A DNA stretch of 61,044 nt, taken from positions 1 through 61,044 of IMG/VR virus record IMGVR_UViG_3300012931_000291, one strand, 5' to 3'. Position 1 is the first letter of the stretch; every line of letters begins with the position of its first letter. This document shows, piece after piece, positions 1-61,044 of the stretch. A model generated the notes under the pieces. The model worked only from the letters and a program-made list of their open reading frames with translations. It was not told where the DNA came from and did not search any database. Position numbers and translations under genes: made by a program. The stretch comes from a virus.

Positions 1-1
1 C

Positions 2-277
2 ATTGGGAATGACACCTTCGCGTGCTGCAAGAGCCTGACATCGATCACCATCCCTGATTCAGTGACCAGTATTGGGGATGATGCCTTCTATGGCTGCGAA
101 GGCCTAGTATCGATTACGATTCCCGATTCAGTGACCAGCATCGGGGATGATGCTTTCTATGGCTGCGAAGGCTTAGTATCGATTACGATTCCTGATTCTG
201 TGACCAGCATTGGGGATACCGCCTTCTATGGCTGCACGAGCTTGACATCAGTCACGATAAACGCCACGAGCGTGCCA
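2..277 (+). repeat. Tandem 69-bp LRR-coding repeats
   Basis: Four consecutive 69-bp units start at 2, 71, 140 and 209. The units at 71 and 140 differ at only a few silent positions; the first and fourth are more diverged. Such near identity at DNA level points to recent duplication or recombination-driven homogenisation. Confidence 0.85.
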
Positions 278-409
278 GCCTTGGGCAATTCTGCTTTTGA
301 CGAAAACAAAAGCGGACGATGTATTTACGTGTCTTTGGGATCGGTTGCCAGCTACAAAGCAGCCTGGCCTAGGTACGCAGATTATATTGTCACGCAGAAG
401 GAGGACTGA
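2..409 (+). CDS. BspA-like leucine-rich-repeat protein, C-terminal part
   Basis: The reading frame is open from base 2 and begins upstream of the window, so only the C-terminal 135 residues are seen. It consists of about 23-residue repeats with the pattern SIGDxAFYGC then LxSITIPDSVT, the hallmark of BspA/TpLRR-type leucine-rich repeats, which fold as an extended solenoid and usually bind surfaces or proteins. The tail after the last repeat (VYVSLGS..YKAAWPRYADYI) is the usual capping end of this family. In a phage genome an adhesin or receptor-binding role is likely, but the N terminus that would show virion attachment is missing. The gene stops one base before the next ATG. Family confident, role inferred. 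Confidence 0.8.
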   Translation: MGNDTFACCKSLTSITIPDSVTSIGDDAFYGCEGLVSITIPDSVTSIGDDAFYGCEGLVSITIPDSVTSIGDTAFYGCTSLTSVTINATSVPALGNSAFDENKSGRCIYVSLGSVASYKAAWPRYADYIVTQKED

Positions 410-841
410 ATGGTCAATCAGGTTTTGGAGAATCAGTCAGGGGGGGCGGAGATGAGCGTGTTTGATCTTTACGACTACATGTCCTTGTACCTCGCTGACT
501 GGCAGAGGCAGTGGATTACTGAGACTTATCTGGAATGTCCAGATCGCGTGGAGAAGTTCAAAGAGCTCTGTGCGAAGAACTCAGACGTCTCGATTACCAT
601 GAATGCTATGTTTGTCGCTCGCTATCTACTCGAGAAGGAGAAGATCGTAGTTTTCCCTTGGGTTATCATCTCCCGTTCATTCGACCTCGGGGCTGGCAAC
701 TGGAAGATGCTCCTCCTCGACGAGTCAGCAGTGATTCAGAGCAAGGTATCGATCAGTGCTATCGTCGAGAAGATCAAGTGGCATGAGGAGATCAAGCTCG
801 TACCTCATCTAGACCAAGGCTTATACGAAATCATCCTCTGA
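410..841 (+). CDS. Hypothetical protein, 143 aa
   Basis: I do not recognise this 143-residue protein. The start at 410 is supported by AAGGAGGA about 5 bases upstream, inside the end of the LRR gene, and the ATG follows the LRR stop directly. A later ATG at 452, behind a G-rich stretch (seven consecutive G), is the alternative start. The protein is mixed alpha/beta and soluble-looking with no membrane segment. It lies between the LRR gene and a nuclease-fold gene and is presumably co-transcribed with both. Confidence 0.65.
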   Translation: MVNQVLENQSGGAEMSVFDLYDYMSLYLADWQRQWITETYLECPDRVEKFKELCAKNSDVSITMNAMFVARYLLEKEKIVVFPWVIISRSFDLGAGNWKMLLLDESAVIQSKVSISAIVEKIKWHEEIKLVPHLDQGLYEIIL

Positions 842-848
842 GGCGCCG

Positions 849-1622
849 GTGATGACTTCACGCGATATCGTTGAGCTTCTTCGGCAGAGGCACGCGGAGG
901 ACTTGTTCGTTCCTGAATGCAAGAACGGTCCGACATGGACAAGCCATCATCGCCGCCTCGATGCTTGGGTGATGAAGAAGTCGTGGTCGTCTTTCAACAC
1001 CATCGGCTACGAGATCAAGGTCTCACGATCGGACTTCTTGGCCGATCAGAAAATGTCTGACTACATCCCTCTCTGCAATGACTTCTTCGTCGTTTGTCCC
1101 CCGGGCGTGGTCAAGTTCGCCTCGGAGCTCCCACTTGAAGCTGGCTGGCTTCAGGTCACGGGGACGGGGAACCGTTTGATCATCAAGAAGCGAGCCCAGC
1201 ACCGGCAGATAGACGACCCGATCATGCTCTACCGCTACATCTTGATGTGCAGGACTCAGATCACTACTGAGGCCCAGCTCGAAGTCGATCAGACTGAGTT
1301 CTGGAAGATCTGGATTGAGAAGAGAGAAGTCGACCGTTACTTAGGTCGCCGCGTGAGCAAGGCCCTGGCCGTGGAGATCAAGAAGTACACGGAGACAGTA
1401 CAAGAGGAGAATGATCGACTCAAGGCGAGGATCGAGTCCTTGGAAGAGATCGGGCAGAAGATCAAGGATCTTGGCCTCGATCCCAAGGCGCCGAAGTGGA
1501 GCTTGTACCGTCAGCTCGAGCATTACAAGAACGGCTCGAGCGAAGAGATCTTGATGAGGATCCAGGCAGCGATGTCCAATCTCAAGGAGCTCGAAGCAGC
1601 CTTGAAGGAGGCGAAGAAGTGA
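849..1622 (+). CDS. MmcB-like restriction-endonuclease-fold protein
   Basis: The N-terminal 130 residues resemble the MmcB/DNA-repair family of restriction-endonuclease-like proteins: an RRLDAWVMKKSW segment followed by YEIKVSRSDFLAD, giving the spaced Asp...Glu-X-Lys arrangement of PD-(D/E)XK nucleases. Residues from about 150 to the end are Lys/Glu-rich and predicted coiled coil. It probably binds or cuts DNA; whether it acts in repair, replication or host-DNA breakdown cannot be told. The start is GTG 849 or the adjacent ATG 852. The 3' end overlaps the next gene by 4 bases (GTGA), indicating translational coupling. Confidence 0.7.
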   Translation: MMTSRDIVELLRQRHAEDLFVPECKNGPTWTSHHRRLDAWVMKKSWSSFNTIGYEIKVSRSDFLADQKMSDYIPLCNDFFVVCPPGVVKFASELPLEAGWLQVTGTGNRLIIKKRAQHRQIDDPIMLYRYILMCRTQITTEAQLEVDQTEFWKIWIEKREVDRYLGRRVSKALAVEIKKYTETVQEENDRLKARIESLEEIGQKIKDLGLDPKAPKWSLYRQLEHYKNGSSEEILMRIQAAMSNLKELEAALKEAKK

Positions 1623-2083
1623 GTTGCATGAGGTGTGGGATGTGTTGCCGTGCCTTAATAGTCCCTATCGCACCAGAGCGCTTAAAAGATTTCAAGGATG
1701 CCGATCCCTACTCTTTTGACTACATGAAAATGTGGAAGCCTCTCACCTTGGACGAGGCGATGAAGATCAATCCTGGTCACTTTAGCCTGCTTGAAATTCG
1801 TGAGTATGTCGAGGGCCGGGGTCATTTCATCGAAGGATGTCATGGTTACATCTACTCTTGTTTGGCTCTTGTTGATAGTCCTGAGGGAGCGATTTGCACG
1901 GTTTACGATAAGCGACCTCTCGTCTGCTCCGACTACCCTTGGTATGGGCGTTCTCCCTCGCCTGGTTTTATCTTTTACTCGAGGACATGCGGGTACAAAG
2001 TAGATTTCAAAATCTACCAGAACAAGGGACTTCTTAGTAAAGCACTCAAGCTTCGGGCGAGGAAGAAGTCGAATGGTCTTTGA
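1619..2083 (+). CDS. YkgJ-like cysteine-cluster protein
   Basis: A 154-residue protein beginning with a CxxCxxCC cluster (MRCGMCCRAL), with further cysteines in CHGYIYSC, a CTVYDKRPLVCSDYP segment and TCGY. This is the pattern of the YkgJ/UPF0153 family, whose cysteines are thought to bind zinc or an Fe-S cluster; its biochemical role is unknown. The start is taken as GTG 1619, overlapping the upstream stop, because AAGGAGG at 1602-1609 is correctly spaced for it and too far from the ATG at 1628. The longer upstream reading frame has no ribosome site. It overlaps the primase gene by 11 bases, so it sits in the replication operon. Confidence 0.7.
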   Translation: MSCMRCGMCCRALIVPIAPERLKDFKDADPYSFDYMKMWKPLTLDEAMKINPGHFSLLEIREYVEGRGHFIEGCHGYIYSCLALVDSPEGAICTVYDKRPLVCSDYPWYGRSPSPGFIFYSRTCGYKVDFKIYQNKGLLSKALKLRARKKSNGL

Positions 2084-2969
2084 TGTTATCGCCTTTCTCC
2101 GCGACAACGGTATCCAGTACTTCGAGGAAGGTGCCAACGTACAGAGAGGATGGGTTGGTGTCAGGTGTCCGTTTTGCTACGACCATTCCAACCACGGTGG
2201 TTTCAATCTTGCTAAAGGGTACTACAACTGCTGGAAGTGCGGGGGCCACCGAGTCATTGCCTACATCCAAGAGCTTCTTCGCGTCCCTGAACACGAAGCC
2301 ATCGACATCTACGATGATTATTCGTCAAGGACGACGATTCTTCAGCACCTCAACGACAAGAAGGTCGCGAAGGCGAAGAAGGTGGACATGCCAGGTGAAG
2401 AGCTTGGCAAGTTCCATCGCCGGTACCTTCTGGGCCGCGGATTCGATCCTGACTACATCTCGACGAAGTACCAGGTCAAAGGGACTGGTCCTGTGGGAAG
2501 TTTCAAACTCCGGTTGATGGTACCCATAATATATCATGGCCAACTCGTCTCGTTCAGTGGTCGCGACATCACTGGAAAGCAAGTTATCCGCTACAAGACT
2601 TGCAGTGTCGAGGAAAGTGTCATTAATCCTAAGCACGTCCTGTACAACTTGGATAACTGCAAGAAGGACTGGGTGGGTGTTGTCGAGGGTCCGTTCGACT
2701 GCTGGCGCATGGGTGATGACTACTGCGCCGGTCTCGGAACGACCTTCACTGACCAGCAGATTCGACTCCTCTCCTTCTACGACAAAGTGGTCTTCCTCTT
2801 CGACTCAGAGCCCGAGGCACAGGCCAGGGCAGAGAAGTACGGGATGCAGCTCTCATCCCTCGGCGTTAAGAAGGTCATCGTCGCGGACATCGAGACGAAC
2901 AAGGACCCGGCGGAGTTTTCGGAGCGGATGGCTGAACGAGTGAGACGGAAGGTAGGAGAGCTATTGTGA
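2073..2969 (+). CDS. DNA primase (CHC2 zinc finger plus TOPRIM)
   Basis: Predicted to make RNA primers for phage replication. The N terminus has a CHC2-type zinc site: C32-P-F-C35 with H38 and, after a beta-ribbon, C53-W-K-C56. A TOPRIM core follows, with the acidic VVEGPFDCWRM motif and the metal-binding FLFDSE motif near residues 200-245. At 298 aa it lacks the C-terminal helicase-binding domain of bacterial DnaG and the helicase of T7 gp4. The separate DnaB-type helicase two genes downstream probably supplies that function. It overlaps the upstream gene by 11 bases and the downstream SNF2 gene by 4 (GTGA). Confidence 0.88.
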   Translation: MVFDVIAFLRDNGIQYFEEGANVQRGWVGVRCPFCYDHSNHGGFNLAKGYYNCWKCGGHRVIAYIQELLRVPEHEAIDIYDDYSSRTTILQHLNDKKVAKAKKVDMPGEELGKFHRRYLLGRGFDPDYISTKYQVKGTGPVGSFKLRLMVPIIYHGQLVSFSGRDITGKQVIRYKTCSVEESVINPKHVLYNLDNCKKDWVGVVEGPFDCWRMGDDYCAGLGTTFTDQQIRLLSFYDKVVFLFDSEPEAQARAEKYGMQLSSLGVKKVIVADIETNKDPAEFSERMAERVRRKVGELL

Positions 2970-4630
2970 AAGTAGTTGATATCGATTACAATATCTTAGT
3001 CATCCGATTTCGGCTCGAGTCCCAAAAGGAATTCTTCGAGCTTCTGGATAAGGTGAAGAACGGAGTGGAAGGCCGGACCTGGAACTCGAAGGCGAACGCG
3101 TGGAATGCCTTGCCAACGAAGAAGAATCTTGAGTACTTGAAGGACTTGGGATTCACTTTCACTAATCCAGTTCGAGAGCTCATGAGCGAGGCAGCTCCGA
3201 AGACGTTCATTGTCCCGGCCAAGTCAACACTCTCAGCCGTACAGATCGACGAGTCTAAGCTCGTTGGTTTCTTTCCCTACCAAGTCGAAGGAGTCAGGTT
3301 CCTGGAAGGACGCGATGGGGTAGGCGTCATTGGAGACGAGATGGGCCTGGGGAAGACGGTGCAGGCCCTGGGGTACCTGAAGATCCATCCAGAGGTCCGT
3401 CCGGCCCTTGTCGTCTGTCCTGCCGTTGCCAAGTATGTCTGGTTCGACGCGGCTCGGCAGTGGCTGAAGGTCAGGAAGTCAGAGATCGCAGTCTTGTCGA
3501 CGAGGACGACGTCCAACCTCCGAGGCGAACGCCCCTTGTACATTATCAACTATGACATCCTAAAGGACTGGGAGGAGGTGATCTCTACTTTGGGCATCCA
3601 GATCGTCATCGGCGACGAGGTCCAGTACATCTCGAATACGAAGGCCCAGAGGACTAAAGCCTTCGTCCGCGTTGCCAAGCACGTCAAGAAGAAGATCTTC
3701 CTCTCGGGCACGCCGATCAAGTCCTACCCCTACGAGTTCTTCACCGTCCTGAACCTGACGGAGCCGAAGGTGTTCTCGAACCAGTGGGCCTACCTCCAGA
3801 GGTACTGCGATCCGCGGCACAACGGCTTCGGTTGGACGTTCAAGGGAGCATCCAACCAGGACGAACTCCGCCGTCTGATCGAGCCGTTGATGCTCCGCCG
3901 CGAGAAAGCGGAAGTGCTTCCCGACCTGCCGCCGAAGCTGAAGCAAGTCGTTCCGCTCGAATGCGAAGCCGTCGAGTTTGCCACCTACGAGAACGCGGAC
4001 AAGGAGTTCCGCGAGTGGGTCAAGGACAACTTGTCGAAGAAGGGTTCGGCTGAGGCCAAGAACCAGGTCGAACATCTGAAGCAGCTCGCCTACTTGGCGA
4101 AGCGGAACTCCATCCTGAGGTGGATGAGAGAGTTCCTCGCCACCGGGCAAAAGCTCGTCGTCTTTGCCATTCACCTTCACGTCCTAGACGACATCGAGCG
4201 CGAGTTCAAGGATATCTCGGTCAGGATTGACGGGAAGACAAAGCCCGAAGACCGGAAGGCGATCGAACAGCAGTTCCAGAAGGATCCACTCGTCAAGTTG
4301 TTCATCGGCCAAGACGTAGCGGCAGGCGTGGCGATCACCTTGACAGCGTCTTCGGCAGTCGCCTTCTTGGAGTTCCCCTGGACCAACGCAGACATCGACC
4401 AGCCGGCCGACCGCTGCCATCGTATCGGGCAGAAGGACACGGTCAACGTCTACTTCCTGACCGCGAACGGGACGATCGAGAACAAGATCATCAAGCACTT
4501 GGACACGAACCGAGCAGTCGTGAAGAAACTCCTGGATGGGAAGGAGGTCCAGGACACCGATCTTCTGGCCAATCTGCTTGAGGACTATCTAAAAGGGGAG
4601 GAGGCAGAGGTTGAAGGCGAAGGAAATTGA
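2966..4630 (+). CDS. SNF2-family DNA translocase with HARP-like N terminus
   Basis: A 554-residue superfamily 2 ATPase. Walker A is GDEMGLGKT (residues 123-131), Walker B is DEVQ, motif III is LSGTPI and motif VI is the DRCHRIGQ sequence near 480, all typical of SNF2/SMARCAL1-like enzymes. The first 70 residues, rich in aromatic beta-strand segments (RTWNSKANAWNALP), resemble the HARP domain that directs SMARCAL1 to annealing or fork remodelling. In a phage this fits replication-fork restart, D-loop processing or strand annealing. The GTG start overlaps the primase stop; the 3' end overlaps the next gene by 20 bases. Confidence 0.85.
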   Translation: MKVVDIDYNILVIRFRLESQKEFFELLDKVKNGVEGRTWNSKANAWNALPTKKNLEYLKDLGFTFTNPVRELMSEAAPKTFIVPAKSTLSAVQIDESKLVGFFPYQVEGVRFLEGRDGVGVIGDEMGLGKTVQALGYLKIHPEVRPALVVCPAVAKYVWFDAARQWLKVRKSEIAVLSTRTTSNLRGERPLYIINYDILKDWEEVISTLGIQIVIGDEVQYISNTKAQRTKAFVRVAKHVKKKIFLSGTPIKSYPYEFFTVLNLTEPKVFSNQWAYLQRYCDPRHNGFGWTFKGASNQDELRRLIEPLMLRREKAEVLPDLPPKLKQVVPLECEAVEFATYENADKEFREWVKDNLSKKGSAEAKNQVEHLKQLAYLAKRNSILRWMREFLATGQKLVVFAIHLHVLDDIEREFKDISVRIDGKTKPEDRKAIEQQFQKDPLVKLFIGQDVAAGVAITLTASSAVAFLEFPWTNADIDQPADRCHRIGQKDTVNVYFLTANGTIENKIIKHLDTNRAVVKKLLDGKEVQDTDLLANLLEDYLKGEEAEVEGEGN

Positions 4631-6053
4631 CGCATCGTCTGAGCGTCAGATTGTAACCTATGCGATCACATCTAGCAGGTTCCTTCGCGATGTCAGTGTC
4701 GCGTTGCAGCCGGAGTACTTGGAGTCCTCGTACGCGAGGATCGTCGTCAAATGGGTCTTGGAGTACTACAAGGAATACCGAGAGGCCCCAGGGAAACACA
4801 TCCAGGAGTTGTACCAGAAGAACAGTTCCCAGATCAGAGATGAAGACGACACGGAGCTCGTCTCTGAGTTCCTCGTTCGGCTCTCCGACCAGTACAAGGA
4901 CGGAGACGTAGCCGGGGACAAGGACAACATCGACTTCATCGTCAAGAACGCGATCACCTACCTGAAGCTCCAGTCGGTGAAGCGCTTGAAAGAGAACCTA
5001 GATGTCTGCCTGCTGAACAAGGATTCAGTGAAGGCGGAGCAGGAGGTCGCGAACTTCCGTCGCGTTGAGACGCCGAGGGACAAGGGTGTCTCGATGTTCG
5101 AGGACACAGTGGCGGTGACGACGGCCTTCCTGGAAGAAGAAGATGCACTCTTCCGTTTCCCCGGCGTCCTGGGCGATGAGGTCGGAACCTTCACCAGGGG
5201 CGATCTGATCGCCTACCTCGCAGCTGCGAAGAGGGGGAAGTCCTGGTGGGAGTGGTACACCGCGCAGATGGCGACGTATCACGGCTTCCGCGCCGTTGTC
5301 TTCAACCTGGAGATGACGTCGAACCAGGTGATCCGCCGCTCCTGGACCTCTCTGACCGGGATGCCCCGCCGCAGGAAGGAGACCCAGCTCAAGCGGATGA
5401 TCGAGATCCCATACTTCGATCGTGACGGCGAGGAGGGTCCATGGAGGATTGAGACTCGGGAGAAGGAATACAACACTATCGACTTGACGAAGGTGGCGAC
5501 AAAGCAGAGGGGCTTCCGGCGGCAATTCCGTTCCGGCAACATCCGCATCTTCTCCCTTCCTGCCTATTCGGCGACGGTGAATGATATCCAGGCCCATCTT
5601 GACAACTTGCTCTACTACGACGAGTTTGCCCCAGACGTGATCGTCGTGGACTACGCGGATCTGATCGCCCCGACGGGGAACTACAGGGGCGAGTATCGTC
5701 AACAGCTCGACGAGATCTGGAAGAGCCTTAGGAGGATCGCCCAGGAGAGGAATGCCTTGGTCGTGACAGCTTCTCAGGCAGGTCGAGCCGCCTTCGATGC
5801 TGACGCGGCGGAGAAGGACATAGCAGAAGACATACGCAAGATTGCTCACGTCTCGAAGCTGATCTCGATCAACCAGACTAGAGTGGAACGAGATGTTGGT
5901 GTAATTCGGATTCAACAGCTCGTCGAGCGCGACGATAGAACAGGAGGGAGGAAGGTAGTGGTGCTGCAATGCCTAGATCTTGGTCAGGTGTGCCTTGACT
6001 CCAGGTTGCAGAAGGACGTCATCCTGCCCAAGCCACCGAACGGCAAGGACTGA
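4611..6053 (+). CDS. Replicative DNA helicase, DnaB-type
   Basis: Likely hexameric replicative helicase of 480 aa. The N-terminal 150 residues are alpha-helical as in DnaB (ALQPEYLESSYARIVVKWVLEYY). The RecA-like core has a GDLIAYLAAAKRGKSWW P-loop near residues 195-212, VVFNLEMTSNQV as the H1a-like motif, and DVIVVDYADLI as Walker B. The P-loop is divergent: alanine stands where the first glycine of GxxxxGK[ST] is expected, though GKS is kept. The TTG start at 4611 is chosen because AAGGGGAGGAGG lies 6-7 bases upstream inside the SNF2 gene. It ends the replication operon; a conserved regulatory element follows. Confidence 0.82.
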   Translation: MKAKEIDASSERQIVTYAITSSRFLRDVSVALQPEYLESSYARIVVKWVLEYYKEYREAPGKHIQELYQKNSSQIRDEDDTELVSEFLVRLSDQYKDGDVAGDKDNIDFIVKNAITYLKLQSVKRLKENLDVCLLNKDSVKAEQEVANFRRVETPRDKGVSMFEDTVAVTTAFLEEEDALFRFPGVLGDEVGTFTRGDLIAYLAAAKRGKSWWEWYTAQMATYHGFRAVVFNLEMTSNQVIRRSWTSLTGMPRRRKETQLKRMIEIPYFDRDGEEGPWRIETREKEYNTIDLTKVATKQRGFRRQFRSGNIRIFSLPAYSATVNDIQAHLDNLLYYDEFAPDVIVVDYADLIAPTGNYRGEYRQQLDEIWKSLRRIAQERNALVVTASQAGRAAFDADAAEKDIAEDIRKIAHVSKLISINQTRVERDVGVIRIQQLVERDDRTGGRKVVVLQCLDLGQVCLDSRLQKDVILPKPPNGKD

Positions 6054-6057
6054 CAAG

Positions 6058-6101
6058 TTTTCAAACTATTGGTCGCCAAGACCAATAATATATCGAAGGA
6101 G
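6058..6101 (+). promoter_or_regulatory. Conserved upstream element, copy A (before queD)
   Basis: The gap before queD holds TTTTCAAACT (6058-6067), a perfect 7-bp inverted repeat ATTGGTC...GACCAAT with a 5-base loop (6068-6086), and an AATAAT box overlapping its right arm, then GAAGGAG. TTTTCAAACT, AGACCAATAATA and GAAGGAG recur in the same order before the gene at 17281. The 18-base distance between TTCAAA and AATAAT is the same in both. It may be a phage promoter with an overlapping operator or 5' hairpin. Confidence 0.55.
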
Positions 6102-6111
6102 AAGAAAGGGA

Positions 6112-6450
6112 ATGTACGAGGTTCACAAGACGATGACTGTGGCTGGGGCTCATCATCTTAACTTGAACTACGAGTCCAGGTGTTCTAGTCTTCATGGACA
6201 TAATTGGCGAATTACAGTTGTTTGCCGCGTTAAGGATGATGGCCTAGACGTCAACGGCATGGTCGTAGACTTCACTGACATCAAGAAGATCGTCAACAAG
6301 TTCGACCATGCCAACCTCAATGATTTCGTCGTCCAGCCGACGGCGGAGAACATCGCGAAGTACCTCTACGAGGAGATTCCACACTGCGCCAGGATTGAGG
6401 TCGAGGAGACTGAAGGGAATAAGGTAGTATATGAACCCGATCGAGACTAG
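6112..6450 (+). CDS. queD: 6-carboxytetrahydropterin synthase
   Basis: Converts 7,8-dihydroneopterin triphosphate to 6-carboxy-5,6,7,8-tetrahydropterin, the second step of preQ0 synthesis. The 112-residue length is normal for QueD. Zinc ligands are visible as H15 (in GAHHL) and the HGH pair at residues 28-30, with the catalytic cysteine C24 just before. The C-terminal EVEETEGNKVVYE matches the family end. ATG 6112 is chosen because GGAGAAGAAAGGG precedes it; the longer frame starts inside the helicase gene. It is the first gene of the deazaguanine cluster and overlaps queE by 20 bases. Confidence 0.93.
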   Translation: MYEVHKTMTVAGAHHLNLNYESRCSSLHGHNWRITVVCRVKDDGLDVNGMVVDFTDIKKIVNKFDHANLNDFVVQPTAENIAKYLYEEIPHCARIEVEETEGNKVVYEPDRD

Positions 6451-7045
6451 TATTGGCATCAAGATGAAGATTTCAGAGATATTTTATAGTTTGCAAGGTG
6501 AGGGTTACTGGGCAGGGATCCCAGCGGTGTTCGTTCGCTTCTCTGGATGCAATCGTTTTTGCTCGTTCTGCGACACCCAGCACAACTTCTTCTCCACGAT
6601 GTCTGTCAAGGACATTCTCCAGAAGGTGATGAGTCTCGGATCGGCACGAAGGGTAGTCGTGACTGGCGGTGAGCCGATGACACAGTTGGAAGGTTTTCAC
6701 GATCTCTCCCTCGCTTTCGCGGCCGCGGGGTACGAGGTTCATCTCGAGACGAACGGCGACTTCGAGGTCGATCCCTCGGAAGTGGATTGGCTTACAGTCA
6801 GCCCCAAGGGACCGGAGTGGAAGCAGAAGATCGGCGATGAGATCAAGGTCGTCTACACCGGTCAGTCCAAGGAGGAACTCGAGCAGTACCTAGAGTCCTC
6901 AGACAAGGTCTACTTCAAGCATCGCTTCCTCCAACCCTGCTCCACACCGGAGGGTTCCAACGTCGAGGCGACGGTCGAGTACATCAAGGCCGATCCGCGC
7001 TGGCGACTCTCCCTTCAGATTCACAAGTTGATTGGTGTAAGGTGA
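6431..7045 (+). CDS. queE: 7-carboxy-7-deazaguanine synthase (radical SAM)
   Basis: Radical SAM enzyme that rearranges 6-carboxytetrahydropterin to 7-carboxy-7-deazaguanine. The cluster motif C40-X3-C44-X2-C47 (GCNRFCSFCDTQH) is intact, preceded by the IFYSLQGEG substrate-binding segment. VVTGGEPM is the SAM-binding GGE motif, and LETNGD and VSPKGPEW are further family motifs. At 204 aa it has normal QueE length. ATG 6464 (MKISEIFYS) is an equally possible start. It follows queD directly, giving queD-queE coupling. Confidence 0.93.
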   Translation: MNPIETSIGIKMKISEIFYSLQGEGYWAGIPAVFVRFSGCNRFCSFCDTQHNFFSTMSVKDILQKVMSLGSARRVVVTGGEPMTQLEGFHDLSLAFAAAGYEVHLETNGDFEVDPSEVDWLTVSPKGPEWKQKIGDEIKVVYTGQSKEELEQYLESSDKVYFKHRFLQPCSTPEGSNVEATVEYIKADPRWRLSLQIHKLIGVR

Positions 7046-7048
7046 AGT

Positions 7049-7153
7049 ATGAGGACTGGGCAGGATATTCCTGAGTTTTGTGGTTGTGTAGAAAGGTTGT
7101 GGGGTGCAAGATTTCAGAGAAAACTAGGGAAAATATGCGACTTGCCCAACTAA
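7049..7153 (+). CDS. Possible 34-aa peptide
   Basis: A short frame begins 3 bases after the queE stop with a weak AAGGTGAAGT ribosome site and encodes 34 residues with three cysteines. No family is recognised and it may be noncoding. The 163-base gap between queE and folE holds nothing else I can support. Confidence 0.25.
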   Translation: MRTGQDIPEFCGCVERLWGARFQRKLGKICDLPN

Positions 7154-7208
7154 AGAGATGGAAAATATATGGGAGACACGGAGAATGAAAAATGGAGGAG
7201 GTACAGTG

Positions 7209-7910
7209 ATGGAAGAGAGGTGCCAGCGGTGCGGAGCTGCCTTGACTGGCGGCAACTCCGAGGAAGGAGATTTGACTCTCTGCGTGAAGTGCGAAGAGCG
7301 ATACCTCGCGGCCAAGCAGTCCCTCCAGTCGGAGTTCGTAGGCGTGGCGAAGATCGAGAAAGGGATGACGACGATCCTCGAAGGTCTCCATGATGCCTTC
7401 GGCCTGGACCTGGAGGACGTCAATTTTAAGGACACGCCGAGGAGAGTGGCCAGGGCGTACGCGGAGATCTTCCGCGGCGTGAAGGACACGGACAAGCAGG
7501 TTCAGCGGATCCTCGGAACCTCCTTCCCTGCTGAGGTGAAGGAGATGATCGTCGTGAAGGACGTCAAGGCCTTCTCGATGTGTCCTCACCACTTCTTGCC
7601 CGTCGAGTACGACATCACTGTCGCCTACATCTCGAACGGGAAGGTCCTAGGGATCTCGAAGCTGTCCCGCCTGGCTGAGGTCTTGGCCAAGCGTCCAGTC
7701 CTTCAGGAGACCTTTACTGAGGAGATTGCAGAGGAACTCTTCAAAGGCGTCGAGGCCTTGGGTGTAGGCGTCTGGGTCGAGGGAACGCACTACTGCATGA
7801 AGATGCGGGGTGCTAAGCAGGTTCAAGCCAAGACAGTGACCTCGGCAATCCGGGGCTGCTTCGAGGAACCAGAAGTTCAAGCGGAGTTCTTGTCTTTGAC
7901 GAAGGGCTAG
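7209..7910 (+). CDS. folE: GTP cyclohydrolase I with N-terminal zinc ribbon
   Basis: Converts GTP to 7,8-dihydroneopterin triphosphate, the first step of the deazaguanine pathway. The C-terminal 190 residues contain the FolE signatures: DTPRRVARAY, the SMCPHHFLP zinc/active-site segment, KVLGISKLSRL, and THYCMKMRG with the second zinc cysteine. An unusual N-terminal zinc ribbon (CQRC...CVKC, residues 5-28) is fused in front. ATG 7209 is chosen because GGAGGAGGT lies just upstream; in-frame ATGs at 7158 and 7185 lack ribosome sites. The last base of its stop codon is the first base of the CRISPR-repeat-like element that follows. Confidence 0.93.
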   Translation: MEERCQRCGAALTGGNSEEGDLTLCVKCEERYLAAKQSLQSEFVGVAKIEKGMTTILEGLHDAFGLDLEDVNFKDTPRRVARAYAEIFRGVKDTDKQVQRILGTSFPAEVKEMIVVKDVKAFSMCPHHFLPVEYDITVAYISNGKVLGISKLSRLAEVLAKRPVLQETFTEEIAEELFKGVEALGVGVWVEGTHYCMKMRGAKQVQAKTVTSAIRGCFEEPEVQAEFLSLTKG

Positions 7911-7940
7911 TCGTTCTCAGATGAGAACGTGGATTGAAAC
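7910..7940 (+). CRISPR. Solitary type I-C-like CRISPR repeat (no array)
   Basis: A 31-base element between folE and queC has the full architecture of a type I-C (Cas5d-processed) repeat. It starts with GTCG, has a hairpin with arms CGTTCTC (7912-7918) and GAGAACG (7923-7929) around a 4-base AGAT loop, and ends in the canonical 3' handle GTGGATTGAAAC. Classical I-C repeats are usually 32 bases with a 5-base loop, so this one is a base shorter. No second copy occurs nearby and there are no cas genes. It lies on the transcribed strand. This matches the solitary repeat units known from phages, some of which act as RNA anti-CRISPRs. Identity strong, function inferred. Confidence 0.75.
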
Positions 7941-7993
7941 GAGGAAGAAACGGTCTGGGAAGAATTCCTGGCCCTTATTACTAGGAGGAAGAA

Positions 7994-8644
7994 ATGCGAG
8001 ATAAGCTTATCGTGACGAGTGGGGGCATGGATTCGATCACTCTCCTCTACGAGCAGAAGGACAACATTAAGCGAGCACTGTCCTTCTGGTATGGGCAGAA
8101 GCACAAGAAGGAGCTCGACTTCGCGCGGTGCAACTGTGAGAAGCTGGGAATAAGCTGGTCGCTTATCGACCTGTCCAGCCTCCTTCCTGATCTCAAGTCC
8201 AACTTGCTTTATGGGGGTGGTGACATTCCCGAAGGGCATTATGAGGACGAGAACCAGAAGCTCACTGTCGTCCCGTTCAGGAATGGGATTATGCTCTCGA
8301 TCGCCTGTGGCATCGCGGAGTCCTGCGGGTGCAAGTCCGTCCTGATCGCCAACCACGCTGGTGACCATGCTATCTACCCGGACTGCCGGGACACGTTTAT
8401 CGAGCCGATGGCTAACGCGATGAAGTATGGGACCTACGCAAGGATTGTCCTTGAGGCCCCTTATACATACAAGACCAAGCGTGATATCGGCCTCATCGGC
8501 CATGATCTGGGTATTGATTACGGGAATGATACTTGGACTTGCTATAAGGGTCGCGTTCGCCATTGCGGCAAGTGTGGTGCATGCACTGAACGAAGGGAGG
8601 CTCTTGCGGGCTTCGACAACACGGTTTACGAGGCTTGGCTATGA
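7994..8644 (+). CDS. queC: 7-cyano-7-deazaguanine synthase
   Basis: ATP-dependent ligase-type enzyme converting 7-carboxy-7-deazaguanine and ammonia to preQ0. The PP-loop SGGMDS is at residues 9-14, followed by LSFWYGQKHKKEL, the VVPFRNGIMLSIA segment and the ANHAGDHAIYPDCR motif. The C-terminal zinc site is present as CYKG, CGKCGAC and TERREA. Length of 216 aa is typical; it is not the longer Gat-QueC fusion that leads to amidated deazaguanine derivatives. AGGAGGAAGAA precedes the ATG. It overlaps the next gene by ATGA. Confidence 0.94.
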   Translation: MRDKLIVTSGGMDSITLLYEQKDNIKRALSFWYGQKHKKELDFARCNCEKLGISWSLIDLSSLLPDLKSNLLYGGGDIPEGHYEDENQKLTVVPFRNGIMLSIACGIAESCGCKSVLIANHAGDHAIYPDCRDTFIEPMANAMKYGTYARIVLEAPYTYKTKRDIGLIGHDLGIDYGNDTWTCYKGRVRHCGKCGACTERREALAGFDNTVYEAWL

Positions 8645-8940
8645 AGCTGTCAGAATTGCGTCCGTGCGACAAGTGTGGGGGACCGATCAATCCGATCTTC
8701 CACGTCGTCAGATATTCGCCCGCTGTCGTCAGTCAGCAGGCAGCGAGGGAGACGCTGGGCCTCAGCCAGATGTTCGGTGGTCACCTGGGTCTGGCGGAGG
8801 TGATGACCTCGAAGCCGGACGTAGTTTCGGTAGCCATGGACGACAAGGAGCACGCCGAGCTTGGTGTGGAGATCTTCCTCTGCAACGACTGCTACTGTGG
8901 CGATGTCAACCTTGCCGTCCTGGCAAAGAAGAAGGAGTAG
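8641..8940 (+). CDS. Small zinc-binding protein in the deazaguanine cluster
   Basis: A 99-residue protein with CDKCGGPI at the N terminus and CNDCYCGD near the C terminus, probably one zinc site formed by two CxxC knuckles. The start is ATG 8641, overlapping the queC stop, which implies coupled translation. I know no named family for it. Its position between queC and the glycosyltransferase-like gene suggests an accessory role in DNA modification, possibly sequence recognition or delivery to DNA, but nothing in the sequence proves this. Confidence 0.65.
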   Translation: MKLSELRPCDKCGGPINPIFHVVRYSPAVVSQQAARETLGLSQMFGGHLGLAEVMTSKPDVVSVAMDDKEHAELGVEIFLCNDCYCGDVNLAVLAKKKE

Positions 8941-8945
8941 ATTTC

Positions 8946-9617
8946 ATGGAGAAACTTACGAGAAAGGTTATGATCGGAACTCCCACATATGACGGACGTC
9001 TTGATGTTCGATATGTCGACGCGTTAATCAATACGATCAGGACAAGTCCTGTGGACACTTATGTGTTTCCTGTTTTCGTCCCTGGGGATGCGTTGGTTCA
9101 GCGCGCGCGGAACTACTTGTTTAGTTTAGCAATGCGTGCACAGGTGGACGATTTGGTCATGATCGATTCTGACATGGGGTGGGCTCCTGCTGATTTCTGG
9201 CGGTTGATGGCACATGACGTCCATTTTGTTGGAGCTCTTTGTCGACAGAAAATTGATGAAGTAGTACTAACAATTTACGCCCACGAAAATGCTATCCCCC
9301 AAGAATCAGGTTTGTTGGAGGTAGATGGTGTGGGGGGTATGGTTCGACTCACGTCTTTCGCGCTGAACAAGTTGTGGAATATGTCAAGTCCATACAAAAA
9401 CGGACTTGAGGTGTCACGAATGGTGTACGAAGTTACTATCGACGACAAGGGTGAATTAGTGGGAGAAGATCTTGCCGTGTGTAATAAGTGGAGATCTTTG
9501 AAGGAGCATGTGTATGTAGACACAACTATTTGTTGTGATCATGTTGGATTAAAGGTGTTTTCTATTCCGAAAGTCAGTAAGAACAAGGAGCAAGTAGATG
9601 AAGACCACACTCGATGA
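8946..9617 (+). CDS. Putative glycosyltransferase, GT-A fold
   Basis: A 223-residue protein starting MIGTPTYDGRLDVRYVDAL, with VQRARNYLFSLAM and LVMIDSDMGWAPADFWRL. The pattern of an N-terminal beta-alpha unit followed by a DxD-like DSDMGW motif is typical of the small GT-A (Anp1/GT2-like) glycosyltransferases common in phages. It lacks a membrane anchor. ATG 8946 is preferred; the longer open frame runs through queC in another frame. It is more AT-rich than queC and queF on either side. Because it is inside the modification cluster it might decorate a deazaguanine base, but phage glycosyltransferases also act on host surfaces. Confidence 0.55.
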   Translation: MEKLTRKVMIGTPTYDGRLDVRYVDALINTIRTSPVDTYVFPVFVPGDALVQRARNYLFSLAMRAQVDDLVMIDSDMGWAPADFWRLMAHDVHFVGALCRQKIDEVVLTIYAHENAIPQESGLLEVDGVGGMVRLTSFALNKLWNMSSPYKNGLEVSRMVYEVTIDDKGELVGEDLAVCNKWRSLKEHVYVDTTICCDHVGLKVFSIPKVSKNKEQVDEDHTR

Positions 9618-10047
9618 GATCAAGAAATGGGTCCCGCTGGCCAAGATGGAGTCAGCTGGCGAGGATGAGTTCAGGAAGAGGATCCAGGGCGCGATGGAGG
9701 TCGAGCTCCCACACGAGAAGCTTACACTTATCCCCTATCTTGGTAAGCCTGAGGTCGTGGAATACGCATCGGCAGAGCTCATAGGCCTCTGCCCTGTGAC
9801 CTTCCTCCCTGACGTCTACAAGATCAAGATTCGCTACGTCCCCGGGGAGAAGATTCCAGAGCTCAAGTCGCTGAAGTATTACTTCCTTGACTACGCAGAG
9901 CTCCCCATCTCCCACGAGCATCTGGCGTCGAGGATCTACGACCAGTTCAACGCGCAGGTGAATCCGCAGCTTCTGCGTGTCATCCTGGATGTCGCTGTCC
10001 GAGGGGGGATCATGACGACTGTCGACATCGGGACGGATGAGATATGA
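9598..10047 (+). CDS. queF: NADPH-dependent 7-cyano-7-deazaguanine reductase
   Basis: Reduces preQ0 to preQ1. The catalytic cysteine is C65 in LCPVTFLPD, with the general acid D72; H106-E107 occupies the substrate-binding position. The NADPH-binding signature E-L-K-S-L-K-Y-Y (residues 88-95) is present, which separates true QueF reductases from the archaeal QueF-like amidinotransferases that lack it. Length 149 aa matches unimodular QueF. It overlaps the glycosyltransferase gene by 20 bases, with GGAGCAAGTAG as ribosome site. It implies that preQ1 rather than preQ0 is the base precursor available to DpdA. Confidence 0.85.
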   Translation: MKTTLDEIKKWVPLAKMESAGEDEFRKRIQGAMEVELPHEKLTLIPYLGKPEVVEYASAELIGLCPVTFLPDVYKIKIRYVPGEKIPELKSLKYYFLDYAELPISHEHLASRIYDQFNAQVNPQLLRVILDVAVRGGIMTTVDIGTDEI

Positions 10048-10088
10048 TGTTATCCATGCTGATGCTCGACCGGATCAACCTGGCATAG

Positions 10089-10238
10089 ATGAGCGCAGTA
10101 AAGTGCGGAGTAAAGGAGCCTATGCTCATCATCGGCCCTGGATCCGCTGAGGATCTGCGCCAGGAGCTGGTCGGACGAATTGGAAAGTTCATCCCGAAGA
10201 GCGTAGTAGAAGGAAAGAAGGAGAGTACATGCAGCTAA
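10089..10238 (+). CDS. Possible small protein, 49 aa
   Basis: An open frame of 49 residues (inner ATG at 10122 after AAAGGAG) fills the gap between queF and dpdA and overlaps the dpdA start by 10 bases. It is continuous, apart from one TAG at 10086-10088, with a 14-codon frame that begins at ATG 10044 overlapping the queF stop. No family is recognised. It may be a real short gene, the remnant of a longer one, or noncoding. Confidence 0.35.
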   Translation: MSAVKCGVKEPMLIIGPGSAEDLRQELVGRIGKFIPKSVVEGKKESTCS

Positions 10239-11107
10239 GTATGCTTCTGGATTCGGGAGCATTCTCCGCGTGGACGAAGCACTCGTCAGTCGATTTGGAC
10301 GCTTACATCGCGTTCATCAAGGAGCACAAGGATGACTTCGAGTACTACGTTAATCTCGACTGCATTCCTGGCGAGTGGGGACGGAAGCCGACGCGCGAGG
10401 AGATCGAGGCCTCAGCGGCGAAGGGGTATGCGAACTACGAGTACATGCTGTCTAAGGGGATTGAGAAAGACCGTCTGATCCACGTTTTCCATCAGCACGA
10501 GGACTGGAAGTGGTTGAAAAAGATGGTCAAGGAGATCCCTTACATTGGCCTTTCCCCCGCCAACGATTCTACTCAGCCGAGCAAGAAGCGGTGGCTGGAC
10601 GAGTGTATGATGTACACGACTGACGACTGTGGCTATCCTTTGGTCAAGACTCATGGGTTTGCTGTCACGGGCGTCGGTTTCATGTACCGCTACCCTTGGT
10701 TCTCAGTGGATTCCTTGACTTGGCGCCTCTGCGCTGGGTATGGCGGTATCTTCGTACCCGCCTGGAACATGAAGGGGGAGTTCATCTACAGTCGCACGCC
10801 CTTGGCGACGAAGATCACGGTCCGCGGCTCGACGAGGGAGATCGTCATGCGGAGGTTTGACTTCCTCTCCACCCAGGAGAAGGACAAGGTCTACGAGTAC
10901 ATCGCTTCCAAGGGCTTTAAGATGGGCAAGTCTGTCATGGAAGATGGCAAGGAGAAGATTATTGAGGAGGGACTTGTCAACTCGCACAAGCAGCGGGAGC
11001 TCCTGAACATCATGTTCTTCGAGGACTTCCTAGCCCGGATCGACCCCTTCCCGCACCGCCGGTACAAGGGTAAGGAGCTTCTGGTTCAAGGCTTCAACTT
11101 TACATAG
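10229..11107 (+). CDS. dpdA: DpdA-type 7-deazaguanine DNA transglycosylase
   Basis: Predicted to exchange guanine in phage DNA for the 7-deazaguanine base made by the upstream genes. It belongs to the phage branch of the tRNA-guanine transglycosylase superfamily. The N-terminal LDSGAFSAW supplies the conserved aspartate; YVNLDCIPG, IHVFHQHED, YIGLSP and HGFAVTGVGFMYRYPW followed by SVDSLTW are typical of phage DpdA. Length 292 aa is short compared with bacterial DpdA, as expected for phages. AAGAAGGAGAGTAC precedes ATG 10229. It closes the modification cluster. Confidence 0.85.
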   Translation: MQLSMLLDSGAFSAWTKHSSVDLDAYIAFIKEHKDDFEYYVNLDCIPGEWGRKPTREEIEASAAKGYANYEYMLSKGIEKDRLIHVFHQHEDWKWLKKMVKEIPYIGLSPANDSTQPSKKRWLDECMMYTTDDCGYPLVKTHGFAVTGVGFMYRYPWFSVDSLTWRLCAGYGGIFVPAWNMKGEFIYSRTPLATKITVRGSTREIVMRRFDFLSTQEKDKVYEYIASKGFKMGKSVMEDGKEKIIEEGLVNSHKQRELLNIMFFEDFLARIDPFPHRRYKGKELLVQGFNFT

Positions 11108-11117
11108 GAGGGAGAGA

Positions 11118-11417
11118 ATGGTCTATCGAAGCGAACAGTGCCGCGACTTCTATCGCGACGTCGAACTTAACACTGGCTTAGGCGAGGAAGTGGTGGATGC
11201 GATTCTGACAAGGATGGACCTCGCCCTCAAGGACAATGGTTTCGGTGGTATTGAGGCGACTCTCGCTCGGACGGACTTTCCTCGCCCGGCTGACATGGAG
11301 GCTGCGAACGAGTTTTTGAAGGAGCAGAAAGGGAACATCAAACTCCTCGCCATCCGAAACGGAGTACCTCTAGACATCACGGTCGAGGGTGCTTACTACG
11401 AGATCAAGGAGAAGTGA
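11118..11417 (+). CDS. Hypothetical protein, 99 aa
   Basis: An unrecognised 99-residue, mostly helical, charged protein (EELNTG-type acidic N terminus, EFLKEQKGNIKLL C-terminal helix). GGAGGGAGAG lies directly before ATG 11118. The stop overlaps the next ATG (TGATG), so it is coupled to the small gene that leads into the sliding clamp. Confidence 0.65.
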   Translation: MVYRSEQCRDFYRDVELNTGLGEEVVDAILTRMDLALKDNGFGGIEATLARTDFPRPADMEAANEFLKEQKGNIKLLAIRNGVPLDITVEGAYYEIKEK

Positions 11418-11599
11418 TGCGTGTCTACTATGCAGGGTTCTACAACTTGAAGCCAGAGTACTTGGAGCCGATCAAAGACATCCAGGAGCTTCATGTCCTC
11501 AGGTCTTACTATTACCAAAAAGACCTCAGGGACTTCTTGAAGAAGGTCCACGAGTACAAAGCAGTACAAGAACAAGGAGTGAACAATGGAAGTGAATAG
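11417..11599 (+). CDS. Hypothetical protein, 60 aa
   Basis: A 60-residue basic, tyrosine-rich protein (RVYYAGFYNL..SYYYQKDL). ATG 11417 overlaps the preceding stop by one base; the AAGGAGAAG site is in the preceding gene. Its 3' end overlaps the clamp gene by 14 bases. Function unknown; tight coupling to the clamp gene hints at a replication accessory factor. Confidence 0.55.
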   Translation: MRVYYAGFYNLKPEYLEPIKDIQELHVLRSYYYQKDLRDFLKKVHEYKAVQEQGVNNGSE

Positions 11600-12638
11600 G
11601 GAGCGGCTACTTCAATCGCTTCAGAACGCGATCGTGGGCTCGGAGAAAGGAGAGTTTTTGAATAATGCTTTCTCCTTCAAGGACGGCTATGTCCACACCT
11701 TCAAGGACTTCGTCGCCTTGTCGATCCACCTGGGGGACGAGTTCAAGTTTCTCAAGGGGTCGATCCGGGCCACTGAGTTCTTTTCCCTCTTGTCCAAGTA
11801 CACGATGGAGAAAGTTGATATCAATGTCCTCGACAACGGGCTGGAGGTTTGTAGTGGTCGGTCTAAGGCTCTATTCACCTTTCTCGAAGAGTCCGTCCTC
11901 AAGCAGGTCGATAACATGGCCCTCGAGTCGCTCGTCTGGTACCCGATGCCTGACGACTTCCGCGACGCCCTCTCCTTCTGCCTCCTCGGCGTCCGCGAGT
12001 ACAATCTCGAAGGCGTCAGGGTGAAGGGGAAGCTTGCTCTCTCGGTCGATTCCAAGAGGGTAAACTACTTCGAGATGAAGGAGACGGCCGGCGATTTCCT
12101 CCTCGAGGAGAAGGTCGTCACCGAGCTCCTCAAGTTCCAGGACTTTGTCCAGCTGGCCCAGTCCGACCAGCGAGTGTTCGTCAAGCTCGGCGATGGAACT
12201 ATTGTCTCTGGGCGAAGGAAGATGGACGTTGATTACCCGCTTGACAAGATCACGGCGATGATCGAGCAGATCACTCCCACCGAGGAAGACCCGAAGGGCA
12301 AGCTGCCTACGAGCTTCAAGTCGATGATTGGCCGCGCGTCGGTCCTCTCCTCCGAGATGTCTGGCCTGGCGGTTATCAAGATGGTCTTCGACAAGGAGTT
12401 CATCGAAGCGTCGTCCGAGCGTGCGACTGGAAAGTACGACGAGAAGCTCGATTGGGAGGAGATACCTGCTGGCCTCGATCAGCCGATCACGGTGTTTCTC
12501 GAGTCGTCCGCCGCCTTGTATGCGCTCGAGAAGTCGAGGACCTTCGCCATCAAGTCGACCGAGGGTCTGAAGCGCCTCGTCTTCATCGGCGATAACTGCA
12601 AGTGTTTCCTGGCCGCGTACACCGAGGGCAAGGAATGA
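11586..12638 (+). CDS. Sliding clamp (DnaN-like)
   Basis: A 350-residue protein with the layout of a three-domain beta clamp. VKGKLALSVDSKRVNYFEM corresponds to the STDGHRL strand of DnaN. GRRKMDVDYPLDKI corresponds to the GxFPDYxxVIP segment. SFKSMIGRASVLSSEMSG corresponds to the AxxRVSILSSE helix that begins the last domain, and the C terminus ends in a strand pair as in clamps. Sequence identity to bacterial DnaN is low. It would tether the polymerase encoded immediately downstream (ATGA overlap) and be loaded by the clamp loader at 15552. Confidence 0.7.
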   Translation: MEVNRERLLQSLQNAIVGSEKGEFLNNAFSFKDGYVHTFKDFVALSIHLGDEFKFLKGSIRATEFFSLLSKYTMEKVDINVLDNGLEVCSGRSKALFTFLEESVLKQVDNMALESLVWYPMPDDFRDALSFCLLGVREYNLEGVRVKGKLALSVDSKRVNYFEMKETAGDFLLEEKVVTELLKFQDFVQLAQSDQRVFVKLGDGTIVSGRRKMDVDYPLDKITAMIEQITPTEEDPKGKLPTSFKSMIGRASVLSSEMSGLAVIKMVFDKEFIEASSERATGKYDEKLDWEEIPAGLDQPITVFLESSAALYALEKSRTFAIKSTEGLKRLVFIGDNCKCFLAAYTEGKE

Positions 12639-15316
12639 AACAAGGCTTCTTCGAGCAGCTCGGCCTGGAAGTGACCAAGACCTCCAGGCCGAGTTCTTCT
12701 CGTTCCGGCCCCCCTCGCAGGTCCTCCAACCTGACCAAGAAGGAGAATGAGACCTGCGAGGATTGCGGGTTGTACAAGACCTGCCAGTCGCCAAAGATGC
12801 CCCCAACGGGCAAAGGCGAGAAAGGCATCCTTATCGTCGCAGAAGCTCCGGGGAAGACAGAAGATGAGGAGGGGATCCAGCTGATCGGCAAGTCGGGCCA
12901 CTACCTGAGGACAGCACTAGAAGACCTCGGGGCTGACCTGGATCGTGACTTCTGGAAGACAAACGCAGTGATCTGCCGGCCGCCGGACAACCGCACGCCG
13001 ACGCCCAAGGAGCTTCGGATCTGCCGAGAAAACCTCCTGAACACGATCGAGGTCTACCAGCCGAAAGTCGTTGTCTTGATTGGCCAGCCGGCCTTCGACT
13101 CCTACCTGGGGCCTAGGCTGGTAGGCAGAATTAAAAATGTGCCGTATAGTAGTTGGGTGGGAATGACAATCCCCGACCAAGAAACCGGGCGATGGATCTG
13201 CCCGCTCTACCACCCCTCCTACCTCCTCCGCCTCCAGAATGAAGGCAGGAGAGATCGGGAGGAGCAGGAGGACAAAGTCCTCGCCGCGATGTACCGGCGA
13301 CAGCTCCAGCGTATTATCGACTTGGCCGATGAGCCCGTGCCCACCCTCGACTATGGCGATATCCAGACGACAGACGACGAGGCGACAGCAATCGAGTGGA
13401 TCAAGGCCGAGATGGCCGAGCAGCCCCGATGGCTCACCTTCGACTACGAGACCACTGGCCTGAAGCCCCACAGGGCGGGACACGGGATTCGAGTGGTCTC
13501 CTTCTGCGATGGGGTCAAGACCCGAGCGTTCAAGAACACCATGGAGACGGGGAAGTGGTGGGCCAAGCTCCTTCAGTCGTGCGACGAGAATCATACTGGG
13601 GTCATCGCGCACCACATGTCCTTCGAGGAGATGTGGTCGATGGAGATCCTGGGCACGAAGTTGGACATGAAGTGCCGCTGGGACACTATGCTCGGCGCGC
13701 ACATCATCGACAACAAGCGGTCGTGCGGATTGAAGTTCCTCGTCTACACGAAGTTCGGCGTCCTGGGATACGACCAGGACGTTGACTACTACATCGAGAC
13801 CAAGAAGCAGGGAGAGGACAACGACTCCTGCAACTCATTCAACCGGATTGACGAGGCTGACCAGAAGAAGCTCCTACGGTATGGTGCCGAAGATTCCTTT
13901 TTCACCTACAAGATCTTCCTCGATCAGTACGAGACGTTCAAGAAAGATCCCCACACCGGCCGTGGCGCAGCTTTCTTCTTCGAGTCCGTGGGCAGCTTGG
14001 CACGGATGCAGCAGAATGGCGTCTGCGTCGACATGGACGAACTCAAGTCGGTGAAGACCAAGATCACCAGGCGCCTCGAGTGCATCAAGGACCGAATCGA
14101 CTCCAGTCCCGAGGTCAAGAAGTGGGATGGCCTGACGGCGTTCAACTTCAAGTCAGGCCCCCAACTCTCCCACCTCCTGTACGACATCATGGGCATCGAG
14201 GTCAAGAAGAAGACTGGGTTGGACAAGGCCAGTACTGACGAGGAAGCTCTGGAGAAGATCGACGCGGATATTCCGATGGTTCATGATATTGTCGACTACC
14301 GCCATTGGTCGAAGGTCTTGACGACCTACCTGGGTCAGTACGAGCGGGAGGTGATGAATGGCCTGCTCCATGCCAACTTTGGTCTGGGCAACGTGGATAC
14401 CTTCCGCTCCTCCTCCTTCGACCCCAACCTCCAGAACGTGCCAAAGCGAGACGAGCAGGTCAAGAACTTGATCCGCTCGATCATCCGTCCGCGGCCGGGT
14501 CATCGGATCATCGAGTATGACTACAAGGCTCTGGAGGTCTCGATCGCGGGCTGCGTCTTCCGGGACCCCAACTGGCTCTCCTATTGCCGGGACACGTCGA
14601 AGGACATGCACCGCGATACAGCGATCGAGATTCTGTACCTGACTGACGAGTATGGGATGCCTTGGGAGGGGATCGAGAAGAAGATCGCCAAGCAGGTGCG
14701 GCAGGCGTCCAAGAACGGCTTCGTCTTCCCTTCAGTCTACGGCTCGTCTGGTAAGTCAGCTGCGGCAGGGATGTGGGAGCAGCTCCCAGACGACATCAAG
14801 CGTCATCTCAGGGTACACATTGGCATCAAGGACCTCGAAGGCTTTACTAAGAGGATGATTGCCTACGAGAAGGACTATTGGGGTGTGCGCTACCCCATCT
14901 ACGACAAGAACCGCCGTGATTTGTTCAAGTCCTACGAAAAGAAGGGGTATATTGAGCAAGTCACCGGGTTCCGCTGCTACGGGCCGATGTCGTTCATGCA
15001 AGTCGTGAACTACCCGGTTCAGGGCCCAGCCTCACACGTCAAGCTCAAGACCTTGTCCGAGGTGTCGCAGAGGATCGTCGACGAGAAGAAGGACATCTTG
15101 CCGATCATGGAGATCCATGACTCGATGCTCTTCGACGTGAATCCTGACGACGAGGCTTGGCTGGATGAGACAGTCCGCTACCATGGTATGGAGAAGGTGG
15201 CGCAGGATTGGAAGTGGATCATCGTCCCCCTGCTCCTCGAGAAGGAGCGGAGCGAAGTAGACGGGACCTGGGCCGTGATGAACGGATGTGGGTATCTTGG
15301 AGGAGGCAGAGAATGA
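12635..15316 (+). CDS. DNA polymerase family A with N-terminal uracil-DNA glycosylase
   Basis: An 893-residue fusion. Residues 40-230 form a family 4/5-type uracil-DNA glycosylase: C41-X2-C44 plus a later pair spaced C-X15-C are the four Fe-S ligands, AEAPGKTEDEEG is motif 1 and LYHPSYLLR motif 2. Residues about 250-440 are a 3'-5' exonuclease (FDYETTGL, HHMSFEEMW, YGAEDSFFTY). The polymerase domain has motif A EYDYKALE near 627, motif B RQASKNGFVFPSVYG near 690, and motif C as IHDSM near 828, where HDE is usual. ATG 12635 overlaps the clamp stop. It is the replicative polymerase and may repair uracil in its template. Confidence 0.9.
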   Translation: MKQGFFEQLGLEVTKTSRPSSSRSGPPRRSSNLTKKENETCEDCGLYKTCQSPKMPPTGKGEKGILIVAEAPGKTEDEEGIQLIGKSGHYLRTALEDLGADLDRDFWKTNAVICRPPDNRTPTPKELRICRENLLNTIEVYQPKVVVLIGQPAFDSYLGPRLVGRIKNVPYSSWVGMTIPDQETGRWICPLYHPSYLLRLQNEGRRDREEQEDKVLAAMYRRQLQRIIDLADEPVPTLDYGDIQTTDDEATAIEWIKAEMAEQPRWLTFDYETTGLKPHRAGHGIRVVSFCDGVKTRAFKNTMETGKWWAKLLQSCDENHTGVIAHHMSFEEMWSMEILGTKLDMKCRWDTMLGAHIIDNKRSCGLKFLVYTKFGVLGYDQDVDYYIETKKQGEDNDSCNSFNRIDEADQKKLLRYGAEDSFFTYKIFLDQYETFKKDPHTGRGAAFFFESVGSLARMQQNGVCVDMDELKSVKTKITRRLECIKDRIDSSPEVKKWDGLTAFNFKSGPQLSHLLYDIMGIEVKKKTGLDKASTDEEALEKIDADIPMVHDIVDYRHWSKVLTTYLGQYEREVMNGLLHANFGLGNVDTFRSSSFDPNLQNVPKRDEQVKNLIRSIIRPRPGHRIIEYDYKALEVSIAGCVFRDPNWLSYCRDTSKDMHRDTAIEILYLTDEYGMPWEGIEKKIAKQVRQASKNGFVFPSVYGSSGKSAAAGMWEQLPDDIKRHLRVHIGIKDLEGFTKRMIAYEKDYWGVRYPIYDKNRRDLFKSYEKKGYIEQVTGFRCYGPMSFMQVVNYPVQGPASHVKLKTLSEVSQRIVDEKKDILPIMEIHDSMLFDVNPDDEAWLDETVRYHGMEKVAQDWKWIIVPLLLEKERSEVDGTWAVMNGCGYLGGGRE

Positions 15317-15540
15317 ACAAGCGGTTGCAAGAAGCCGTCGATGAGCACCAGGCCGAAGAGGAAGAGTGGAGAACCATTCTCGACCAGTGTGACAAGATGC
15401 TCTTCGACGACGATTATGACTTCGCCTCAGACACAATCCAGGGCATCCGTGACCACATCGTGGAGAACAAGTCAGTCACGCCTGGGCAGAGGAAGGCGAT
15501 CGTTAACATTCGGCGGTCCGTAGAAAATCGAGATTGGTAA
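15313..15540 (+). CDS. Hypothetical protein, 75 aa
   Basis: A 75-residue acidic, helical protein (EEEEWRTILDQ..DDDYDFASDTIQGIRDHI) whose ATG overlaps the polymerase stop. GGAGGCAGAGA is the ribosome site. No known family. Its place between polymerase and clamp loader suggests a replication accessory role. Confidence 0.65.
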   Translation: MNKRLQEAVDEHQAEEEEWRTILDQCDKMLFDDDYDFASDTIQGIRDHIVENKSVTPGQRKAIVNIRRSVENRDW

Positions 15541-15551
15541 GGAGGATATGT

Positions 15552-16493
15552 ATGGGTCTTTATCACAAGTACAGGCCGCAGAATTTCGAGGACATGCTCG
15601 GCAACAAGGAGGTCATCCAGACCCTCAACGACGCTCTGGCCAACCCAGAACGTTCTCACGCCTTCCTGTTCACCGGGCCTAGCGGGTGCGGGAAGACCAC
15701 GGCGGCGCGCATCTTCGCGAAGAAGCTCGGCGTCGATGACCTTGCCCTGATCGAGGTCAACTCGGCGAACAACAGAGGCATCGACACCGCTCGAGGAATC
15801 ATCTCGCAGATGCAGTCCTTCCCCTTTCAAGGGAAGATCTGGGTCTGGATCATCGACGAGGTGCATATGACGTCGAAGGACTTCCAGAACGCGATGTTGA
15901 AGCCCCTCGAGGACACGCCGGAGCACGTCTACTTCTTCCTCTGCACCACGAACCCCGAGAAGCTGATCAAGCCGATCAAGACGCGGTGCTCGGAGATCCA
16001 GTTCTCGTCCTTGGAACCCCGATACATCTCCCTCCTCCTGAAGCGGACAGTCCGAGAGGAGAACATCGAGCTGCTCCCGGAGGTGTCCGAGGAGATCGTC
16101 GACGCCTGCCAAGGCTCCGCCCGAGCCGCACTCGTCGCCCTGGAGAAGGTGGCGAAGCTCGATAAGGAACAAGCTCTCAAGCTCCTCCGCTCGAATCCGT
16201 CGGACCTCGAGATGGAGGAGGGGAAAACGCTCGACCTCTGTCGGGCACTCATGAAGAAAGACGGAACCTGGGGGGATGTAGCGGATACTCTCAAGGGCGT
16301 CTATGAGGAGGAGTCAGATTTCGAGAAGATCCGTTACCAGGTGCTGGGGTATGCTAACTCGATTCTCTTACAAGGGAGGGAGAACTCGAGGGCAGCGTTG
16401 ATTGTCGAGTGCTTCTCCCAGCCCTTCTACGATTCTGGGAAGGCAGGGTTGACACTAGCGGCTTATCAGAGTATGACCCTCGGGAGAGGGTAG
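15552..16493 (+). CDS. Clamp loader AAA+ subunit (DnaX/RFC-like)
   Basis: A 313-residue AAA+ ATPase that would load the sliding clamp. It opens with YHKYRPQNFEDMLGN, the classical DnaX start. Walker A is GPSGCGKTT (residues 42-50), Walker B IIDEVHM, sensor 1 FFLCTTNPEKL, and the SRC-like arginine-finger segment reads IKTRCSEIQF. The zinc-finger cysteines of bacterial DnaX are absent and the C-terminal domains are shortened, as in phage and archaeal small subunits. The start is ATG 15552 after GGAGGATATG. No separate delta subunit is evident nearby. Confidence 0.9.
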   Translation: MGLYHKYRPQNFEDMLGNKEVIQTLNDALANPERSHAFLFTGPSGCGKTTAARIFAKKLGVDDLALIEVNSANNRGIDTARGIISQMQSFPFQGKIWVWIIDEVHMTSKDFQNAMLKPLEDTPEHVYFFLCTTNPEKLIKPIKTRCSEIQFSSLEPRYISLLLKRTVREENIELLPEVSEEIVDACQGSARAALVALEKVAKLDKEQALKLLRSNPSDLEMEEGKTLDLCRALMKKDGTWGDVADTLKGVYEEESDFEKIRYQVLGYANSILLQGRENSRAALIVECFSQPFYDSGKAGLTLAAYQSMTLGRG

Positions 16494-16508
16494 TAAGGAG
16501 GTTTTTGA

Positions 16509-17231
16509 ATGGACTTAATGAAGAGTTTCAAGGAAGTCGACAAGATCGGCGCGAAGGGCTTTAAGCTCTACGACGTTTTTCTCGCCGCCTTCGTCGCGCT
16601 TCTGCTCCTGTCGAACATCATCGCTGTCAAGCTGATTGCGGTGGGGCCTATAGTCCTAACCGCCGCAGTCTTCCTATTTCCCCTGTCCTACATTTTCGGC
16701 GATGTGCTCACGGAGGTCTACGGCTATGCGAGGTCTAGGCGGATGATCTGGCTCGGCTTTGCGGCCAACATCCTGATGGTCCTTGCCTTTTGGTTGGCTA
16801 TCTCTCTGCCGGCGCCTGTGTTCTGGAAGAACCAGGAAGCGCTCGTCACTGTGCTCGGCTCTGTTCCGAGGATTGTCCTCGCCTCCCTGATAGCATACTG
16901 GGTTGGTGAGTTCATGAACTCCTACGTCTTGGCAAGGATGAAGGAGTGGATGATCAAGTGGGATCCGAATCACAAACACCTCTGGATGAGGACGATCGGC
17001 TCGACCATCGTGGGCGAAGGCCTTGATTCTATACTATTTGTTATCATCGGTTTCTTTGGGACTATGCCGTTCGGGGCAGTACTGATGATGATCTTTTGGC
17101 AGTGGGTATTCAAGTGTGGAATCGAGATTGTGTTCACACCCCTCACTTACAAAGTCGTTGCCACGGTGAAGAAGGTGGAAGGCGTTGACACCATTGGCGC
17201 TGCGACATACAGTCCGTTGGTCTTCAAGTAA
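16509..17231 (+). CDS. Queuosine precursor transporter (YhhQ/VUT family)
   Basis: A 240-residue integral membrane protein with about six hydrophobic segments. Family signatures include LLLLSNIIAVKLI, FLFPLSYIFGDVLTEVYGY, FWKNQEALVTVLGSVPRI and the C-terminal TIVGEGLDSILFVIIGFFG. This is the YhhQ/QPTR (formerly DUF165) family, which imports preQ0 or preQ1 into bacteria. In this phage it would supplement de novo synthesis by the queD-queE-folE-queC-queF genes with precursor salvaged from outside. GTAAGGAGG precedes ATG 16509. It lies 5 kb from the modification cluster, between the clamp loader and recombination genes. Confidence 0.9.
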   Translation: MDLMKSFKEVDKIGAKGFKLYDVFLAAFVALLLLSNIIAVKLIAVGPIVLTAAVFLFPLSYIFGDVLTEVYGYARSRRMIWLGFAANILMVLAFWLAISLPAPVFWKNQEALVTVLGSVPRIVLASLIAYWVGEFMNSYVLARMKEWMIKWDPNHKHLWMRTIGSTIVGEGLDSILFVIIGFFGTMPFGAVLMMIFWQWVFKCGIEIVFTPLTYKVVATVKKVEGVDTIGAATYSPLVFK

Positions 17232-17278
17232 TTTTCAAACTTGGGGCGGTGAAGACCAATAATAAGTTGAAGGAGTGA
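17232..17278 (+). promoter_or_regulatory. Conserved upstream element, copy B
   Basis: It repeats the order seen before queD: TTTTCAAACT at 17232-17241, a G-rich centre, AGACCAATAATA at 17253-17264, then GAAGGAG. The inverted repeat is weaker here (TTGG...CCAA). It precedes the recombination operon (17281 onward) and follows the transporter stop. Sequence conservation across a noncoding gap supports a shared promoter or operator. Confidence 0.5.
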
Positions 17279-17280
17279 TC

Positions 17281-17790
17281 ATGGACAGTCAGGAAGAGAA
17301 GCTCCTCGCCGAGCTCGAGAGTGTTCAGCGAGACGTTCGCATCAATAAGTACAAGCTCGACGAGGAGTGTGCTCGTCAGTCGACCTTGTACCTTTACTAT
17401 TCCGATCTCCTCGCCGAAGCGAAAGACTCCGAGGACGAAGCCGACGACGCACTCGACAAGGTCCTGGGTGTGGTCGAGATGAAGCTCCGGGACAGTCCGC
17501 CTGAAGGAGTCAAGGTCACTGACTCGACAATCAAGGCTCTGGTGGCTAAGGACGACGAGGTCGATAAGGCTAAGGAGAAGCTTCGGAAGGCGAAGAAGTG
17601 GAAGTACCGTATCGAGGGCATCGTCAACTCGATGGGGCACAAGAAGTCGGGGCTCGACAACCTTGTCGTGCTCTGGTCCAGGGGGTACTACATGTCCGAC
17701 GCCGGGACACCTCGGACGGGCGCGGATGAGGCTTCGGAACGTCTCAGGGGCAACCTCAACAACAGAAAAGAAGGAGAGGAGAAGAAATGA
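17281..17790 (+). CDS. Coiled-coil protein, possible recombination mediator
   Basis: A 169-residue charged helical protein (AEAKDSEDEADDALDKVLG; DEVDKAKEKLRKAKKWKYRIEG) with no catalytic motif. Size, composition and position directly before a gp32-like SSB and upstream of UvsX resemble the T4 UvsY recombination mediator, but I cannot show homology by eye. ATG 17281 follows GAAGGAGTGATC. The stop overlaps the SSB ATG (ATGA). Confidence 0.55.
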   Translation: MDSQEEKLLAELESVQRDVRINKYKLDEECARQSTLYLYYSDLLAEAKDSEDEADDALDKVLGVVEMKLRDSPPEGVKVTDSTIKALVAKDDEVDKAKEKLRKAKKWKYRIEGIVNSMGHKKSGLDNLVVLWSRGYYMSDAGTPRTGADEASERLRGNLNNRKEGEEKK

Positions 17791-18902
17791 AGACCTCTAG
17801 CAGCAGTCTCAAGAACAGGTATGCAGAGTCGGCTAGGACGAAGGACTCAGGGGGCAGCAACGGCCCATTCAGCTTCCCTTCCGAGACCAAGTTTTACAAG
17901 GCTAAGGAGGCGAGGAACCGTCTCATCATCCTATCGTTCCCGATCAAGACGAAGAAGCACCCCCTCGTCGCCAAGGGTCGCTGGAAGATCGGCGACTATG
18001 ACTATGTGATGGACGTCTGGGTTCATCAACGATTTGGCGGTGGAGACCAAGACTTTGTCTGTCTGAAGAAGAACTACAACAAGCCTTGCCCGTGTTGCGA
18101 GCTCGCCGAGGAGTATCGACAGGCCGTGAAGGAGGAGGAGTATAAGGCCGCCAAGGCTTCCAGGCGTGTTGTTTACAACGTTCTTGACGCCCGTTCGCCT
18201 GAGAAGGGCGTGATGATCTTCTCCACCTCTCATTACCTCTTCGAGCACGAGCTCATCGAGGAAGCCATTGCCTCCGGTGTCGGCGGTGAGCCTGTCGATT
18301 TCGCAGTCGACTTCCTCCGTAAGGATGAAAACGGCCGTGTGGACCTCGGCGTTGAGAACGGGAAAGTCATCTCCTTCCGTGGGGCGATGACCAAGCTCGG
18401 CCAGAACGAGTATTTGGAGTTCAAGTCCTTCTCGTTCGAGACCCGCGACGAGTCTCTCCCCCGCGATATCCAGAGCGAGGTTATCTCCCTGGACGAGGCG
18501 TTGACTGTCATGTCCTACGACGACATGCAGAGTGCCGTCTACGGGCAGGATGATGATGAGGAAGAGGAAGAGCGCGGCGAGTCTGGTCGAGGCAGGGGCG
18601 AGGAGCAGGACGAGCGGCCTAACAGGTCCAACCGGGACGATGATCGCGAGCGCGGGAGCGATCGGGAGGATGACCACAGGCCGAGCAGGGACGACGATCG
18701 GCCCAGGGAGCGCGACCGCGACCAAGATCGCCGCAGGGACGAGCCTAGGGAGGAGAAGCCGAAGGACGAGCCGAAGGGTGACACCTGCCCGGCCGGCTAC
18801 AAGTTCCCGGATGATTGGGACAAGAAGCCTGAGTGCTCGAAGTGCAAGGTCTGGGACCGATGCGGAGACGCCCTCGAAGCGACGAAGAAGGCGAAGAAGT
18901 GA
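17787..18902 (+). CDS. gp32-like single-stranded DNA-binding protein
   Basis: A 371-residue protein with the T4 gp32 plan: basic N terminus, an OB-like core with aromatic residues (DYDYVMDVWVHQRFGG) and a zinc-type cysteine knuckle (CPCCELAEEY near residue 103). After the core comes an acidic C-terminal tail used for protein contacts. Here the tail is unusually long and of low complexity, about 80 residues of Asp/Glu/Arg repeats (residues 250-335). It ends with a further CPAGY..CSKCKVWDRCG cysteine segment. It would coat ssDNA and recruit the helicase, polymerase and UvsX-like recombinase. ATG 17787 overlaps the preceding stop. Confidence 0.8.
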   Translation: MKTSSSSLKNRYAESARTKDSGGSNGPFSFPSETKFYKAKEARNRLIILSFPIKTKKHPLVAKGRWKIGDYDYVMDVWVHQRFGGGDQDFVCLKKNYNKPCPCCELAEEYRQAVKEEEYKAAKASRRVVYNVLDARSPEKGVMIFSTSHYLFEHELIEEAIASGVGGEPVDFAVDFLRKDENGRVDLGVENGKVISFRGAMTKLGQNEYLEFKSFSFETRDESLPRDIQSEVISLDEALTVMSYDDMQSAVYGQDDDEEEEERGESGRGRGEEQDERPNRSNRDDDRERGSDREDDHRPSRDDDRPRERDRDQDRRRDEPREEKPKDEPKGDTCPAGYKFPDDWDKKPECSKCKVWDRCGDALEATKKAKK

Positions 18903-19297
18903 AAGGATCTGACTTCCCTGACAAGGAGGTCTTGACAACGGCAGATGCACTCCGCTTCTGTCGTTTCAGGGGGTGGTCGACGTCCTCGGCTGCCCTCTAT
19001 TACCAGGGCCTCCGGTTCGGCTTTATGACGAAATCACTCGATGGGTACCACTGGCAGTTCAGTCGGGCGGGTTTAAGCAAGTTCTTGATGCAGAAGAACC
19101 TTCAGGCCCCACCCGGGTATTTGTCTGTCGCTGAGTTGGCGAAGAAAGTGAACCTTAACTTATCCATTGTCTATCAGCGGATCAAGGACTGGGGCGTTGA
19201 GACAATCAAGGTGGGGCCGAAGAAGACAATCTATGTCAGTGAGCTCTCATACGAGCGTCGACGAAGAGTGAAGGAGAGAATACCCCTCGATGAATGA
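18899..19297 (+). CDS. HTH DNA-binding protein, 132 aa
   Basis: A 132-residue basic protein. Two helix-turn-helix-like segments can be seen, LTTADALRFCRFRGW and YLSVAELAKKVNLNLSIVYQ; the second is of the MerR/excisionase winged-helix type, followed by KKTIYVSE. The GTG start at 18899 overlaps the SSB stop. It is probably a transcription regulator or a replication or recombination accessory factor. The 3' end overlaps the recombinase gene by 8 bases. Confidence 0.6.
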   Translation: MKGSDFPDKEVLTTADALRFCRFRGWSTSSAALYYQGLRFGFMTKSLDGYHWQFSRAGLSKFLMQKNLQAPPGYLSVAELAKKVNLNLSIVYQRIKDWGVETIKVGPKKTIYVSELSYERRRRVKERIPLDE

Positions 19298-20477
19298 AGA
19301 AACCTTCTCGACTGGATCAGACCTCCTCGACCTGGTGGTCGGTGGCGGGCAGAGGTTTGGCTACCCTGCTGGTAGGGTGATTAACATTGTCGGTGACAAG
19401 TCGAGTGGAAAGACCTTTCTGACCTGCGAGCTCATCGCCGCTGCATACCATAAGTGGAAGGATAAGCTTAAGTTGATATACGACGACGCGGAGTCTGGGT
19501 TCACCTTTGACACCGAAGCTCTTTACGGTTTCAAGATCATCCCCGACGAGGACAAGAGAGTCAAGTCGAGGACAGTTGAGGAGTGGTCCTGCAACTTCCG
19601 CGAATTCCTCGGAACGCTAGAAGACGACGAGGTCGGGATCTATGTTTTGGACACTCTGGACGGCCTTTCGTCTCAGCAAATACATGACCGGGCGGAGGAG
19701 CGGTTTAAGACCTTCAAGTCGAAAGGTGCCGCTGCAGTCAAGGGCTCTTATCAGATGGAGTCCGCGAAGTTTCTCTCTCAGGAGTTCTTCAAGGAGCTCA
19801 CGGCTATGACGGAGGACAAGAAGGTCCTCCTGGTTGTAGTCTCTCAGGTCCGGGACAAGATCGATTCGATGTTCAATGAGCAAACCCGTTCCGGCGGTCG
19901 TGCTCTTGACTTCTATGCCCACACCGCCCTCTGGCTCTCGACGGCGCAGAAGGTCATTCGTAAGGACCGAGTTGTAGGCGTAGTAGTCAAGGCGATGACT
20001 AAGAAGTCGAAGACCCCTAGACCGTTCCGCAATTGCTTTTTCACCCTACTCTTCGACTACGGGCTGGACAACGTCGGCTCAAACCTCGACTTCCTCTACG
20101 ACCTCAGAACCGACAAAGGCGAGATGCGCTCGTCGTCAGAGTCACTTCAGTGGTCGGAGAACGCGAAGGAGGTGACTCCGAAGGCGCTCGTTGAGTTCAT
20201 CAAAGTCCAAGGCTCGGAAAAAGAAGAGCTTTTTAAGATCGCCAAAAAGCAATATAATTTAGAAGGTGTTCGGAAGATCACCGAATGGATCGTCGGTGAA
20301 GCAGGTCTGAAGGAGCAGTTCGAGGCTGAGTTCGGAGTGTCAATGCGCCGCGGCGAGCTAATTAACTGGATCGAGGCAAACGGTAAGCAAGCCGAACTTA
20401 GCGAGAGGGTCAAGACTAAGTGGGAATTGATCGAGGATGCAGTCAAGTCAGATCGCCCGAAGAAGTACGCCGAATGA
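19290..20477 (+). CDS. RecA/UvsX-type recombinase
   Basis: A 395-residue strand-exchange ATPase. The N terminus GSDLLDLVVGGG leads into Walker A GDKSSGKT (residues 35-42), then YDDAESGF, Walker B IYVLDTLDGL, and VVSQVRDKID as the L1 region. The arrangement follows phage UvsX and RecA proteins. The C-terminal 110 residues (VTPKALVEFIKVQGS onward) are an extra helical domain not found in RecA and may mediate partner binding. It works with the SSB and the coiled-coil protein upstream. The 3' end overlaps the next gene by ATGA. Confidence 0.85.
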   Translation: MNEETFSTGSDLLDLVVGGGQRFGYPAGRVINIVGDKSSGKTFLTCELIAAAYHKWKDKLKLIYDDAESGFTFDTEALYGFKIIPDEDKRVKSRTVEEWSCNFREFLGTLEDDEVGIYVLDTLDGLSSQQIHDRAEERFKTFKSKGAAAVKGSYQMESAKFLSQEFFKELTAMTEDKKVLLVVVSQVRDKIDSMFNEQTRSGGRALDFYAHTALWLSTAQKVIRKDRVVGVVVKAMTKKSKTPRPFRNCFFTLLFDYGLDNVGSNLDFLYDLRTDKGEMRSSSESLQWSENAKEVTPKALVEFIKVQGSEKEELFKIAKKQYNLEGVRKITEWIVGEAGLKEQFEAEFGVSMRRGELINWIEANGKQAELSERVKTKWELIEDAVKSDRPKKYAE

Positions 20478-20704
20478 TTCAGGACTTTGGCGTCGATGAG
20501 CGGGAGCTTTATAAGACGTGGATTGCTTATATCCACGGCCTGGCCCACAAGGTGAAATCGCCGGACGTACTCCGAGCGATGAGAGAGTCCTCGCAGATTG
20601 ATCCAAGGACCTTGGACTACTTTACGATGATGGGGATGGATCTCTTTATGGAATCCATATCTAAAGAAGTGGCGAGGAGGGAGCATGCCGACCAGCCTCA
20701 GTAA
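20474..20704 (+). CDS. Hypothetical protein, 76 aa
   Basis: A 76-residue helical protein (RELYKTWIAYIHGLAHKV; MMGMDLFMESISKEV). ATG 20474 overlaps the recombinase stop; the 3' end overlaps the next gene by 20 bases. No recognised family; it is coupled to the recombination operon. Confidence 0.65.
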   Translation: MIQDFGVDERELYKTWIAYIHGLAHKVKSPDVLRAMRESSQIDPRTLDYFTMMGMDLFMESISKEVARREHADQPQ

Positions 20705-21179
20705 CAAAGAACTCCACACCCTCATCAACATCATCGATGATTGCTTCAAGTCCGAACTGATGCCGAAGGAAGTCGAAGTCCTGTACAAGCGGATGGTCAG
20801 GGCGACGAAGAAGATCACAGTCCAGTCGGCTAAGAGCAAAGGACGAGGTCTTCAATACTGGGTCTGCGAGAAGATTGGTGTCATCCTGGGCGTGAAGTTC
20901 GTCCAGTCGGATGATCTCTGCCCGGTCCACTCGCGCGAGATGGGTCAATCTGGAAGTGACATCGTTCTGCGCACGATCGAGGCACAGAAAAAGTTCCCGT
21001 TCACAGTCGAGTGCAAGTCGGCTGAGACCTTTGAGCTGATAAAGACTATCGAGCAGGTTAGGGCCAACCAGAAGGACGGCACTTCTTGGATGATTGTGCA
21101 TAAACGAAAAGCTTTGATGGAGCCGATTGTTATTCTTGAGTGGACTTCCTTTGAGAACTTATTAAGGGGCTTGAAGTGA
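20685..21179 (+). CDS. PD-(D/E)XK nuclease, Holliday-junction-resolvase-like
   Basis: A 164-residue protein with the core GSDIVLRT followed after a turn by FTVECKSAE, i.e. the spaced D and E-X-K residues of the PD-(D/E)XK fold, preceded by a helix beginning KGRGLQYWVCEKI. This is the pattern of phage Holliday-junction resolvases and related small nucleases. Its place after UvsX fits resolution of recombination intermediates before packaging. GGAGGGAGC precedes ATG 20685. Confidence 0.7.
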   Translation: MPTSLSNKELHTLINIIDDCFKSELMPKEVEVLYKRMVRATKKITVQSAKSKGRGLQYWVCEKIGVILGVKFVQSDDLCPVHSREMGQSGSDIVLRTIEAQKKFPFTVECKSAETFELIKTIEQVRANQKDGTSWMIVHKRKALMEPIVILEWTSFENLLRGLK

Positions 21180-21235
21180 TCGTGTACTTGGCTAGAAATA
21201 GAACTGGGTAAATTGGGGAAGGAGAAGTAAACGAA

Positions 21236-21784
21236 GTGCTGGGTATGAGGCGCGTTGTACGACCCACGGAAGCGTTCACCTCAAGTTCCGCGGAACAAAA
21301 CCGAAAGGTACAAACCCCCGCGAAGCTCCTTCGTAAGCTTCTCCTTCCTCTTCTTTTGTTTGTAGCTTTCTTTGCCTGGGGGCAGACCATTGATGCCGAG
21401 ACTGAGCAGTGGGTTATCAACTACGGTTTGAGCAAGGGGATACCGGCTTCAGTGACGAGGCAGTTGATGATCGAGGAATCAGATAGAATCCCGACAGCTG
21501 TTAGTAAGCTTACGATAGAAGGTTACTCTTCGCGAGGTCTGTTCCAGTTGTACGACCGACCTTCAAATATTGAATGGTTGTTGGATACCTATTGGCATCG
21601 AAAGTATTCATTTGACATTTATGATCCGAGGGACAATGCAGAAGTGGCGTTGACGTATTTGGCAGCGCTACACAGACGATTTGGTACTTGGTACTTGGCG
21701 CTCTGCTACTACAATCATGGGGACGTCAAAACGATCCCAGACGAGACGGATGCCTATGCGCTCCGAATCATAAATGCGAGGTGA
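21236..21784 (+). CDS. Lytic transglycosylase (SLT fold) with N-terminal membrane segment
   Basis: A 182-residue protein with one hydrophobic segment near residues 35-48 (LLLPLLLFVAFFAW) and an SLT/lysozyme-like catalytic domain. IEESDR holds the likely catalytic glutamate, GLFQLYDRP is the GxxQ-type motif and ALCYYNHG the NxG motif. It may be a cell-wall hydrolase for lysis, exported by a signal anchor, or a virion-associated lysin. The start is GTG 21236 with AAGGAG upstream at slightly long spacing; ATG 21245 is the alternative. No holin is visible next to it. Confidence 0.8.
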   Translation: MLGMRRVVRPTEAFTSSSAEQNRKVQTPAKLLRKLLLPLLLFVAFFAWGQTIDAETEQWVINYGLSKGIPASVTRQLMIEESDRIPTAVSKLTIEGYSSRGLFQLYDRPSNIEWLLDTYWHRKYSFDIYDPRDNAEVALTYLAALHRRFGTWYLALCYYNHGDVKTIPDETDAYALRIINAR

Positions 21785-21787
21785 AGG

Positions 21788-22207
21788 ATGAAAGCGAAAG
21801 TCGTCTGTAACAAGTGTGCCTACTTGATGGTCGTGAAAGGCGTTGCTCCCTTCTGCCTGGCTGGGGCATACTTCGTTGATTCTGAGCTCTGCCGGAAGGT
21901 GGATGTTAAGGGGATAAAGGTTGCGGCGAAGGTTAACAAGTCGATGAACTGCAAGAAAAAGAAGCGGATTTCCTTGAAGGCTAACGCTTTCCATCGCTGG
22001 CTCAAGACCGACCTGAAGCGAAAGGGTCTCCAGTATGCCGGTCGTGATCTCTCAGCTTACAAGTGCGTTACATTGGAGAAGAAATATGTTGGACAGCTAT
22101 CAAGAGACAGTGGATCGCTTGAACTCGGGGAAAAAGCCCTCCTTGCCGGAGCAGGAAGCTCCACCGGAGCCGGAGGAGTCGTCTCAGCAGACGAAGTCGG
22201 AGGCTGA
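21788..22207 (+). CDS. Cysteine-containing hypothetical protein, 139 aa
   Basis: The first 60 residues carry CNKC, C, C and C (residues 7-55), probably a zinc-binding domain, followed by a basic stretch (NCKKKKRISLKANAFHRW). The last 40 residues are Gly/Ala-rich and overlap the next gene in another frame, so the C terminus may be unimportant. GGTGAAGG precedes ATG 21788. No family recognised. Confidence 0.55.
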   Translation: MKAKVVCNKCAYLMVVKGVAPFCLAGAYFVDSELCRKVDVKGIKVAAKVNKSMNCKKKKRISLKANAFHRWLKTDLKRKGLQYAGRDLSAYKCVTLEKKYVGQLSRDSGSLELGEKALLAGAGSSTGAGGVVSADEVGG

Positions 22208-22424
22208 AGCGAAGCCTGATCGCCCTCCGCGCGTGATTGATGTCCGAGGTGAGCTCGAGATCACGATCATGAAATCGCTCTCCGCGGACAAGGGAGACAC
22301 CTATACTCAGTGTGAGTTCCTCGTGAACCTCACTATGGATGATCGGGTAAAGGAGGGAGTCATCGTTTTAGACGTTGCCAAGACCAGAAGGCTCTTGAAG
22401 TTGTTGAACCTCGAAGGTGTGTGA
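22086..22424 (+). CDS. Hypothetical protein, 112 aa
   Basis: Starts at ATG 22086 after GGAGAAGAAAT and overlaps the upstream gene by 122 bases. It has a Pro/Glu-rich linker (EQEAPPEPEESS) and a beta-strand C-terminal half beginning VIDVRGELEITIM. The stop overlaps the next ATG (TGATG). Unknown function, next to the terminase genes. Confidence 0.6.
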   Translation: MLDSYQETVDRLNSGKKPSLPEQEAPPEPEESSQQTKSEAEAKPDRPPRVIDVRGELEITIMKSLSADKGDTYTQCEFLVNLTMDDRVKEGVIVLDVAKTRRLLKLLNLEGV

Positions 22425-23074
22425 TGGCAGAGAGCAAAGACTTGACCCCGCTGGATCAGCCGCCGGATACGACACCAGTTTTCAGGGAGAAGATGGAGAA
22501 GATTTTCGCGTCCGTTTACTCCCAAGACGACCCTGAGCTCCCTCTTCTTCCTGAGAAGCATCGGATGTTTGCCTTCCGATGGGCTACGGAGTTCAGGACG
22601 AACGCTGACTGGGGGAGGATTTTCCATGTCAGTGATACACGGATTGCCGAGTGGAAGAAGAACCCGAAGATTCTTAAGTATTATTTAATTATTCGGCGGA
22701 AGCAGAATCTCGTTTTGATGGAGAGGATGAAGCTTCTCGAGACGAAAGCTTTCCAGAAGTTGTATGAGCTCTTAGATATGGATATCACGGATAAGAATGC
22801 TGATGTCATCAGGAAGACAATTATGAATGTCCTGGGTGTCGATGTTGAAGGAACCCTCAACTTGAGGGTGACTGCGGAGGCCAGGGCCGTAGCCTCCACA
22901 AGTGCATTGGGCGGTGAGGCTAAGGCAGCAGCCAAGGTTGAGACGAGTCTAGATATCAAGAAACTGCGCGACAGGCTAGACGAGATGGCCCTTTTGGAGG
23001 ACTTAGTAATAGTAGAACCGGAACCTGTAGAGTCAGATGTTAATGACAAGGTAGAAAATAATGATAATATATAA
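22424..23074 (+). CDS. Putative terminase small subunit
   Basis: A 216-residue protein with a central DNA-binding-like helical region: KHRMFAFRWATEFRTNADWGRIFHVSDTRI reads as an HTH, followed by an oligomerisation-type helical stretch around KLLETKAFQKLYELL. Size, HTH and location before the large terminase gene support a small terminase role, recognising the packaging site. Between it and the large subunit lie 2.5 kb of inserted small genes, including a homing endonuclease. ATG 22424 follows the previous stop by a 1-base overlap. Confidence 0.6.
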   Translation: MAESKDLTPLDQPPDTTPVFREKMEKIFASVYSQDDPELPLLPEKHRMFAFRWATEFRTNADWGRIFHVSDTRIAEWKKNPKILKYYLIIRRKQNLVLMERMKLLETKAFQKLYELLDMDITDKNADVIRKTIMNVLGVDVEGTLNLRVTAEARAVASTSALGGEAKAAAKVETSLDIKKLRDRLDEMALLEDLVIVEPEPVESDVNDKVENNDNI

Positions 23075-23804
23075 AGTTATTTGTTATTGTACTGGTATGC
23101 TTTATATCGGGAAAACATGTATGTCGTTGAATGCGCGTAAGTATTATCATTTGTATGATGCAAAGCGAGGGAGTAGAGTTTATTTTCATAATGCTCTTCG
23201 AAAGTATGGCGTCGGGAACTTTGACTGGCAAGTGATTGATCAAGCTGAGTCCAAACAAGAACTTAACGAGAAGGAAAAGTACTGGATCCAGTTCTATAAG
23301 TCGTTTGATCCGCAGTTTGGTTATAATTTGACGATGGGTGGAGATGGAAATACAGCAGGAAATAAATTGTCAGGAGAAACGAAAAGAAAAATAGGAGCAG
23401 CTCTTGAAGGGCATATAACATCCATTGAGACAAGACAGAAAATTAGTGTTGCAAATAAGGGACGTATTTACCCCGAAGAATATGGAAAGAAAATGAGTAC
23501 TATTTTGAGAGGAAGAAAACAACCCAATGAAGTTGTACAGAAAAGAGCAAAATCTCTTAAGGGACATATAACATCTGATGAGACACGAAGAAAGATTGGG
23601 ATTGCAAATAAAGGAAAGATACGAACCGAAGAACAAAAAGAACAACAGCGTAGAAAAATGAAAGGGCGAAAGTTACCTGAGTATGCTGGGCAACATGTAG
23701 GTAGGACACAATCTAAAGAAATCAAAGACAAGATTTCTATTAAGATGAAACAAGTGTGGCAAGAAAGACGGTCAGGAGGAACAGAATGGACAGGAAAAGT
23801 TTGA
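23061..23804 (+). CDS. GIY-YIG homing endonuclease with NUMOD3 repeats
   Basis: A 247-residue free-standing homing endonuclease. The GIY-YIG catalytic part is at the N terminus (YKVICYCTGMLYIGKT, then NALRKYGVGNFDWQVI and ELNEKEKYWIQFYKSF with the catalytic glutamate). Four NUMOD3-like DNA-binding repeats follow (ETRQKISVANKG, ETRRKIGIANKG and relatives). The gene is clearly AT-richer than its neighbours, overlaps the small terminase end by 14 bases and contains the ribosome site of the next gene. These are signs of recent insertion between terminase-region genes. Confidence 0.92.
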   Translation: MIIYKVICYCTGMLYIGKTCMSLNARKYYHLYDAKRGSRVYFHNALRKYGVGNFDWQVIDQAESKQELNEKEKYWIQFYKSFDPQFGYNLTMGGDGNTAGNKLSGETKRKIGAALEGHITSIETRQKISVANKGRIYPEEYGKKMSTILRGRKQPNEVVQKRAKSLKGHITSDETRRKIGIANKGKIRTEEQKEQQRRKMKGRKLPEYAGQHVGRTQSKEIKDKISIKMKQVWQERRSGGTEWTGKV

Positions 23805-24271
23805 AGAAGAACCAAGCGAGGAAGCGATTGCTCAAGGTCCAAGAGGCAATTAAAGACCTTCTCCAGCCGATCTACGCGTTGTCTTCCGAGGTTTTTGCCG
23901 AGGCTAAGAAGCGTTTTGACGAGTACCGTGTTAATGAAGGCATCGCCGATGGAGAAGTTATTTGCTCCCCGGTTACTGAGGAGATCATTATGAAGCTTTT
24001 TGACGACTGGAAACAACAAATCGTTATCAGGAGTCGCAAGCTTGGCTTGAAAGTGATTAAGAAGTACTCTCTTAGTATCGCCGTGGAAGCCTGGATCTTC
24101 TGCCGTCAAAATATCATTAAGAATCGTAGTCAGATTCAGGGTGTGCCGATTGTCTGGAAGGCTATTGATGAGTATTTTCAGCAGTTCGTCGACGAGGTGC
24201 AGATGCAGATCTTGGCTGAGATGGACAAGGAGAATCAATGCTTTGAAGATTCTAAGAGTGTCCTTGAGTAG
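23786..24271 (+). CDS. Helical hypothetical protein, 161 aa
   Basis: The start is ATG 23786 after AGGAGGAACAG, inside the 3' end of the homing endonuclease gene. The protein is almost entirely helical and charged (RKRLLKVQEAIKDLLQPIY; VDEVQMQILAEMDKENQ). No catalytic motif. It could be a packaging or structural accessory; I cannot assign it. Confidence 0.65.
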   Translation: MDRKSLKKNQARKRLLKVQEAIKDLLQPIYALSSEVFAEAKKRFDEYRVNEGIADGEVICSPVTEEIIMKLFDDWKQQIVIRSRKLGLKVIKKYSLSIAVEAWIFCRQNIIKNRSQIQGVPIVWKAIDEYFQQFVDEVQMQILAEMDKENQCFEDSKSVLE

Positions 24272-24301
24272 TCCACCGGAGTTTCTTCGTAGGAGGAGAA
24301 G

Positions 24302-24586
24302 ATGAAATGCACAGTTTGCGGTAAAGAGTCAGAAAAAGGTGCAAAAGTCACAATAACTATTTTCAGGGAAAAGATATTTTTTTATTGCAGCCCTGCTTGT
24401 GTTAAAAAGAGCAGGCATGGAATAGGAATAAAACAAGCGCTTCTTAAGATGTTTGAAGATCATGCCATATCCAACACAGATTTCAACTCGACAACTACCA
24501 GTGTAGGACAATGCAAAATGTCCACAGTGACAAAACTTGATGAATTTGCTACGCCGTGTAGCAGTTGCAAGTCAATGTTAGGCTGA
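24302..24586 (+). CDS. Small zinc-finger-like protein, 94 aa
   Basis: The N terminus CTVCGK...FYCSPACVKK is a treble-clef/TRASH-like zinc knuckle, with another CxxC (CSSC) at the C terminus. It is AT-rich and preceded by GTAGGAGGAGAAG. It belongs to the run of small accessory genes between the terminase subunits. Function unknown. Confidence 0.65.
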   Translation: MKCTVCGKESEKGAKVTITIFREKIFFYCSPACVKKSRHGIGIKQALLKMFEDHAISNTDFNSTTTSVGQCKMSTVTKLDEFATPCSSCKSMLG

Positions 24587-24619
24587 CAATCACGGCGGAT
24601 AATTTGCAAGGAGAGAAAT

Positions 24620-24784
24620 ATGGCACACGGAAAGAGCAAGTCACAGTCGAATCCGAATGGAGTACGGTCTATCTCCAATGGCGCTGAACGCGCACCAAAA
24701 GCCCTTCGCCGACTTGGTAAAAAGCTTATGTTGGATTGTACTGACAAAGAACTTGAGAGAGTTTCGCAGGTAAAGAGAGTCTAA
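24620..24784 (+). CDS. Small basic protein, 54 aa
   Basis: A 54-residue basic peptide (MAHGKSKSQSNPNG..RAPKALRRLGKKL) starting at ATG 24620 behind CAAGGAGAGAAAT. The good ribosome site and clean end before the next intergenic hairpin support expression. Composition suggests nucleic-acid binding; no family recognised. Confidence 0.6.
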   Translation: MAHGKSKSQSNPNGVRSISNGAERAPKALRRLGKKLMLDCTDKELERVSQVKRV

Positions 24785-24797
24785 CAACTGAATCAAT

Positions 24798-24821
24798 CTG
24801 ACAATGCTTGCGCGTTGTCAG
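24798..24821 (+). other. Intergenic hairpin with CTGACAA/TTGTCAG arms
   Basis: Perfect 7-bp inverted repeat CTGACAA...TTGTCAG with a 10-base loop between two small genes. No T-tract follows, so a simple intrinsic terminator is unlikely. The same arm sequence forms a longer hairpin at 25256. Confidence 0.6.
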
Positions 24822-24859
24822 GTTATCTAAATGTTATATGGGCCTGGGTAGAGGTTGTT

Positions 24860-25237
24860 ATGGAAGATGGGATTGAAATTGAAAAAGAATGTATTGAAGC
24901 ATTTGAAAAATATATGCGAAGTGTTGGTATGAACCCACTCTCCGACACTATCCGTATGGGGCAGTTTTGGAATATCTGGAAAGCCTCATGGTTTACATGT
25001 ATTAATGCGCCGGGGCGTAGAACAACTACTTCGCTTGTTACTAAGACTTCGGATTGTGGAGGATGTATGCACGTAAAGAAATTAATTAGAATTGTCCATA
25101 TCGCAGATGCAGTAGAAATAATCTGTAATGAAACAGGGATGACAATTCCAGATTGTATAGATAGGCTTGTAGGGGTAGACGGGTTGACTACTGCTGATGC
25201 AAAAGAAGTTAAATTATATCACATGAAAAGGATATGA
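24860..25237 (+). CDS. Hypothetical protein, 125 aa
   Basis: The likely start is ATG 24860; an in-frame TTG at 24815 would put the start inside the hairpin. The protein has a helical N terminus (MEDGIEIEKECIEAFEKYMR), tryptophan-rich middle (FWNIWKASWFTC) and a CGGC knuckle. AT-rich and unrecognised; it lies between the two related hairpins. Confidence 0.55.
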   Translation: MEDGIEIEKECIEAFEKYMRSVGMNPLSDTIRMGQFWNIWKASWFTCINAPGRRTTTSLVTKTSDCGGCMHVKKLIRIVHIADAVEIICNETGMTIPDCIDRLVGVDGLTTADAKEVKLYHMKRI

Positions 25238-25255
25238 ATTTGACAACGAGTTTGA

Positions 25256-25284
25256 CCTGACAACCACAAAGGCCGGTTGTCAGG
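25256..25284 (+). other. Intergenic hairpin with CCTGACAACC/GGTTGTCAGG arms
   Basis: Perfect 10-bp inverted repeat with a 9-base loop. No T-tract follows. The arms extend the CTGACAA/TTGTCAG arms of the hairpin at 24798. Two further TTGACA-like words lie just upstream (25240-25255). The 173-base gap it sits in also holds two tiny frames (13 and 11 codons; the first, ATG 25318, has a strong GAGAGGAGAAAG site) and no other gene. Confidence 0.65.
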
Positions 25285-25409
25285 TATACAGATAATCTGC
25301 GAGAGGAGAAAGATTGTATGAAAACCAATGGCCTCACATGGAGACAGTTGTGCATTTGATTGGGGGTCAGGCTGAGAATGTATCGACGAGAAATGCAAAG
25401 GAGTAAATT

Positions 25410-25634
25410 GTGATTAGTAATTCGGTGAGAATAAATCCCTATGATTACACCTGGTATCATCCGTTTGATCTTATCGGCCCTTGCCGTTTTATTGGATTTG
25501 ATGAATTTGGGAGAGGCCGATTTAAGGTAGGGATTGGATCTGTTTTTCCCGATAGCCAATGTAACTCGGGAGAACTTAGAAGTAACTCCATGATTATTGG
25601 GGAGTGCCTCGCAGGAGTAGAAGATGCCGGATGA
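25410..25634 (+). CDS. Hypothetical protein, 74 aa
   Basis: GTG start at 25410 after AAAGGAGTAAATT. The 74 residues are beta-rich (WYHPFDLIGPCRFIGFDEFGRG). It overlaps the large terminase start by 11 bases and carries that gene's ribosome site, suggesting coupling. Function unknown. Confidence 0.6.
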   Translation: MISNSVRINPYDYTWYHPFDLIGPCRFIGFDEFGRGRFKVGIGSVFPDSQCNSGELRSNSMIIGECLAGVEDAG

Positions 25635-27414
25635 AGTACAACATTTAGCTGAGCAAATTACTTTGAAAGATGTGGATTTGAAAGAGCTTTTGAAAGATAA
25701 AGCTCCAATATTGTACTGGGCAACAAATTATCATAGAAACATTCGCGGTGATCGGATGTCTTTCAAAGATCGATGGTATTTAGCTTCTTTGTATCGCGAT
25801 TTCCTCAAGTTTCATAAGTTAGCAGTGATGAAACCTGTCCAGCATGGCTTATCTGAGTTGTTTATCGTCGGCTCGTTCTACGAAGCAGCAGAACTCGGAT
25901 ATATCGTCATGTACGTCTTGCCGAAGTACAAAGGCCGAGATCGATTTGTCAACTCGCGCGTGGATACAGTTATTCGCAGGGTTCCAGCTTATGGAAGGAT
26001 GATGAGTGATGCAGCCGGAACCAGTCGAGTTGCTCTGAAGCAGTTTGGTAAGGGGCAACTCTTGTATGTCGGCTCTAACGTGGAAGATGAGTTTGTTGAG
26101 GTTCCAGTGGACTCAGCCTTCGTTGACGAGAAAGATAGATGCAATCAGCGAAATCTTCTGCTTTTGCCAGACCGCTATTCCGCCAGCCCACATAAGTTCC
26201 ATCGGGAGATTTCGACGCCAACTATCGAGGGGAGGGGTATTGATGGGCGGATCCAGACGAGCACGAAAGGCTACTGGATGATCAAGTGTGAAGGTTGCAA
26301 TTATCGCTTCTTTCCCGGCTTCTTCGAGGCAGTGATGAAGCAGGTAGAGGAGAGGAAGTGGATCCCCCGAGACGAGAAGTGCGGGGAGTTTGACGAGCCC
26401 CGAGTGATTTGCCCGAAGTGCAACCGACCAGTCAATCGCTTTTCTAAGGGGGAGTATGTTGAGGAGTATCCAGGGCGGGAGTGGGTAGGACGGATCGTCG
26501 CCCCGACGGTCAGCCCGACGGTGACGATGCGAGAACTTGTTACTGTGTGGGATGAGTCCTTCCTGAACCCTTTGAAGAAGGAGTTCTTTTACAATTCCCG
26601 CCTAGGTCTTCCTTACACGTCGGAAGGTGCGAAGTTCTCCTCCGGTCTACTCACTGGCATCCAGATCCCTTACCAATATCCAGTTGATCGAACCACCGTT
26701 CACGGGCCGTTGTTCATGGGCGTGGACGTCGGCGATGTGCTGACCGTGGTGATACGCGAGAGGATCAGAGATGAGCATGGGATTTTGAACCGTCGTCTGG
26801 TCTTGGCTACGGAGCTTCCCAGCTTCACCTTGCTCAAGGACATGATTAGGGAGTGGAATCCTCGAGTATGCGTTATCGACGCTGACCCCGAGATTCACAA
26901 CATCGCTTCTTTGAAGGGGGAGTTCAAGAATATTTTCTCCTCCCGTTTCCAGCACGCCCTGCTTGAGTTTCGCATCAATCGAGAAGACAGAGTCCTGAAT
27001 GAGGACCGGACGGCAGCTATCGACAGCTTGAAAGCAGCGATCGAGGCGCATGCTTTGATGAACCCAGAAGGATCGGAGGTCTTAGTTGGGGGTCGATACT
27101 GGTCGCAGATGCAGGCTTCAACGCGTGTCCTGGTTGTGAACGAGAACAACCCTGAGAAGTCCTACTATTCGTGGGAGGAGAACTCGCCGGACCACTTTAT
27201 GCTCGCTGAGACGTATTGCAACCAGGCAAGCAGACTCCTCCCCAGTGAATCAGTCTTGGATTATTACGCGCAGGTGGCAGCGCAAGGTGCAGCTCCCACG
27301 CAGCAGGCGATTGTGACACCGATAGGTGGGGGGCAAGCAATGTCTCAGGCTGAGTTGAACACTCTGGCCCAGCAGTCACCTGAGCAATTTTTGGACTCTT
27401 TGAGAAAGTTGTAG
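25624..27414 (+). CDS. Terminase large subunit (GpA-like)
   Basis: A 596-residue DNA-packaging motor. The ATPase half has a degenerate P-loop at residues 69-79 (MKPVQHGLSEL), where the GK[ST] signature is replaced, as happens in GpA-like terminases. VMYVLPKYKGRDRF follows, and LLLLPDRYSASP precedes a zinc ribbon of GpA type (CEGC...CPKC, about residues 222-270). The nuclease half has FMGVDVGD with the first metal aspartate, VCVIDADPE and the downstream LVGGRYW. The last 50 residues are Gln/Ala-rich. GCAGGAGTAGAAG precedes ATG 25624. It acts with the portal encoded at 28587. Confidence 0.85.
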   Translation: MPDEVQHLAEQITLKDVDLKELLKDKAPILYWATNYHRNIRGDRMSFKDRWYLASLYRDFLKFHKLAVMKPVQHGLSELFIVGSFYEAAELGYIVMYVLPKYKGRDRFVNSRVDTVIRRVPAYGRMMSDAAGTSRVALKQFGKGQLLYVGSNVEDEFVEVPVDSAFVDEKDRCNQRNLLLLPDRYSASPHKFHREISTPTIEGRGIDGRIQTSTKGYWMIKCEGCNYRFFPGFFEAVMKQVEERKWIPRDEKCGEFDEPRVICPKCNRPVNRFSKGEYVEEYPGREWVGRIVAPTVSPTVTMRELVTVWDESFLNPLKKEFFYNSRLGLPYTSEGAKFSSGLLTGIQIPYQYPVDRTTVHGPLFMGVDVGDVLTVVIRERIRDEHGILNRRLVLATELPSFTLLKDMIREWNPRVCVIDADPEIHNIASLKGEFKNIFSSRFQHALLEFRINREDRVLNEDRTAAIDSLKAAIEAHALMNPEGSEVLVGGRYWSQMQASTRVLVVNENNPEKSYYSWEENSPDHFMLAETYCNQASRLLPSESVLDYYAQVAAQGAAPTQQAIVTPIGGGQAMSQAELNTLAQQSPEQFLDSLRKL

Positions 27415-27436
27415 TTTTATTATGGAAGTTATCGAA

Positions 27437-27504
27437 GGGTGCTATGCTTCACATTTAAGAAAGTGATATCAACTGAGTCTTAGAGGGAGGAGGGTGCTAT
27501 GCTT
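27437..27504 (+). repeat. 13-bp direct repeat spanning a start codon
   Basis: GGGTGCTATGCTT occurs at 27437-27449 and again at 27492-27504, where it includes the ATG of the next gene. The first copy gives only a four-codon frame. It is probably a small duplication in the leader after the terminase stop. Confidence 0.6.
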
Positions 27505-27864
27505 AGGAACTTTGGAGTGATTTTTGTTTTGGTCTTTGTTGCCGTAGTTGTTGTCTGGATGGTTCGAGATGCGATGAAGAAATTGAATGTTGATTGTGAT
27601 CGACTTGTCCCTTTCGATTATGACGAAGGTCCAAAGCGTTTGTATAGGATATGTGTCTACGTTATAGAAGTTAATAAACAGGCGGCGAATTTCTCATTCA
27701 TCATTCCAGGACGGTATAAGGATAGAAAAATCATCTTGCCTTTGCGCGATTTACCGGAGAAGCTACGAGAAGCTATTTGTTCAGGGAAGTATTTGTATGT
27801 TAGGGCGAATATTAAGGCTTCTGATATTGAGGACCTTTGGTTTGAGGGTTGGGGGGAGGTGTAA
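27499..27864 (+). CDS. Membrane-anchored hypothetical protein, 121 aa
   Basis: An N-terminal hydrophobic segment (residues 5-22, FGVIFVLVFVAVVVVWMV) followed by a soluble alpha/beta domain of about 95 residues, so a single-pass protein with the domain outside or inside the membrane. GGAGGAGGGTGCT lies before ATG 27499. Not obviously a holin or spanin, as no lipobox or second membrane segment is present. Unknown function. Confidence 0.65.
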   Translation: MLRNFGVIFVLVFVAVVVVWMVRDAMKKLNVDCDRLVPFDYDEGPKRLYRICVYVIEVNKQAANFSFIIPGRYKDRKIILPLRDLPEKLREAICSGKYLYVRANIKASDIEDLWFEGWGEV

Positions 27865-27865
27865 G

Positions 27866-28126
27866 ATGTACAACCGAATCTATATGAGTAATGCAAAAGT
27901 GGGATCAATTATTGATTCGATCTTCGATGAACTCGCGGCCGCAGAGAAAAAGCATCCTGAATGGCCAGAGGATAAAATACACGCCGTCGCAATAATGGTC
28001 GAAGAAGCAGGAGAATCGATGCAAGCCGTACTTGATTATACTTATGCAAACGGCGATATTGAGCATCTAAAGAAAGAGTTGGCACAAACTGGAGCAATGT
28101 GTCTCCGAGTGCTTATGCACTTATAA
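27866..28126 (+). CDS. MazG-like nucleotide pyrophosphohydrolase
   Basis: An 86-residue all-helical protein with the MazG-type metal motif: MVEEAGES on the second helix, and a third-helix IEHLKKELAQTGAM. Such small phage enzymes hydrolyse NTPs, dNTPs or ppGpp-like alarmones. ATG 27866, after GGGGGGAGGTG, is used because the longer upstream frame overlaps the preceding gene without a ribosome site. A weak hairpin terminator follows. Confidence 0.65.
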   Translation: MYNRIYMSNAKVGSIIDSIFDELAAAEKKHPEWPEDKIHAVAIMVEEAGESMQAVLDYTYANGDIEHLKKELAQTGAMCLRVLMHL

Positions 28127-28152
28127 AACTTTATATGTGTCGAAGAGACGAT

Positions 28153-28180
28153 CCAAGCGTTAGTGGCTTGGAATTATTTG
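28153..28180 (+). terminator. Weak hairpin terminator
   Basis: CCAAGC (28153-28158) and GCTTGG (28166-28171) form a 6-bp stem with a 7-base loop, followed by the T-rich AATTATTTGT. Weak but placed between the MazG-like gene and the next small genes. Confidence 0.4.
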
Positions 28181-28203
28181 TAAGGATTGAGTAGGAGGAG
28201 AAA

Positions 28204-28284
28204 ATGACTTTTGATATGACACGGTGCAGGATTGGAGGCTGTCTAGTTAGAAGGGAGGAAGGGTCAAATGCGAAGTATTTGTGA
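28204..28284 (+). CDS. Possible 26-aa peptide
   Basis: ATG 28204 is preceded by the strong site AGGAGGAGAAA and opens a 26-codon frame (MTFDMTRCRIGGCLVRREEG...). It overlaps the next start by 17 bases. It may be a leader peptide coupling translation or a real microprotein. Confidence 0.4.
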   Translation: MTFDMTRCRIGGCLVRREEGSNAKYL

Positions 28285-28486
28285 GATGGGCGGTGCTACG
28301 AGAGATCTGTGGTCACTCTTTCCTTTGCTACATGATTATAGTACGGCCCACTATTTTCGTACCTGCGCTCGATGTAGCTGCGGTCAAGAACTTTTTACGA
28401 ACGGGCAAGGACTGTGGAAATGCTTTTCTTGTGGTAAGAAATATTCGCAGAAAAGAACTTCGAGCGACCACCAAAAAAGAACTTAA
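28268..28486 (+). CDS. Zinc-ribbon protein, 72 aa
   Basis: A 72-residue protein with a zinc ribbon CARCSCGQ...CFSCGKKYSQ in its second half, which supports this frame over the overlapping 85-codon frame at 28281. GGGAGGAAGGGTC precedes ATG 28268. Probably DNA or RNA binding. Last gene before the consensus promoter of the head module. Confidence 0.6.
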   Translation: MRSICEMGGATRDLWSLFPLLHDYSTAHYFRTCARCSCGQELFTNGQGLWKCFSCGKKYSQKRTSSDHQKRT

Positions 28487-28500
28487 ATCCAAACTAATTG

Positions 28501-28529
28501 TTGACATTCTAACGAGTTTGGTATATACT
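28501..28529 (+). promoter_or_regulatory. Sigma-70-type promoter for the head module
   Basis: TTGACA at 28501-28506 and TATACT at 28524-28529 are separated by exactly 17 bases, close to the ideal housekeeping consensus. It lies 58 bases upstream of the portal ATG and after the last accessory gene, so it would start the head and tail transcript near 28536. Confidence 0.75.
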
Positions 28530-28586
28530 TGTAGTTAAGCGCCTTCCACAAAAATGAGAGCCTTGATTGTATAGGAGGGTATTAGC

Positions 28587-30179
28587 ATGAGAAAAAATTC
28601 ACACGCAAAAAAACAACATCGAGAACTCGTTGATGTCGAAGCCAAGTTAAAGAAATTAGAAAGTGACATCCTTGACCCCTCTGTAGTTAATTGGATGCTT
28701 AGGGGAGGAATGCGGGGTATTCGCGAACGTTTGCTTAAAGTTGACTATGCTGTGGTCAGGAACGTTGTAGACCGCGTTCCTCTGTTAAATGCCATTGTAA
28801 AGACCCGGATAAATCAAGTTCTTCCTTTCTCTGTCTACGTGTCAGAAGATAGGGTTAAAGATGGGGAGAAGGGCTTTCGGGTTGTTCCTATTGTTGACGA
28901 GAATGTGGATGATGAGGAAGTAAAGCAGATTAGGGAGTTTATCGAGCAGACTGGGGTTGTTTACTCGTCCGAAAGAGAAGATGATTTTAGTGACTACTTG
29001 CAGATGCTCGTCCGCGAGATAGGAACGATTGACCAGATTGGGACTGAACTACAGTATAATCTAGGCGGCGATGTTGCTGCCTTTCGTTTGTTAGATGGGG
29101 CTACGTTGAAAAGGACGTCGGAGGACTATCCGAAGAAGGATATTAGATTTGTCCAGGTGATTGACGACAAGTTGATTGAGGAGTTTAATGACAACAACTT
29201 GATATTCGATTACAAAAACAAGCGAGTAGACATCAGGTTCCGGGGATATGGCTACTCCGACGCAGAAATGGCAATCGATCTCATTACCACTTTGCTCTTC
29301 GGTTACAATCATCTCCGCGATCAGTTTGTCAGGGACAAGATACCTCGTGGATTTATTTCTGTGATGGGAGACATCGACTCAAAAGGAGTTACGGCTATTC
29401 AGCAGTATTGGTATTCGGCAATGTCAGGTGCTGGGGGTCAGTGGGCATTGCCAATTCTTCCATCGGGTAAGGATGGAGTTGGCCTCGATTTCAAGGCGAT
29501 TGGTACGAGTAACAAGGAGATGGAGTATCATCGGGGGATGATGTTTCTAAGTTCGATTATCTGCGCCGTTTTTGCCATTGACATGGCTGAGTTAGGGATC
29601 AAAGCCGAGGATAGTACGTCTGTTATTGGGGCTAATGAGATTGGGCCGAGGATTGAGGCATCGAAAGATCGTGGTCTAGATAGCCTCCTCATGTTTATCT
29701 CTCAGCACATGAACAAGATCATGCGCAAAACGTGTTGGGGCAAGAAATATCGTTTTGCTTTTTCTGGTCAGGAAGTAAAAGATCAGATGAAGTTAACGCA
29801 GATCATGCAAGCTCGTCTTCAAACTGATCTAACGATTAACGACATCCTCAAGAAAGAGGGTAAGGAGGAGCGGAAGGAAGATTGGGCGAACATTATCCTT
29901 AACCCCCTGGTCGTGCAGATGGTTATGTCTGAGAAGAATGCTGCGGCACAGAAAGAAGCGCAGGAAGCCCAGCAAAACATGTTTGGTAATGAGATGTTCG
30001 GTGAGCAGGAGTCTGGAAGCAGCGAAGGTGGTGTCGAGCAGGAAGAAGAGGAAAGTCCTGAAGGTGAAGAGGGTCAAGCCGAGCAGGAAGAAGAAGTAGC
30101 CAAGTCGCAGTCCGACGATTGGAGTACATGGCGTAAGAAGTTTGCTGGACGTACGCGAGAGAGAGAGATCATCCGATGA
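28587..30179 (+). CDS. Portal protein
   Basis: A 530-residue protein with portal-like features: an N-terminal clip/wing region (VVNWMLRGGMRGIRERLLKVDYAVVRNVVDRVPLLNAIVKTRINQV), central SDAEMAIDLITTLLFGYNHLRDQF and the AVFAIDMAELGIK segment. A long C-terminal acidic Gln/Glu tail (about residues 455-510) follows. It sits after the terminase and before MuF, the usual portal position. It forms the dodecameric gate for DNA packaging and the neck joint. GGAGGGTATTAGC precedes ATG 28587; the 3' end overlaps the next small frame by ATGA. Confidence 0.85.
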   Translation: MRKNSHAKKQHRELVDVEAKLKKLESDILDPSVVNWMLRGGMRGIRERLLKVDYAVVRNVVDRVPLLNAIVKTRINQVLPFSVYVSEDRVKDGEKGFRVVPIVDENVDDEEVKQIREFIEQTGVVYSSEREDDFSDYLQMLVREIGTIDQIGTELQYNLGGDVAAFRLLDGATLKRTSEDYPKKDIRFVQVIDDKLIEEFNDNNLIFDYKNKRVDIRFRGYGYSDAEMAIDLITTLLFGYNHLRDQFVRDKIPRGFISVMGDIDSKGVTAIQQYWYSAMSGAGGQWALPILPSGKDGVGLDFKAIGTSNKEMEYHRGMMFLSSIICAVFAIDMAELGIKAEDSTSVIGANEIGPRIEASKDRGLDSLLMFISQHMNKIMRKTCWGKKYRFAFSGQEVKDQMKLTQIMQARLQTDLTINDILKKEGKEERKEDWANIILNPLVVQMVMSEKNAAAQKEAQEAQQNMFGNEMFGEQESGSSEGGVEQEEEESPEGEEGQAEQEEEVAKSQSDDWSTWRKKFAGRTREREIIR

Positions 30180-30283
30180 GGTGCTTGAAGACGAAAAAGC
30201 AGAAAGTCCTGGTGACTCAAACAGGCACGAATGCAGTAAACTCATCATTCCCACGCCTTAGTATAGGAGAAGAACATGCTTGA
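30176..30283 (+). CDS. Possible small basic protein, 35 aa
   Basis: ATG 30176 overlaps the portal stop (ATGA) and opens 35 codons, a basic peptide with KTKKQKV. It overlaps the next small gene by 8 bases and carries its ribosome site. Coupling on both sides supports translation, though no family is known. Confidence 0.4.
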   Translation: MRCLKTKKQKVLVTQTGTNAVNSSFPRLSIGEEHA

Positions 30284-30446
30284 ACCAGTAGAAGAGACTA
30301 GGGAGGACTTCACTGCACCACTAGGCGCACTTAAAGATCTAATCAAGAGCGACCAGAAACCCGTAAGTGATTGTACACCTCTGTTCAAGTCACGTGTACA
30401 TACTGATGTAGAGACGTCTGAGACTGACCCAGATTTCGATATGTAA
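30276..30446 (+). CDS. Small acidic protein, 56 aa
   Basis: ATG 30276 follows ATAGGAGAAGAAC and encodes 56 acidic residues (MLEPVEETRED...ETSETDPDFDM). No family recognised. It ends at the base of an intergenic hairpin. Confidence 0.55.
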   Translation: MLEPVEETREDFTAPLGALKDLIKSDQKPVSDCTPLFKSRVHTDVETSETDPDFDM

Positions 30447-30471
30447 CAAGGTTGAAAAGAAATCACCTTGT
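30446..30471 (+). other. Intergenic hairpin ACAAGGT/ACCTTGT
   Basis: A perfect 7-bp inverted repeat with a 12-base A-rich loop starts at the last base of the preceding stop codon. No T-tract follows, so an mRNA stability or processing element is as likely as a terminator. Confidence 0.45.
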
Positions 30472-30516
30472 ATTAGAAGTTGGGTGGGGAAGAACACCGA
30501 GAAGGAGGAAGATGAG

Positions 30517-31539
30517 ATGATCCCGATGAAACTGAATAAGGCAGCCACAGGGGGCCCGGCAAAGCCCAAGACCAAGAAGGCCAAGGACGCGAAGTTCGAG
30601 AAAGTCATGAGGGAGTTCAAAGCCGGCACGCTCCATTCTGGTTCGGGCGAGATCGTTAAAGACAGGCAGCAGGCCTTAGCTATCGCTGCCTCTGAGGCTG
30701 GCATCTCGTACAAGAAGGCCATGGAGCCTTCTGACCTAGCGTTCCTCAAGTCCAAGATGAATGCCGGGGAGCTCGTCGAGTTGATTAAAGGAGGTGAGGC
30801 GCTAGCCACGGTTATCACGCCGAAGAAGATCTGCTACGCCTCGGTAGTCAACAGTGCCTTGTACACGCTGAAGAACATGGCTGTTATGCTCACTGACGAC
30901 GAAGTGGCGGCCAAGATCGAGATGCTTAAGACAAGCCTGGCTGTCATGCCTGACGGAGAGATCAAGACGATAGTCTTCGCAGCTCTGGACAAGCTGAAGG
31001 GCTTGAAGACTATGGACGACGACACGACGTGGAAGATCCAGGAGGCTATCAGCGGTCTAATCAGGATCACAATGGACCTCCAGAAGTCCGAGCCAGACCG
31101 CAAGTTCCTTCGCCCACTCTACAAGGCGGGGATGATCGGGAAACTCGATCACGAGTACATGGCATTCGAGGATCTTCAGAAAGCTCGGTATATTAAGAGG
31201 GAGGGTGGGCCAGGTCATTACAAGTATACCTACGCGGATGGCAAAGGTGGCGGTGGAGGCAGGGTCTCGAAGTACGAAAAGTACGTCAAGCACGAGCACT
31301 ACCAAGGGAATCCTGACGAGACGAAGCAGTCGCTAGGGTACACCATTCCCAAAGGCTCGACCATCCTTAAGACGGTTGGTTCGCAGACCCGTCCGCTCTC
31401 GTGGGAGGAAGTGGATGCTGTTGTCAAGCAGCTCCACGAGAAGTATCCTGAGGCACATGTCAGTACCGAGGAGGACTACATCCCTCACCACGGCTACGGT
31501 TACCGTGTCCACGCCTGGACCAGCAAGAAAGGCAAGTAA
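30517..31539 (+). CDS. Head-region protein with DUF6496-like N terminus
   Basis: A 340-residue protein. Residues 25-70 (KFEKVMREFKAGTLHSGSG..RQQALAIAASEAG) resemble the short DUF6496-type module of phage head-region proteins. The middle is helical; near residue 225 comes GGPGHYKYTYADGKGGGGG, an aromatic Gly-rich module echoed in the four following larger proteins. The C-terminal 90 residues are alpha/beta (WEEVDAVVKQLHEKYPEAHV). ATG 30517 is chosen for AAGGAGGAAGATGAG upstream. Presumably virion-associated; enzymatic function unknown. Confidence 0.6.
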   Translation: MIPMKLNKAATGGPAKPKTKKAKDAKFEKVMREFKAGTLHSGSGEIVKDRQQALAIAASEAGISYKKAMEPSDLAFLKSKMNAGELVELIKGGEALATVITPKKICYASVVNSALYTLKNMAVMLTDDEVAAKIEMLKTSLAVMPDGEIKTIVFAALDKLKGLKTMDDDTTWKIQEAISGLIRITMDLQKSEPDRKFLRPLYKAGMIGKLDHEYMAFEDLQKARYIKREGGPGHYKYTYADGKGGGGGRVSKYEKYVKHEHYQGNPDETKQSLGYTIPKGSTILKTVGSQTRPLSWEEVDAVVKQLHEKYPEAHVSTEEDYIPHHGYGYRVHAWTSKKGK

Positions 31540-31551
31540 GAGCAGAAGATC

Positions 31552-33504
31552 GTGAAGTTCGTCAAGCCGTCCCAGTACGCTGATCTCGTCAAAGCCAAAG
31601 GCCTCCCGATGGGGGCTGTTCGTATGTACAAAAACGGCGAGTGGTTCCGCAAAGTAGGAGGAGCGAAGGGATGGGAGTATGTCGGTAAGCAGGGCGGGGC
31701 CAAGGCCAAGCAGGTCGTGGATGAGGCCAAGACGAAAGGTTTACCGGTAGTCATGCCCTCAGCGCAGGGTGGAGGACAGAAGGCTAATGTAGTTGCTGGT
31801 GGGGCTGTCAAGAAGCCGAGGATAAACCTTGGGGCTAAGGTTCACCTAGAGAAGTGGGCCAAGGAAGATCCAGGAGCGTTCAAAGCCGCCGTCGCCCACG
31901 CTATCAACGTCAAGAACCCTCACCCGATGTTCGGCTCGGCAGACATTAAGGGCAAGATGTCTCGCTGGGACCTGGCAATGATGGTTAAAGTGGCCGCCGA
32001 GCACGGTTTGGTAGCACCTGAGCCGAAAGTCAAGCCAGTGCTCGTGAATGAGGCCAAGCAGAAGCGCGAGGTTAAAGATGAGGCCAAGGCGGAAGCCAAG
32101 GCTAGGGCAGAGGCTAGTGCTGCGAAGGCTGAGAGAGAAGCCATCCCTGAAGGATGGGACAAGATGGACTACGGCGAACAGATCGTCGCCAATCGGAAGC
32201 TGTTCGTCGAGCAGATGATGGAAGCCCGGAGAGCTAAGTGGGGTGGGAAGCCCTTCGATCCGAAGAACGCCGAGGACCACAAGAATGTTAAGCTATGGAT
32301 GAACGCCGGCTCCACAGCTCTGGTGAACATAATGGAAGCCGTCCGGAAGGATCCTGTCAAGGAGAAGCACGAGGCCAGTGTAGGGAGGGCCAAGAGGGGG
32401 AATGTCCCTAAGAGCTGGGACAAGATGGACTACGGCGAGCAGGTCGTTGCCAACCGGAAGCTGTTCGTCGAGAATATGTTGGAGGAGGCTCGAAAGGTCA
32501 AGGGGGATGAGCGGCCTTTCGACCCGAAGAATGCTGACGACCGCAAGAATGTTAAAGAGTGGATGAAAGCTGGCCCCAGGGCCCTGGTGGGGATGATGGA
32601 AGCCATCCGGAAGGATCCTGTCAAGGCCAAGCGCCAGGCCGAGGCCAAGGCAGAAGCCGAGGAGAAGAGCATCGCGGCCAAGAAGCTCCTCAAGGAGATC
32701 ATCGATAGGGACACTCCGAAGTCCCCGCAGGAGATCGCGCTTGCCCAGTCAGACGTGGTCGGGAAGAAGAACGTAAGCAATGGGCATGTCAACGTCGTCC
32801 GGGTCCTGGACATCAAGTCCCCGGAAGGCAAGGAGGCCAAGGCCATTTTCAAGCCCATCGAAGGCGAATGTGAGATGGACCTCAGAGAGGGGAATATCCC
32901 ACTTGGCGAGCAGTGGAAGAGGGAGCGCCTAACCTATATAGTCGACCAGATTGTAAATATTGGCGTTGTGCCCACGGTTGTTGTCAAAGAAGTCGATGGC
33001 AAGCCAGGTGCCATGATGGACTTCGTCGACGGCAAGGTCTGGGCTGAGGCTAGTGAGGCGATGCAGAATAAGGTACCCACGCTTGAGTACCAGAAGCTAG
33101 TCCTTCTGGACTGGCTCATCTGCAACACTGATCGCCATGGCATGAACTGGATGATTGACAACGCCGGAAAGGTGTATGCGATCGACAACGGCTTAGCCTT
33201 CCCCGAAAAAGTCAATTTTGGGGAGTGGAACGGATATAGGTGCATACCTCACCAGATCCTCCAAAGACGCCACGGCCTCGAACTGCCGGACGAGCTCAAG
33301 GGCTTGCTAACCCCGGAGAAGAAGAAGCGGATCATCGGAGCGATACAGATGTTCAACCTCGGAGGGAAGGCTGTTGAGTTGTTCGAGAAGAGATGGGATT
33401 ACCTAGTAAAACATGGAGCCTTCCCTGAGTATAACGAGGTGGAGGGATTTATGGTCCTGAATCGTGAGACGCCTAACTGGGCGTCATTGGAGAGAGTAAG
33501 ATGA
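31552..33504 (+). CDS. Multidomain head-region protein with PI3/4-kinase-like domain
   Basis: A 650-residue protein from GTG 31552. Residues 19-50 carry the module NGEWFRKVGGAKGWEYVGK. Two internal repeats of about 85 residues (197-280, 284-370) share WDKMDYGEQ, VANRKLFVE, PFDPKNA and RKDPVK. The C-terminal 240 residues resemble PI3/4-kinase-like (HipA-related) enzymes: AIFKPIEGE with the ATP lysine, WLICNTDRHGMNWMID with the catalytic Asp near 527, and VYAIDNGLAFP with the metal Asp. It is a candidate protein or small-molecule kinase packaged in the capsid and injected. A second homologue lies one gene downstream. Confidence 0.75.
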   Translation: MKFVKPSQYADLVKAKGLPMGAVRMYKNGEWFRKVGGAKGWEYVGKQGGAKAKQVVDEAKTKGLPVVMPSAQGGGQKANVVAGGAVKKPRINLGAKVHLEKWAKEDPGAFKAAVAHAINVKNPHPMFGSADIKGKMSRWDLAMMVKVAAEHGLVAPEPKVKPVLVNEAKQKREVKDEAKAEAKARAEASAAKAEREAIPEGWDKMDYGEQIVANRKLFVEQMMEARRAKWGGKPFDPKNAEDHKNVKLWMNAGSTALVNIMEAVRKDPVKEKHEASVGRAKRGNVPKSWDKMDYGEQVVANRKLFVENMLEEARKVKGDERPFDPKNADDRKNVKEWMKAGPRALVGMMEAIRKDPVKAKRQAEAKAEAEEKSIAAKKLLKEIIDRDTPKSPQEIALAQSDVVGKKNVSNGHVNVVRVLDIKSPEGKEAKAIFKPIEGECEMDLREGNIPLGEQWKRERLTYIVDQIVNIGVVPTVVVKEVDGKPGAMMDFVDGKVWAEASEAMQNKVPTLEYQKLVLLDWLICNTDRHGMNWMIDNAGKVYAIDNGLAFPEKVNFGEWNGYRCIPHQILQRRHGLELPDELKGLLTPEKKKRIIGAIQMFNLGGKAVELFEKRWDYLVKHGAFPEYNEVEGFMVLNRETPNWASLERVR

Positions 33505-33752
33505 GAATGATACAATTCAAGTCCGTCCAGGATGACGGAACGGTCAAGATCGTAGGGACGGCTAAGCTGGTCGACGGGAAGGTCGTTATTGTCACATCGA
33601 AATCTGGGCTTAAGACACGGCTTAAGACAGATGAAATCATAGGTCTCGATAACAAGGCTAAGACACCAGAGAATGGTATCGATTGGCTTGAGGCGTTACC
33701 TTACAATTATCATGGCAGTCGTTTCTTCGCCGAGGAAGTGGAGGTCAAGTAA
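33501..33752 (+). CDS. Small beta-rich hypothetical protein, 83 aa
   Basis: ATG 33501 overlaps the stop of the kinase-like gene. The protein alternates short beta strands (IQFKSVQDDGTVKIVGTAKLVDGKVVIV) like an SH3 or KOW barrel. Located between the two kinase-like genes; possibly a partner or regulator. Confidence 0.6.
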   Translation: MRMIQFKSVQDDGTVKIVGTAKLVDGKVVIVTSKSGLKTRLKTDEIIGLDNKAKTPENGIDWLEALPYNYHGSRFFAEEVEVK

Positions 33753-33754
33753 TC

Positions 33755-35638
33755 ATGGTCTTGCTGAAGGCTCGGGCCATGCCCACGGGGGCTATTCGCC
33801 ACTACGCGAACGGTGAGACCTTCAGGAAGGTTGGCGGGACCAAGGGCTGGGAGTACGTGGGTAAGATGGGATCAGCCAAGGCGAAGGCAGCGGAGGAAGA
33901 AGCTAGGAAGAACGGGCTTCCAATCATCCACGCCGAGCCCAAGGCCGGTGGCGGACAGCAACAACCCCAGAAGCCCTCGACATCCAAGGCATCGACGAAC
34001 ATCGCAGTCGATCCTGCCAAGGTGAAAGCTCACCCGATCCCTCCTGACCTGAGGAAGGAGTGGCAGGCTAACGGGGGCGTGAATAATCCCGAGTACCGCA
34101 AGTGGGTTGAGGAGAACTGGGCCCAGGGTGCGGAGGAGAAGGGGATCGCGTTCCCCAGGATGAGTACCTATGAGAAGATGTCTGTCGAGCAGATGTACAA
34201 TTATGCTAGTGACAAGTTCAAAGTATCAATCGAGGACAAGATTACCAAGGAGAACAAAGCTGCTTGGCACTCAATCTTCTACCAGCTCGACACCCTCCAC
34301 GACCTAGGTTTCATCAACAAGAGGCTGCTCACAATCGGTTTCGAGAAAGACGCACTTGACAAGGACGGGAACCTTCGCTTGAACGGGGGCCTCTGCAAGG
34401 CATACTACCAAGAGAATGAGCACCGCATCGAGTTGAGTCCGAAGTACAAGGACAGCTTCGTGCACGAGTACTTCCATCATCTCGATGCCACTGGCGGAGC
34501 AGAGGACTACAAGGAGCGTATGGAAGCCCAGCTCGCGCTCATCAACGCGCTGAAAGCCACGAAGAGCTACCAGAAGTTCGTCGCGCTGGACATCAAGCGA
34601 GGCAAGACTTACTACAGCGACGTCGGGGAGATGATTGCTCGCTTGGGCGCGGAGTATGTCTATTATCACGTCAAGAACTCGGGTGAGAAGCCTGCAATTC
34701 GCATGGTACAAGCTCCGTACAGGACGGACTTCTCACCCTCAGAATTTGTCAAGCTGAAGCCACTCCTTGAGAAGGCATTCGCCAAGCAGAAGACCACTGA
34801 GCCCGGACCTGAGGAGAAGAAGCAGGGGATCTTGATTAAAGCCACTCTTGACGTAACAGCTCGCCTGGTACTAGCAAAACCCACTGTCTACTACTCGCTA
34901 GGCGAGGAGGATTTATACAAGGGAGCAGTGGTCAAGGTTCAGGACATGCCAGGCGCGAAGAGCGGGAAGACACAGAAGCTCATCCTGCTCAGCCCGACAG
35001 GAACGATCGTCGAGGCAGCGTGGAAGACTAAGCAGGACCGCGATGTTAGGAAGGGCAACATCCCAGCCGGTACGGAGTGGAAGCGGGAACGACTTGCGTA
35101 CCTAGTGTCGGAGATCCTGGGCTTGCAGAACGTGCCCCCAGTCGTAGTCAGGCGAGTTGATGGGAAGATCGGCTCCGCGATGAGCATGGTCTATGCCGAC
35201 ACGTGGAAAGCGTCAGGCCTGGAGTACAAAGATGTCTACGTCCGCGAGTGGCAGAAGCTCGCCGTTTTAGACTGGTTGATCTGTGCTACCGATCGCCACC
35301 GCCGCAACTGGCTGGTGGATGACAGCGGCAAGTTCTGGGCCATCGACAACGATCTAAGCTTCCCGGAGAAGGCGGAGTATGGTCTGTTCGAGGGCTATCG
35401 CTCCCGGCCTCATTGGTATCTGAACGAGCACCAGACACTCGCCCTCATGGACGATATCGTCCGCTTGTTCAGCCAGGAGAAGAAGAGGGAGATCCTTGTC
35501 CAGATGGTCAAATATGGAATAGCCTCGAAAGGCAGAGTGATCTTCGCTAGAAGGTGGGAGTACCTGGTGGCGGAGAAAGCTCTCCCACCCTACGTGGAGT
35601 TGGATAAGGGTTTCATGGAGAAGCCGAAGGGAGAGTGA
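33755..35638 (+). CDS. Metallopeptidase plus PI3/4-kinase-like fusion protein
   Basis: A 627-residue paralogue of the protein at 31552. It has the same N-terminal module (NGETFRKVGGTKGWEYVGK) and the same kind of C-terminal kinase-like domain (WLICATDRHRRNWLVDD, then FWAIDNDLSFP). Instead of the duplicated helical repeats, its middle has a zinc metallopeptidase signature H-E-Y-F-H near residues 237-241 (HEYFHHLDATGG), with a later YYSDVGEMIARLGAEY helix that could give the third ligand. Loss of the FKPIEGE-like lysine context (AAWKTKQ here) may alter ATP binding. Likely an injected effector acting on host proteins. Function inferred. Confidence 0.72.
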   Translation: MVLLKARAMPTGAIRHYANGETFRKVGGTKGWEYVGKMGSAKAKAAEEEARKNGLPIIHAEPKAGGGQQQPQKPSTSKASTNIAVDPAKVKAHPIPPDLRKEWQANGGVNNPEYRKWVEENWAQGAEEKGIAFPRMSTYEKMSVEQMYNYASDKFKVSIEDKITKENKAAWHSIFYQLDTLHDLGFINKRLLTIGFEKDALDKDGNLRLNGGLCKAYYQENEHRIELSPKYKDSFVHEYFHHLDATGGAEDYKERMEAQLALINALKATKSYQKFVALDIKRGKTYYSDVGEMIARLGAEYVYYHVKNSGEKPAIRMVQAPYRTDFSPSEFVKLKPLLEKAFAKQKTTEPGPEEKKQGILIKATLDVTARLVLAKPTVYYSLGEEDLYKGAVVKVQDMPGAKSGKTQKLILLSPTGTIVEAAWKTKQDRDVRKGNIPAGTEWKRERLAYLVSEILGLQNVPPVVVRRVDGKIGSAMSMVYADTWKASGLEYKDVYVREWQKLAVLDWLICATDRHRRNWLVDDSGKFWAIDNDLSFPEKAEYGLFEGYRSRPHWYLNEHQTLALMDDIVRLFSQEKKREILVQMVKYGIASKGRVIFARRWEYLVAEKALPPYVELDKGFMEKPKGE

Positions 35639-35639
35639 G

Positions 35640-35975
35640 ATGGAGCGCCTGAGGCCATCGCAGATTCAGATGTTGATGAAATCGAAGTACCTTCGTCGTT
35701 ACCGTGGTCCAAATGGGGAGTGGGTGTATATATATAAAGAAGGTGGAAAGGACAAGACATTGTCTTTCTTAGATAATGCAGACAGTGATAATGACCCAAT
35801 AAAGGATGCTGTCAAGGCAATTCTAGCCGATGGGGAAAAGAATGGATTCGACTGGAAAAAGACATTGTCTATGGCGCAAGAAGCCGCAGCCAAAACAAAT
35901 AGGACTGAGAAAGAAAAGAAGAAGATGGCACTTGATATAGTGAAACGTGCAGTCGAAGAATATGAAGGGAAATAA
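35640..35975 (+). CDS. Small protein with shared aromatic module, 111 aa
   Basis: ATG 35640 follows the previous stop by one base, with GAAGGGAGAGTGAG as ribosome site. The N terminus RRYRGPNGEWVYIYKEGGK repeats the aromatic NGEW module of the two kinase-like proteins. The rest is helical and basic. Locally AT-rich from 35740. Presumably virion-associated; no catalytic motif. Confidence 0.6.
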   Translation: MERLRPSQIQMLMKSKYLRRYRGPNGEWVYIYKEGGKDKTLSFLDNADSDNDPIKDAVKAILADGEKNGFDWKKTLSMAQEAAAKTNRTEKEKKKMALDIVKRAVEEYEGK

Positions 35976-35978
35976 AGC

Positions 35979-36167
35979 ATGGCTTTAACAGTAGGTGGGA
36001 CGGAGCAAAAACCCATCGTAGACAACTGGGACGACTCGAAGCACACACCTCTCGAGAATGCAATTGTTCACCTGCTGAAGTATATGCTTAGCAGAAACAT
36101 CATCTCCTACGAGGAGCAGCAGGAAATCGCGAAGATGTTTCCGATCTTGTGGGGGAATGAGAGATGA
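35979..36167 (+). CDS. Hypothetical protein, 62 aa
   Basis: A 62-residue protein with a helical C-terminal half (LENAIVHLLKYMLSRNIISYEEQQEIAKMF). The ATG sits 4 bases after the previous stop and the stop overlaps the next ATG (ATGA). Unknown. Confidence 0.6.
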   Translation: MALTVGGTEQKPIVDNWDDSKHTPLENAIVHLLKYMLSRNIISYEEQQEIAKMFPILWGNER

Positions 36168-36268
36168 AGAAGAAGGTAGTTAGTCAACTTTGTCTAGCCT
36201 TCAAGGAGATCTGGGTCTACCTCTTTACTGTTCTAGGTGTACTTGTTTTGGTCACCTTAATCATTTAG
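36164..36268 (+). CDS. Single-pass membrane peptide, 34 aa
   Basis: A 34-residue peptide beginning MKKKVV and carrying one hydrophobic helix (VYLFTVLGVLVLVTLII) to its C terminus, started at an ATGA overlap. It has the shape of a tiny holin-like or membrane-targeted peptide, but its place in the head module makes lysis a guess. Confidence 0.55.
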   Translation: MKKKVVSQLCLAFKEIWVYLFTVLGVLVLVTLII

Positions 36269-36278
36269 GAGATTGAGT

Positions 36279-36899
36279 ATGAGTAAGATCGTTTGGGAAG
36301 TCTTGAAAAAAGCCGAGCGAGCAAACCACAAGTACATCAAGAAAGTAGGGTCTAAGTATTTCTACACCCAGGAACAAATTGACTCATTCAAGTTGACCAA
36401 GAAGTCTGACGGCTATTATTATATGGATGAGATGAAAATTACGAACGATCCGAAGAAAGCTGAGGCGTTCGAGGAGAAAGTCAAGGAACACAAGGACGTC
36501 GGCAAGGCCCCGCTGAAGGTAGGGCAGAAGGTCCAGATTAAAAGTTCTCATCTGAGGAGTTTGGGTCGAGGAGTGGTGGGAACGATCAAAGAGATCGGCG
36601 AAGACTTTGTGCGCGTAGTGAACGAGGCAGGAAACGTCTTCCGCGTCCCGGCCTCCGCCCTAACCTTTGCTAAGAGTATTTATAGTGTGGATGAGATCCT
36701 CGAGGAGCTTGAGAAAGGGTTTAGGCGGAAGGGCTTCGGCTTTGGTGGGCCGAAGAAGGCACGGAAGGCGAGTACACCGATGGGCTCGGTCAAGGTCCAG
36801 AACGGCAAGAGGTACATGAAGACCGAGAAGGGATGGAAGGTGATGAAATCTATTCGCCTGACCATCCCGATCAAGTCGAAGGATACGGAGGAGTCGTGA
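36279..36899 (+). CDS. Head-region protein, 206 aa
   Basis: ATG 36279 follows TTAGGAGATTGAGT. The N terminus NHKYIKKVGSKYFYTQEQ again shows the aromatic hairpin module. A KOW/SH3-like barrel follows (KVGQKVQIKSSHLRSLGRG..GTIKEIGEDFVRVVNEAG, residues 75-125). The basic C terminus has a second aromatic strand pair (NGKRYMKTEKGWKVMKS). It overlaps the MuF start by GTGA. Probably a minor head protein. Confidence 0.6.
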   Translation: MSKIVWEVLKKAERANHKYIKKVGSKYFYTQEQIDSFKLTKKSDGYYYMDEMKITNDPKKAEAFEEKVKEHKDVGKAPLKVGQKVQIKSSHLRSLGRGVVGTIKEIGEDFVRVVNEAGNVFRVPASALTFAKSIYSVDEILEELEKGFRRKGFGFGGPKKARKASTPMGSVKVQNGKRYMKTEKGWKVMKSIRLTIPIKSKDTEES

Positions 36900-38209
36900 C
36901 CAAGGTAGCACTCTATGTCTCGGCGAGCAGATTGGAGAAGGCTCGTGCTCACAAGTTGGCACCCCGAAAAGCTGTTGCACCGACGCGCGTACCACATACT
37001 CACCAGGAGACAAGTCCCTGGAAGGCTCACCAGCAGTTCGAGGAGCAGGCAACTACTGTCGTCTCCGACCGACTCCTCGCCCTTTTCCTCACTATTCGGC
37101 GTCAGTGGCTTCACCAGACGGGTGAGTTTCACAAAGCAGTGCCGGCAGATCAGCTTTTCAAGCTGAACGGTAGGATCTTTATCAGTCCGAAGACAGGGAA
37201 GCCACTGACGCAGAAACAGTGGGACGAGGTGGTGAAGACCTTGGACCAGTCAATGGCTCGGATTTTCAAGGACCAGCCTGACGTCTTGGTCCGCAAGGCT
37301 ATGCTCCTCGGCAAGATCTTGCAGGGTATGGATTACGAGTCGAGGATGACTTCCTCCCTGGATCAGATCCCCACTGCACTCCAACTACCAAAGGACGACA
37401 TGTGGCAGAACGCCTACACCTTCGGCCGCCAGCATGCTGCGGAGCAGATGGTCGACTTGGAGGCGTCGGCACGGAAGAAGATCTCGACGACTATCTTGAA
37501 TGCGATTAAGAACAAGCAGACTACTAGGCAGCTCGAGGTCGCACTATTCGACGAGTTTGCTGACCTAAACCGCGATTGGAGGATGATAGCCGAGACTGAA
37601 ATTGCGACCAATGTCAACGCTGGGATTCTTATGGAAGAGACAGGGGACAGGAAGGAAGGGGAGACGGTCTACATGATCGGCATCTCTGCCCCTGGTGCTT
37701 GTTCTGACTGCATGCGGCTCATCAATAAGCAGGTCGTAGTTCTCTCCGATGAGCCTACGCCGAGCGGGACGATGAAGATTGATGGCGAAGAGTATGATGT
37801 TATTTGGATAGGTAAGAACAACATCGGGAGGAAGGGTTCCAACCTCTGGGCGTGCACGCCGCTTCACCCTCATTGCCGGTGCTCGTGGACTCGGTACTAC
37901 CCGGAGATGAAAGAACTCCTTGGTTTAGGGAAGTCGGTCAAGGAGCCAGAGGAGAAGATAATGATAAAGTTGGCTGACATCTTCACTGGGAAAGGATCGA
38001 AGCGGCCCGACTCGGACTTCAACCAGACTGAGTTGGCTATTGGGATCTGGATCGAGGGCGAGCACACAAACAACTTCGACGCCGCGAAGTACATTGCTAA
38101 GGATCACCTGACTGAGAGGGAAGACTACTACAAAACACCGCTCTTCAAAGATGAGCGGGCAAGGGCGTTGAAGGAGCTGGGGAAGAAAGCTAAGGAAGTG
38201 ACGTCGTGA
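36896..38209 (+). CDS. MuF-like head morphogenesis protein with C-terminal DUF5661
   Basis: A 437-residue minor head protein. The MuF core has the conserved MIAETEIATNVNAG helix and the zinc-like pair CSDCMRLIN...CTPLHPHCRCSW. After it, residues about 370-437 (DFNQTELAIGIWIEGEHTNN..AKYIAKDHLTEREDYY) form a DUF5661 domain, often fused to phage head proteins. MuF-type proteins bind the portal and enter the host with DNA in some phages. The GTG start at 36896, overlapping the previous stop, has GGAGGAG upstream. Confidence 0.85.
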   Translation: MTKVALYVSASRLEKARAHKLAPRKAVAPTRVPHTHQETSPWKAHQQFEEQATTVVSDRLLALFLTIRRQWLHQTGEFHKAVPADQLFKLNGRIFISPKTGKPLTQKQWDEVVKTLDQSMARIFKDQPDVLVRKAMLLGKILQGMDYESRMTSSLDQIPTALQLPKDDMWQNAYTFGRQHAAEQMVDLEASARKKISTTILNAIKNKQTTRQLEVALFDEFADLNRDWRMIAETEIATNVNAGILMEETGDRKEGETVYMIGISAPGACSDCMRLINKQVVVLSDEPTPSGTMKIDGEEYDVIWIGKNNIGRKGSNLWACTPLHPHCRCSWTRYYPEMKELLGLGKSVKEPEEKIMIKLADIFTGKGSKRPDSDFNQTELAIGIWIEGEHTNNFDAAKYIAKDHLTEREDYYKTPLFKDERARALKELGKKAKEVTS

Positions 38210-38451
38210 ACGAGAAGATCGTCTCCGCGGCTTGCAAGAGAGGGGAAAAGGTCTGGACCGGCGAGAGACATAATAAGATCATCGAGCAGATGTTTAACGA
38301 AGGTTTGGGCATGCCAGTCCGCCAGTCCGAGCAGGGCTTTCTCACTTCCGAGGGGCGGTTCGTCGATCGATACGACGCTGCTGTCCTCGCCTTTGAGGCC
38401 GGCCAGACCGAGATCCTGAAGAGCTGCCTCAGTTCAGAAGATTTGTGGTAA
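38206..38451 (+). CDS. Hypothetical protein, 81 aa
   Basis: The GTG at 38206 overlaps the MuF stop. The 81-residue sequence (GERHNKIIEQMFNEGLGMPVRQSEQGFLTSEGRFVDRYDAAVLAF) resembles small phage proteins of unknown function found near DNA-modification or head genes. No catalytic site seen. Confidence 0.6.
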   Translation: MNEKIVSAACKRGEKVWTGERHNKIIEQMFNEGLGMPVRQSEQGFLTSEGRFVDRYDAAVLAFEAGQTEILKSCLSSEDLW

Positions 38452-38461
38452 AGGGGAGTCC

Positions 38462-38641
38462 ATGGGAGAGGCTAAGAAGGTGAGGGTCAAGCTCGTCGTC
38501 CACTCGGATTACGTCGAGCATATCCGGTGTAGGGACTGCTCAGCCTTGTTGTTCAAAGCAAAGATACCACTCCTGAAGTCGGAGCAGCCTATGGGTATTG
38601 AAGTGAAGTGTCGACGGTGTGGTAAAATCAATCGGTTCTAA
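38462..38641 (+). CDS. com: Com-like zinc-finger translational regulator
   Basis: A 59-residue protein with IRCRDCSALLFKAK and IEVKCRRCGKINRF, i.e. the two CxxC knuckles and flanking residues of the phage Mu Com family. Mu Com binds an mRNA hairpin and unmasks translation of the mom DNA-modification gene. Here it is the last gene before a leader containing a promoter and a long hairpin, just upstream of the prohead protease, so its RNA target may be that leader. GGGGAGTCC precedes ATG 38462. Confidence 0.85.
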   Translation: MGEAKKVRVKLVVHSDYVEHIRCRDCSALLFKAKIPLLKSEQPMGIEVKCRRCGKINRF

Positions 38642-38658
38642 AAAGGTTGTAGAAGGGG

Positions 38659-38687
38659 TTTACAGTTTGTTGAAGTTCCCCTATACT
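38659..38687 (+). promoter_or_regulatory. Sigma-70-type promoter before the capsid operon
   Basis: TTTACA at 38659-38664 and TATACT at 38682-38687 with a 17-base spacer, and the same TATACT box as the promoter at 28501. Transcription would start near 38694, only about 14 bases before the hairpin at 38708. Confidence 0.65.
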
Positions 38688-38707
38688 TAATATTGTCGAG
38701 CTTCCAG

Positions 38708-38775
38708 AAAGCCGTCATCCGTCTTTTATAGATTGGTCATCTTCGCCGATCTAAACGGATGACGGCTTTTTCTTT
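38708..38775 (+). terminator. Strong hairpin terminator or attenuator in the protease leader
   Basis: A perfect 14-bp inverted repeat: AAAGCCGTCATCCG (38708-38721) pairs with CGGATGACGGCTTT (38756-38769), followed by TTCTTT. The 34-base loop contains a second small stem (TAGAT/ATCTA). It ends 19 bases before the protease ATG. Because a promoter lies directly upstream, it can act as terminator for the com transcript, as attenuator, or as the end of an ~80-base small RNA. Confidence 0.8.
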
Positions 38776-38793
38776 GTAACTAGGAGTGAGTGG

Positions 38794-39597
38794 ATGAGAG
38801 GATTTCCAGATCTTCCAATTGACATAGAATCTGACAACCCGTTCTACGCCGGCTTCGCTTCCGCGACGCTGATCAAGGCGGAGGAAGAGGGCTCCAAATG
38901 GGTCGTCTACCTCGAGGCGTCGAACGAGCAGCAGGACCAGGAGGAAGAGATCACGGTCATGAAGGCGTTGAAGGACGCCGCCAACTACTACATGACACAC
39001 GGAGTGATCTCCTGGGACCATCAGCACAAGCTCCAGAAGGATCCAGCATACATCATCGGCGAGCCTCTGGACGTAGCCTTCACCTCAGCCAAGTCAACCT
39101 TGGTGAAAGCGATGCTCTACAAAGAGAACAAGCGAGCGCAGGGGGTCATGGAGAATGTTCTATCGAAGACCTCCCGCTTCGGCGCTTCCATTGGGGGTTA
39201 TATCCTGAAGAAGGCGATTGAGAACGCGCAGAAATTCATTCGCCGCGTTATCTGGGACGACACTGCCATCACCCACAAGCCTGTCAATGATACGACACTC
39301 GGACATGTTCAACTTGTCCCTTTCACATCCTTTGCCAAGAGTTTGACTGCGGGAGGCGGCGTAGACGCGAGTTCGTTCTCGGGGGGCAGGGCCTTGATTG
39401 GCGAGTCACTCCAAGGTGCCAAGTTCGGCGAACCGGAGATGACAAAGCTATTCAAAGCCTTCCTCAAGGGAGTAAAGGAGGGTACGCTGGGGAGTTATCA
39501 AGACACTCGTGCCTGGGTCGCGGAGACAGTCCCGTTGGGAGTCTCGACTGACCAGGTCATGAACTTCATATTCGCAAAGCTCACGAAGAAATCCTAG
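38794..39597 (+). CDS. Prohead maturation protease
   Basis: A 267-residue protein with the layout of HK97/U35-type prohead proteases: YLEASNEQQDQEEE strand region, a His in YYMTHGVISWDHQHK and a Ser in SKTSRFGASIGGY, which would make a His/Ser catalytic pair. Residues 184-206 contain a motif nearly identical to residues 26-48 of the major capsid protein, probably a self-cleavage or recognition site. Followed by scaffold and capsid genes, as usual. TAGGAGTGAGTGG precedes ATG 38794. Confidence 0.8.
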   Translation: MRGFPDLPIDIESDNPFYAGFASATLIKAEEEGSKWVVYLEASNEQQDQEEEITVMKALKDAANYYMTHGVISWDHQHKLQKDPAYIIGEPLDVAFTSAKSTLVKAMLYKENKRAQGVMENVLSKTSRFGASIGGYILKKAIENAQKFIRRVIWDDTAITHKPVNDTTLGHVQLVPFTSFAKSLTAGGGVDASSFSGGRALIGESLQGAKFGEPEMTKLFKAFLKGVKEGTLGSYQDTRAWVAETVPLGVSTDQVMNFIFAKLTKKS

Positions 39598-39610
39598 AGG
39601 AGGTATTTAG

Positions 39611-40399
39611 ATGGACGGCAAGGAGAATAAAGATCAGAACCTCGACGCGGCCACTCTCGAAAAGAGCTGGAACGAGGCGTGTGAGGATCTGAGGAAGTCC
39701 CTCGGGGACGGAGCCACCCCCGCCGTGGACAAGAAGGAGCTCGAGGAGGCTAATGCCATCCTCGCCAAGTCTGGCGCCACCGCGGACGAGCTCAAGAAGG
39801 CCCAAACGATCTTGGCTAAGGCAATGTCTGCATCTGACAAGGGCGAGGGCGCCGAGCAGGAGGAAGAGGAGTCAATCTCGACTGAGGAGAGCGAGTCTGA
39901 GAGTACACCTCCCCCGGCCAAGAAGTCTTTTGAGGAGGCAGTGGCCGAAGATGATCCTGAGGCAGAGATCGCAATGGACATCGAGCCCTACCTCAAGTCT
40001 CTCGCCCACGAAATCGGCGAGAGTCTCGAGAAGGCGAGGAAACCCCTCGATCGCTTGGCCAAGCTTGAGAAGTCAGTGTCTGAGCTCTCAAGCATCGTTA
40101 AAGCTATCGGGAAAGCTGTCCTGGCGAACGCCGAGATGCAGAAAAGCATCAAGACTGATATCGCCAAGTTCGGCTCCATTGAGATCCCATCTATGGCGCG
40201 TTTGCGCAAGGGCGGTGATCGCTTCCAGGTAGAGGAAGGTGGTGCTGAGATGACTGTCATGGAAGTCATGGCGAAGGCTACAGAGCTCTGTCGTAAGGGC
40301 GAGATATCCACGACTGACATCTCAATTCTCGAGAGTCGCCTCCAATCTGGTGGTGGCATTCCGGAGAGCATGAAGCCGCTCTTCGCGAAGAAAGTATAA
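39611..40399 (+). CDS. Capsid scaffold protein
   Basis: A 262-residue, highly charged helical protein with an acidic centre (EQEEEESISTEESESES, residues 78-95), a predicted coiled coil (residues 130-180) and a C-terminal module ending ESMKPLFAKKV. Composition and place between protease and major capsid gene are typical of scaffold proteins that shape the prohead and are then degraded. GGAGGTATTTAG precedes ATG 39611. Confidence 0.72.
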   Translation: MDGKENKDQNLDAATLEKSWNEACEDLRKSLGDGATPAVDKKELEEANAILAKSGATADELKKAQTILAKAMSASDKGEGAEQEEEESISTEESESESTPPPAKKSFEEAVAEDDPEAEIAMDIEPYLKSLAHEIGESLEKARKPLDRLAKLEKSVSELSSIVKAIGKAVLANAEMQKSIKTDIAKFGSIEIPSMARLRKGGDRFQVEEGGAEMTVMEVMAKATELCRKGEISTTDISILESRLQSGGGIPESMKPLFAKKV

Positions 40400-40416
40400 G
40401 GTAAAGGAGGACTAGA

Positions 40417-41853
40417 ATGGATCTCTTCGAGAGAAATTATAACGGCTTCGCCCAGAGTAACTCTGAGACTATGGAGTTACTGAGCAAGGCTTTGACTGCC
40501 GGAACTGGCGTTGATGCCTCAGCGTTTACGGGTGGGCGTGCGCTCACTCCAGAATCCTTGGATTTCACTCTCGTTAATATCCTGTTTTCGCAGGACGAGG
40601 CGAGGCTTTTCCAGAGGCTCAAGAAGACCCCAGTCAAATCGGTCGTACGCCAGTGGAACACGCGTACTGAAGTTGGTCAGGATGATGGTGCATGGGTAAC
40701 CGAGGGGGGCACTTCTGAATCGTCCGATCAAACAATCGCTCGTATGTTTGCAGTCGCGAAGTACTTGCAGACCTATAGGCAGGTCACTCTCCAGGCTGCG
40801 ATGAGTGAGATGACCGAGAACGCAATGGCTATTGAAAAAGATGCCGGTACGCGTTGGATCATCCGAAATGTCGAGAAGGGCCTCTTTGATGGAAATTCTT
40901 CATTCATCTCTGAGCAGCCCGATGGTCTGAAAGTCCAGATTCCGTCCACGAACGTCATCGACTTCCGAGGTGGTCACGCCGATAGGGAGACGTTCGAGAA
41001 TAAGATTACTGAGGGCCTTGGCACCATTCGTGCCAGTTATGGTAAAGGCAATCTGCTCTTGTCATCTATCAAAGTGACCACAGACATTTCGCACATGCTT
41101 CGAGACAAATATCGTGTGCCTCTTCCTGCCGTCGGAGCGCCCAGCCAACTTGGTCTTCCTGGCGCCGGAGCAGTCGGTGGAGTAGCTGGGGCCACCTTCC
41201 CCATCAACTTCCCCACTCCCTTTGGTAATCCTGAGGTTCTGGATGATGTATTCATCCAGGAGGGGAGCATTCCTGTCGCTTCAACCCTTACTACGAAATG
41301 CCCCAGCCAGCCCACCGTTGCTGGTGTTGCTCATGGAGCGGACGCATCATCGAAGTTTGGTTCAGCTGACGCAGGTGATTACGTCTACAAGGTCGTTGGT
41401 GTCAACAAGTATGGTGACTCAGTTGCCTCAGCGGAGGTTCTTGTGACCGGCGTTGCAGCTGGGGACAAGGTTACCTTCCAAGCGACTCCTGGTGTCATCG
41501 TCCCGACTGCGTGGAAGATTTATCGGTCCAAAGTTGGTGGTACTACTGGGGCCGAGGTCAAATTCATGAGCGAGGTGGCTTATGCACTTGACTCTGGTCA
41601 GGTTTATCAGACCCTCAGCGATCTCAACGCGGATCTGCCTGGCTGCTCTGATGTTTACCTTCTTACCTTGGATCCGTCGTTTGACGCGATCGAGTGGTTC
41701 CAGTTCCTCCCACTCATGAAGTTCGACCTCTACCCGGTCAACGCGGCAGTTTACCCGTTCCTCATGATCCTCTACGGTGCGATGGCGCTTAAGAAGCCCG
41801 TCCAGCACATTAGGATTAAGAACGTCTGCCCGACCAACGGAGGTTGGTTCTGA
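40417..41853 (+). CDS. Major capsid protein
   Basis: A 478-residue HK97-fold capsid protein candidate. After an N-terminal arm with the motif shared with the protease (residues 26-48) come LDFTLVNILFSQDEARLFQRL and EVGQDDGAWVTEGG, then RQVTLQAAMSE and the long helical spine region. Residues about 310-400 form an inserted Ig/fibronectin-like domain (DYVYKVVGVNKYGDSVASAEVLV; AWKIYRSKVGG), after which the HK97 core resumes (FDAIEWFQFLPLMKFDLYPVNAA). The insertion may decorate the capsid surface. A terminator hairpin follows. Confidence 0.85.
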   Translation: MDLFERNYNGFAQSNSETMELLSKALTAGTGVDASAFTGGRALTPESLDFTLVNILFSQDEARLFQRLKKTPVKSVVRQWNTRTEVGQDDGAWVTEGGTSESSDQTIARMFAVAKYLQTYRQVTLQAAMSEMTENAMAIEKDAGTRWIIRNVEKGLFDGNSSFISEQPDGLKVQIPSTNVIDFRGGHADRETFENKITEGLGTIRASYGKGNLLLSSIKVTTDISHMLRDKYRVPLPAVGAPSQLGLPGAGAVGGVAGATFPINFPTPFGNPEVLDDVFIQEGSIPVASTLTTKCPSQPTVAGVAHGADASSKFGSADAGDYVYKVVGVNKYGDSVASAEVLVTGVAAGDKVTFQATPGVIVPTAWKIYRSKVGGTTGAEVKFMSEVAYALDSGQVYQTLSDLNADLPGCSDVYLLTLDPSFDAIEWFQFLPLMKFDLYPVNAAVYPFLMILYGAMALKKPVQHIRIKNVCPTNGGWF

Positions 41854-41863
41854 TCAACGGTTG

Positions 41864-41896
41864 AGGGGCTCATTCGAGTAAGGCGGAGCCCCCTTT
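41864..41896 (+). terminator. Terminator after the major capsid gene
   Basis: GGGGCTC (41865-41871) pairs with GAGCCCC (41886-41892), then CTTT. It would reduce read-through from the abundant capsid mRNA into the tail genes. Confidence 0.6.
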
Positions 41897-41922
41897 ACTC
41901 TTCCAAAAAAAGGAGGGAGAGA

Positions 41923-43173
41923 ATGGATACGAGTATAAAAGAGAGGCTGAACGGAGCGTGCCCTGCGCTGAAAGCGGCGCAACTAGGCACGCTTCTCGAC
42001 AGCTTCGAGGGCTTTCTCCCCAGTATGGTCAGAGGTACTTGGTATTTCGTAGATCCAACAGCGGGAGATAACGCGGCTGACGGCTTAACGCCAGATACCG
42101 CAGTCAAGGACATCGTTGCAGCGTACGCCAAGTGCGTTGATGGCGCTGGAGATGGAATCGTTCTTATGTCGGCGGGTACTACCTCGGCCGGTACCACAAG
42201 TTATCTAAAACAGACTCTCACCTGGGCCAAGAGCGGCATTACCGTTCTTGGCTTAGCGTCAGGGACCAGAAGGGCTAGTCGGGCTAGGATTGCCTCCAAG
42301 GAGATCACCAGTTCTGGCACGACCTTCGCGCAAGCAGCTAATGCCATCACTCGCGAGACGGGCAGTTTCGTCACCGATGGCTGGGTCGTAGGGATGAAGG
42401 GCTACATTGCAGACTCGGGCTCGAACAACGGAGCAACATTTACTGTTACCTCCGTTGATGCTCTCAGTCTTGGGGTCTCTGAGACCCTGAACGTCCAGAC
42501 CAAGGCTCAGACTGTCTCCTGCGTGCTCACCAGTTACCTTCCGAGTGACATCACGGTTAGCGGGAGCAATAACGCTTTCTTCAACGTCTCAATCGGGAAT
42601 TATGGCTCACAGGTCGGGTCGCTTGGTGGTGTCAAAGTCACGGGGGCCAGGAATTACTTCGACAGGGTGCACATGCTTGGTGCGTGCCACGCGACGCCCG
42701 CTGCTCAGACTGGGGCCTATGACCTCGACCTGGGCGACGGCGGCGAGGAGAACACCTTCGAGCGATGCACCTTTGGTTCCAACACAATCATCAGGGCCGC
42801 AGCGAACGGGAACATCTCGTTCTCCGGTTCCTCGGCAGCGACGGCTCCCGACCGGAACGCGTTCTACGACTGTGACATCCTGTCGTATTCGGATACGGCT
42901 GGTAAGGGTGCCATTATCTCTAACGGGGCGACCTCGATGCAGGGTGTGACGGTCTTCGCCCGGTGCCGGTTCATGAACTGGAACGACAACGGGATTGGAG
43001 CACTCACTAGTGCCTTCATCGGCACAAAGCCCACCTCGGGAGCGATCCTCATAGACGCCTGCTCCCTGGTTGGCTGGTCAGCCTGGGATTCAGTGGCCGG
43101 CAATGACATGGTCTACGTTGCCAACTCAGCGGCCGTGGCCAGCGGCGGGGGCGGCATCGCGACTACAGTCTAA
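41923..43173 (+). CDS. Beta-helix-like capsid decoration or structural protein
   Basis: A 416-residue protein with DPTAGDNAADGLTPDTAVKD, the start of many right-handed beta-helix (pectate-lyase-like) proteins. Repeated short strands with N/G/S turns follow (NAFFNVSIGNYG, NYFDRVHMLG, NTFERCTFGSN, NAFYDCDILS). Located directly after the major capsid gene, it is probably a capsid decoration or fibre protein rather than an enzyme. AAAGGAGGGAGAGA precedes ATG 41923. Confidence 0.65.
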   Translation: MDTSIKERLNGACPALKAAQLGTLLDSFEGFLPSMVRGTWYFVDPTAGDNAADGLTPDTAVKDIVAAYAKCVDGAGDGIVLMSAGTTSAGTTSYLKQTLTWAKSGITVLGLASGTRRASRARIASKEITSSGTTFAQAANAITRETGSFVTDGWVVGMKGYIADSGSNNGATFTVTSVDALSLGVSETLNVQTKAQTVSCVLTSYLPSDITVSGSNNAFFNVSIGNYGSQVGSLGGVKVTGARNYFDRVHMLGACHATPAAQTGAYDLDLGDGGEENTFERCTFGSNTIIRAAANGNISFSGSSAATAPDRNAFYDCDILSYSDTAGKGAIISNGATSMQGVTVFARCRFMNWNDNGIGALTSAFIGTKPTSGAILIDACSLVGWSAWDSVAGNDMVYVANSAAVASGGGGIATTV

Positions 43174-43242
43174 GGCGAGAACGCCTGATACAAGGAGGGA
43201 GGTGAGGAGTGTACCTCAGTAATGGGTTCACTCCTCCCTTTT
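43173..43242 (+). terminator. Double hairpin terminator
   Basis: A small hairpin AGGCG/CGCCT (43173-43186) is followed by GAGGAGTG (43204-43211) pairing with CACTCCTC (43229-43236) and then CCTTTT. The second hairpin sequesters an AGGAGGGAGG-like ribosome site, so it may also affect translation downstream. Confidence 0.6.
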
Positions 43243-43252
43243 GAATAAGAAG

Positions 43253-43585
43253 ATGAGTACCGCAAGATACGCGATCAAGATTGCAGATGAAGACCTCACG
43301 AAGAATGTTGACCTGACAGCGGTTGACTTCAATCGTCGTTACTGCCTAGAGCGAGTACTCAAGTCCACCGACGGAGCAGTAACCGTCGACTTGTCTGTCG
43401 TAGGGACTCAGTCCTTGCTTTACTTGGAAACCTCGGCCCCGATTACGGTGGGTCTTAACGACGGGGCGACCTTCGTAGTCACCTCCGTTTTGTTTATGAC
43501 GGAGGGCATGGACATCGTCTCCATCCAGAACCTTGATTCTCTGGTGGATGCGACTGTCAAGCTCTACGCCTACGGGAGTGTGTAG
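43253..43585 (+). CDS. Small structural protein, 110 aa
   Basis: A beta-rich 110-residue protein (TARYAIKIADEDLTKNVDL; VTVDLSVVGTQSLLYLETSAPITVGLND), resembling capsid or tail decoration domains. ATG 43253 is taken as start; its ribosome site is weak and lies next to the terminator hairpin. Head-tail region; no exact family recognised. Confidence 0.6.
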   Translation: MSTARYAIKIADEDLTKNVDLTAVDFNRRYCLERVLKSTDGAVTVDLSVVGTQSLLYLETSAPITVGLNDGATFVVTSVLFMTEGMDIVSIQNLDSLVDATVKLYAYGSV

Positions 43586-43588
43586 GCT

Positions 43589-44737
43589 ATGATCACGTTG
43601 AAGATCTTCACTCAGCCGGAAGACCTCTACCTGCTGATGAAGACGAAGGGCTACACACACATCCGCATTTACCAAGGTGACACTCAGACAGGTACCTTCG
43701 CAGAGATCACGACGTCAGTGACGAGAATTGCACTTCAGATTGGAGTACTAAACTACTCCTTCGTCGTAGATGTCGAGGCGGAAACGAAGTGGTTCAAGTA
43801 CTCCTTTGGCAACGACACCATCGAGTCGATCATCTCCCCGCCGTTCAGGATCCAACTCGGAGATCCATCAAAGGTTGGTTACTCGTTCAACAACTATCAG
43901 TCCCCTCTCGGCTCGTTCGGGAAAGTCCTGACCCCTGACGACATGAGATACAACTATCTCTGGGGCCTGGATCTCGTGTCGAACAATGCTGCGTATGACA
44001 ACTGGGACGACACGCAGTCAGACTACGCCGTCGCTGCCGGTGTCCGCGACTTCGAGAAAATCTTGAACATTGACATCCTTAGAAGGAAGTGGAAAACCAA
44101 GCCTGTCACCGGAAAGGATAGGAAGGCAGCGGTCTGGATGGACGGGGACCCCTTGATCTACACGGATGAGGAGTTCCCCTACGACTTCGACCCTGATACC
44201 TGGCTCAACTTCGGGTTTGTCCAACTCCGCCACTCCCCCATCATAGAAGTAACGAGGTTCGAGCTGGTCGGTCCGACAGAGAGTTCCATCCTGGACTTGA
44301 GGGAGTGGGCAAGGGTAGAAAAGGACTTCGGTCAGCTCCACGCCTTCCCGAGGAACCAAATGCTCTACGGGCCCTTCCTGGGTGCTTACGGCACGGTCTT
44401 GCTCTGGCAAATGAAAAGATACCCGCAAGGTTTGGAAATCGACTATGAGAGTGGGTTCGAGAACTCAGACGCCGTACCTGCCGATCTGCGAGATGTGATT
44501 GGCAAGTGGAGCGCTTGCAAGATGCTGAACATCACTGGTGATGGTATTCTGCCGGGATTCAGTTCCCAGTCAGTCAGCCTGGATGGACTCAGTGAGTCGT
44601 TTTCGTCCACGCAGAGCCCGACGAACGCGTATTTCGGTGCGAGGATCAATCAGTACCTGAAGGAGATCGCAGACTGGTTGTCGAAGAACAAATACAAGTA
44701 TGGAGGTATACCCCTCGGTTTCGTGAAGGGCAATTGA
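43589..44737 (+). CDS. Neck or head-tail adaptor protein
   Basis: A 382-residue protein: N-terminal beta domain (FTQPEDLYLLMKTKGYTHIRIYQG; residues 1-90), then PDDMRYNYLWGLDL and a helical/beta core with WLNFGFVQLRHSPIIEV, and a helical C terminus (NQYLKEIADWLSKNKYKYGG). Position between capsid and tail genes suggests a connector. No confident family. Confidence 0.55.
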   Translation: MITLKIFTQPEDLYLLMKTKGYTHIRIYQGDTQTGTFAEITTSVTRIALQIGVLNYSFVVDVEAETKWFKYSFGNDTIESIISPPFRIQLGDPSKVGYSFNNYQSPLGSFGKVLTPDDMRYNYLWGLDLVSNNAAYDNWDDTQSDYAVAAGVRDFEKILNIDILRRKWKTKPVTGKDRKAAVWMDGDPLIYTDEEFPYDFDPDTWLNFGFVQLRHSPIIEVTRFELVGPTESSILDLREWARVEKDFGQLHAFPRNQMLYGPFLGAYGTVLLWQMKRYPQGLEIDYESGFENSDAVPADLRDVIGKWSACKMLNITGDGILPGFSSQSVSLDGLSESFSSTQSPTNAYFGARINQYLKEIADWLSKNKYKYGGIPLGFVKGN

Positions 44738-44738
44738 T

Positions 44739-45893
44739 ATGGGCATAATGCAGATGAGGCCATCTTCCCCCTCGTTGTGGGAGGAGTCAATAGATCGCCG
44801 AGGCCAACACGTTCTCTGGTACTCAGCTTCTGCCTGTTTCTGTATGTCCGACAACGGACGAGTCGACCCGAACTGCCCTCGATGCTACGGGAAGGGCTTT
44901 ACCTACTCGCCAGTGCGTTCCACGAGAAGGATCGTCTGGGGTGTCACAGATGGGAAAGCTACCTTGGATCTGACGTCCATGAAGATTCACATCAAATCGA
45001 TTAACCGTGTCTTCCTGGCCGCTGACCAGGAGATCGTCATCCAGTCTTTTACGTCCACGTCGATCACACCCGCAGTGCAGATCAAGAAGGGCATTCGCTT
45101 CACCCTGGACTACGAGGAGAGCTTCGAGAACACCTATTCTGGTACCTGTACTTACATAGGCCGAGGTCTAATAGACGTACCAATTAGGTTGGTCAACAAC
45201 CAGAACTACTTCGCCGGAGCGCTTGTCGAAGTAGCGGAACTTCAGAACGTCACGAAGGGCAAGTCGATGAAGATCGACGCGATCTGGGGGAACAAGATTC
45301 TCACCTCCGACGCCTGCGATGAGACTGACGAGCTCACTGTTGTCTGCACCTACCTGAAGGCTGCGAAATTTCTTATCACGTCGATCAATCCGAAGTCCAA
45401 GATCGAGAACAACATGGTCTTGCAGCAGGCGGACGCGATGATGTCCTTCCCTGGGACCTTCCACATCGGTCGCGGTGACGTCATCGTTTTGCAGATGGCT
45501 GAGATGAAGGAGACGATGATCGGCTACAACGAGGGGGACTCATTTGTCTTCCCCTTCCAATCGATCGCGACGATTCTGCGCGTCGAAGACAAGTATGGAG
45601 AGATCACTGACTACACCCTGGTCAGAGAGAACGAGATCCTCTGGGGTTTGAGAAAGCCTGATCGCTTCTCTTGCACTTTTGCCTACCACCCTGCCTTTAC
45701 CGTATTGGATGATCTGCCGACTGTCCGATACTCCGAGAACAAGATCTGGCCGAAACGTGTCTTCCTCAAGAAGTTCAGCACGTTTTTACATTCTTCGAGG
45801 ATGCTTTCTCTGGAGTCTGTGGATGCAGACGCCTCAGACATCGGCCTGCTCGATGATCCTCTCAAGGATTCAGAGCAGGGGGGTTTACTATGA
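44739..45893 (+). CDS. Virion structural protein with N-terminal cysteine knuckle
   Basis: A 384-residue protein starting with a CFC...CPRCYGKG zinc-like knuckle (about residues 33-51), followed by beta-rich domains (KINSINRVFLAADQEIVIQ-type strands). Located between the connector and the tail-completion gene, consistent with a neck or head-tail joining role. The stop overlaps the next ATG (ATGA). Confidence 0.55.
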   Translation: MGIMQMRPSSPSLWEESIDRRGQHVLWYSASACFCMSDNGRVDPNCPRCYGKGFTYSPVRSTRRIVWGVTDGKATLDLTSMKIHIKSINRVFLAADQEIVIQSFTSTSITPAVQIKKGIRFTLDYEESFENTYSGTCTYIGRGLIDVPIRLVNNQNYFAGALVEVAELQNVTKGKSMKIDAIWGNKILTSDACDETDELTVVCTYLKAAKFLITSINPKSKIENNMVLQQADAMMSFPGTFHIGRGDVIVLQMAEMKETMIGYNEGDSFVFPFQSIATILRVEDKYGEITDYTLVRENEILWGLRKPDRFSCTFAYHPAFTVLDDLPTVRYSENKIWPKRVFLKKFSTFLHSSRMLSLESVDADASDIGLLDDPLKDSEQGGLL

Positions 45894-46720
45894 CGGAAGC
45901 GTCGATGCTCCAGGTGTCAATCGTTCCTGACGACCAGGGATTAGCAGATCTCATCGGGGCTTTAGAGATGGTCTCCACGAAGTACTTGCCAAACACGGTT
46001 AGGGCTATCAAGGTCTCAACCGCTCTCCTAGAGTATACGTGGAAAGCCTATGCGATGGGCGCAGCAATCCCTGGAACGAAGATCCGACTGAAGTCGGTCC
46101 GCGGCGAGTATGCAAAGTCGATCCACAAGTCGTTCCAAGGCCTGCACGGAGTCGTCTACTCTGACAGTCCCTACGCCGCGTCCATCGAGGATGGCGAGGA
46201 AGCGAAGGATCTGAAGAAGATCATCCCCTTCGGGCCCAGGGCACGGATGGGCAAGAATGGTCCATACTCGATCGTCCCCTTCCGTCACGGGGCTCCAGGC
46301 TCCCTCAGCGCGCCGATGCCTTCGGCAGTGTATGGGCAGATCCTGGCAAAGATTAGGGCCGGAGAGATCAAGAAGTCGACGGTACAGAAGAAGGTGCCTG
46401 GTTTCAACGCGGCCGGCGAGGTCGTGCTGACCAACAAGTACAAGTGGGGATCGAGGATGAAGCTCCCCCAGTTCCCGAACCTAGAGGGCATGGTTGTCTT
46501 CAACGTCTCGGCTGGTAACCAGGCTCGCGGGGAATACTTAACCTTCCGAGTCGTCTCGGCGAATGCCCCGAAGCAGTCGAATGCGCAGAAGGGCTGGGCC
46601 AACTCGTGGGTGGTTCCTGCACGGCAGGGGATGCATCTCACTCGCTACGTCGTAGCGAACACCAAAGAAGTGATCGGCGAGGCCATCCGGGCTGGGATCA
46701 CGATGGATCTCATGCCATAG
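45890..46720 (+). CDS. Putative tail completion/neck protein
   Basis: A 276-residue basic protein with TVRAIKVSTALLEYTWKAYAMG followed by SVRGEYAKSIHKSF and a C-terminal VVPARQGMHLTRYVVANTKEVIGEAIRAGI. The pattern (long helix, then domain with an aromatic strand, helix at the end) resembles HK97 gp10-like neck proteins. Overlaps the previous stop. Assignment from position and pattern only. Confidence 0.5.
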   Translation: MTEASMLQVSIVPDDQGLADLIGALEMVSTKYLPNTVRAIKVSTALLEYTWKAYAMGAAIPGTKIRLKSVRGEYAKSIHKSFQGLHGVVYSDSPYAASIEDGEEAKDLKKIIPFGPRARMGKNGPYSIVPFRHGAPGSLSAPMPSAVYGQILAKIRAGEIKKSTVQKKVPGFNAAGEVVLTNKYKWGSRMKLPQFPNLEGMVVFNVSAGNQARGEYLTFRVVSANAPKQSNAQKGWANSWVVPARQGMHLTRYVVANTKEVIGEAIRAGITMDLMP

Positions 46721-46730
46721 GAGGGGCTAG

Positions 46731-47447
46731 ATGGCAAAACTCGTTCTGACCAAGATTCCAGATTGCGAGGCACTCATCGCAGATGATATCCGTGCTTGGT
46801 TTGATACGGAGCAGAAGTTCTCGGAACTCTTCCCCAAGGTCAATCTGAAGGTCTCGACAGACCATCCGTTCGTCGGCTTGCTTCAGCAATCAGTCCCTGA
46901 GGGGGGCAAGTACGACGTAACTGGCTTCCCCTGCATTACTGTCATCGACACGAACTTCTCGAAGCTCGTGGAGACTCCGGTCCTGCCGCAGACGATGAAG
47001 CTCCTTCCCATTCTGGTCGATGAGATTAGGGCTGGGGGTAGGAACAAGTTCATCATGTCGAAGCAAGCCCTGGCGGAGCTGGAAGCGGCATTCAAGGGGA
47101 AGGAGTTCCTCCGCGCCGAGGGGTACCAGACGCTGCGCCGGACTCAGATGGCTATCGAAGTTTGGGCGGCGAATAAGGTCCAGAAGGACAAGATCTTCGA
47201 TCTGATCTCTGCTTACCTGGTTGGCGAGCAGAGGTTCAAGCAGCATACCGAGAATGAGGTTATCATCGAGGAAGAGTCAATCAACGGTGAGAAGTCAGGA
47301 ATCTACAACTTCGACTTCGGTGAAGTCTTGTACGGGGCAATGATCCACTTCAGCACTGCCTACACTGTTGGCTACTATGAAGTGAAGGACTACACTATAG
47401 TTGGAGCAATCACGGTAGAAGCTCATGGAATGGTAGGGGAGGATTAG
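46731..47447 (+). CDS. Putative tail terminator protein
   Basis: A 238-residue alpha/beta protein (ITVIDTNFSKLVETPVLPQ; FDFGEVLYGAMIHFSTAYTVGYY). Lies just before the tail sheath, where tail terminator (gpU-like) proteins are usually encoded. GGAGGGGCTAG precedes ATG 46731. No diagnostic motif. Confidence 0.45.
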   Translation: MAKLVLTKIPDCEALIADDIRAWFDTEQKFSELFPKVNLKVSTDHPFVGLLQQSVPEGGKYDVTGFPCITVIDTNFSKLVETPVLPQTMKLLPILVDEIRAGGRNKFIMSKQALAELEAAFKGKEFLRAEGYQTLRRTQMAIEVWAANKVQKDKIFDLISAYLVGEQRFKQHTENEVIIEEESINGEKSGIYNFDFGEVLYGAMIHFSTAYTVGYYEVKDYTIVGAITVEAHGMVGED

Positions 47448-47449
47448 AG

Positions 47450-47740
47450 ATGGAAAACGGAGAAGAGACAGTGGCCGAGGCCAGCGTGGATGTCGACACC
47501 TCGCAGTATCGGCCAGTAAAGGGCAAGAAGGGGGTCAAGGAGACAACCCAAGTTAAAGAGTCTCCAGTCGAAGATCCTCGCCTTATGGACGTGCGAACGT
47601 ATTTGGAAGAGGACGAAGGAGAGCTTAATCTCCACCCAACGCAGAAGGAAGCCCTGAGGTGGCATTACCGAGGTAAGATCCTTCCCTACGCTGAGTGGAA
47701 AACGCTCATCCACAATGATCATACGCGTCGAGCGGAATAA
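47450..47740 (+). CDS. Hypothetical protein, 96 aa
   Basis: A 96-residue protein with an acidic, low-complexity N-terminal half and a helical C terminus (TQKEALRWHYRGKILPYAEW). It starts 2 bases after the previous stop and precedes the sheath gene. Unknown, likely a tail assembly accessory. Confidence 0.6.
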   Translation: MENGEETVAEASVDVDTSQYRPVKGKKGVKETTQVKESPVEDPRLMDVRTYLEEDEGELNLHPTQKEALRWHYRGKILPYAEWKTLIHNDHTRRAE

Positions 47741-47755
47741 AGAAGGAGGATATTC

Positions 47756-49774
47756 ATGGGAGTTAAAGCTGCCGTTTTCCAGTCAGGGAGCATGGCTTCC
47801 TCGCACTACATACCGGGAGCATATTCGCGGATCGACTTCCAGAAGTCAGCTGGTGGTCTTTCATCCATCAACAATGCAGTCATTGTTGGTGATGCCCGAG
47901 GAGGCGAACCCAATGAACTCCTCTGGTTCAGTTCGCCTAGCGAAGCCGAAGCAACTTTGAGGAGTGGGCCACTCCTCAAAGCAATTAAACATGCTTTCCA
48001 ACCTAGCCCGGATTACACACCTCAAACCATCGCTGCTTTGCGTGTTAATCCAGGTCTCCAGGCAAATAGGACGCTCTCCAAAGTGTCGGCAGGCTTGGCA
48101 GAAAAAGTCAGGCTTATCGTCACTCACGCTGCGACGGCCAGTGAGGACGTCTCGATCATTCTGAACGGTGCCTCGGCGGTCACCATTGCAGTGGCCAGCG
48201 GGGATACGCCTGCTCAGATCGCGACCAAGATCGCCGCCGGGACTTTCCCTGGCTACTCCGCGGCCGCGTCGACTGACACGGTCACCTTCACGGCCTCCGC
48301 GGTCGGAAAGAACAGTGGAGCGAACACCTTCAGCGGTGGGACCACCGGAGTCACAGGAACCATCGCGAGAACAGTCGTGGGTATTGACGCCGCGACTTAC
48401 TACCCAATGGATGTGGATGCCTGGGACTGGGGCCTACACGGCAATCAGGTGAAGCTCAAGCTAGCTGCGGGCACGAACCAAGGCAAGATGCTAACCGTGC
48501 AGTTCATGTCCGAGACTGCTTACGTGGCTGACGACGTCTACAAAGCATCGATCCTGATCCAGTACACTGGGTCTGAGGCCTCCTGCGTACTGAGTATTAC
48601 GGATACTGAGCTTTTCACCGTCACTCCGGCTCACACTCAGGAGATCTCGGTCGATTTCGCCTCGTTTGAAACTGTCGAAGATGTGGTGAATTACATCAAC
48701 GACCAATCTGGATACTCAGCGACTCTTAGTGCCCTCGTGTCCACTGATCCGTCAAACGAACTTGATTGGGTTACTGCTCTAGACATCAAGACTGCTGCAG
48801 TAACTCTCGAATCAACAGTGCAAGCCTTAGTTGATGCCCTGAATGATTGCCCTTGGTGCGCAAACGCTCAATACGATGTTACGCAGGTCGGCCGAGTCCT
48901 CCCGGACAACATCACGACCTGGTCGTACTTCACTGGCGGTACCGACGGTGCCTACACCTCCTCGGAGTGGGCAACCTCGCTGGAGTACTTGGAGACGCAG
49001 GACATCCAGCTCATTGGTACCTCCTCGACCGACGCGGCAATACACGCCCTCATCCGAACTCACGTGGAGAAGATGAACAGTGTGACTGGCAAGTCGGAGC
49101 GCCAGGCCATACTCGGTGGTGCATCCGGGGAGACTATTGCTCAGGTGATCGCCAGGGCTCAGGCTATCAATTCGTCCGCGGTCTGCCTTGCCTACCCAGA
49201 ATTTCAAGATTGGAATGACGATGAAAGCGAGGTTATTTGGTGGGCCCCGGCTTATTACGCGTGCAAGCTTATTGGTTTGGCAACCTGCTTGGCGTTGAAT
49301 GAGCCGTTGACAAACAAACAACTTTCCGTCTTAGGCCTCACGTCGATTAAGACAACCGACCTGGAGAAGCTTATTCAAGGAGGTGTTTGCGCTGCGTACA
49401 AGAATCCGTTAGGGCAGTTCGTTAACTTGCGACAGATTACTACTTACCAAGGAAATCTGCTCCAGAAAAATGAGTTCTCAATGATGCGAGAGGCCTTGTA
49501 TATCAACAGGGATCTTCGCAACACTTTGGAGCAAAGTTTCGTTGGTCGGGCGATGACCAACAGCCTGCTCACGGACGTGGACGCGACAGTCAACCTCAAG
49601 CTTGCTCAGTATGCAGCACTCGGCCTCTTTAACGGTGACCCGATGTACTGGGGCTACCTGAGGAAGGTCAACGGGGATCAGATTATCGTTGAATTCAACT
49701 GTTACCTGACCCCACCGACGAACTTTATCTTCATCACCTCGCACATGGCGGTCTACGCCTCGACGACAGCGTGA
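47756..49774 (+). CDS. Tail sheath protein
   Basis: A 672-residue sheath subunit, showing the phage has a contractile tail. N-terminal MASSHYIPGAYSRIDF and AVIVGDARGGEPNE are typical sheath starts, as is the C terminus, with LRNTLEQSFVGRAMTNSLLTDVDATVNLKLAQY. Residues about 105-330 form large inserted beta domains (NGASAVTIAVASGDTPAQIATKI). GGAGGATATTC precedes ATG 47756. Polymerises around the tube encoded next. Confidence 0.88.
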   Translation: MGVKAAVFQSGSMASSHYIPGAYSRIDFQKSAGGLSSINNAVIVGDARGGEPNELLWFSSPSEAEATLRSGPLLKAIKHAFQPSPDYTPQTIAALRVNPGLQANRTLSKVSAGLAEKVRLIVTHAATASEDVSIILNGASAVTIAVASGDTPAQIATKIAAGTFPGYSAAASTDTVTFTASAVGKNSGANTFSGGTTGVTGTIARTVVGIDAATYYPMDVDAWDWGLHGNQVKLKLAAGTNQGKMLTVQFMSETAYVADDVYKASILIQYTGSEASCVLSITDTELFTVTPAHTQEISVDFASFETVEDVVNYINDQSGYSATLSALVSTDPSNELDWVTALDIKTAAVTLESTVQALVDALNDCPWCANAQYDVTQVGRVLPDNITTWSYFTGGTDGAYTSSEWATSLEYLETQDIQLIGTSSTDAAIHALIRTHVEKMNSVTGKSERQAILGGASGETIAQVIARAQAINSSAVCLAYPEFQDWNDDESEVIWWAPAYYACKLIGLATCLALNEPLTNKQLSVLGLTSIKTTDLEKLIQGGVCAAYKNPLGQFVNLRQITTYQGNLLQKNEFSMMREALYINRDLRNTLEQSFVGRAMTNSLLTDVDATVNLKLAQYAALGLFNGDPMYWGYLRKVNGDQIIVEFNCYLTPPTNFIFITSHMAVYASTTA

Positions 49775-49810
49775 TGAGAGCAGTCTGAAAAGGAAGGGAG
49801 GAACTAGAAC

Positions 49811-50275
49811 ATGTCACAGAAACTGATAGCCGGCGGTGCGTGGGTCCAAGTCAAGGTCAAGGATACGGACGGAAAGTGGAAGGCAATCGGCCTCGCTTCC
49901 GGCTGCTCCTACGACGAAGACTGGGCCATCCAGCCCGCCAACGTGCTCAATCATCTCGGCCCCATCTCGTATGACTCACAAGGCTACTCGTGCACGATCA
50001 CAATCAACACCTTCGTGCCCGAGAACCCGGCAGCGATCTCGATCTTACCCGATGGAGGCGAGATCACGATCAAGGATCTCCTCCCCACGAGGGACACGGT
50101 CCAGACCGACGGGAAGGGCAAGCAGTTCGATGGACTTCAGTTCGTCAACACCGCTACCCAGGAGTCACTTCACGAGTTCGCGGACGTCATCATCGCCTCC
50201 AACGGCGAGCAGGTGGCACCTAACAGCTACGTGACAGCGAACATTCGGATGAACGCGGTGAAACGGACGAAGTAG
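49811..50275 (+). CDS. Tail tube protein
   Basis: A 154-residue protein directly after the sheath gene. Beta-rich with WVQVKVKDTDGKWKAIGLASGCSYDEDW and YSCTITINTFVP, a typical tube size and fold. Forms the inner tube through which DNA passes. GGGAGGAACTAGAAC precedes ATG 49811. Confidence 0.8.
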   Translation: MSQKLIAGGAWVQVKVKDTDGKWKAIGLASGCSYDEDWAIQPANVLNHLGPISYDSQGYSCTITINTFVPENPAAISILPDGGEITIKDLLPTRDTVQTDGKGKQFDGLQFVNTATQESLHEFADVIIASNGEQVAPNSYVTANIRMNAVKRTK

Positions 50276-50346
50276 CCGTCGAGAAACACATCTAACCCAG
50301 CCTCACTATGGGGTTGGGAGAGCGAGTCCATTTAAGGAGACATGCA

Positions 50347-50898
50347 ATGAACCGAGCAGGAAAGGCAGCAGGAGACCAGAGGGAAGAGGCGAAGAAGATG
50401 ACAGCGGAGCAGAACAAGCCGGAAGTGAACGAGACGCTGAAAAAGCTTTTGTCCGGCGAGGATCTCTTCGAGACTGTCGAGACCGATCGAGGAACGTTCA
50501 CCATCAAGTACCCTCGCCCCAAAGTCCTACGCCAGATCCAAGTCCTCCTCGCGCAGAGGTTCGATGACGTCAATCTGGGGAATATTGCCCCGTCGACGCT
50601 TCGCTTCTACGAAATCTATGCAACGCTCGACATTGTCATTGTCAAGGCACCTCAGTGGTGGGACGATCTGGACTCGTCAGAAGATTGCCCTGACGACAAG
50701 CTCATCGGCGATCTCTACAGGAGGTATCTTCGCTTTTACAATAGAATTCAGTCGGAAATTGGCGGAGCTGGAGCGGGATCTGGAAAAGAGCCTCCAGCAG
50801 GCGCCAGCGGAACTGAAAAAGCGGATGTGGTTGCTGGAGCATTTTCGGGTATTGCCCACGACGAAGGAGTACCAGGAGCTGATGGAAGAACAGATTGA
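50347..50898 (+). CDS. Tail assembly chaperone, zero-frame product
   Basis: A 183-residue product of the zero frame, from ATG 50347 (AAGGAGA upstream). Residues 1-128 look like a real protein (ETLKKLLSGEDLFETVETDRGTFTIKY; LRFYEIYATLDIVIV); the rest after the frameshift site turns into Gly/Ala-rich sequence (EIGGAGAGSGKEP), as expected if the true continuation lies in another frame. Located between tube and tape measure, as gpG of lambda. The in-frame ATG at 50308 is a less likely start. Confidence 0.75.
   Translation: MNRAGKAAGDQREEAKKMTAEQNKPEVNETLKKLLSGEDLFETVETDRGTFTIKYPRPKVLRQIQVLLAQRFDDVNLGNIAPSTLRFYEIYATLDIVIVKAPQWWDDLDSSEDCPDDKLIGDLYRRYLRFYNRIQSEIGGAGAGSGKEPPAGASGTEKADVVAGAFSGIAHDEGVPGADGRTD
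50719..50731 (+). other. Predicted +1 programmed frameshift site, prfB-like
   Basis: The sequence AGGAGGTATCTTC reads, in the chaperone frame, as AGG AGG TAT CTT followed by C. E. coli prfB has AGG GGG TAT CTT followed by T, at the identical spacing. The Shine-Dalgarno-like AGGAGG and the CTT slip codon are the known stimulators of +1 shifting; the Leu tRNA can re-pair on TTC. Shifting joins residue 128 to the frame starting at 50732. Confidence 0.7.
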
Positions 50899-51094
50899 CG
50901 TTCTGTTCTTGTACCATGTCATGCGTCCGAGCGACGAGCAGCTTCGGGAGTACTACCGGCAGGAGGTCAAGACAGGGCAGGTCCAAGAGACACTTCCTGT
51001 CGAGTTGCTGAAAGCCCAAGGGTACACTGACGAGCAGATCGAGCGGATGAGAGCAGCAATCCCCCTGGCAGTCTCAGGGGAGAGGAAGAAGTAG
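50732..51094 (+). CDS. Tail assembly chaperone, +1-frame extension (frameshift part)
   Basis: This frame has no start of its own with a ribosome site, but from about 50732 it reads as a plausible helical protein (LAELERDLEKSLQQAPAELKK; MEEQIDVLFLYHVMRPSDEQL), whereas upstream it is noise. With the shift after CTT 50728-50730 the fusion would be about 248 aa, ending at the base before the tape measure ATG, like gpGT of lambda. A sequencing indel is the alternative explanation. Confidence 0.7.
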   Translation, partial: AFTIEFSRKLAELERDLEKSLQQAPAELKKRMWLLEHFRVLPTTKEYQELMEEQIDVLFLYHVMRPSDEQLREYYRQEVKTGQVQETLPVELLKAQGYTDEQIERMRAAIPLAVSGERKK

Positions 51095-53458
51095 ATGCCG
51101 GGAGCTCAGGTAGTCGGCATTCAGATAGATGTTCACGAAAACGCCTCAGTAGTAGGCCCCCGCGTTGCTCAGGTCTTCGAGAACATCGGAGATGCTGGGC
51201 AGCAAGCGGGGGCATCTTTACAAGACGCCTTCGACTTTTCCAAACTCAGTAGTCAGCTCGAGGGCTTTGCTGAAAAAGTCGACCGTTTGTACGAGACTAA
51301 GCTTGGTAAGCAACGAGAGCTCCAGACACGGTATATGGAGCTCCGCAATCAGACTATGGAGCAGAAGCTTAACACCCCCGAGGAGCGAGCAATCGCCCGG
51401 AGTAGTGAGGGTGGTGCTGGCAGCCGCGCGCTGATGACTGTCTCCCGTGCAGGAAGCGCAGTCGCACAAGCAGGAGAGACGGGGAACGCAATAGGGCCTG
51501 GGGCGAACATACTTGAGTCCCTGGGTGGAGCAGTTTCTAAGGCGGGACCGGTCGGTGCAGGGATCGCCGCGGTCGCAGGTGTTGTCTCCGTAACCGCGGT
51601 TATCACCGACCAGCTGACCAAGACTTACGAGGCCTTTGTGCCCACGATTATGGATACGACTGCTGCCCTAGGCCAACTCGGGAAATCTGCGGGCGAGAAC
51701 TCAATCGCGTTCAGAAAGAACCTACGCGAAGCTGCTGACGCTGCCTCCCAGTTTGGCTACTCTATCGAGACTGGCAACGAGGTGATGAGCAAACTCGCCC
51801 ACGGAGGAGTAGGTGGTGTAGCTGCGACCAGGGATGTCTTGGCTTACGCGAGAGGCTTCGGCGTAAGCCCAGGTGATTTGACCAACGCTAAGATCATGGC
51901 TGCGACGTATGATAAAGGATCAAACGTTCTAGGTCTGACCGCAGGCGGCGTAGGCATTCAGGGGATCGGTAGTGGCAGGTACGAAGAGTATTTGAATGCC
52001 TTAACTTCTGCGATGGAGGACGCCGTAGGAAAGGGTGTATCCAGGAGCTTCGAGGACATTTCTGGATCACTTAATTTCTTCTCCCGCCTTGGTCCGATGT
52101 GGCAAGGGCAGGTGGGTGCGCAGAAGGTTGCAGGGTTGAACCAGGCGCTGGCAGGCGCGACCGGACTCCAGAGCGAGACAGATGTTATCCTCTACCGAGC
52201 GGCTAAGGCTGAGGCTGTGAAAAGTGCCAAGGGTCAGTTTGACTACATCGACGTCATGCAGCGGATGGAGCAAGGCATGACAGTCGGGATGTTCAAGCAA
52301 ATATATGACCAGGTGAAGCAGATGACTGGGGGGTCAAAGACGGACATGATTGAGATGCTTCGTCAGACCTTCGGTGTAAACTATTCGATGGCTTCGAGTC
52401 TCTACCAGGCTGGGGCTGGGGGCGGTGGGGACCTGGCAAGCCTCGTGGCTAAACTACCCCCACCAACGGCTGAGTCAGACGAGATGAAACTTACAAAACA
52501 AGAGAACATGATTCGAATGGCAGTTATTGAAGCTGGGGAAACACTGCTTCCGGCAAAAACAGAAATTGTTAGTTCTCTTGCTGATGTTGTAAAACTCTTG
52601 TCGAAAATTGCAGGTGTTGACCTGGAATCTCAGACGAATGCGACAAGGGGTAAGGCAACACGCGAAGCACAGGTGACTGCTTCCAAAGAGTTTAGAAAAA
52701 ATTACGAACAAAAGTTTATTGATTGGGGCCAGACCACTAGTCAAACTTTACCTGGACAGCAGTTCGTCTCTGAATTATCTGACATCGGTATTGGTGGGGC
52801 GAATGGAGCACTCATAGATCTCATGAGCGGAACTGATACTGTAAATCAGGATGCGGCGGCAAAGCTGATGACTGCACTTCAAGGACTGAATCCAACACAA
52901 ATAGGGATGCTCTCAGGTGGCAAATACGGATCGCAAATGCAAGGTATTTTGGCTAGTATTGGAAACAAGGATCGTGTACTCCAGTCAGAAGAGACTGGTA
53001 GCTTCTACCAGGAATTTCAACCCATACTCGCAGCAGTGACTAAAGAGGCAGCTGGATATACTAGCAAGGCCCCAGCCGTTGGAAGTCTTGCAGCACTCTC
53101 CCGGTATACTATGGGTCTTCCAGAGGAGAACCCCAATTCTCTTCAAGCAGTGGGACGATATGGTCTTCAACAGCTTATGGATCAACTTACTGATCTTCAG
53201 CGGCCGCGGAAGAAAGGTTTGTTCGGGGAATCAGACGAGACTTACTCAGCTCGTTTAGCTAAAGCACAGAAGTTGGAAGATGCCTTGACAGGGCTTACGC
53301 CTGGACAAGTGGAAGGATTGATTAGTTCAGGCTCCCTAGGTGAGATGTATGCAAAGAATCAACTTTCGACGAAGGATGTAGATGCCTTAATCAAAGCGTT
53401 GAAGGATAACACCGCGGCCTTGAATGCCCCGGCAACTGTTACTGTGCAGTCGAAGTAG
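51095..53458 (+). CDS. Tail tape measure protein
   Basis: A 787-residue protein that sets tail length and is ejected with DNA. It has helical and Gly/Ala-rich repeats, and a hydrophobic segment near residues 155-180 (AGPVGAGIAAVAGVVSVTAVI). SALGQLG-like helices follow (TTAALGQLGKSAGENSIAFRKNL), typical of tape measure proteins. ATG 51095 follows directly after the chaperone stop. Tail length would be about 0.15 nm times residues, roughly 118 nm by the usual relationship. Confidence 0.82.
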   Translation: MPGAQVVGIQIDVHENASVVGPRVAQVFENIGDAGQQAGASLQDAFDFSKLSSQLEGFAEKVDRLYETKLGKQRELQTRYMELRNQTMEQKLNTPEERAIARSSEGGAGSRALMTVSRAGSAVAQAGETGNAIGPGANILESLGGAVSKAGPVGAGIAAVAGVVSVTAVITDQLTKTYEAFVPTIMDTTAALGQLGKSAGENSIAFRKNLREAADAASQFGYSIETGNEVMSKLAHGGVGGVAATRDVLAYARGFGVSPGDLTNAKIMAATYDKGSNVLGLTAGGVGIQGIGSGRYEEYLNALTSAMEDAVGKGVSRSFEDISGSLNFFSRLGPMWQGQVGAQKVAGLNQALAGATGLQSETDVILYRAAKAEAVKSAKGQFDYIDVMQRMEQGMTVGMFKQIYDQVKQMTGGSKTDMIEMLRQTFGVNYSMASSLYQAGAGGGGDLASLVAKLPPPTAESDEMKLTKQENMIRMAVIEAGETLLPAKTEIVSSLADVVKLLSKIAGVDLESQTNATRGKATREAQVTASKEFRKNYEQKFIDWGQTTSQTLPGQQFVSELSDIGIGGANGALIDLMSGTDTVNQDAAAKLMTALQGLNPTQIGMLSGGKYGSQMQGILASIGNKDRVLQSEETGSFYQEFQPILAAVTKEAAGYTSKAPAVGSLAALSRYTMGLPEENPNSLQAVGRYGLQQLMDQLTDLQRPRKKGLFGESDETYSARLAKAQKLEDALTGLTPGQVEGLISSGSLGEMYAKNQLSTKDVDALIKALKDNTAALNAPATVTVQSK

Positions 53459-53467
53459 GAGTGAAAG

Positions 53468-54883
53468 ATGGCAATTAGTACGTATAGCAGAACCCCAGCC
53501 TTTTCAATCGAGGTGGTTCGACCAGACTATACGCAAGCACAGTCCTACAAGGAAGATCTGATCGTAGTCTTTGGAATGTCTGGTAATTCAGGGCAGTCCA
53601 CTGCTTGTATTTCTTACGAGTTCCAGGAGTTGACAGCCAGTCTTGAAGGAAGTTTTTCTTTCACCACGACTTTGGAACGCGATTCACAAGGAAAAACTTG
53701 GTATGATAAGATTAAGTCCCGGGACCTCGTGCGCATCTCCGAGCATGGAAAGGTCAGATTTGTGGGGTATCTTGCAGACAAACGGTACATAGCACGAATG
53801 GCTGAACGAGGACCAGAGCGTTCGATCTTGTTCAGCGGAAAATCAATCGGTTCTTTCCTAGTCACGTTTTCAATTATTTTGGATCTTCATATACTTTCTG
53901 CCTCGACCACGGCGCAGACAGCACAAACAAAGTTTATGGAAGCTATCGCAGCGAATGTTGATACAGGACAGCAGATGGCCGCAGTCATCGTTGCTATCAA
54001 AGATGCTTACTTTGAGATGATGGAAGCGATCGGAGGGAACCAAAATCTCGGCGTGAAGCATATTATCGACTCAATGTTTGACTTTTCTACTAGAATGTCC
54101 ACCTCGTTGACTGCCCAGTACCCAATTGCCATCTCTGCATTCCAGACGCAGGAAAACAATCTCTGGGACACGATCTCCCAGGTCCTCAACCCACCCTTCC
54201 ATGAATTGTATGGAATGTGGGATCCTGATGCGAAGAAGTATCAGATATGGCTTCGTCAGACTCCTTTTGATGCTTCTGATTGGATGAATCTCCCAATCTT
54301 TAAGATTCCAGATGATATCCCGGCTCTTTTATTGGTTGATTATGATGTGGGGGCCTCAGACGCAGATGTCAAGACCTTTTTTGTCTGCACTCTGCCGGGT
54401 TCTGGTATTTCTCGCGAGAAAGCATTGACACTTGATAGCTACTCTCGAAGTGCAGTAGTTGATGACACGAAGTGGCCTTATTATGGGTTTAGGCCAATGT
54501 ACGTGGAGTGTCGTTTTTTTTCTCGCTCGGAGGAGAATCAAAAGAACTTCTCGGGCGCGGAGCAGTTGATGCACGACTTGTCACAGAAGCTCTACGACTG
54601 GTACTCGAACAACGCAGATTTTCTGACCGGGACAGTCACAATCATGTCCGTTGAAGATAATACATATAAGGCCTATCCGAGGATTGGTGAACGCCTAGGG
54701 TTTCTCGGCGGTGAATTTTACATTGAGGCAACAAAGTCCTCTTGGCAATATGAAGGACAAATGACTCGCTCGTTGTCTGTTTCGAGGGGGTACATGTATA
54801 CGGCAACTGGTAGTCAGCGTGAACCGATCCAACAAGTCGGACCAAAGATTGGTGTACTTGAGCAAGGAGCAGCTAATGGCTAA
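53468..54883 (+). CDS. Baseplate hub protein (gpD/gp27-like)
   Basis: A 471-residue protein with an N-terminal beta barrel (RTPAFSIEVVRP; ISYEFQELTASLEGSFSFTTTLE; GKVRFVGYLADKRYIAR) followed by mixed domains. The pattern of a duplicated barrel with inserted domain and position right after the tape measure gene match hub proteins such as gpD, gp27 and XkdQ. GGAGTGAAAG precedes ATG 53468. Confidence 0.7.
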   Translation: MAISTYSRTPAFSIEVVRPDYTQAQSYKEDLIVVFGMSGNSGQSTACISYEFQELTASLEGSFSFTTTLERDSQGKTWYDKIKSRDLVRISEHGKVRFVGYLADKRYIARMAERGPERSILFSGKSIGSFLVTFSIILDLHILSASTTAQTAQTKFMEAIAANVDTGQQMAAVIVAIKDAYFEMMEAIGGNQNLGVKHIIDSMFDFSTRMSTSLTAQYPIAISAFQTQENNLWDTISQVLNPPFHELYGMWDPDAKKYQIWLRQTPFDASDWMNLPIFKIPDDIPALLLVDYDVGASDADVKTFFVCTLPGSGISREKALTLDSYSRSAVVDDTKWPYYGFRPMYVECRFFSRSEENQKNFSGAEQLMHDLSQKLYDWYSNNADFLTGTVTIMSVEDNTYKAYPRIGERLGFLGGEFYIEATKSSWQYEGQMTRSLSVSRGYMYTATGSQREPIQQVGPKIGVLEQGAANG

Positions 54884-55625
54884 GAATATGAATATCATTT
54901 TTCGTAAACCCCCAGAGCAAATTTCCCAAGCCTCAGAGGTACAGAACAAGAAGCGGATGGATGAAACCTCCTTCGGAAACTCCTTCCTGCCTTTGATGTG
55001 GGGGAAGGTCAAGGAAAAAACTGGAATGCAAACCGTAAATATCGAGTTGATAAACGGTTTGAAGATTAAGGATGTACCGGTTGCCTCGAAGGAATGGGTT
55101 GCACCAGGAACAGTACAAGACAGCACGCTTTCTTCTGGTCAGATCGATCTTCCACCTGTCAACGCCAAAGTCCTCATTGCCTTTATAGATGGGGTGATTG
55201 ACAATCCGGTTGTACTCCCAATATCTGGTTTCGATATTTTGATCAGCAATCAGTTGAAGGTACTTCTGAAGTCAGATCAACAATCGAAAGTTATAAATGT
55301 GGATGAGTATGGATGGAAGATGACCTACGACAAGGAGACAGGTAAGCTGATTTATCAGAGCCCTGACGTCGACGACTATAACCAGATTACGCTTACCGTC
55401 GATGTGGAGAACAAGTCGATTGTCCTGGATCATCGTTACTCGACGGACTCGACCGACCGGAACACGATCACTATCGACACGAACGGGATTTCCTTGGTCG
55501 ATACATTCGGCAATGAGTTTGAGTTTGCAAGTACTGGGGTGAAAATAACAGATTTGAACGGCAACACGATAGAAGGAGGAACGACGAGCTTAAAGCTGAA
55601 CGGCAACCTGGAGGTTTTACAGTGA
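54876..55625 (+). CDS. Baseplate spike protein (gpV/gp5-like)
   Basis: A 249-residue protein with an OB-type N-terminal domain (LPLMWGKVKEKTGMQTVNIELINGLKIKDVPVA) and a beta-helical C terminus with regular short strands ending in NGxxxxGGTTSLKLNGN. This is the plan of membrane-puncturing spike proteins. AAGGAGCAGCTA precedes ATG 54876, which overlaps the hub gene. Confidence 0.7.
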   Translation: MAKNMNIIFRKPPEQISQASEVQNKKRMDETSFGNSFLPLMWGKVKEKTGMQTVNIELINGLKIKDVPVASKEWVAPGTVQDSTLSSGQIDLPPVNAKVLIAFIDGVIDNPVVLPISGFDILISNQLKVLLKSDQQSKVINVDEYGWKMTYDKETGKLIYQSPDVDDYNQITLTVDVENKSIVLDHRYSTDSTDRNTITIDTNGISLVDTFGNEFEFASTGVKITDLNGNTIEGGTTSLKLNGNLEVLQ

Positions 55626-56002
55626 GTAAGGCCTTCTTCACCACCGCAGGGTCGATAGAACACGACTCAGGATCGGTCGTCTCTGGCGGGTCCTTCTCCA
55701 TTTCTACCCCTGCGTCCACGAAGATCAAGGCTTCTGGCAACTTCGTATACATTGGGCCTACTATCACTGTATCATTCAGCGGAGGGAACATGTCTGGGAT
55801 GGTTCCAGGATCTGTCGCGGGCGCTGGAACCATCGCGCCGACGACGAGTAAGAACTACGAGATTCCGTCACTCGGAATCCTCCGTGATGAAGATTCAGGG
55901 ACTTTGATAGGAACAGGACAGCCGACGGGTGGTGGCTCACCTGTCCCAGTGAGCATCCCTTGTCATTGTCACGATACACAAATAAAGGTTGTAGGAGGGT
56001 GA
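55622..56002 (+). CDS. Spike-tip or PAAR-like baseplate protein
   Basis: A 126-residue Gly/Ser/Pro-rich beta protein starting from GTG 55622, with CHCHDTQIKVVGG at the C terminus. Small Cys/His-containing proteins after the spike gene often cap its tip. The Cys-His-Cys-His cluster could bind a metal. Assignment by position and composition. Confidence 0.5.
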   Translation: MSKAFFTTAGSIEHDSGSVVSGGSFSISTPASTKIKASGNFVYIGPTITVSFSGGNMSGMVPGSVAGAGTIAPTTSKNYEIPSLGILRDEDSGTLIGTGQPTGGGSPVPVSIPCHCHDTQIKVVGG

Positions 56003-56003
56003 T

Positions 56004-57704
56004 ATGAGTGTATCCTATCCAAACCTTTACCAGAGATCAATTCTCTTCGAGATCATCAACATTAAAAATCCTAGCGAGATTGTCTCTGCGTTTACACTAA
56101 CAATCCCGCCCGACTCAATTGAAATCACACAAGGTCAGCGTATTACCAGAACTAAGACCTTTGGTGGGGTATTTATTGACGACTACGGTTTGGATGTGGC
56201 TAAGATTACTATTTCTGGTACGACAGGAAATGGAGACCTTCGAGCAACATACATTCCGGGTAAGAGCGGGGCACTTGAACAGTACTCAGGCAAAGATGCA
56301 ATTTATGCCTTCCGTGACAAAATCGCACGGTACAAGAATCTCTTGGTTGGAAAGGGTTTTGAATCTTATGAAATGAGGATGTATGATTTCTCAACTGTTC
56401 CTGACACTACTGCTCTAGACACAGTTCAAAACTCGACGACAGATGGTTGGGTCGTTTCCCTTGACGATTTCAAAATTAGTAGATCGAAAGATCGTCCTCT
56501 TTGGTATAACTATTCTATCGAGCTTGTTGGACTGTATCCTCTTCCCACTCCTCGATCGAAGGTTGCTGATGAAATGGATCCAATTGTAAGTCCAACTGGG
56601 GATACAGATCTTGCTACTCTAAGTAATGAGGTAAACCAAGGACTAGCCACAGTTAAAGTTCCAACGGCAAAAGATTGGCTCCAAGATGCAATTTATGGCA
56701 TGCGACGGTGTATCAATGCAGTGAAAGCTGCTTATTCGTGGTCAGCGAATCTTTTGAACAAGATTGATAATGTATTTGCCACTTTGGATGATTTGGAAGA
56801 ACTTTGCCTTGAATACATTGATGCTACAGGAAATCTTGTTACTGAGGCTTCCGGTTTGTACTCGAAGATTTTTGAGGTCGCAGAGTTTCCAGGTGCAGCA
56901 GCTGTTACGGCTATGAGTACAACGAATGAGGTAATGCAAGAAATAGAGGATGAAATAGAGGACAGCACCGCCATTACAGAAACTTTAGGGAATAATTACG
57001 ATTATGTTGTTCAACTTTGTGAGGAGACCAAAAGAATCGCCGCGAGAATTGTTAATTTTGGCAAGTCACAAGTAGTCGATACTGAGGTTACTGTCCAAGT
57101 TAATGGGCAGAACGTTACAATTTACGGGACAATCTCAATCACTGCAGATTCTGCGGTTACATTGGATAAGTTGGCTGCGCAGTACTATGGTGATCCATCT
57201 TTAGCTATGTTAATTGCTGTGTACAATGGCTTGACTAACAATGACGTTGTAGCAGGTGTAGTTATTAGAATCCCTCAAACAGTTCGATCGAATCTTGTTC
57301 TTGATAACAAGATTTATTCTTGGGATCGTTTGTCGAATTATGGAACAGACATCCTTCTTGCTTCTTCGTCTCAAGGAGCGAAGTTAGTCATTGCAGAATC
57401 TGGAGATTTCTCTTATGTTTCGGGTAAAGACAACTTACTCCAAGCAATCAATCTCCGTCTGAATGAGCAGTTGGGTAAGCGGTTGCGGTTGACCGTTTAT
57501 GGCCTCTCAGTCGCGATTGGCTCGCCGAGAACAAATACAGCTCCAATTGAGTACATTCTTTCTAATCTACGGGATACCTTGAAGCAGGATCCTCGAGTGA
57601 AGTCGATTGACAATATCAAATTGAACGGAGTAGGGGATAGTTTGTATGTAGCGTTTAACGTTCAAGCTATTAGTGACTCTATTTCCTATGAAGGAGTATT
57701 GTAA
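56004..57704 (+). CDS. Baseplate wedge protein with LysM and gp25-like domains
   Basis: A 566-residue fusion. The N-terminal 190 residues (FTLTIPPDSIEITQGQRI..TFGGVFIDDYG) form a baseplate domain of XkdM/gp53 type. Residues about 375-430 form a LysM-like domain (AVTLDKLAAQYYGDPSLAMLIAVYNGL). The last 100 residues match the gp25/GpW-like wedge fold (INLRLNEQLGKRLRL; PRVKSIDNIKLNGVGDSLYVAFNVQ). Baseplate proteins that are usually separate are joined here. The stop overlaps the next gene. Confidence 0.72.
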   Translation: MSVSYPNLYQRSILFEIINIKNPSEIVSAFTLTIPPDSIEITQGQRITRTKTFGGVFIDDYGLDVAKITISGTTGNGDLRATYIPGKSGALEQYSGKDAIYAFRDKIARYKNLLVGKGFESYEMRMYDFSTVPDTTALDTVQNSTTDGWVVSLDDFKISRSKDRPLWYNYSIELVGLYPLPTPRSKVADEMDPIVSPTGDTDLATLSNEVNQGLATVKVPTAKDWLQDAIYGMRRCINAVKAAYSWSANLLNKIDNVFATLDDLEELCLEYIDATGNLVTEASGLYSKIFEVAEFPGAAAVTAMSTTNEVMQEIEDEIEDSTAITETLGNNYDYVVQLCEETKRIAARIVNFGKSQVVDTEVTVQVNGQNVTIYGTISITADSAVTLDKLAAQYYGDPSLAMLIAVYNGLTNNDVVAGVVIRIPQTVRSNLVLDNKIYSWDRLSNYGTDILLASSSQGAKLVIAESGDFSYVSGKDNLLQAINLRLNEQLGKRLRLTVYGLSVAIGSPRTNTAPIEYILSNLRDTLKQDPRVKSIDNIKLNGVGDSLYVAFNVQAISDSISYEGVL

Positions 57705-58789
57705 TGGCAACATACAATGCCAAAACTTATCGAGCAATTCTTGCCGATATGGAGGCGTGGATCATTGCAACGCAAGACAAGATCACCGATTTCAACGAGG
57801 GAGCAGGAATAACTTCCTTTGTTGAAGCAGTAGCACAGCAAGTTGAGCAGATTTATCTCCGAGCAAAGATTGGGTTTATTAAGTATCTGCCAAATCTTCC
57901 TTTCTATGCCTTTGGATTTGCTAAAAACTCAGGCACAAATGCAGTAGGTGTAGTTGTTTTTTCGAGAAATACAGCAACCACCGACTCTGTTTCTATCCCC
58001 ATTGGGACGATTGTGTCCACATCTTCTGGATTACGTTTTATTACTACTACGCTGGGGACGATTCTAGCAAATGAAACAGCATCTGATGATGTAGCAATTG
58101 AGGCTTATGACATTGGTACACAATACAACGTTCCGGCAAACACAATCGATGTCATGACCACATCTGTAGTTGGCGTTGATACTGTTGACAATGCTGCGGC
58201 AACGACAGGTGGATTAGACGAAGAGACTGACAATGCTTTTGAACAGAGGTTCCACACATACGTTTTGGGTCTTGGGCGAGGGAATGTTTCAGGGTTGATA
58301 ACTTGTGCGAAGTCAGTTGAAGGTGTACGTTCGGCTAGTGTGGTCGAGCACTTTCCACCCATAACAGGGTTCTGGAATGTCTCTTTGTATATAGACGACG
58401 GGACGGGACTAGCCCCTGATACTCTTATTACTGCTGTTGAAGAAGTGTTAATTGGTGATGGTACTACATCTAATCCGGGGTACAAACCTGCTGGAATCAA
58501 TGTACGTGTTCTTGGTCCAACCTTGGTACCAATCCCAGTAACTGTAGTTGTTACTAGTACAGGAAGCATTTCTGATGATACAATAAAAACAAATATCCAG
58601 ACTGCAATCGAAAATTACATCAACACCCTGGTTTTAGGCGAAGATTTCATCTACTATGAGTTAATAAACGTACTTATGGGTGTACCTGGGGTCTACAATC
58701 TTGTACTAAGTACTCCTACAGATGATGTGACTATTGCTGAAACTCAGATAGCTAGAACCGGTACGATTACTATTACATTTGCAGTATGA
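57704..58789 (+). CDS. Baseplate wedge protein (gpJ/gp6-like)
   Basis: A 361-residue Baseplate_J-like protein: DMEAWIIATQDKITDFNEGAGITSFVEAVAQQVEQIY at the N terminus, and ATTGGLDEETDNAFEQRFHTYVLGLGRGNVSGLI, the diagnostic segment. C-terminal beta strands follow. It forms the arms of the baseplate. ATG 57704 overlaps the previous stop by one base. Confidence 0.85.
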   Translation: MATYNAKTYRAILADMEAWIIATQDKITDFNEGAGITSFVEAVAQQVEQIYLRAKIGFIKYLPNLPFYAFGFAKNSGTNAVGVVVFSRNTATTDSVSIPIGTIVSTSSGLRFITTTLGTILANETASDDVAIEAYDIGTQYNVPANTIDVMTTSVVGVDTVDNAAATTGGLDEETDNAFEQRFHTYVLGLGRGNVSGLITCAKSVEGVRSASVVEHFPPITGFWNVSLYIDDGTGLAPDTLITAVEEVLIGDGTTSNPGYKPAGINVRVLGPTLVPIPVTVVVTSTGSISDDTIKTNIQTAIENYINTLVLGEDFIYYELINVLMGVPGVYNLVLSTPTDDVTIAETQIARTGTITITFAV

Positions 58790-58791
58790 GA

Positions 58792-58800
58792 GGGGGGGGG
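58792..58800 (+). other. Nine-G run acting as ribosome site
   Basis: A run of nine G ends 4 bases before ATG 58805 and is the only Shine-Dalgarno-like sequence for that gene. Slippage would change the G-tract length and spacing. Confidence 0.5.
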
Positions 58801-58804
58801 TAAA

Positions 58805-59959
58805 ATGTCTCAAATAGATGAATTGAATCAGTTAATGCCCACTAATCTTGACAAAACGACTGCTGAGTACATCTCTATATTTGGTAATGAGACATTTACA
58901 TCAATTTCTCCTATCGAGGAATCTTCGGATTTTCAATGTGGTGCGATTGCAAACGAGTTGGAGTACGTGAAGGGATTTATTGATTATATTACTCGGACGG
59001 CAAGTATTGACGATTTTTATGGTGTTTATTTAGAAAAAGTGGTGAGTTTCTTTACTGGTTTGACTCGAAATCCCTCAGAAACTGATGCAGAACTTCGTCT
59101 GCGTTTCAATGCGCTTGTTGTAAGGAAGAATAATTTCTCGTGGTTGACTACATGGATGATTCGAGATGTTTTCAGTTATTTCTTTGACGTAAATACTATT
59201 TATGTAGTGGAAAATTACGTACTAGATGATTTTGTCGTTGATGGTAGTTTTGAAATTGATCCGACTTTGAATTGGGTGGTAAATACAAGTGGGGGGTCTA
59301 GTATTAGTTTTGTTGCACACGATATGTTTTATGGGTCCACTTGTGCTGAGTTTGTTGTTGATGCACTAGGGAGTACATGTTCTTTATCACAAACTTTGTC
59401 TGCGGTACCCGAGGGGTATTACATACTCAATTTCTTTGTTAAAGATGACCAACCATCAGCAACATCAAACTTGTTTAAGCTTATGCTCCAGCGATCTAGT
59501 GACAGTTACTACTACAATTTTACATCTTTTTCATGGCAGGCGGCTGCAACATATAAGGTCATGAGCAAGAATTCAAGCGCAGAATATGAATCAAAACAAG
59601 TTTTCGTTGAGATGACTATCGATGATGATTTGACTCTAACTTTTGAAAATGTCGGCAGCACCTCTGAAGAATACACGTTCTGGATTGACCGAGTAGAATT
59701 TGGAACGATGTTGGACTATCCTACTATCAAGTTGATTTTTGTAGATGAAAATTTAGGCACAGGGTATTTAAGTATTTGGCCTAGTGGGGAAGATCCTATT
59801 GCGACATATGAATACACAGAAGCTAGTTATATAGAACAGTGTTATGTATCTGGGTTTGGTGGGACTGGGCTTCTTCCATACTTTTATGATCTGCTTGAAA
59901 TTATTCGTCCTGCAGGGGTAAAGAGTATGATAGAAGTAGTTTGGCGTGCACATACATAG
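58805..59959 (+). CDS. Baseplate/tail protein (gpI-like) with carbohydrate-binding-like insert
   Basis: A 384-residue protein. Residues 1-120 (SEYISIFGNETFTSISPIEE; ETDAELRLRFNALVVRKNNFSW) resemble the gpI/DUF2313 region that follows baseplate J. Residues about 145-300 form an inserted jelly-roll (DGSFEIDPTLNWVVNTSGGSSISF), typical of carbohydrate-binding modules. The C-terminal part returns to baseplate pattern (LLEIIRPAGVKSMIEVVW). Likely links the fibre encoded next. Confidence 0.6.
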   Translation: MSQIDELNQLMPTNLDKTTAEYISIFGNETFTSISPIEESSDFQCGAIANELEYVKGFIDYITRTASIDDFYGVYLEKVVSFFTGLTRNPSETDAELRLRFNALVVRKNNFSWLTTWMIRDVFSYFFDVNTIYVVENYVLDDFVVDGSFEIDPTLNWVVNTSGGSSISFVAHDMFYGSTCAEFVVDALGSTCSLSQTLSAVPEGYYILNFFVKDDQPSATSNLFKLMLQRSSDSYYYNFTSFSWQAAATYKVMSKNSSAEYESKQVFVEMTIDDDLTLTFENVGSTSEEYTFWIDRVEFGTMLDYPTIKLIFVDENLGTGYLSIWPSGEDPIATYEYTEASYIEQCYVSGFGGTGLLPYFYDLLEIIRPAGVKSMIEVVWRAHT

Positions 59960-59970
59960 GGGGAAGAAAT

Positions 59971-61044
59971 ATGAGTGAGATTAAGTCGACAGCGTATTAT
60001 GCTAATGAAGTTCTCAAGAATGATGACATTAGTTTTGATGCGGCTAATTCTATCGATAACGTAGCGGTGTTTTTAGCTCGATGTTTTGGGCCATTTACAA
60101 ATGCAGTCATTTTTCAAGGACTTCTTGTCCAAGAACGAGATACTCCATCGATGAATATTGATGTAACTGCCGGGTTTGCATTCGATCCTACTTCGGAGAC
60201 GATGATTAACAACTCAGCTTTGGCAGGACCTATAGCGATTGATGCAGCTGATGTGAGCAACACACGTATTGATATTATTGAGATACAACAAGAAGAAGTA
60301 GCATATGATATTCAACAACGTGCGTTCAGGAGTCCCGTTTCTCCGAACCCAATTTCGTACTCCAATGTGGCGACGAAAAACCAGTATGTAGCTACGATCA
60401 AAGCGAAGACAGGAGTAGCTGGCAGCGGAGCTGTTGCTCCTACTGTTGATAGCGGATGGGTAAAGCTAGCGGAAATTACGGTTCCTGCTGGAGCTACAAC
60501 TATTCTTGATGCTAATATCAAGAACTGCACTGCCGGTGTAGACGGAGAAAGCTCACCAGCTTGGACAACTGAGAAAGCTATTACCTTTGAATGGAGTAAG
60601 TTCTACTTGTTGTCATCGAAAGCGTTGTTTAATGTAGCCGTTGGTTACTTAGCTCTAGCTGCGAACACGACAGGCACTAGTAATGTAGCCGTTGGTTATA
60701 CAGTCTTAGCCGCGAACACGATAGGTATTGACAATATAGCCGTTGGTTACTTAGCTCTAGCCGCGAATACAACGGGTACTGGTAATGTGGCTGTCGGTGC
60801 ATCGGCTTTGACAGCAAGTACGATAGGTGTTAACAATGTAGCTGTCGGTGCATCGGCTTTAGCCGCGAATACAACAGGCGTTGATAACGTAGCTGTTGGT
60901 AGATCAGCTCTGATGGCAAATACGACAGGTTATAGTAATGTAGCCGTTGGTTACTTAGCCTTAGCCGCGAACACGACAGGTACATACAATGTAGCTGTTG
61001 GTAGATCAGCCCTAGCCGTGAATACGACAGGTGCTAGTAACGTA
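59971..61044 (+). CDS. Tail fibre with head-type adhesin repeats, N-terminal part
   Basis: The frame runs to the end of the window (358 codons seen). Residues 1-210 form a virion-attachment region (IDVTAGFAFDPTSETMINN; QEEVAYDIQQRAF). From residue 221 there are 17-residue repeats (NVAVGxxAL, then NTTG), like the head domains of YadA-type trimeric adhesins. Likely the receptor-binding fibre. GGGGGAAGAAAT precedes ATG 59971. Confidence 0.8.
   Translation, partial: MSEIKSTAYYANEVLKNDDISFDAANSIDNVAVFLARCFGPFTNAVIFQGLLVQERDTPSMNIDVTAGFAFDPTSETMINNSALAGPIAIDAADVSNTRIDIIEIQQEEVAYDIQQRAFRSPVSPNPISYSNVATKNQYVATIKAKTGVAGSGAVAPTVDSGWVKLAEITVPAGATTILDANIKNCTAGVDGESSPAWTTEKAITFEWSKFYLLSSKALFNVAVGYLALAANTTGTSNVAVGYTVLAANTIGIDNIAVGYLALAANTTGTGNVAVGASALTASTIGVNNVAVGASALAANTTGVDNVAVGRSALMANTTGYSNVAVGYLALAANTTGTYNVAVGRSALAVNTTGASNV
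60631..61044 (+). repeat. Tandem 51-bp repeats in the tail fibre gene
   Basis: Eight full units of 51 bp, starting at 60631, 60682, 60733 and so on, and a partial ninth at the window end, each coding one 17-residue adhesin-head turn. Units differ by a few substitutions and show mosaic patterns suggestive of exchange among copies. Confidence 0.85.

Follow-up and report, generated by a model that had tools for sequence, protein, structure and literature searches.

A solitary type I-C-like CRISPR repeat in a phage deazaguanine operon as a candidate RNA anti-CRISPR

Single CRISPR repeats outside of arrays are known from many viruses: the SRUFinder survey recorded 2,103 solitary repeat units (SRUs) on viral sequences from hits that reached 90% or more in both identity to and coverage of a known CRISPR repeat, with a minimum bit score of 41.1 against a database of 17,823 repeats, and several of these viral units are RNA anti-CRISPRs (Camara-Wilpert et al. 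2023, PMC10651486). Among prophage SRUs whose host has CRISPR, 83% match a subtype that is present in this host, and for RacrIF1 the hairpin-side product accounts for most of the inhibition (PMC10651486). The closest described system is RacrIC1 of a Bifidobacterium pseudocatenulatum prophage, a type I-C unit that inhibits type I-C, lies 11 nt downstream of acrIC5 on one bicistronic RNA, and is predicted to engage the type I-C Cas5 (PMC10651486). Type I-C uses Cas5d in place of Cas6, and cutting of the repeat leaves an 11-nt 5' handle while a Cas5d subunit remains on the 3' hairpin (PMC5965380). Ectopic single repeats can also make guides, as in CreTA (PMC9458426).

A repeat-like element between folE and queC

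The window, by which we mean the whole analysed stretch of 61,044 nucleotides, belongs to a contractile-tailed phage with genes for terminase, portal, major head protein, tail sheath, and baseplate, and its early region encodes a DnaG-type primase, DnaB helicase, RecA, a family A polymerase, and a cluster of deazaguanine genes. In a single protein (12602-15316), the polymerase is combined with an exonuclease domain and, at the N terminus, a uracil-DNA-glycosylase domain. A homing-endonuclease-like gene of the GIY-YIG/NUMOD3 kind (23061-23804) lies just ahead of the terminase region, and the ORF upstream of the major head protein gene (38794-39597), for which no Pfam family was found, contains a stretch weakly similar to the N-terminal part of the head protein (46%, E 1.7e-5). 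The deazaguanine DNA-modification set (6431-11107 and 16509-17231) comprises QueE, FolE, QueC, a QueF-like protein, a queuine-transferase-like DpdA candidate, and a transporter of the Vut_1 (YhhQ) family. The presence of a QueF-like gene hints at a reduced base of the preQ1 type. The features relevant to the element studied here are the following.

6431-7045, plus strand: queE-like gene for a radical SAM protein, part of this cluster (PHROG 2076, E 4e-31)
7158-7910, plus strand: folE, GTP cyclohydrolase, directly upstream of the element (PHROG 2197, E 9e-52)
7902-7976, plus strand: possible outer helix around the repeat hairpin, an inverted repeat of AAGGGCTAG (7902-7910) and CTGGCCCTT (7968-7976)
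7910-7940, plus strand: solitary type I-C-like CRISPR repeat of 31 nt, from sequence, fold, chance expectation, and comparison with array repeats
7912-7929, plus strand: repeat hairpin and presumed Cas5d binding site (stem 7912-7918/7923-7929, loop AGAT 7919-7922)
7930-7940, plus strand: UGGAUUGAAAC, equivalent of the 11-nt type I-C crRNA 5' handle (handle length from PMC5965380)
7941-7993, plus strand: leader from the repeat to queC with the queC Shine-Dalgarno sequence AGGAGG and no second repeat
7994-8644, plus strand: queC, preQ0 synthase, directly downstream (PHROG 1550, E 2e-57)
9598-10047, plus strand: QueF-like gene (PF14489, E 7e-17)
10229-11107, plus strand: queuine-tRNA-ribosyltransferase-like gene, probably a DpdA-type DNA-modifying enzyme (PHROG 887, E 7e-47)

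The element GTCGTTCTCAGATGAGAACGTGGATTGAAAC (exactly bases 7910-7940) is read on the coding strand of the two genes around it, which point in one direction. It begins with the G that closes the TAG stop codon of folE (7908-7910), and hence follows folE at a distance of 0 nt and ends 53 nt ahead of the queC ATG. The likely start of folE itself is 7209, after a GGAGG, as judged from start context. The 31 nt consist of 20 nt followed by the 11-nt handle and have the form of type I-C repeats, with a GTCG start, a palindromic stem, and a 3' end of the GTGGATTGAAAC type. Folded as RNA, they form a hairpin of -9.0 kcal/mol in which a perfect 7-bp stem (CGUUCUC/GAGAACG) closes the loop AGAU, and they leave a single-stranded UGGAUUGAAAC that matches the type I-C 5' handle exactly. 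Based on the work on type I-C repeat processing (PMC5965380), we infer that Cas5d would bind the hairpin, and the cut is predicted between 7929 and 7930. Such an arrangement is not expected by chance. The window contains a single copy of the 12-mer GTGGATTGAAAC, for which an order-1 Markov model predicts 0.009 copies (looser matches are no more frequent than chance would give), and the combination of GTCG, a stem of at least 7 bp, and GTGGATTGAAAC is expected 5e-8 times per window under the same kind of model. Rfam gave no match for the element, and neither a sigma-70-like promoter just upstream of the repeat nor a clear terminator was found; a terminator role of the hairpin was rejected as no T run follows it.

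The unit is solitary. There is no second handle near the repeat and no direct repeat in 7810-8060, the 100-nt flanks contain neither a full nor a partial second repeat and align to the unit no better than shuffled flanks do, and no Cas family was detected among the 30 window ORFs scanned with PADLOC. It is a virus-encoded, intergenic, single unit, located between the folE stop codon and queC in a genome whose scanned ORFs include no cas genes. All structural claims of the initial annotation were thus borne out, namely a 31-base element between folE and queC with GTCG, 7-bp hairpin, AGAT loop, and type I-C handle, without a second copy or spacer pattern nearby and without a cas gene among the 30 window ORFs scanned.

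For the assignment to type I-C, 84,980 species genomes were scanned with the pattern GTCGYTCTCN{2,6}GAGARCGTGGATTGAAA, which fixes part of the stem. This yielded 62 loci that are mostly true arrays of Paenibacillus, Bifidobacterium, Clostridia, and Chloroflexi. The nearest array repeats adjoin cas7/csd2 together with cas8c/csd1 in Bifidobacterium and Ornatilinea (loci L058 and L085 adjoin both genes) and cas7/csd2 in Paenibacillus (locus L050 adjoins this gene), and because these closest array repeats lie next to cas7c and cas8c genes we consider the anatomy of the element to be that of type I-C, as had been proposed initially. Stems were compared directly since a MAFFT alignment of the repeats had gaps in the stem. 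Compared to these arrays, the element keeps the 7-bp stem but differs in the loop, which has 4 nt, and in one compensatory change (C-G to T-A in the third stem pair), and stem pairing is preserved across array and solitary units alike. Pattern scans found the exact stem neither in the 84,980 genomes nor in IMG/VR, and the exact element has no match in either so that no host could be named in this way. Among array consensus sequences, that of Nguyenibacter (L081) comes closest with 5 edits. With 4 edits, a unit on a Synergistales contig (L060) is nearer than any array repeat but is itself solitary, and the best repeat in this sample, drawn from a genome scan with part of the stem fixed, has an edit distance of 4 over 32 nt (about 87.5%).

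Solitary type I-C units in other phages and in bacteria

Three scans of IMG/VR returned at least 286 units whose stem has 5 bp or more. At least 220 of them lie away from contig ends, and at least 103 of the latter have no second handle within 320 nt. Several of these 103 or more solitary type I-C-like hairpin units (loci L088-L261) are found 0-5 nt past a same-strand stop codon. One of the scans selected units preceded by TA and hence favours stop codons; statistics on unit position were drawn from the unselected subset only. Within this subset (n=65), 40 units are intergenic, 22 of them flanked by a pair of genes that run in one direction, and 5 start at most 5 nt from a same-strand stop, compared to 3.9% of random intergenic positions, which amounts to a weak enrichment of solitary type I-C units just after stops.

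The order of stop codon, SRU, Shine-Dalgarno sequence, and gene recurs in several IMG/VR phages. Eight loci (L089, L092, L097, L126, L128, L146, L164, and L207) resemble the window in that the repeat follows a same-strand stop by 0-4 nt, mostly just ahead of the next start, but differ from it in their stem sequences. At L097 and L126 the repeat includes the last base of the stop codon as it does in the window, and the layout of the window is closely repeated at L164, L207, and L233. At the loci inspected for their flanking genes (L089, L092, and L097), these are not folE or queC; at L092 the repeat lies between two genes of which the upstream one is a tail gene.

Solitary type I-C repeats were also seen in contigs of bacterial genomes (L035:4879-4911; L079, 7379-7411 on the minus strand; L049:7020-7051; L057; L060). 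Two of them, L035 and L079, have terminator-like hairpins with T runs closely downstream of the repeat.

An RNA decoy and competing explanations

We consider it fairly probable that the element is a type I-C repeat mimic in a phage operon that acts as a candidate RNA anti-CRISPR by trapping Cas proteins of the host, which by analogy to the validated RacrIC1 (PMC10651486) appears to be the best reading. The folE-queC message would be transcribed through the repeat, and Cas5d of a type I-C host would recognize the hairpin and cut after G7929. The upstream product would then be folE RNA that carries a hairpin with bound Cas5d at its end, and the downstream product would start with an authentic 11-nt crRNA handle, so that Cas5d, Cas7, and perhaps Cas8c might be trapped in dead-end complexes on RNAs useless as guides; fewer working Cascades would mean inhibition. 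Such a decoy is favoured by type I-C anatomy far beyond chance, by nearest array repeats that adjoin cas7/csd2 and cas8c/csd1, by the compensatory stem change, by a coding-strand position directly past a stop that resembles that of RacrIC1, by the 103 or more solitary type I-C units in IMG/VR, several of them with the same layout, and by the retention of Cas5d on the 3' hairpin after cutting (PMC5965380). Against it count the lack of an exact-stem array in 84,980 genomes with the closest array repeat at 5 edits, the lack of Cas5d in 99 genomes of the phylum of the archaeal bin that contains the contig (see below), and the lack of a sigma-70-like promoter just upstream and of a clear terminator. 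Of the initial proposal of an RNA anti-CRISPR, the type I-C likeness and the solitary state stand; the bin yielded no cas1 and no type I-C array, and its phylum no Cas5d in 99 genomes.

By severing folE from queC, the Cas5d cut might also affect expression. The element might primarily act in cis, with Cas5d cleavage altering stability or translation such that the operon reads out the type I-C system of the host and Cas trapping is secondary or absent. Its place between two genes of one pathway, the recurrence of the layout in other phages, and the possible outer helix that ends just upstream of the queC Shine-Dalgarno sequence are in line with this explanation. However, the genes that flank such units elsewhere are unrelated (tail proteins at L092, no assignment at L097 and L089), which fits better with a mobile decoy, and the weakly supported outer helix is barely beyond shuffles (fold z-scores of -2.4 for 7898-7980 and -1.5 for 7890-7993). 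We regard a primarily regulatory role of cleavage as unlikely. A combination of both ideas seems improbable at present and is put forward as speculation: intercistronic type I-C repeats that overlap or adjoin a stop codon might form a recurrent class of their own, mRNA joints that Cas proteins can cleave, at which a Cas5d cut would both trap Cas proteins and retune the flanking genes, in this case a deazaguanine DNA-modification operon, so that the phage could sense and counter CRISPR with one element.

Phages can acquire host repeats, and the unit could be left over from a CRISPR array, or from recombination with one in a host genome, and have no present function. A perfect hairpin with intact handle and a compensatory change in the stem would be surprising in such a remnant, and its exact placement at a stop codon in a compact operon is unlike that of a random relic, so that we judge this origin improbable.

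Alternatively, repeat and downstream sequence could yield a crRNA-like guide that sends Cascade elsewhere, either as the remnant of a mini-array or as an ectopic repeat of the CreA type. The intact handle is indeed followed by 53 nt of leader RNA, and there is precedent for guides from ectopic single repeats (CreTA, PMC9458426). Nonetheless, no second repeat exists in 7810-8060 or in the 100-nt flanks, positions 7941-7993 have no database match among phages, and this stretch carries the queC Shine-Dalgarno sequence as a leader would. Of the seed matches identified within the window, none is flanked by 5'-TTC, the PAM of type I-C. With neither a PAM-flanked match nor a second repeat found in the window or among phages, a mini-array or CreA-like guide was not supported, and we see quite a small chance for one-spacer guides in general.

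It is also conceivable that the virus is archaeal and that what its unit imitates is a CRISPR subtype other than type I-C in an archaeal host, given that the contig is held in an archaeal genome bin of 2.7 Mb and that a capsid homologue (51%) was binned with one other genome of the phylum. Yet neither cas1 nor a type I-C array was detected in this bin (83% complete), a search of 99 genomes of the phylum, the bin among them, turned up no Cas5d, and the pattern GTCGN{12,18}CGTGGATTGAAAC occurs in 0 of 98 related genomes and thus only in the window. Moreover, codon usage of the phage correlates with that of the bin at 0.66 as opposed to at least 0.93 among contigs within the bin, Shine-Dalgarno matches of 6 or more are seen for 53% in the phage versus 13% in the bin, the tetranucleotides differ from those of the bin, and the replication genes (DnaG, DnaB, PolA, and RecA) are of bacterial type. 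Since tetranucleotides, codon usage, and Shine-Dalgarno strength all set the contig apart from its bin, it is probably a bacterial phage that was mis-binned with an archaeal genome. The capsid homologue leaves some doubt on this point, but it is poor evidence because its contig (in archaeal bin G114) begins with Illumina adapter sequence (L104:1-47), an assembly artefact. The archaeal bin was hence judged unlikely as the host on the grounds of missing repeat, Cas5d, and cas1 as well as discordant tetranucleotides, codon usage, and Shine-Dalgarno strength, and mimicry of an archaeal subtype strikes us as very improbable.

No close relative of the phage was found, and relatives with homologous queC (41-47% identity) or capsid are too distant and lack the type I-C handle. 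When the window was checked against 868 spacers of arrays whose repeats are similar, those listed gave short matches only, the longest being 25 nt at 88%, and none was convincing.

Intercistronic hairpins are common, but an ordinary mRNA stabilizer or pause site with accidental CRISPR likeness is hardly credible in view of the chance expectation of 5e-8 per window and an exact handle outside of the hairpin.

Comparison with described solitary repeats

As a candidate type I-C RNA anti-CRISPR inside a DNA-hypermodification operon, the element raises the prospect of two counter-defences on a single transcript. That solitary type I-C repeats recur directly past stops further suggests that many RNA anti-CRISPRs could be released from mRNAs by the very nuclease that they trap.

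Like the viral units of the SRUFinder survey, the one described here is intergenic, single, similar to CRISPR repeats, and without cas genes; unlike them, it stays below 90% identity to every repeat in our sample (a genome scan with part of the stem fixed), and it lies inside an operon while many of the others directly follow a promoter (PMC10651486). CreA RNA of CreTA is likewise an ectopic CRISPR repeat outside of an array, but it needs a guide match to the toxin promoter and usually has degenerate repeats (PMC9458426), whereas no such match was found for the window unit. RacrIF1 from a Thiocystis violascens prophage is a repeat mimic processed by the crRNA endonuclease of the host, as our candidate may be, yet it belongs to type I-F, depends on Cas6f, and is a promoter-driven small RNA. 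The closest parallel is RacrIC1, which is also a solitary type I-C repeat directly 3' of a protein gene and, as presumed for the window unit, is co-transcribed with this gene and predicted to engage the type I-C Cas5; RacrIC1 is active in experiments, whereas the window unit is a candidate that resides in a deazaguanine operon and overlaps the folE stop codon by one base. This kind of element is thus already known from many phages, and what is new is a further example in an unusual but recurrent operonic position.
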